The translations under genes were made by a program, and so were the position numbers. Below are positions 1 to 7,106 of a DNA stretch of 7,106 nucleotides, piece after piece (within the stretch, counting starts at the first letter, position 1; every line of letters begins with the position of its first letter). A model generated the notes under the pieces. It was given only the letters and a program-made list of their open reading frames with translations, did not search any database and was not told the DNA's origin. Location: NCBI GenBank assembly GCA_019136395.1, contig JAGVUH010000088.1, positions 1 through 7,106 on the forward strand, written 5' to 3'. This DNA is from Gammaproteobacteria bacterium (GTDB taxonomy: Bacteria; Pseudomonadota; Gammaproteobacteria; Chromatiales; Chromatiaceae).

Positions 1-420
1 TTCGTCCGCAATCCCTGGGACTTGCAGGTCAGTTCCTTCCATCATATCCGCCGGGAGCGCCCGCACTACCTGGGCGGGCATGAGGATTTCGCGAGCTTTC
101 TGCGCTGGAAGCTGGACCCCGCCCGGCCCTACCAGTACCACATCGACACCTCCATCGAGCGCCAGACCGACTATCTGATCGACCTCGAAGGCCAGGTGGT
201 GGTGGATTTCATCGGTCGTTACGAACGGCTCGGCGACGATTTTGCCGAGGCCTGCCGGCGGATTGGTATCCCCACCCCGGCCCTGCCGCATCAGCGCCAG
301 GCCCGGGATCGCGCCAAGGACTATCGTGGTTACTACACGGACGCGACGGCGGAGCTGATCGCCCGCCACTTTGCCCGTGATATCGAGATTCTGGGTTACC
401 GCTTCGACCCTGAACTCTAG
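1..420 (+). CDS. Sulfotransferase family protein, C-terminal part (5' end outside window)
   Basis: The frame is open from the first base and ends in TAG at 418-420, giving 139 residues with the start missing. It opens with FVRNPWDLQVSSF. This matches the RNPxDxxxS/T element that binds the 3'-phosphate of PAPS in sulfotransferases, with the conserved Arg at residue 3 and a Ser at residue 11. The tail, YRGYYTDATAELIARHFARDIEILGYRF, has the Y-x-x-Y-Y-T...LIARxFxxDIEIxGY pattern often ending family-2 (carbohydrate-type) sulfotransferases in bacteria. Such enzymes transfer sulfate from PAPS to a sugar or other hydroxyl acceptor; the acceptor cannot be told from this piece. The PAPS 5'-phosphosulfate loop should lie upstream of the window. 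The gene converges on the minus-strand frame at 479-802. Family call fairly firm, substrate unknown. Confidence 0.8.
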   Translation, partial: FVRNPWDLQVSSFHHIRRERPHYLGGHEDFASFLRWKLDPARPYQYHIDTSIERQTDYLIDLEGQVVVDFIGRYERLGDDFAEACRRIGIPTPALPHQRQARDRAKDYRGYYTDATAELIARHFARDIEILGYRFDPEL

Positions 421-453
421 CCCGCCCAACTGTTGCTCATTAGTAAGGCGGGC
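420..453. terminator. Inverted repeat just after the sulfotransferase, possible weak terminator
   Basis: GCCCGCC at 420-426 pairs perfectly with GGCGGGC at 447-453 across a 20-nt loop. The stem begins at the last base of the sulfotransferase stop codon and sits between two convergent reading frames, where a shared terminator would be expected. No T-run follows on either strand and the loop is long, so a classical intrinsic terminator is not shown. Confidence 0.3.
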
Positions 454-478
454 ATGCTTAGCTTAGCCCACTCCCGGC

Positions 479-802
479 CTAGCGCAGGGCCTTCTGGCTT
501 TCCAGAAACAACCCGTTCGGTATGGCGAATAGGTTCCACCACCAGGCCAGTAGCGGTGTCCAGACCAGGGCATTGGAGGCCATCATCGCGGAATACAGGG
601 CCTTGTTCTTGGTTTGGGAGTCGTACATCACGGCCATCTCCTGCTGCGCAGACCGCTGCCTGTCCTTGGGGTTGAAGACCGGATCAGGGAGGCTGGTACC
701 AGCAAAGACCTTGGTCTCAGCGGAGACCGAGATCTCCTGATCATGCCCCTCGCGACGGGGACTCCGACAAGTACCTTGCCGGGCAGAGGGCGCGTCTGCA
801 AT
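479..802 (-). pseudogene. Small or decayed reading frame with a C-terminal Trp-rich membrane segment, unknown function
   Basis: A minus-strand frame is open from a TAA at 805-803 down to TAG at 481-479, about 107 codons. It has no ATG, GTG or TTG in its first half. The only ATG codons near the coding-like part are at 637 and 628. A start at 628 would have AGGAG 9 nt upstream and give a 49-residue peptide with a polar N-terminus (MYDSQTKNKALYSAMM), one hydrophobic stretch (ALVWTPLLAWWWNLFAI) and a short polar tail. Codons upstream of 637 are also rich in G/C at third positions and read like protein (SVSAETKVFAGTSLPDPVF). A second frame, open from about 825 to 628, adds LPGKVLVGVPVARG just before this stretch. 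A larger gene damaged by a frameshift near 745-755 is therefore possible. I cannot name a family. The alternatives are a genuine 49-52 residue single-pass membrane protein or the remnant of a longer gene. Confidence 0.4.
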
Positions 803-823
803 TTACTACTGTTGCCATAAACC

Positions 824-843
824 AACGAACTTAATCGTTCGTT
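824..843. repeat. Perfect 7-bp inverted repeat (hairpin or operator)
   Basis: AACGAAC at 824-830 and GTTCGTT at 837-843 are exact reverse complements separated by TTAATC. The AT-rich centre and short arms fit either a protein-binding operator or a small RNA hairpin. It lies immediately upstream, on the minus strand, of the small decayed frame. Confidence 0.4.
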
Positions 844-876
844 TGATTATCAGTATAGATGCTGGCTAGCCGTTCT

Positions 877-899
877 CTACCACGGACTTTTCATGGTAG
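877..899 (-). repeat. 8-bp hairpin that pairs fully only as minus-strand RNA
   Basis: On the minus strand CTACCATG (899-892) and CGTGGTAG (884-877) form eight consecutive pairs, one of them G-U, around a 7-nt loop AAAAGTC. The plus-strand version has a C-A mismatch at the same place. If this is a real RNA structure, transcription from the minus strand (the rluB side) is favoured. Confidence 0.35.
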
Positions 900-911
900 T
901 CGTGATGATGG

Positions 912-931
912 TCGTTGCAAATCAGCAACGA
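912..931. repeat. Perfect 7-bp inverted repeat
   Basis: TCGTTGC at 912-918 and GCAACGA at 925-931 are exact reverse complements with a 6-nt loop AAATCA. It is the second in a close series of hairpins between the small minus-strand frame and rluB as read by minus-strand RNA polymerase leaving rluB. No T-run follows it. Confidence 0.4.
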
Positions 932-982
932 TGTGGTCATTTCCTACTAACCATGAACCCCCTAGCTTGTGGCGTTGAATCG

Positions 983-998
983 CGGATTTCCGTATCCG
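983..998. repeat. 5-bp inverted repeat downstream of rluB
   Basis: CGGAT at 983-987 pairs with ATCCG at 994-998 around TTCCGT. It lies about 35 nt past the rluB stop codon. A weaker stem, CCTGT/ACAGG (1041-1037 with 1028-1024), overlaps the rluB stop and is followed on the minus strand by TCTTAT. Either could contribute to the 3' end of the rluB transcript, but neither is a strong intrinsic terminator. Confidence 0.25.
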
Positions 999-1032
999 AC
1001 AAGGTATTCATCCTGGGATAAGACCTGTTGGT

Positions 1033-2061
1033 TTAGACAGGCGGCTTGCGCCGGTTGGGCTTCCCGCTTGGTCGCGGCTGGCTACCGGACCAGGGGCTCG
1101 GCTTCCGGGTATGGGGACGCGGTGGCGAGGGCGGGGCCATGCCGGCCAGCCGCAGGAGACCATCCAGTTCTTCTGGCGTCAGATCGCGCCACTTGTGGCT
1201 GAAGAGGCTCGGTTCGAGGATGACGTTGCCAAAGCGTACCCGCATCAGGCGGCTGACCTTGACGCCCACGGCCTCCCAGAGGCGGCGCACCTCGCGGTTG
1301 CGGCCCTCGCGCAGCAGGACGTGATACCAGCGGTTGGCGCCACGGCTGCTGGTGTCGGACTCGACGATCTCCTCGAAGCGCGCCGGGCCATCGTCCAGTT
1401 CCACGCCATGGACCAGGCGCTGCAGGGCTTCCCGCGGCGCCGTGCCGAGGACGCGCACGGCGTATTCGCGCTCGAGCTCCTGGGAGGGGTGCATCAGCTT
1501 GTTAGCCAGTTCGCCGTTATTGGTCAGCAGCAGCAGGCCGGAGGTGTTGATGTCCAGGCGGCCGATGGCGATCCAACGCCCTTGCAACAGGGGCGGCAGG
1601 CGGTCGAAGACGGTGGGCCGACCCTCCGGGTCCTGGCGGGTGACGATCTCACCCTCGGGCTTGTGGTAGGCGATGACGCGCAGGGGTTCGGCCGTCGTGG
1701 CGGGGGCCAGGCGCAGTGGCTTGCCATCCAGGCGGACCTGGTCGCCGGGACCCAGGCGATCACCGAGCTTGGCGAGTCGGCCATTGATCTCGATGCGGCC
1801 GGCCGTGATCCAGCCCTCGATCTCCCGGCGCGAGCCAAGGCCGGCATCCGCCAAGACCTTCTGGATGCGGGCCGGTTCGACCGCGCTGGGGGGTTGGCTC
1901 GTGCCAGGGCCCTTGCCGCTGGTGGTGGCCTTGGGACGAGCCGCCGTGGTTCCGGATGCGGCGGCCCGGGAGCGGGCGGAGGGAGTGCCATGGCCAGCGG
2001 CTCCCCCGGGATCTGAGCGGCGGGCGTTCTTCGGCGGGTCGGGGCGCTTATCTTTGGTCAT
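1033..2061 (-). CDS. rluB: 23S rRNA pseudouridine(2605) synthase RluB
   Basis: The 342-residue protein belongs to the RsuA/RluB/E/F pseudouridine synthases. In E. coli RluB isomerises U2605 of 23S rRNA near the peptidyl-transferase region. An S4 RNA-binding domain spans about residues 64-112 (RIQKVLADAGLGSRREIEGW...). The catalytic domain follows, with the signature IGRLDINTSGLLLLTN and catalytic Asp at residue 170. The conserved REGRNREVRRLWEAVG lies at 251-266. The first 60 residues are basic and low in complexity (Arg, Ala, Thr, Gly, Pro), and residues 310-342 form a Pro/Arg/Lys tail; such extensions are common in this family in high-GC Gammaproteobacteria and likely aid RNA binding. It starts at ATG with no clear Shine-Dalgarno, 60 nt after scpB, so it is probably translated from the same message. 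The RluB versus RsuA/RluE/RluF choice rests on the scpA-scpB neighbours and overall length. Confidence 0.93.
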   Translation of the reverse strand: MTKDKRPDPPKNARRSDPGGAAGHGTPSARSRAAASGTTAARPKATTSGKGPGTSQPPSAVEPARIQKVLADAGLGSRREIEGWITAGRIEINGRLAKLGDRLGPGDQVRLDGKPLRLAPATTAEPLRVIAYHKPEGEIVTRQDPEGRPTVFDRLPPLLQGRWIAIGRLDINTSGLLLLTNNGELANKLMHPSQELEREYAVRVLGTAPREALQRLVHGVELDDGPARFEEIVESDTSSRGANRWYHVLLREGRNREVRRLWEAVGVKVSRLMRVRFGNVILEPSLFSHKWRDLTPEELDGLLRLAGMAPPSPPRPHTRKPSPWSGSQPRPSGKPNRRKPPV

Positions 2062-2121
2062 GGCAGGGGCTGCGTTCGGGTGGCAAAGCGGGGAGGGGTG
2101 ATGGCCGGGAGCTCACGGGGT

Positions 2122-2778
2122 TCAGGGCAACTCTGCCGCGGCTTGGGCAGGGGCCTGGATCGATGGCGGAGCATCTCCTGGTCCAGCCATACGGCCGTTG
2201 GCTGGTTGCGGTTCCTCCAGCGGCAGGTCGTCCCCAAGAAAGTCCGGCGCGCGGATCTCCGCCAGGGTCGGCAGTTCGTTGAGGGACTTGAGGCCAAAAT
2301 AGTCCAGAAACTTGCGGGTGGTGGCGTAAAGGGCCGGCCGGCCGGGGACGTCGCGGTGGCCGACGACCCGCACCCACTCGCGCTCCAGCAGGGTCTTGAC
2401 GATGTTGGTGCTGACGGCGACGCCGCGGATCTCCTCGATCTCGCCGCGGGTGATAGGCTGACGGTAGGCGATCAGGGCCAGGGTCTCCAGCAGGGCGCGG
2501 GAGTAACGCGGCGGCTTTTCGTCCCAGAGGCGCGCCACCCAGGGAGCGCAAGCCTTGCGCACCTGGATGCGGTAACCGCCGGCGACCTGGGCCAGCTCGA
2601 TGCCCCGGTCCTGGTAGTCCGCTTCCAGGGCGGCCAGGGCGGCGGTGAGCTCCTCCCGGGTCGGCACCGCCTCCTCCTCCTCGGCGAAGAGGCTGGCCAG
2701 GGTCTCCAGGGTCAGGGGGCCACCCGCCGCCAGCAGGGCGCCCTCGACGATGTTCTTGAGGGATGGGCGCTCGCTCAT
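2122..2778 (-). CDS. scpB: Segregation and condensation protein B (ScpB)
   Basis: The 218-residue protein is the winged-helix (kite) subunit of the SMC-ScpAB condensin complex. It binds as a dimer to the ScpA kleisin and helps organise and segregate the chromosome in the cytoplasm. The first winged helix covers about residues 6-75 (LKNIVEGALLAAGGPLTLETL to GGYRIQV). The second covers about 92-165, with the family signature SRALLETLALIAYRQPITRGEIEEIRG and the GRPALYATT wing near 146-154. A Pro/Ala-rich tail from about 187 to 218 is probably unstructured. It begins at ATG 2778 with GGGGA roughly 9 nt upstream. It is separated from scpA by 174 nt holding a G-rich hairpin, unlike the tightly overlapping scpA-scpB pairs of many bacteria. 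Confidence 0.95.
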   Translation of the reverse strand: MSERPSLKNIVEGALLAAGGPLTLETLASLFAEEEEAVPTREELTAALAALEADYQDRGIELAQVAGGYRIQVRKACAPWVARLWDEKPPRYSRALLETLALIAYRQPITRGEIEEIRGVAVSTNIVKTLLEREWVRVVGHRDVPGRPALYATTRKFLDYFGLKSLNELPTLAEIRAPDFLGDDLPLEEPQPANGRMAGPGDAPPSIQAPAQAAAELP

Positions 2779-2952
2779 CGCCTAGTCCCCGACACCCAAG
2801 CGAAAAGTGAACCGTGCAGACCCCCTCTCCCCGACCCTCCCCCGCCAGGGGGGAGGGAGTAAGAGAATCGGAAGCGTGTGCCGCCGAAGCCCTCTTGGGG
2901 CGCGAGGGGTTTTAACGAATGTAAAACAAGAGAGAGGGAGCTTGATCACAAC
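2779..2952 (-). other. scpA-scpB intergenic spacer
   Basis: This 174-nt spacer interrupts the usual close coupling of scpA and scpB. Read on the minus strand it contains, in order, a 6-bp A/T-rich stem (GTTTTA 2909-2914 with TAAAAC 2922-2927), a weaker CCCTC/GAGGG stem (2890-2894 with 2904-2908), and the G-rich REP-like hairpin described separately. No reading frame with coding character was seen. Confidence 0.5.
2821..2857 (-). repeat. REP-like G/C-rich hairpin with a G-quadruplex motif on the minus strand
   Basis: CCCTCCCCC at 2835-2843 pairs exactly with GGGGGAGGG at 2849-2857 around a 5-nt loop. The minus strand then continues with four G-runs (GGGGG A GGG TC GGGG AGA GGGGG, 2843 down to 2821), which satisfies the G3+N1-7 quadruplex pattern. 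In scpA-scpB mRNA the first two runs could enter either the hairpin or the quadruplex. The layout resembles the dispersed C-rich/G-rich palindromes found between genes in many high-GC proteobacteria. Its copy number in this genome cannot be judged here. Confidence 0.5.
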
Positions 2953-3828
2953 TCAGTTCCCGGTGCGCAGGCGGACATGAATGGGGGCGAAGGGCTCGGC
3001 CTGGACCAGTTCAATGGTGGCGGACTTGATCAGCTCCAGCACCGCCAGAAAGCTCACCACCACCCCTGCCCGGCCCTCGTGGAGCTCGAAGAGGTGAACG
3101 AAGGGGACAAAGCCCATGCCCTGGAGTTTGCCCAGGACGATGGCCATGCGTTCGCGCAGACTCAGGGACTCCTTCTCCACCTTGTGGCTGGTGAACAGGT
3201 CGGCCCGCGCCAGCAGCTCCCGCAGGGCCAGCAGGACCTCGCGCAGATTGACCTCGGGGGGGATGAGGCGGCGATGCCCGGGAGGGACTGGGGCCTGGAC
3301 CAGATAGTGATCGCGCTCCAGGCGCGGCAGTTCATCCAGGTCCTGGGCGGCCTGTTTGAAGCGCTCGTACTCCTGAAGACGACGCACCAGATCAGCCCGG
3401 GGGTCCTCTTCCTCCTCGGTGGCGGGGGGGCGGGGCAGCAGCATGCGCGACTTGATCTCCGCCAGCAGGGCGGCCATCACCAGGTATTCCGCCGCCAGTT
3501 CCAGGCGCATGTCCTTCATCAGCTCAACGTATTCCATGTACTGGTCGGTGATCACGGCAATGGGGATGTCGAGGATGTCCAGGTTCTGGCGCTTGATCAG
3601 GTAAAGCAGCAGGTCCAGGGGCCCCTCGAAGGTGTCGAGGAAGACCTCCAGGGCGTCCGGCGGTATGTAGAGGTCCTGGGGCAGGGTGAGCAGGGGCTGG
3701 CCCTGGACGATGGCGAAGGGCATCTCCCGCTGCTGGGGAGGCCCGGCGGGGACGAAGGCGGGTTCCGTCGCCTCGTCGCTTGTCGCCGTCAGGCCTGCAG
3801 TGTCACTGGCCGGTTTTAGGTCGCTCAA
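2953..3828 (-). CDS. scpA: Segregation and condensation protein A (ScpA)
   Basis: ScpA is the kleisin that bridges the two SMC heads and recruits ScpB in bacterial condensin. The 291-residue frame shows the kleisin N-terminal signature FEGPLDLLLYLIKRQNLDI at about 67-85 and the helix EYLVMAALLAEIKSRMLLP at 114-132, which contacts SMC. A charged linker (TEEEEDPR) follows. The C-terminal winged helix is near 225-288 (VVVSFLAVLELIKSATIELVQ). The start used is TTG at 3828, which overlaps the trpS stop by 4 nt (TTGA), a typical arrangement for translational coupling. Residues 1-35 are low in complexity. An ATG at 3723 (MPFAIVQGQPLL, residue 36) is a possible alternative start that would keep every conserved element. 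Confidence 0.94.
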   Translation of the reverse strand: MSDLKPASDTAGLTATSDEATEPAFVPAGPPQQREMPFAIVQGQPLLTLPQDLYIPPDALEVFLDTFEGPLDLLLYLIKRQNLDILDIPIAVITDQYMEYVELMKDMRLELAAEYLVMAALLAEIKSRMLLPRPPATEEEEDPRADLVRRLQEYERFKQAAQDLDELPRLERDHYLVQAPVPPGHRRLIPPEVNLREVLLALRELLARADLFTSHKVEKESLSLRERMAIVLGKLQGMGFVPFVHLFELHEGRAGVVVSFLAVLELIKSATIELVQAEPFAPIHVRLRTGN

Positions 3829-4838
3829 CGAAAGTCCATGGACATGGCCTGACGCACCTCTTCCATGGTCTTGCGCGCCACCTGACGGGCCGCCTCGTTG
3901 CCCTCGGCGATGATGTTGCGCACCTGCTCCGGTTGCTCCTCAAATTCCCGCGCCCGTTCCTGGATGGGCTTCAGCTCCGCCAGCACGGCGTCGATGACCG
4001 GCTGCTTGCACTCCAGGCAGCCGATGCCCGCCGAGCGGCAGCCCGCCTGAACCCAGGCCCGGGTGTCGTCGTTGGAATAGACCTCATGGAGCTGGAAGAC
4101 GGGGCATTTGGCCGGGTCGCCAGGATCGGTGCGGCGCACCCGCGCCGGGTCCGTGGGCATGGTGCGCAGGGCCTTCTCCACCTGGGCTGGCGGGTCGCGC
4201 AGGGCGATGGTGTTGCCGTAGGACTTGGACATCTTCTGGCCGTCCAGGCCGGGCATCTTGGAGGCCCTGGTCAGCAGGGCCTGGGGCTCGGGCAGGATGA
4301 TGCGGCCGCTGCCCTCCAGGAAGCCGGTGAGGCGCTCGCGATCGGCGTTGCTCAGGTTGCCCTGGGCCTCGATCAGGGCCTGGGCCGTGGCCAGGGCCTC
4401 GTGATCGCCCTGTTCCAGGAAAGACTTGCGCAGCTTGTCGAAGAGTTGGGCGTTCTTCTTGCCCATCTTGTCCCGGGCCTTGGCCGAGCGCTCGGCGAAG
4501 TCCGGCTCGCGGCCGAAGACGTGGTTGAAGCGCCGCGCCACCTCCCGGGTAAGTTCCACATGGGCGACCTGGTCCTCGCCCACCGGCACCAGCCCGGCCT
4601 TGTAAATGAGGATATCGGCGCTCTGCAGCAGGGGATAGCCGAGGAAGCCGTAGGTCGCCAGATCGCGCTCCTTGAGCTTCTCCTGCTGATCCTTGAAGGT
4701 CGGCACCCGCTCCAGCCAGCCCAGCGGGGTGATCATGGACAGCAGCAGGTGCAGCTCGGCATGCTCCATGACCCGCGACTGGACGAAGAGGGTGGCCTTG
4801 GCCGGGTCGATGCCCGCCGCCAGCCAGTCCACCACCAT
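3825..4838 (-). CDS. trpS: TrpRS C-terminal fragment (KMSKS and Fe-S cysteine motif)
   Basis: This is the 337-codon remainder of trpS, read from ATG 4838, which is Met69 of the restored protein. It carries the tryptophan-pocket segment GYPLLQSADIL at 67-77, VPVGEDQVAHVELTREVARRF near 84-104, and GQKMSKSYGN at 200-209. Four cysteines at 245, 267, 274 and 277 follow a C-x21-C-x6-C-x2-C pattern. A similar pattern (C-x22-C-x6-C-x2-C) binds a 4Fe-4S cluster in Thermotoga maritima TrpRS next to the anticodon-binding region. No good Shine-Dalgarno precedes ATG 4838, so independent translation is doubtful. Without the HIGH half the fragment should not be active by itself. Its stop overlaps the scpA start. 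Confidence 0.6.
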   Translation of the reverse strand: MVVDWLAAGIDPAKATLFVQSRVMEHAELHLLLSMITPLGWLERVPTFKDQQEKLKERDLATYGFLGYPLLQSADILIYKAGLVPVGEDQVAHVELTREVARRFNHVFGREPDFAERSAKARDKMGKKNAQLFDKLRKSFLEQGDHEALATAQALIEAQGNLSNADRERLTGFLEGSGRIILPEPQALLTRASKMPGLDGQKMSKSYGNTIALRDPPAQVEKALRTMPTDPARVRRTDPGDPAKCPVFQLHEVYSNDDTRAWVQAGCRSAGIGCLECKQPVIDAVLAELKPIQERAREFEEQPEQVRNIIAEGNEAARQVARKTMEEVRQAMSMDFR

Positions 4839-4980
4839 GTCCCAGATACTGGCGGGGATGATCGAGGGGTCCTCGTAATGGGTGGTCAGGGCATGCCCGC
4901 CGCCAGCCAGTCCACCACCATGTCCCAGATACTGGCGGGGATGATCGAGGGGTCCTCGTAATGGGTGGTCAGGGCATGCC
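4810..4980. repeat. Perfect 83-bp tandem duplication inside trpS
   Basis: Bases 4810-4892 and 4893-4975 are identical, and the first five bases of the unit (ATGCC) occur a third time at 4976-4980. Identity therefore extends over 88 bp at an 83-bp offset. The flanking bases differ on both sides (G4809 against C4892, C4898 against A4981). A 5-bp repeat bordering a duplicated unit is the usual signature of replication slippage or microhomology-mediated tandem duplication. The absence of any mismatch means the event is recent, or is an artefact of read assembly. Confidence 0.97.
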
Positions 4981-5125
4981 AGTCGGCGACGAAGAAGAAG
5001 CAGTCGTAATCGTGCTGCAACTCGACCCAGTTTTTGAGGACACCGTGGTAATGACCCAGGTGCAGACGGCCGGTGGGCCGCATGCCGGAGAGGACGCGTC
5101 CGTTGGAGGTGGTGGCGGAGTTCAA
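4886..5125 (-). CDS. trpS: TrpRS N-terminal fragment (HIGH motif), truncated by the duplication
   Basis: These 79 codons encode the start of the Rossmann fold: GRVLSGMRPTGRLHLGHYHG at 9-28, then FFFVADWHALTTHYEDP. It reads through the first-met copy of the duplicated segment and ends MP-stop, where the second copy begins out of frame. It starts at TTG with GGGGAA about 10 nt upstream. It contains the ATP-binding HIGH signature but lacks the tryptophan pocket and KMSKS loop. Confidence 0.6.
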   Translation of the reverse strand: MNSATTSNGRVLSGMRPTGRLHLGHYHGVLKNWVELQHDYDCFFFVADWHALTTHYEDPSIIPASIWDMVVDWLAAGMP

Positions 5126-5386
5126 GGCGGGAATTCCCCGATAGGTTCAGCGATGGAGGTTGAAAGGAGCAAAATCAGCGTGGAAGACACCCGGCTTGGG
5201 CATGGCACCCCAGTATGGCCCTTTGATCAGCGGAGAGTTGCGAGGTCACTCCTGCAAGTGAGGGTTGGTGCCGAGATGAAGAGGGCAACTACAGGTGAAC
5301 ACTGCGGCTGGACCTGCACTTCGGCGAGGAGTTGATCCACCGCTTAGTACTCAGATGTGGGTATGGGTCATGGGCGCCGGCCAGAT
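5126..5386. other. Spacer between the M50 protease gene and trpS
   Basis: These 261 nt hold no gene that I can support. A short inverted repeat TCACT/AGTGA (5246-5250 with 5257-5261) is visible. A 33-codon minus-strand frame (5245-5147) without a good start was considered and not called. The trpS leader and any trpS promoter should lie in the part near 5126-5200, but no convincing -35/-10 pair was found. Confidence 0.45.
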
Positions 5387-6058
5387 TCAGGTCATGAAGA
5401 TCTCCCGCACCACCCCGGCCCCAGGCATCAGGCCGATGGTCAGGTCGATCAGGGGGCTCAGCAGGGTGCTCAGCATCCCCGTGACCAGCAGGATCACCAG
5501 CAGGATGAGGCCGTAGGGCTCCAGACGGGCAAAGGGGATGGCCAGGCGGCGCGGCAGCAGGGCGTTGAGCACCCGTCCGCCGTCCAGGGGCAGGAGGGGG
5601 AAGAGGTTGAGCACCATCAACAAGACATTAATCAGCACCCCGGCGGCGCCCATGTAGGCCAGGGGTTGCGCCACCCAGGGACTGACGTGCCACAAGGCCA
5701 GGGCCAACTGAATTGCCAGGCCCCACAGGATCGCCATCACCAGATTAGCGCCCGGTCCCGCCAGGGCGACCAGGGCCATGTCGCGGCGCGGCTGATGCAG
5801 GTTGCGGACATCCACCGGGACCGGCTTGGCCCAGCCAAAGAGGAACCCGGTGAGAAAATAGGTGGCCAGGGGCACCAGTAGGGTGCCGATGGGGTCGATG
5901 TGCTTGAGCGGATTCAGCGTCACCCGGCCCAGCAGGCGCGCCGTGCGGTCCCCCAGATGACCGGCGGCCCAGCCGTGGGCGGCTTCGTGGACCGTGATGG
6001 CGAAGAGCACCGGCAGGATGAGGATGGCCAGGAGCTGAATATGATTGAGGATGTCCAT
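5387..6058 (-). CDS. M50-family (site-2 protease type) membrane zinc metalloprotease
   Basis: The 223-residue protein is almost entirely hydrophobic, with about five to six membrane spans. The first helix holds the zinc-binding motif HEAAH at 24-28 (Glu25 catalytic). [13 protein letters not shown] at about 151-163 supplies the third zinc ligand, Asp159, in the N-x-x-P-x-x-PLDGG signature of site-2 proteases. [11 protein letters not shown] at 100-110 is also typical. The PDZ domain of RseP is absent, so this is the small PDZ-less group often annotated only as site-2 protease family protein. Such proteins cut substrates within the membrane; the target here is unknown. In many Gammaproteobacteria this gene lies just upstream of trpS, as here, but 261 nt separate the two, so trpS may have its own promoter. 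ATG 6058 has no Shine-Dalgarno. Confidence 0.9.
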
Positions 6059-6066
6059 GGCCGGGC

Positions 6067-6072
6067 ATTATA
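6067..6072 (-). promoter_or_regulatory. Consensus -10 box upstream of the M50 protease gene
   Basis: The minus strand reads TATAAT, within GTATATAATGCC, only 8 nt before the ATG at 6058. The hexamer is a perfect sigma-70 -10 element. A start site 6-8 nt downstream would fall at or next to the start codon, giving a leaderless or nearly leaderless message, in line with the missing Shine-Dalgarno. No good -35 (TTGACA-like) is present 16-18 nt upstream, which lowers confidence. Confidence 0.35.
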
Positions 6073-6331
6073 TACCCGATACCTTGCGCTTTTTGGGCCT
6101 GGGCCAGTGGCTTCGGTGCAGGCCGATGGGGGTGCATACCGCGGAGCGGGAAGTCTCCAGACCTCGCTGGACTCGTTGCGGGTTGTGTGCCAACGGACCC
6201 CGCCAGACCACAACGGCGGGCCACCAGACGCCAGCAGATGCCATGCGACCGCATCCGAACCTGCCGAAATCCCCCCTGGCCACTTCTCCACCGCCGCGGT
6301 TGTAGGTATCCTGCAACCCCTTCACTCTATT

Positions 6332-6349
6332 GGAGGCGCTTGGGCCTCC
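6332..6349 (+). promoter_or_regulatory. Hairpin holding the only Shine-Dalgarno-like sequence upstream of glnS
   Basis: GGAGGC at 6332-6337 pairs exactly with GCCTCC at 6344-6349 around GCTTGG. GGAGG is the strongest ribosome-binding match in the leader, but it lies 18 nt before the in-frame ATG at 6355 and 36 nt before the ATG at 6373. Folding would hide it and alter its effective distance. Whether it regulates translation is inference. Confidence 0.3.
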
Positions 6350-6372
6350 CTGTAATGGCTGGTTACCTTCCC

Positions 6373-7106
6373 ATGTCCGACACCCAGAACGCCGCCTCGT
6401 CCCCGGCCCCGGGCAAGACCAACTTCATCCGCCAGATCATCGAGCAGGACCTGGCCAGCGGTAAGCATGCCCGCATCCACACGCGCTTTCCGCCGGAGCC
6501 CAACGGCTATCTGCACATCGGTCACGCCAAGTCCATCGTCCTCAACTTTGGTCTCGCGGAGGACTACCGGGGACAGTGCAATCTGCGCTTCGACGACACC
6601 AATCCGCATAAGGAGAACGTCGAGTTCGTCGAGGCCATCCAGGCGGACGTGCGCTGGCTGGGCTATGACTGGGGCGAGCGGACCTATTTCGCCTCGGATT
6701 ATTTTCAGCAGCTCCATGATTTTGCCGTCGACCTGATCCGTCAGGGCCTGGCCTACGTCTGCGACCTGGACGCCGAGCAGACCCGGGCCTACCGCGGCAC
6801 CCTGACCGAGCCGGGTCAGGACAGCCCTTACCGCAACCGTAGCGTCGCGGAGAACCTGGACCTCTTCGCCCGCATGCGCGCCGGCGAGTTTCCGGATGGC
6901 GCCCGCACCCTGCGCGCCCGGATCGACATGGCCGCGCCCAACATCAATCTGCGCGATCCGGTCCTGTACCGCATCAAGCACGGGGTGACCCACCACCAGA
7001 CCGGCAGCGAGTGGTGTCTCTACCCCATGTATGACTACACCCACCCCATCTCCGACGCCCTGGAAGGCATCACCCACTCCCTGTGCACCCTGGAGTTCGA
7101 GGACCA
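6373..7106 (+). CDS. glnS: Glutaminyl-tRNA synthetase, N-terminal part (3' end outside window)
   Basis: The frame encodes 244 complete residues and runs off the window. GlnRS is a class I synthetase that charges tRNA-Gln with glutamine using ATP. The Rossmann fold begins near residue 34. [17 protein letters not shown] at 39-55 contains HIGH (48-51). [18 protein letters not shown] at 72-89 and [20 protein letters not shown] at 217-236 are strong GlnRS signatures, the latter part of the amino-acid and tRNA acceptor pocket. The KMSKS loop and anticodon-binding beta barrels should follow after 7106. Residues 1-15 are low in complexity. An in-frame ATG at 6355 (MAGYLP before MSDTQN) is an alternative start; neither has a well-placed Shine-Dalgarno. 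It is transcribed away from the M50 protease gene. GlnRS rather than GluRS is supported by [15 protein letters not shown]. Confidence 0.95.

Follow-up and report, generated by a model that had tools for sequence, protein, structure and literature searches.

An exact 83-bp tandem repeat that splits trpS on a Chromatiaceae contig: most likely an error of library or assembly, failing that a transient mutation

On a single contig of an uncultured Chromatiaceae-like bacterium, trpS, the gene for tryptophanyl-tRNA synthetase (TrpRS), is interrupted by a tandem repeat of 83 bp. A cell without TrpRS cannot translate, and to our knowledge the enzyme has no substitute in bacteria. The question raised by this locus is whether the repeat belongs to the organism or to the record. 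If true at high frequency, the two-copy state would describe a cell that lives, or is reversibly arrested, with no intact TrpRS, and that would be a surprise. For now the locus serves as a warning: where a single contig shows an exact repeat within an essential gene, the reads should be inspected before biology is built upon it. We analyzed the window (the whole stretch of 7,106 nucleotides) together with the corresponding loci of relatives, starting from a sequence-only reading that had proposed a recent duplication and, among its explanations, both a reversible on/off state and a wrong assembly. The parts of the repeat are as follows.

4810 to 4892, minus strand: copy of the 83-bp unit, second in the reading order of the trpS transcript (comparison of the copies).
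4893 to 4975, minus strand: copy of the 83-bp unit, first in the reading order of the trpS transcript (comparison of the copies).
4976 to 4980, minus strand: 5-bp junction homology, ATGCC on the plus strand, the same as the start of each copy (maximal exact repeat of 88 nt at period 83).

The copies at 4810 to 4892 and 4893 to 4975 are each 83 nt long, are arranged head to tail, and are 100% identical; an exact adjacent pair of 83-mers is no chance match. The maximal exact repeat has a period of 83 and extends over 88 nt (4810 to 4897 versus 4893 to 4980), with the ATGCC common to the edge of both copies supplying the 5 bp beyond one unit. Two exact tandem copies and a short junction homology, the marks of a microhomology-mediated tandem duplication, were therefore both present, with a unit of 83 nt and a homology of 5 bp. 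No other exact direct repeat of at least 18 nt was found in the whole window. A hairpin or inverted repeat was considered as the cause of the duplication and rejected, no inverted pair being found between 4600 and 5300. These results bear out the earlier description of two adjacent identical copies with ATGCC, and the proposal that the duplication is recent is supported by the lack of any difference between the copies and of any further stop or frame break in the two gene pieces, which are the following.

4886 to 5125, minus strand: N-terminal piece of TrpRS, 79 codons, with HLGH, a TTG start, and a TGA in the copy read second (open reading frame, NF008922 match, alignment to the intact protein P0001).
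3825 to 4838, minus strand: C-terminal piece of TrpRS, 337 aa, with KMSKS (open reading frame, NF008922 match, alignment to P0001).

The open reading frame of the N-terminal piece (5125 to 4886) closes at a TGA at 4888 to 4886, just within the copy read second, and the C-terminal piece (4838 to 3825) lies in the −1 frame relative to it, as expected from the claim that the 83-bp unit breaks the trpS frame and stops it after 79 codons. Upstream of the C-terminal piece, no in-frame ATG, GTG, or TTG was found back to the stop at 5175 to 5177. On the NCBIfam profile NF008922 (tryptophan--tRNA ligase; length 400), the N-terminal piece matches positions 3 to 73 and the C-terminal piece positions 64 to 399; relative to the cut-off of 572 bits, the C-terminal piece alone scored 600.9 (over) and the N-terminal piece alone 142.4. 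Within either piece, the open reading frames and the profile match revealed no further stop or frame break. In the numbering of P0001, HLGH (22 to 25) falls in the N-terminal piece and KMSKS (270 to 274) in the C-terminal piece, and no single polypeptide of the split gene carries both a HIGH-type and a KMSKS motif. We take HLGH and KMSKS to be the signature motifs of class I synthetases; since they stand on separate pieces, and from what is known of this enzyme class, neither the N-terminal nor the C-terminal piece should be active alone.

To place the split gene among its relatives, we relied on protein and genome-contig comparisons. A protein search with the 337-aa C-terminal piece (7,999 candidates scored, 120 listed) yielded, among the matches listed, P0001, an intact TrpRS of 405 aa in a cluster of 59 sequences; the nearest named relatives of P0001 are Chromatiaceae. 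P0001 is like the window's pieces in sequence but runs in one open frame without the duplication. It is identical at 332 of 337 residues to the C-terminal piece and at 75 of 78 to the N-terminal piece; one of the three N-terminal mismatches comes from the reading of the start codon and another from the frame break. Near-identity with mismatches indicates that P0001 derives from a sister strain and is not the same DNA. When aligned to it, the two pieces cover residues 1 to 77 and 69 to 405, with no residue missing, which appears consistent with the full enzyme of 405 residues predicted earlier for a single-copy gene.

Scanning of genome contigs detected at least 577 related places, and the best 80 were retained as loci. 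Both gene ends were on the contig in 79 of the 80, trpS being cut by the contig end in the eightieth (L012). The sequence-only reading had suggested aligning trpS with that of the nearest relatives; in this alignment, the gene ran through in one unbroken frame without a stop in 79 of 79 loci with both ends. All 79 relatives were single-copy, although they belong to other species (79% protein identity for the nearest), and the sister strain represented by P0001 was intact. Spacing from the N-terminal to the C-terminal piece was constant in 78 of these 79 and 6 nt longer in L065.

We also asked how many trpS genes such genomes hold. In each of 16 relative genomes (those behind 16 of the 80 loci, with completeness not stated), the trpS cut-off was passed at one place, as two stretches in one frame (16/16), and a close protein query gave one match per genome in 5 of 5 among them. 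Five weaker matches below the trpS cut-off in the relative genomes are probably tyrosyl-tRNA synthetases. Because each of the 16 genomes has one trpS over the cut-off, a spare copy in the window's organism seems unlikely. Finished Escherichia coli genomes gave a trpS match in 5,375 of 5,426 cases, at exactly one place each and with at least 80% query coverage, and 60 rows sampled at even steps were all full length in one piece. At this setting, 51 of the 5,426 had no trpS match, and one match lay on a record labeled as a plasmid.

Exact tandem pairs with a period of 25 to 300 were then counted in 82 records (864,737 bases), the window and an E. coli stretch included. A unit of at least 60 nt (60 to 300) occurred only in the window and in L051 (74 nt), and tandem units of 28 to 45 nt occurred in L016 and L065. 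The repeat in L051 is exact, starts from position 2983, and comprises ∼2.4 copies of its 74-nt unit. Short homologies of the kind seen at the trpS junction are plentiful: trpS contains 265 pairs of microhomologies, each at least 5 bp long and spaced 30 to 200 apart, and the window has pairs as long as 11 bp. With 265 comparable pairs in the gene, the repeat site is not marked out as an evolved or built switch. Under a simple model, random blunt joins are expected to show at least 5 bp of junction homology ∼0.7% of the time, so the duplication was probably joined via the 5-bp homology. Such a junction fits slippage or template switching in the cell, the same events during library amplification, or a false merge of reads over a short overlap. 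In a protein search with the 79-aa piece, the junction was not seen again among the matches listed (120 of 998), the best of which was 91% identical and 92 aa long, and a 24-base junction pattern gave 0 exact matches in viral contigs, a collection where trpS is not expected.

Taking these comparisons together, we consider it somewhat better than an even bet (probability of about 0.55) that the 83-bp repeat is a fault of the record, introduced in the library or the assembly, and does not reflect the standing genotype of the organism. Wrong assembly had been named as an alternative by the sequence-only reading itself, and it is the explanation that we rate highest, at those same slightly favorable odds. 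Amplification of the library could produce a chimeric molecule, through a template switch at the 5-bp ATGCC, in which a single unit is doubled; alternatively, reads from one place could be joined falsely over a short overlap, with the same result. Thin local coverage would then let the two-unit form persist in the consensus. The repeat, its 5-bp junction homology, the frame break, and the unbroken trpS of the relatives examined are observed; a single copy in the cells, thin coverage, and the step that introduced the error are inferred. We prefer this explanation because TrpRS is essential, the relatives searched have one gene for it, and both pieces are otherwise undamaged. Moreover, a lethal slippage allele would lie far below the depth that an assembler prefers, and a chimera at a thin spot can become the consensus, which again favors error. 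The unbroken trpS of all 79 relatives whose contigs include both gene ends and the intact sister-strain P0001 point the same way: with trpS intact in related bacteria, the likeliest source of the repeat is a fault in library or assembly, or failing that a transient mutation, rather than a new biological switch. This preference is an argument from likelihood.

Several observations count against an error of the record. A 5-bp microhomology is exactly what real slippage leaves, and short-read assemblers collapse repeats more often than they create them. In the other 81 records, most of them contigs of metagenome-assembled genomes (MAGs) by title, exact tandem pairs of comparable size were seldom seen, which suggests that such errors are uncommon; the E. 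coli control consisted of finished genomes, not metagenome contigs, with the 51 genomes lacking a match left aside. No description of this kind of artifact was found among the open-access papers listed. Plain k-mer overlap concatenation (k = 83) was also considered as the source of the error and was downgraded, since it would leave the 5-bp junction homology to chance, with a likelihood of ∼0.7%. It was considered because 83 is among the MEGAHIT k-mer sizes (23, 43, 63, 83, 103, 123) in a JGI metatranscriptome assembly command (PMC6243002), which counts for an error of the record. With open reading frames at both of its ends, the window is itself probably a metagenome contig.

The explanation that competes most directly with an error of the record is a real and very recent microhomology-mediated tandem duplication, arising by slippage or template switching at ATGCC in one cell line. 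The resulting null trpS allele would disappear, either because its cells die or because it reverts through the 88 bp of identity, and would have been caught by chance. We regard this as possible but doubtful. It accounts for the 5-bp junction homology, the exact copies, and the lack of any further stop or frame break in trpS, and it belongs to a known class of mutation, as described in a review (PMC13207564). On the other hand, a lethal allele should be rare while a contig shows the common path, the sister strain P0001 has an intact gene, and no second record of the junction appeared among the matches listed (120 of 998 protein matches) or in the viral contigs. The duplication could instead be real and tolerated, through another TrpRS or through polyploid cells with intact and broken alleles side by side. 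Some large sulfur bacteria are polyploid, which gives this explanation a foothold; nevertheless, the finding of one trpS above the cut-off in each of the 16 relatives searched and the single place per matching E. coli genome speak against it, and a dispensable copy would be expected to gather lesions in time, of which none were seen in the pieces. We judge it improbable. An active TrpRS built from the two pieces (79 and 337 residues), or a −1 frameshift that joins them, is possible in principle, and the overlap of the pieces at residues 69 to 77 with no residue missing and the C-piece frame that is open across the full length of the N-terminal piece are all that we found in its favor. By eye, no clear ribosome site precedes the ATG at 4838. 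Frameshifting close to the junction would burden the catalytic domain with ∼28 additional residues, frameshifting at the earlier C AAA AAC run in the N-terminal piece would give wrong residues from there to the junction, and the gene is unsplit in 79 of 79 relatives. We therefore find a working split enzyme scarcely credible. Frameshift rescue in particular was rejected despite the open C-piece frame, a canonical slippery heptamer being absent at the junction by eye.

The sequence-only reading had also raised the possibility of a reversible on/off state. In pneumococcus, spontaneous sequence duplications within the capsule genes cap8E and tts are reportedly a control of phase variation. The trpS repeat is likewise a duplication within a bacterial gene; unlike the capsule genes, which are linked to a surface trait, trpS is an essential translation gene, with no evidence of variation. 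In the fission yeast gene ssp1, microhomology-mediated tandem duplications are reported to be reversible (Dan et al. 2021, as cited in PMC13207564). The trpS repeat shares with these the two-copy structure, the short-homology edges, and the premature stop in a coding region; in contrast to ssp1, where reversibility is reported in cells, it is known from a single contig and concerns an essential enzyme. Its anatomy resembles the ssp1 and capsule-gene cases, which are made biological by presence in cells and reversion. No report of a tandem duplication in trpS was found among the open-access papers listed (subscription papers being mostly outside this scope). An off switch, in which duplication and collapse toggle trpS in the manner of the pneumococcal capsule genes, would draw on the 88 nt of tandem identity, which can collapse to one copy. 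Tandem duplication recombination is named as one mechanism of the localized hypermutation behind phase variation (PMC4235727), and in-gene duplications are reported as controlling phase variation in capsule genes (title of Waite et al. 2003, as cited in PMC11272040) and as reversible in ssp1 (PMC13207564). According to PMC2884548, ∼10⁻⁴ of cells recombine tandem repeats of 1 kb, longer than the repeat here. Against a switch, 79 of 79 relatives are single-copy, though they belong to other species; 265 such pairs (at least 5 bp, spacing 30 to 200) occur in trpS, the site being just one of them, with pairs of up to 11 bp in the window; and with trpS off, translation stops, which should kill or arrest the cell. 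We consider such a switch very unlikely, and we give next to no credence to its fuller form, in which a subpopulation of the uncultured Chromatiaceae-like bacterium would switch translation off by reversible trpS duplication and arrested cells would recover on collapse of the 88-bp repeat. Of the earlier interpretation, three points are supported, namely that trpS is split, that its frame is broken, and that the duplication is recent; the on/off state found no support, the relatives lacking the repeat, similar microhomology pairs being numerous, and the junction not recurring among the matches listed (120 of 998 protein matches) or in the viral contigs.

The genes around trpS in the window are as follows.

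2953 to 3828, minus strand: scpA, overlapping the trpS stop, open frame (open reading frame, family match).
2122 to 2778, minus strand: scpB, open frame (open reading frame, family match).
1033 to 2061, minus strand: rluB, open frame (open reading frame, family match).
5387 to 6058, minus strand: M50-family peptidase gene, upstream of trpS, open frame (open reading frame, family match).

The order M50 peptidase, trpS, scpA, scpB, rluB was kept in 32 of 32 loci in which all five genes were matched; in the remaining loci of the 80, some of the five were absent, past the contig end, or below threshold. One locus titled as a Klebsiella pneumoniae MAG (L064) has a trpS 70% identical to the window's C-terminal piece and the order scpA-scpB-rluB, and its title is probably wrong. 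The 5′ part of glnS lies at 6373 to 7104 on the plus strand, adjoining the trpS operon; the 80 loci of relatives did not show glnS in a comparable place, apart from one weak match (L059). At the other end, a partial gene at 1 to 420 on the plus strand, open at the window start, has a weak match to Sulfotransfer_2 (PF03567, 27.1 bits versus 22). It is followed at 421 to 1032 by ∼600 bases without an assigned gene and with short open reading frames only, including one at 522 to 737 without a Pfam match. Between scpA and scpB, at 2818 to 2890, an intergenic stretch that by eye is C-rich and then G-rich may correspond to a dispersed intergenic repeat.
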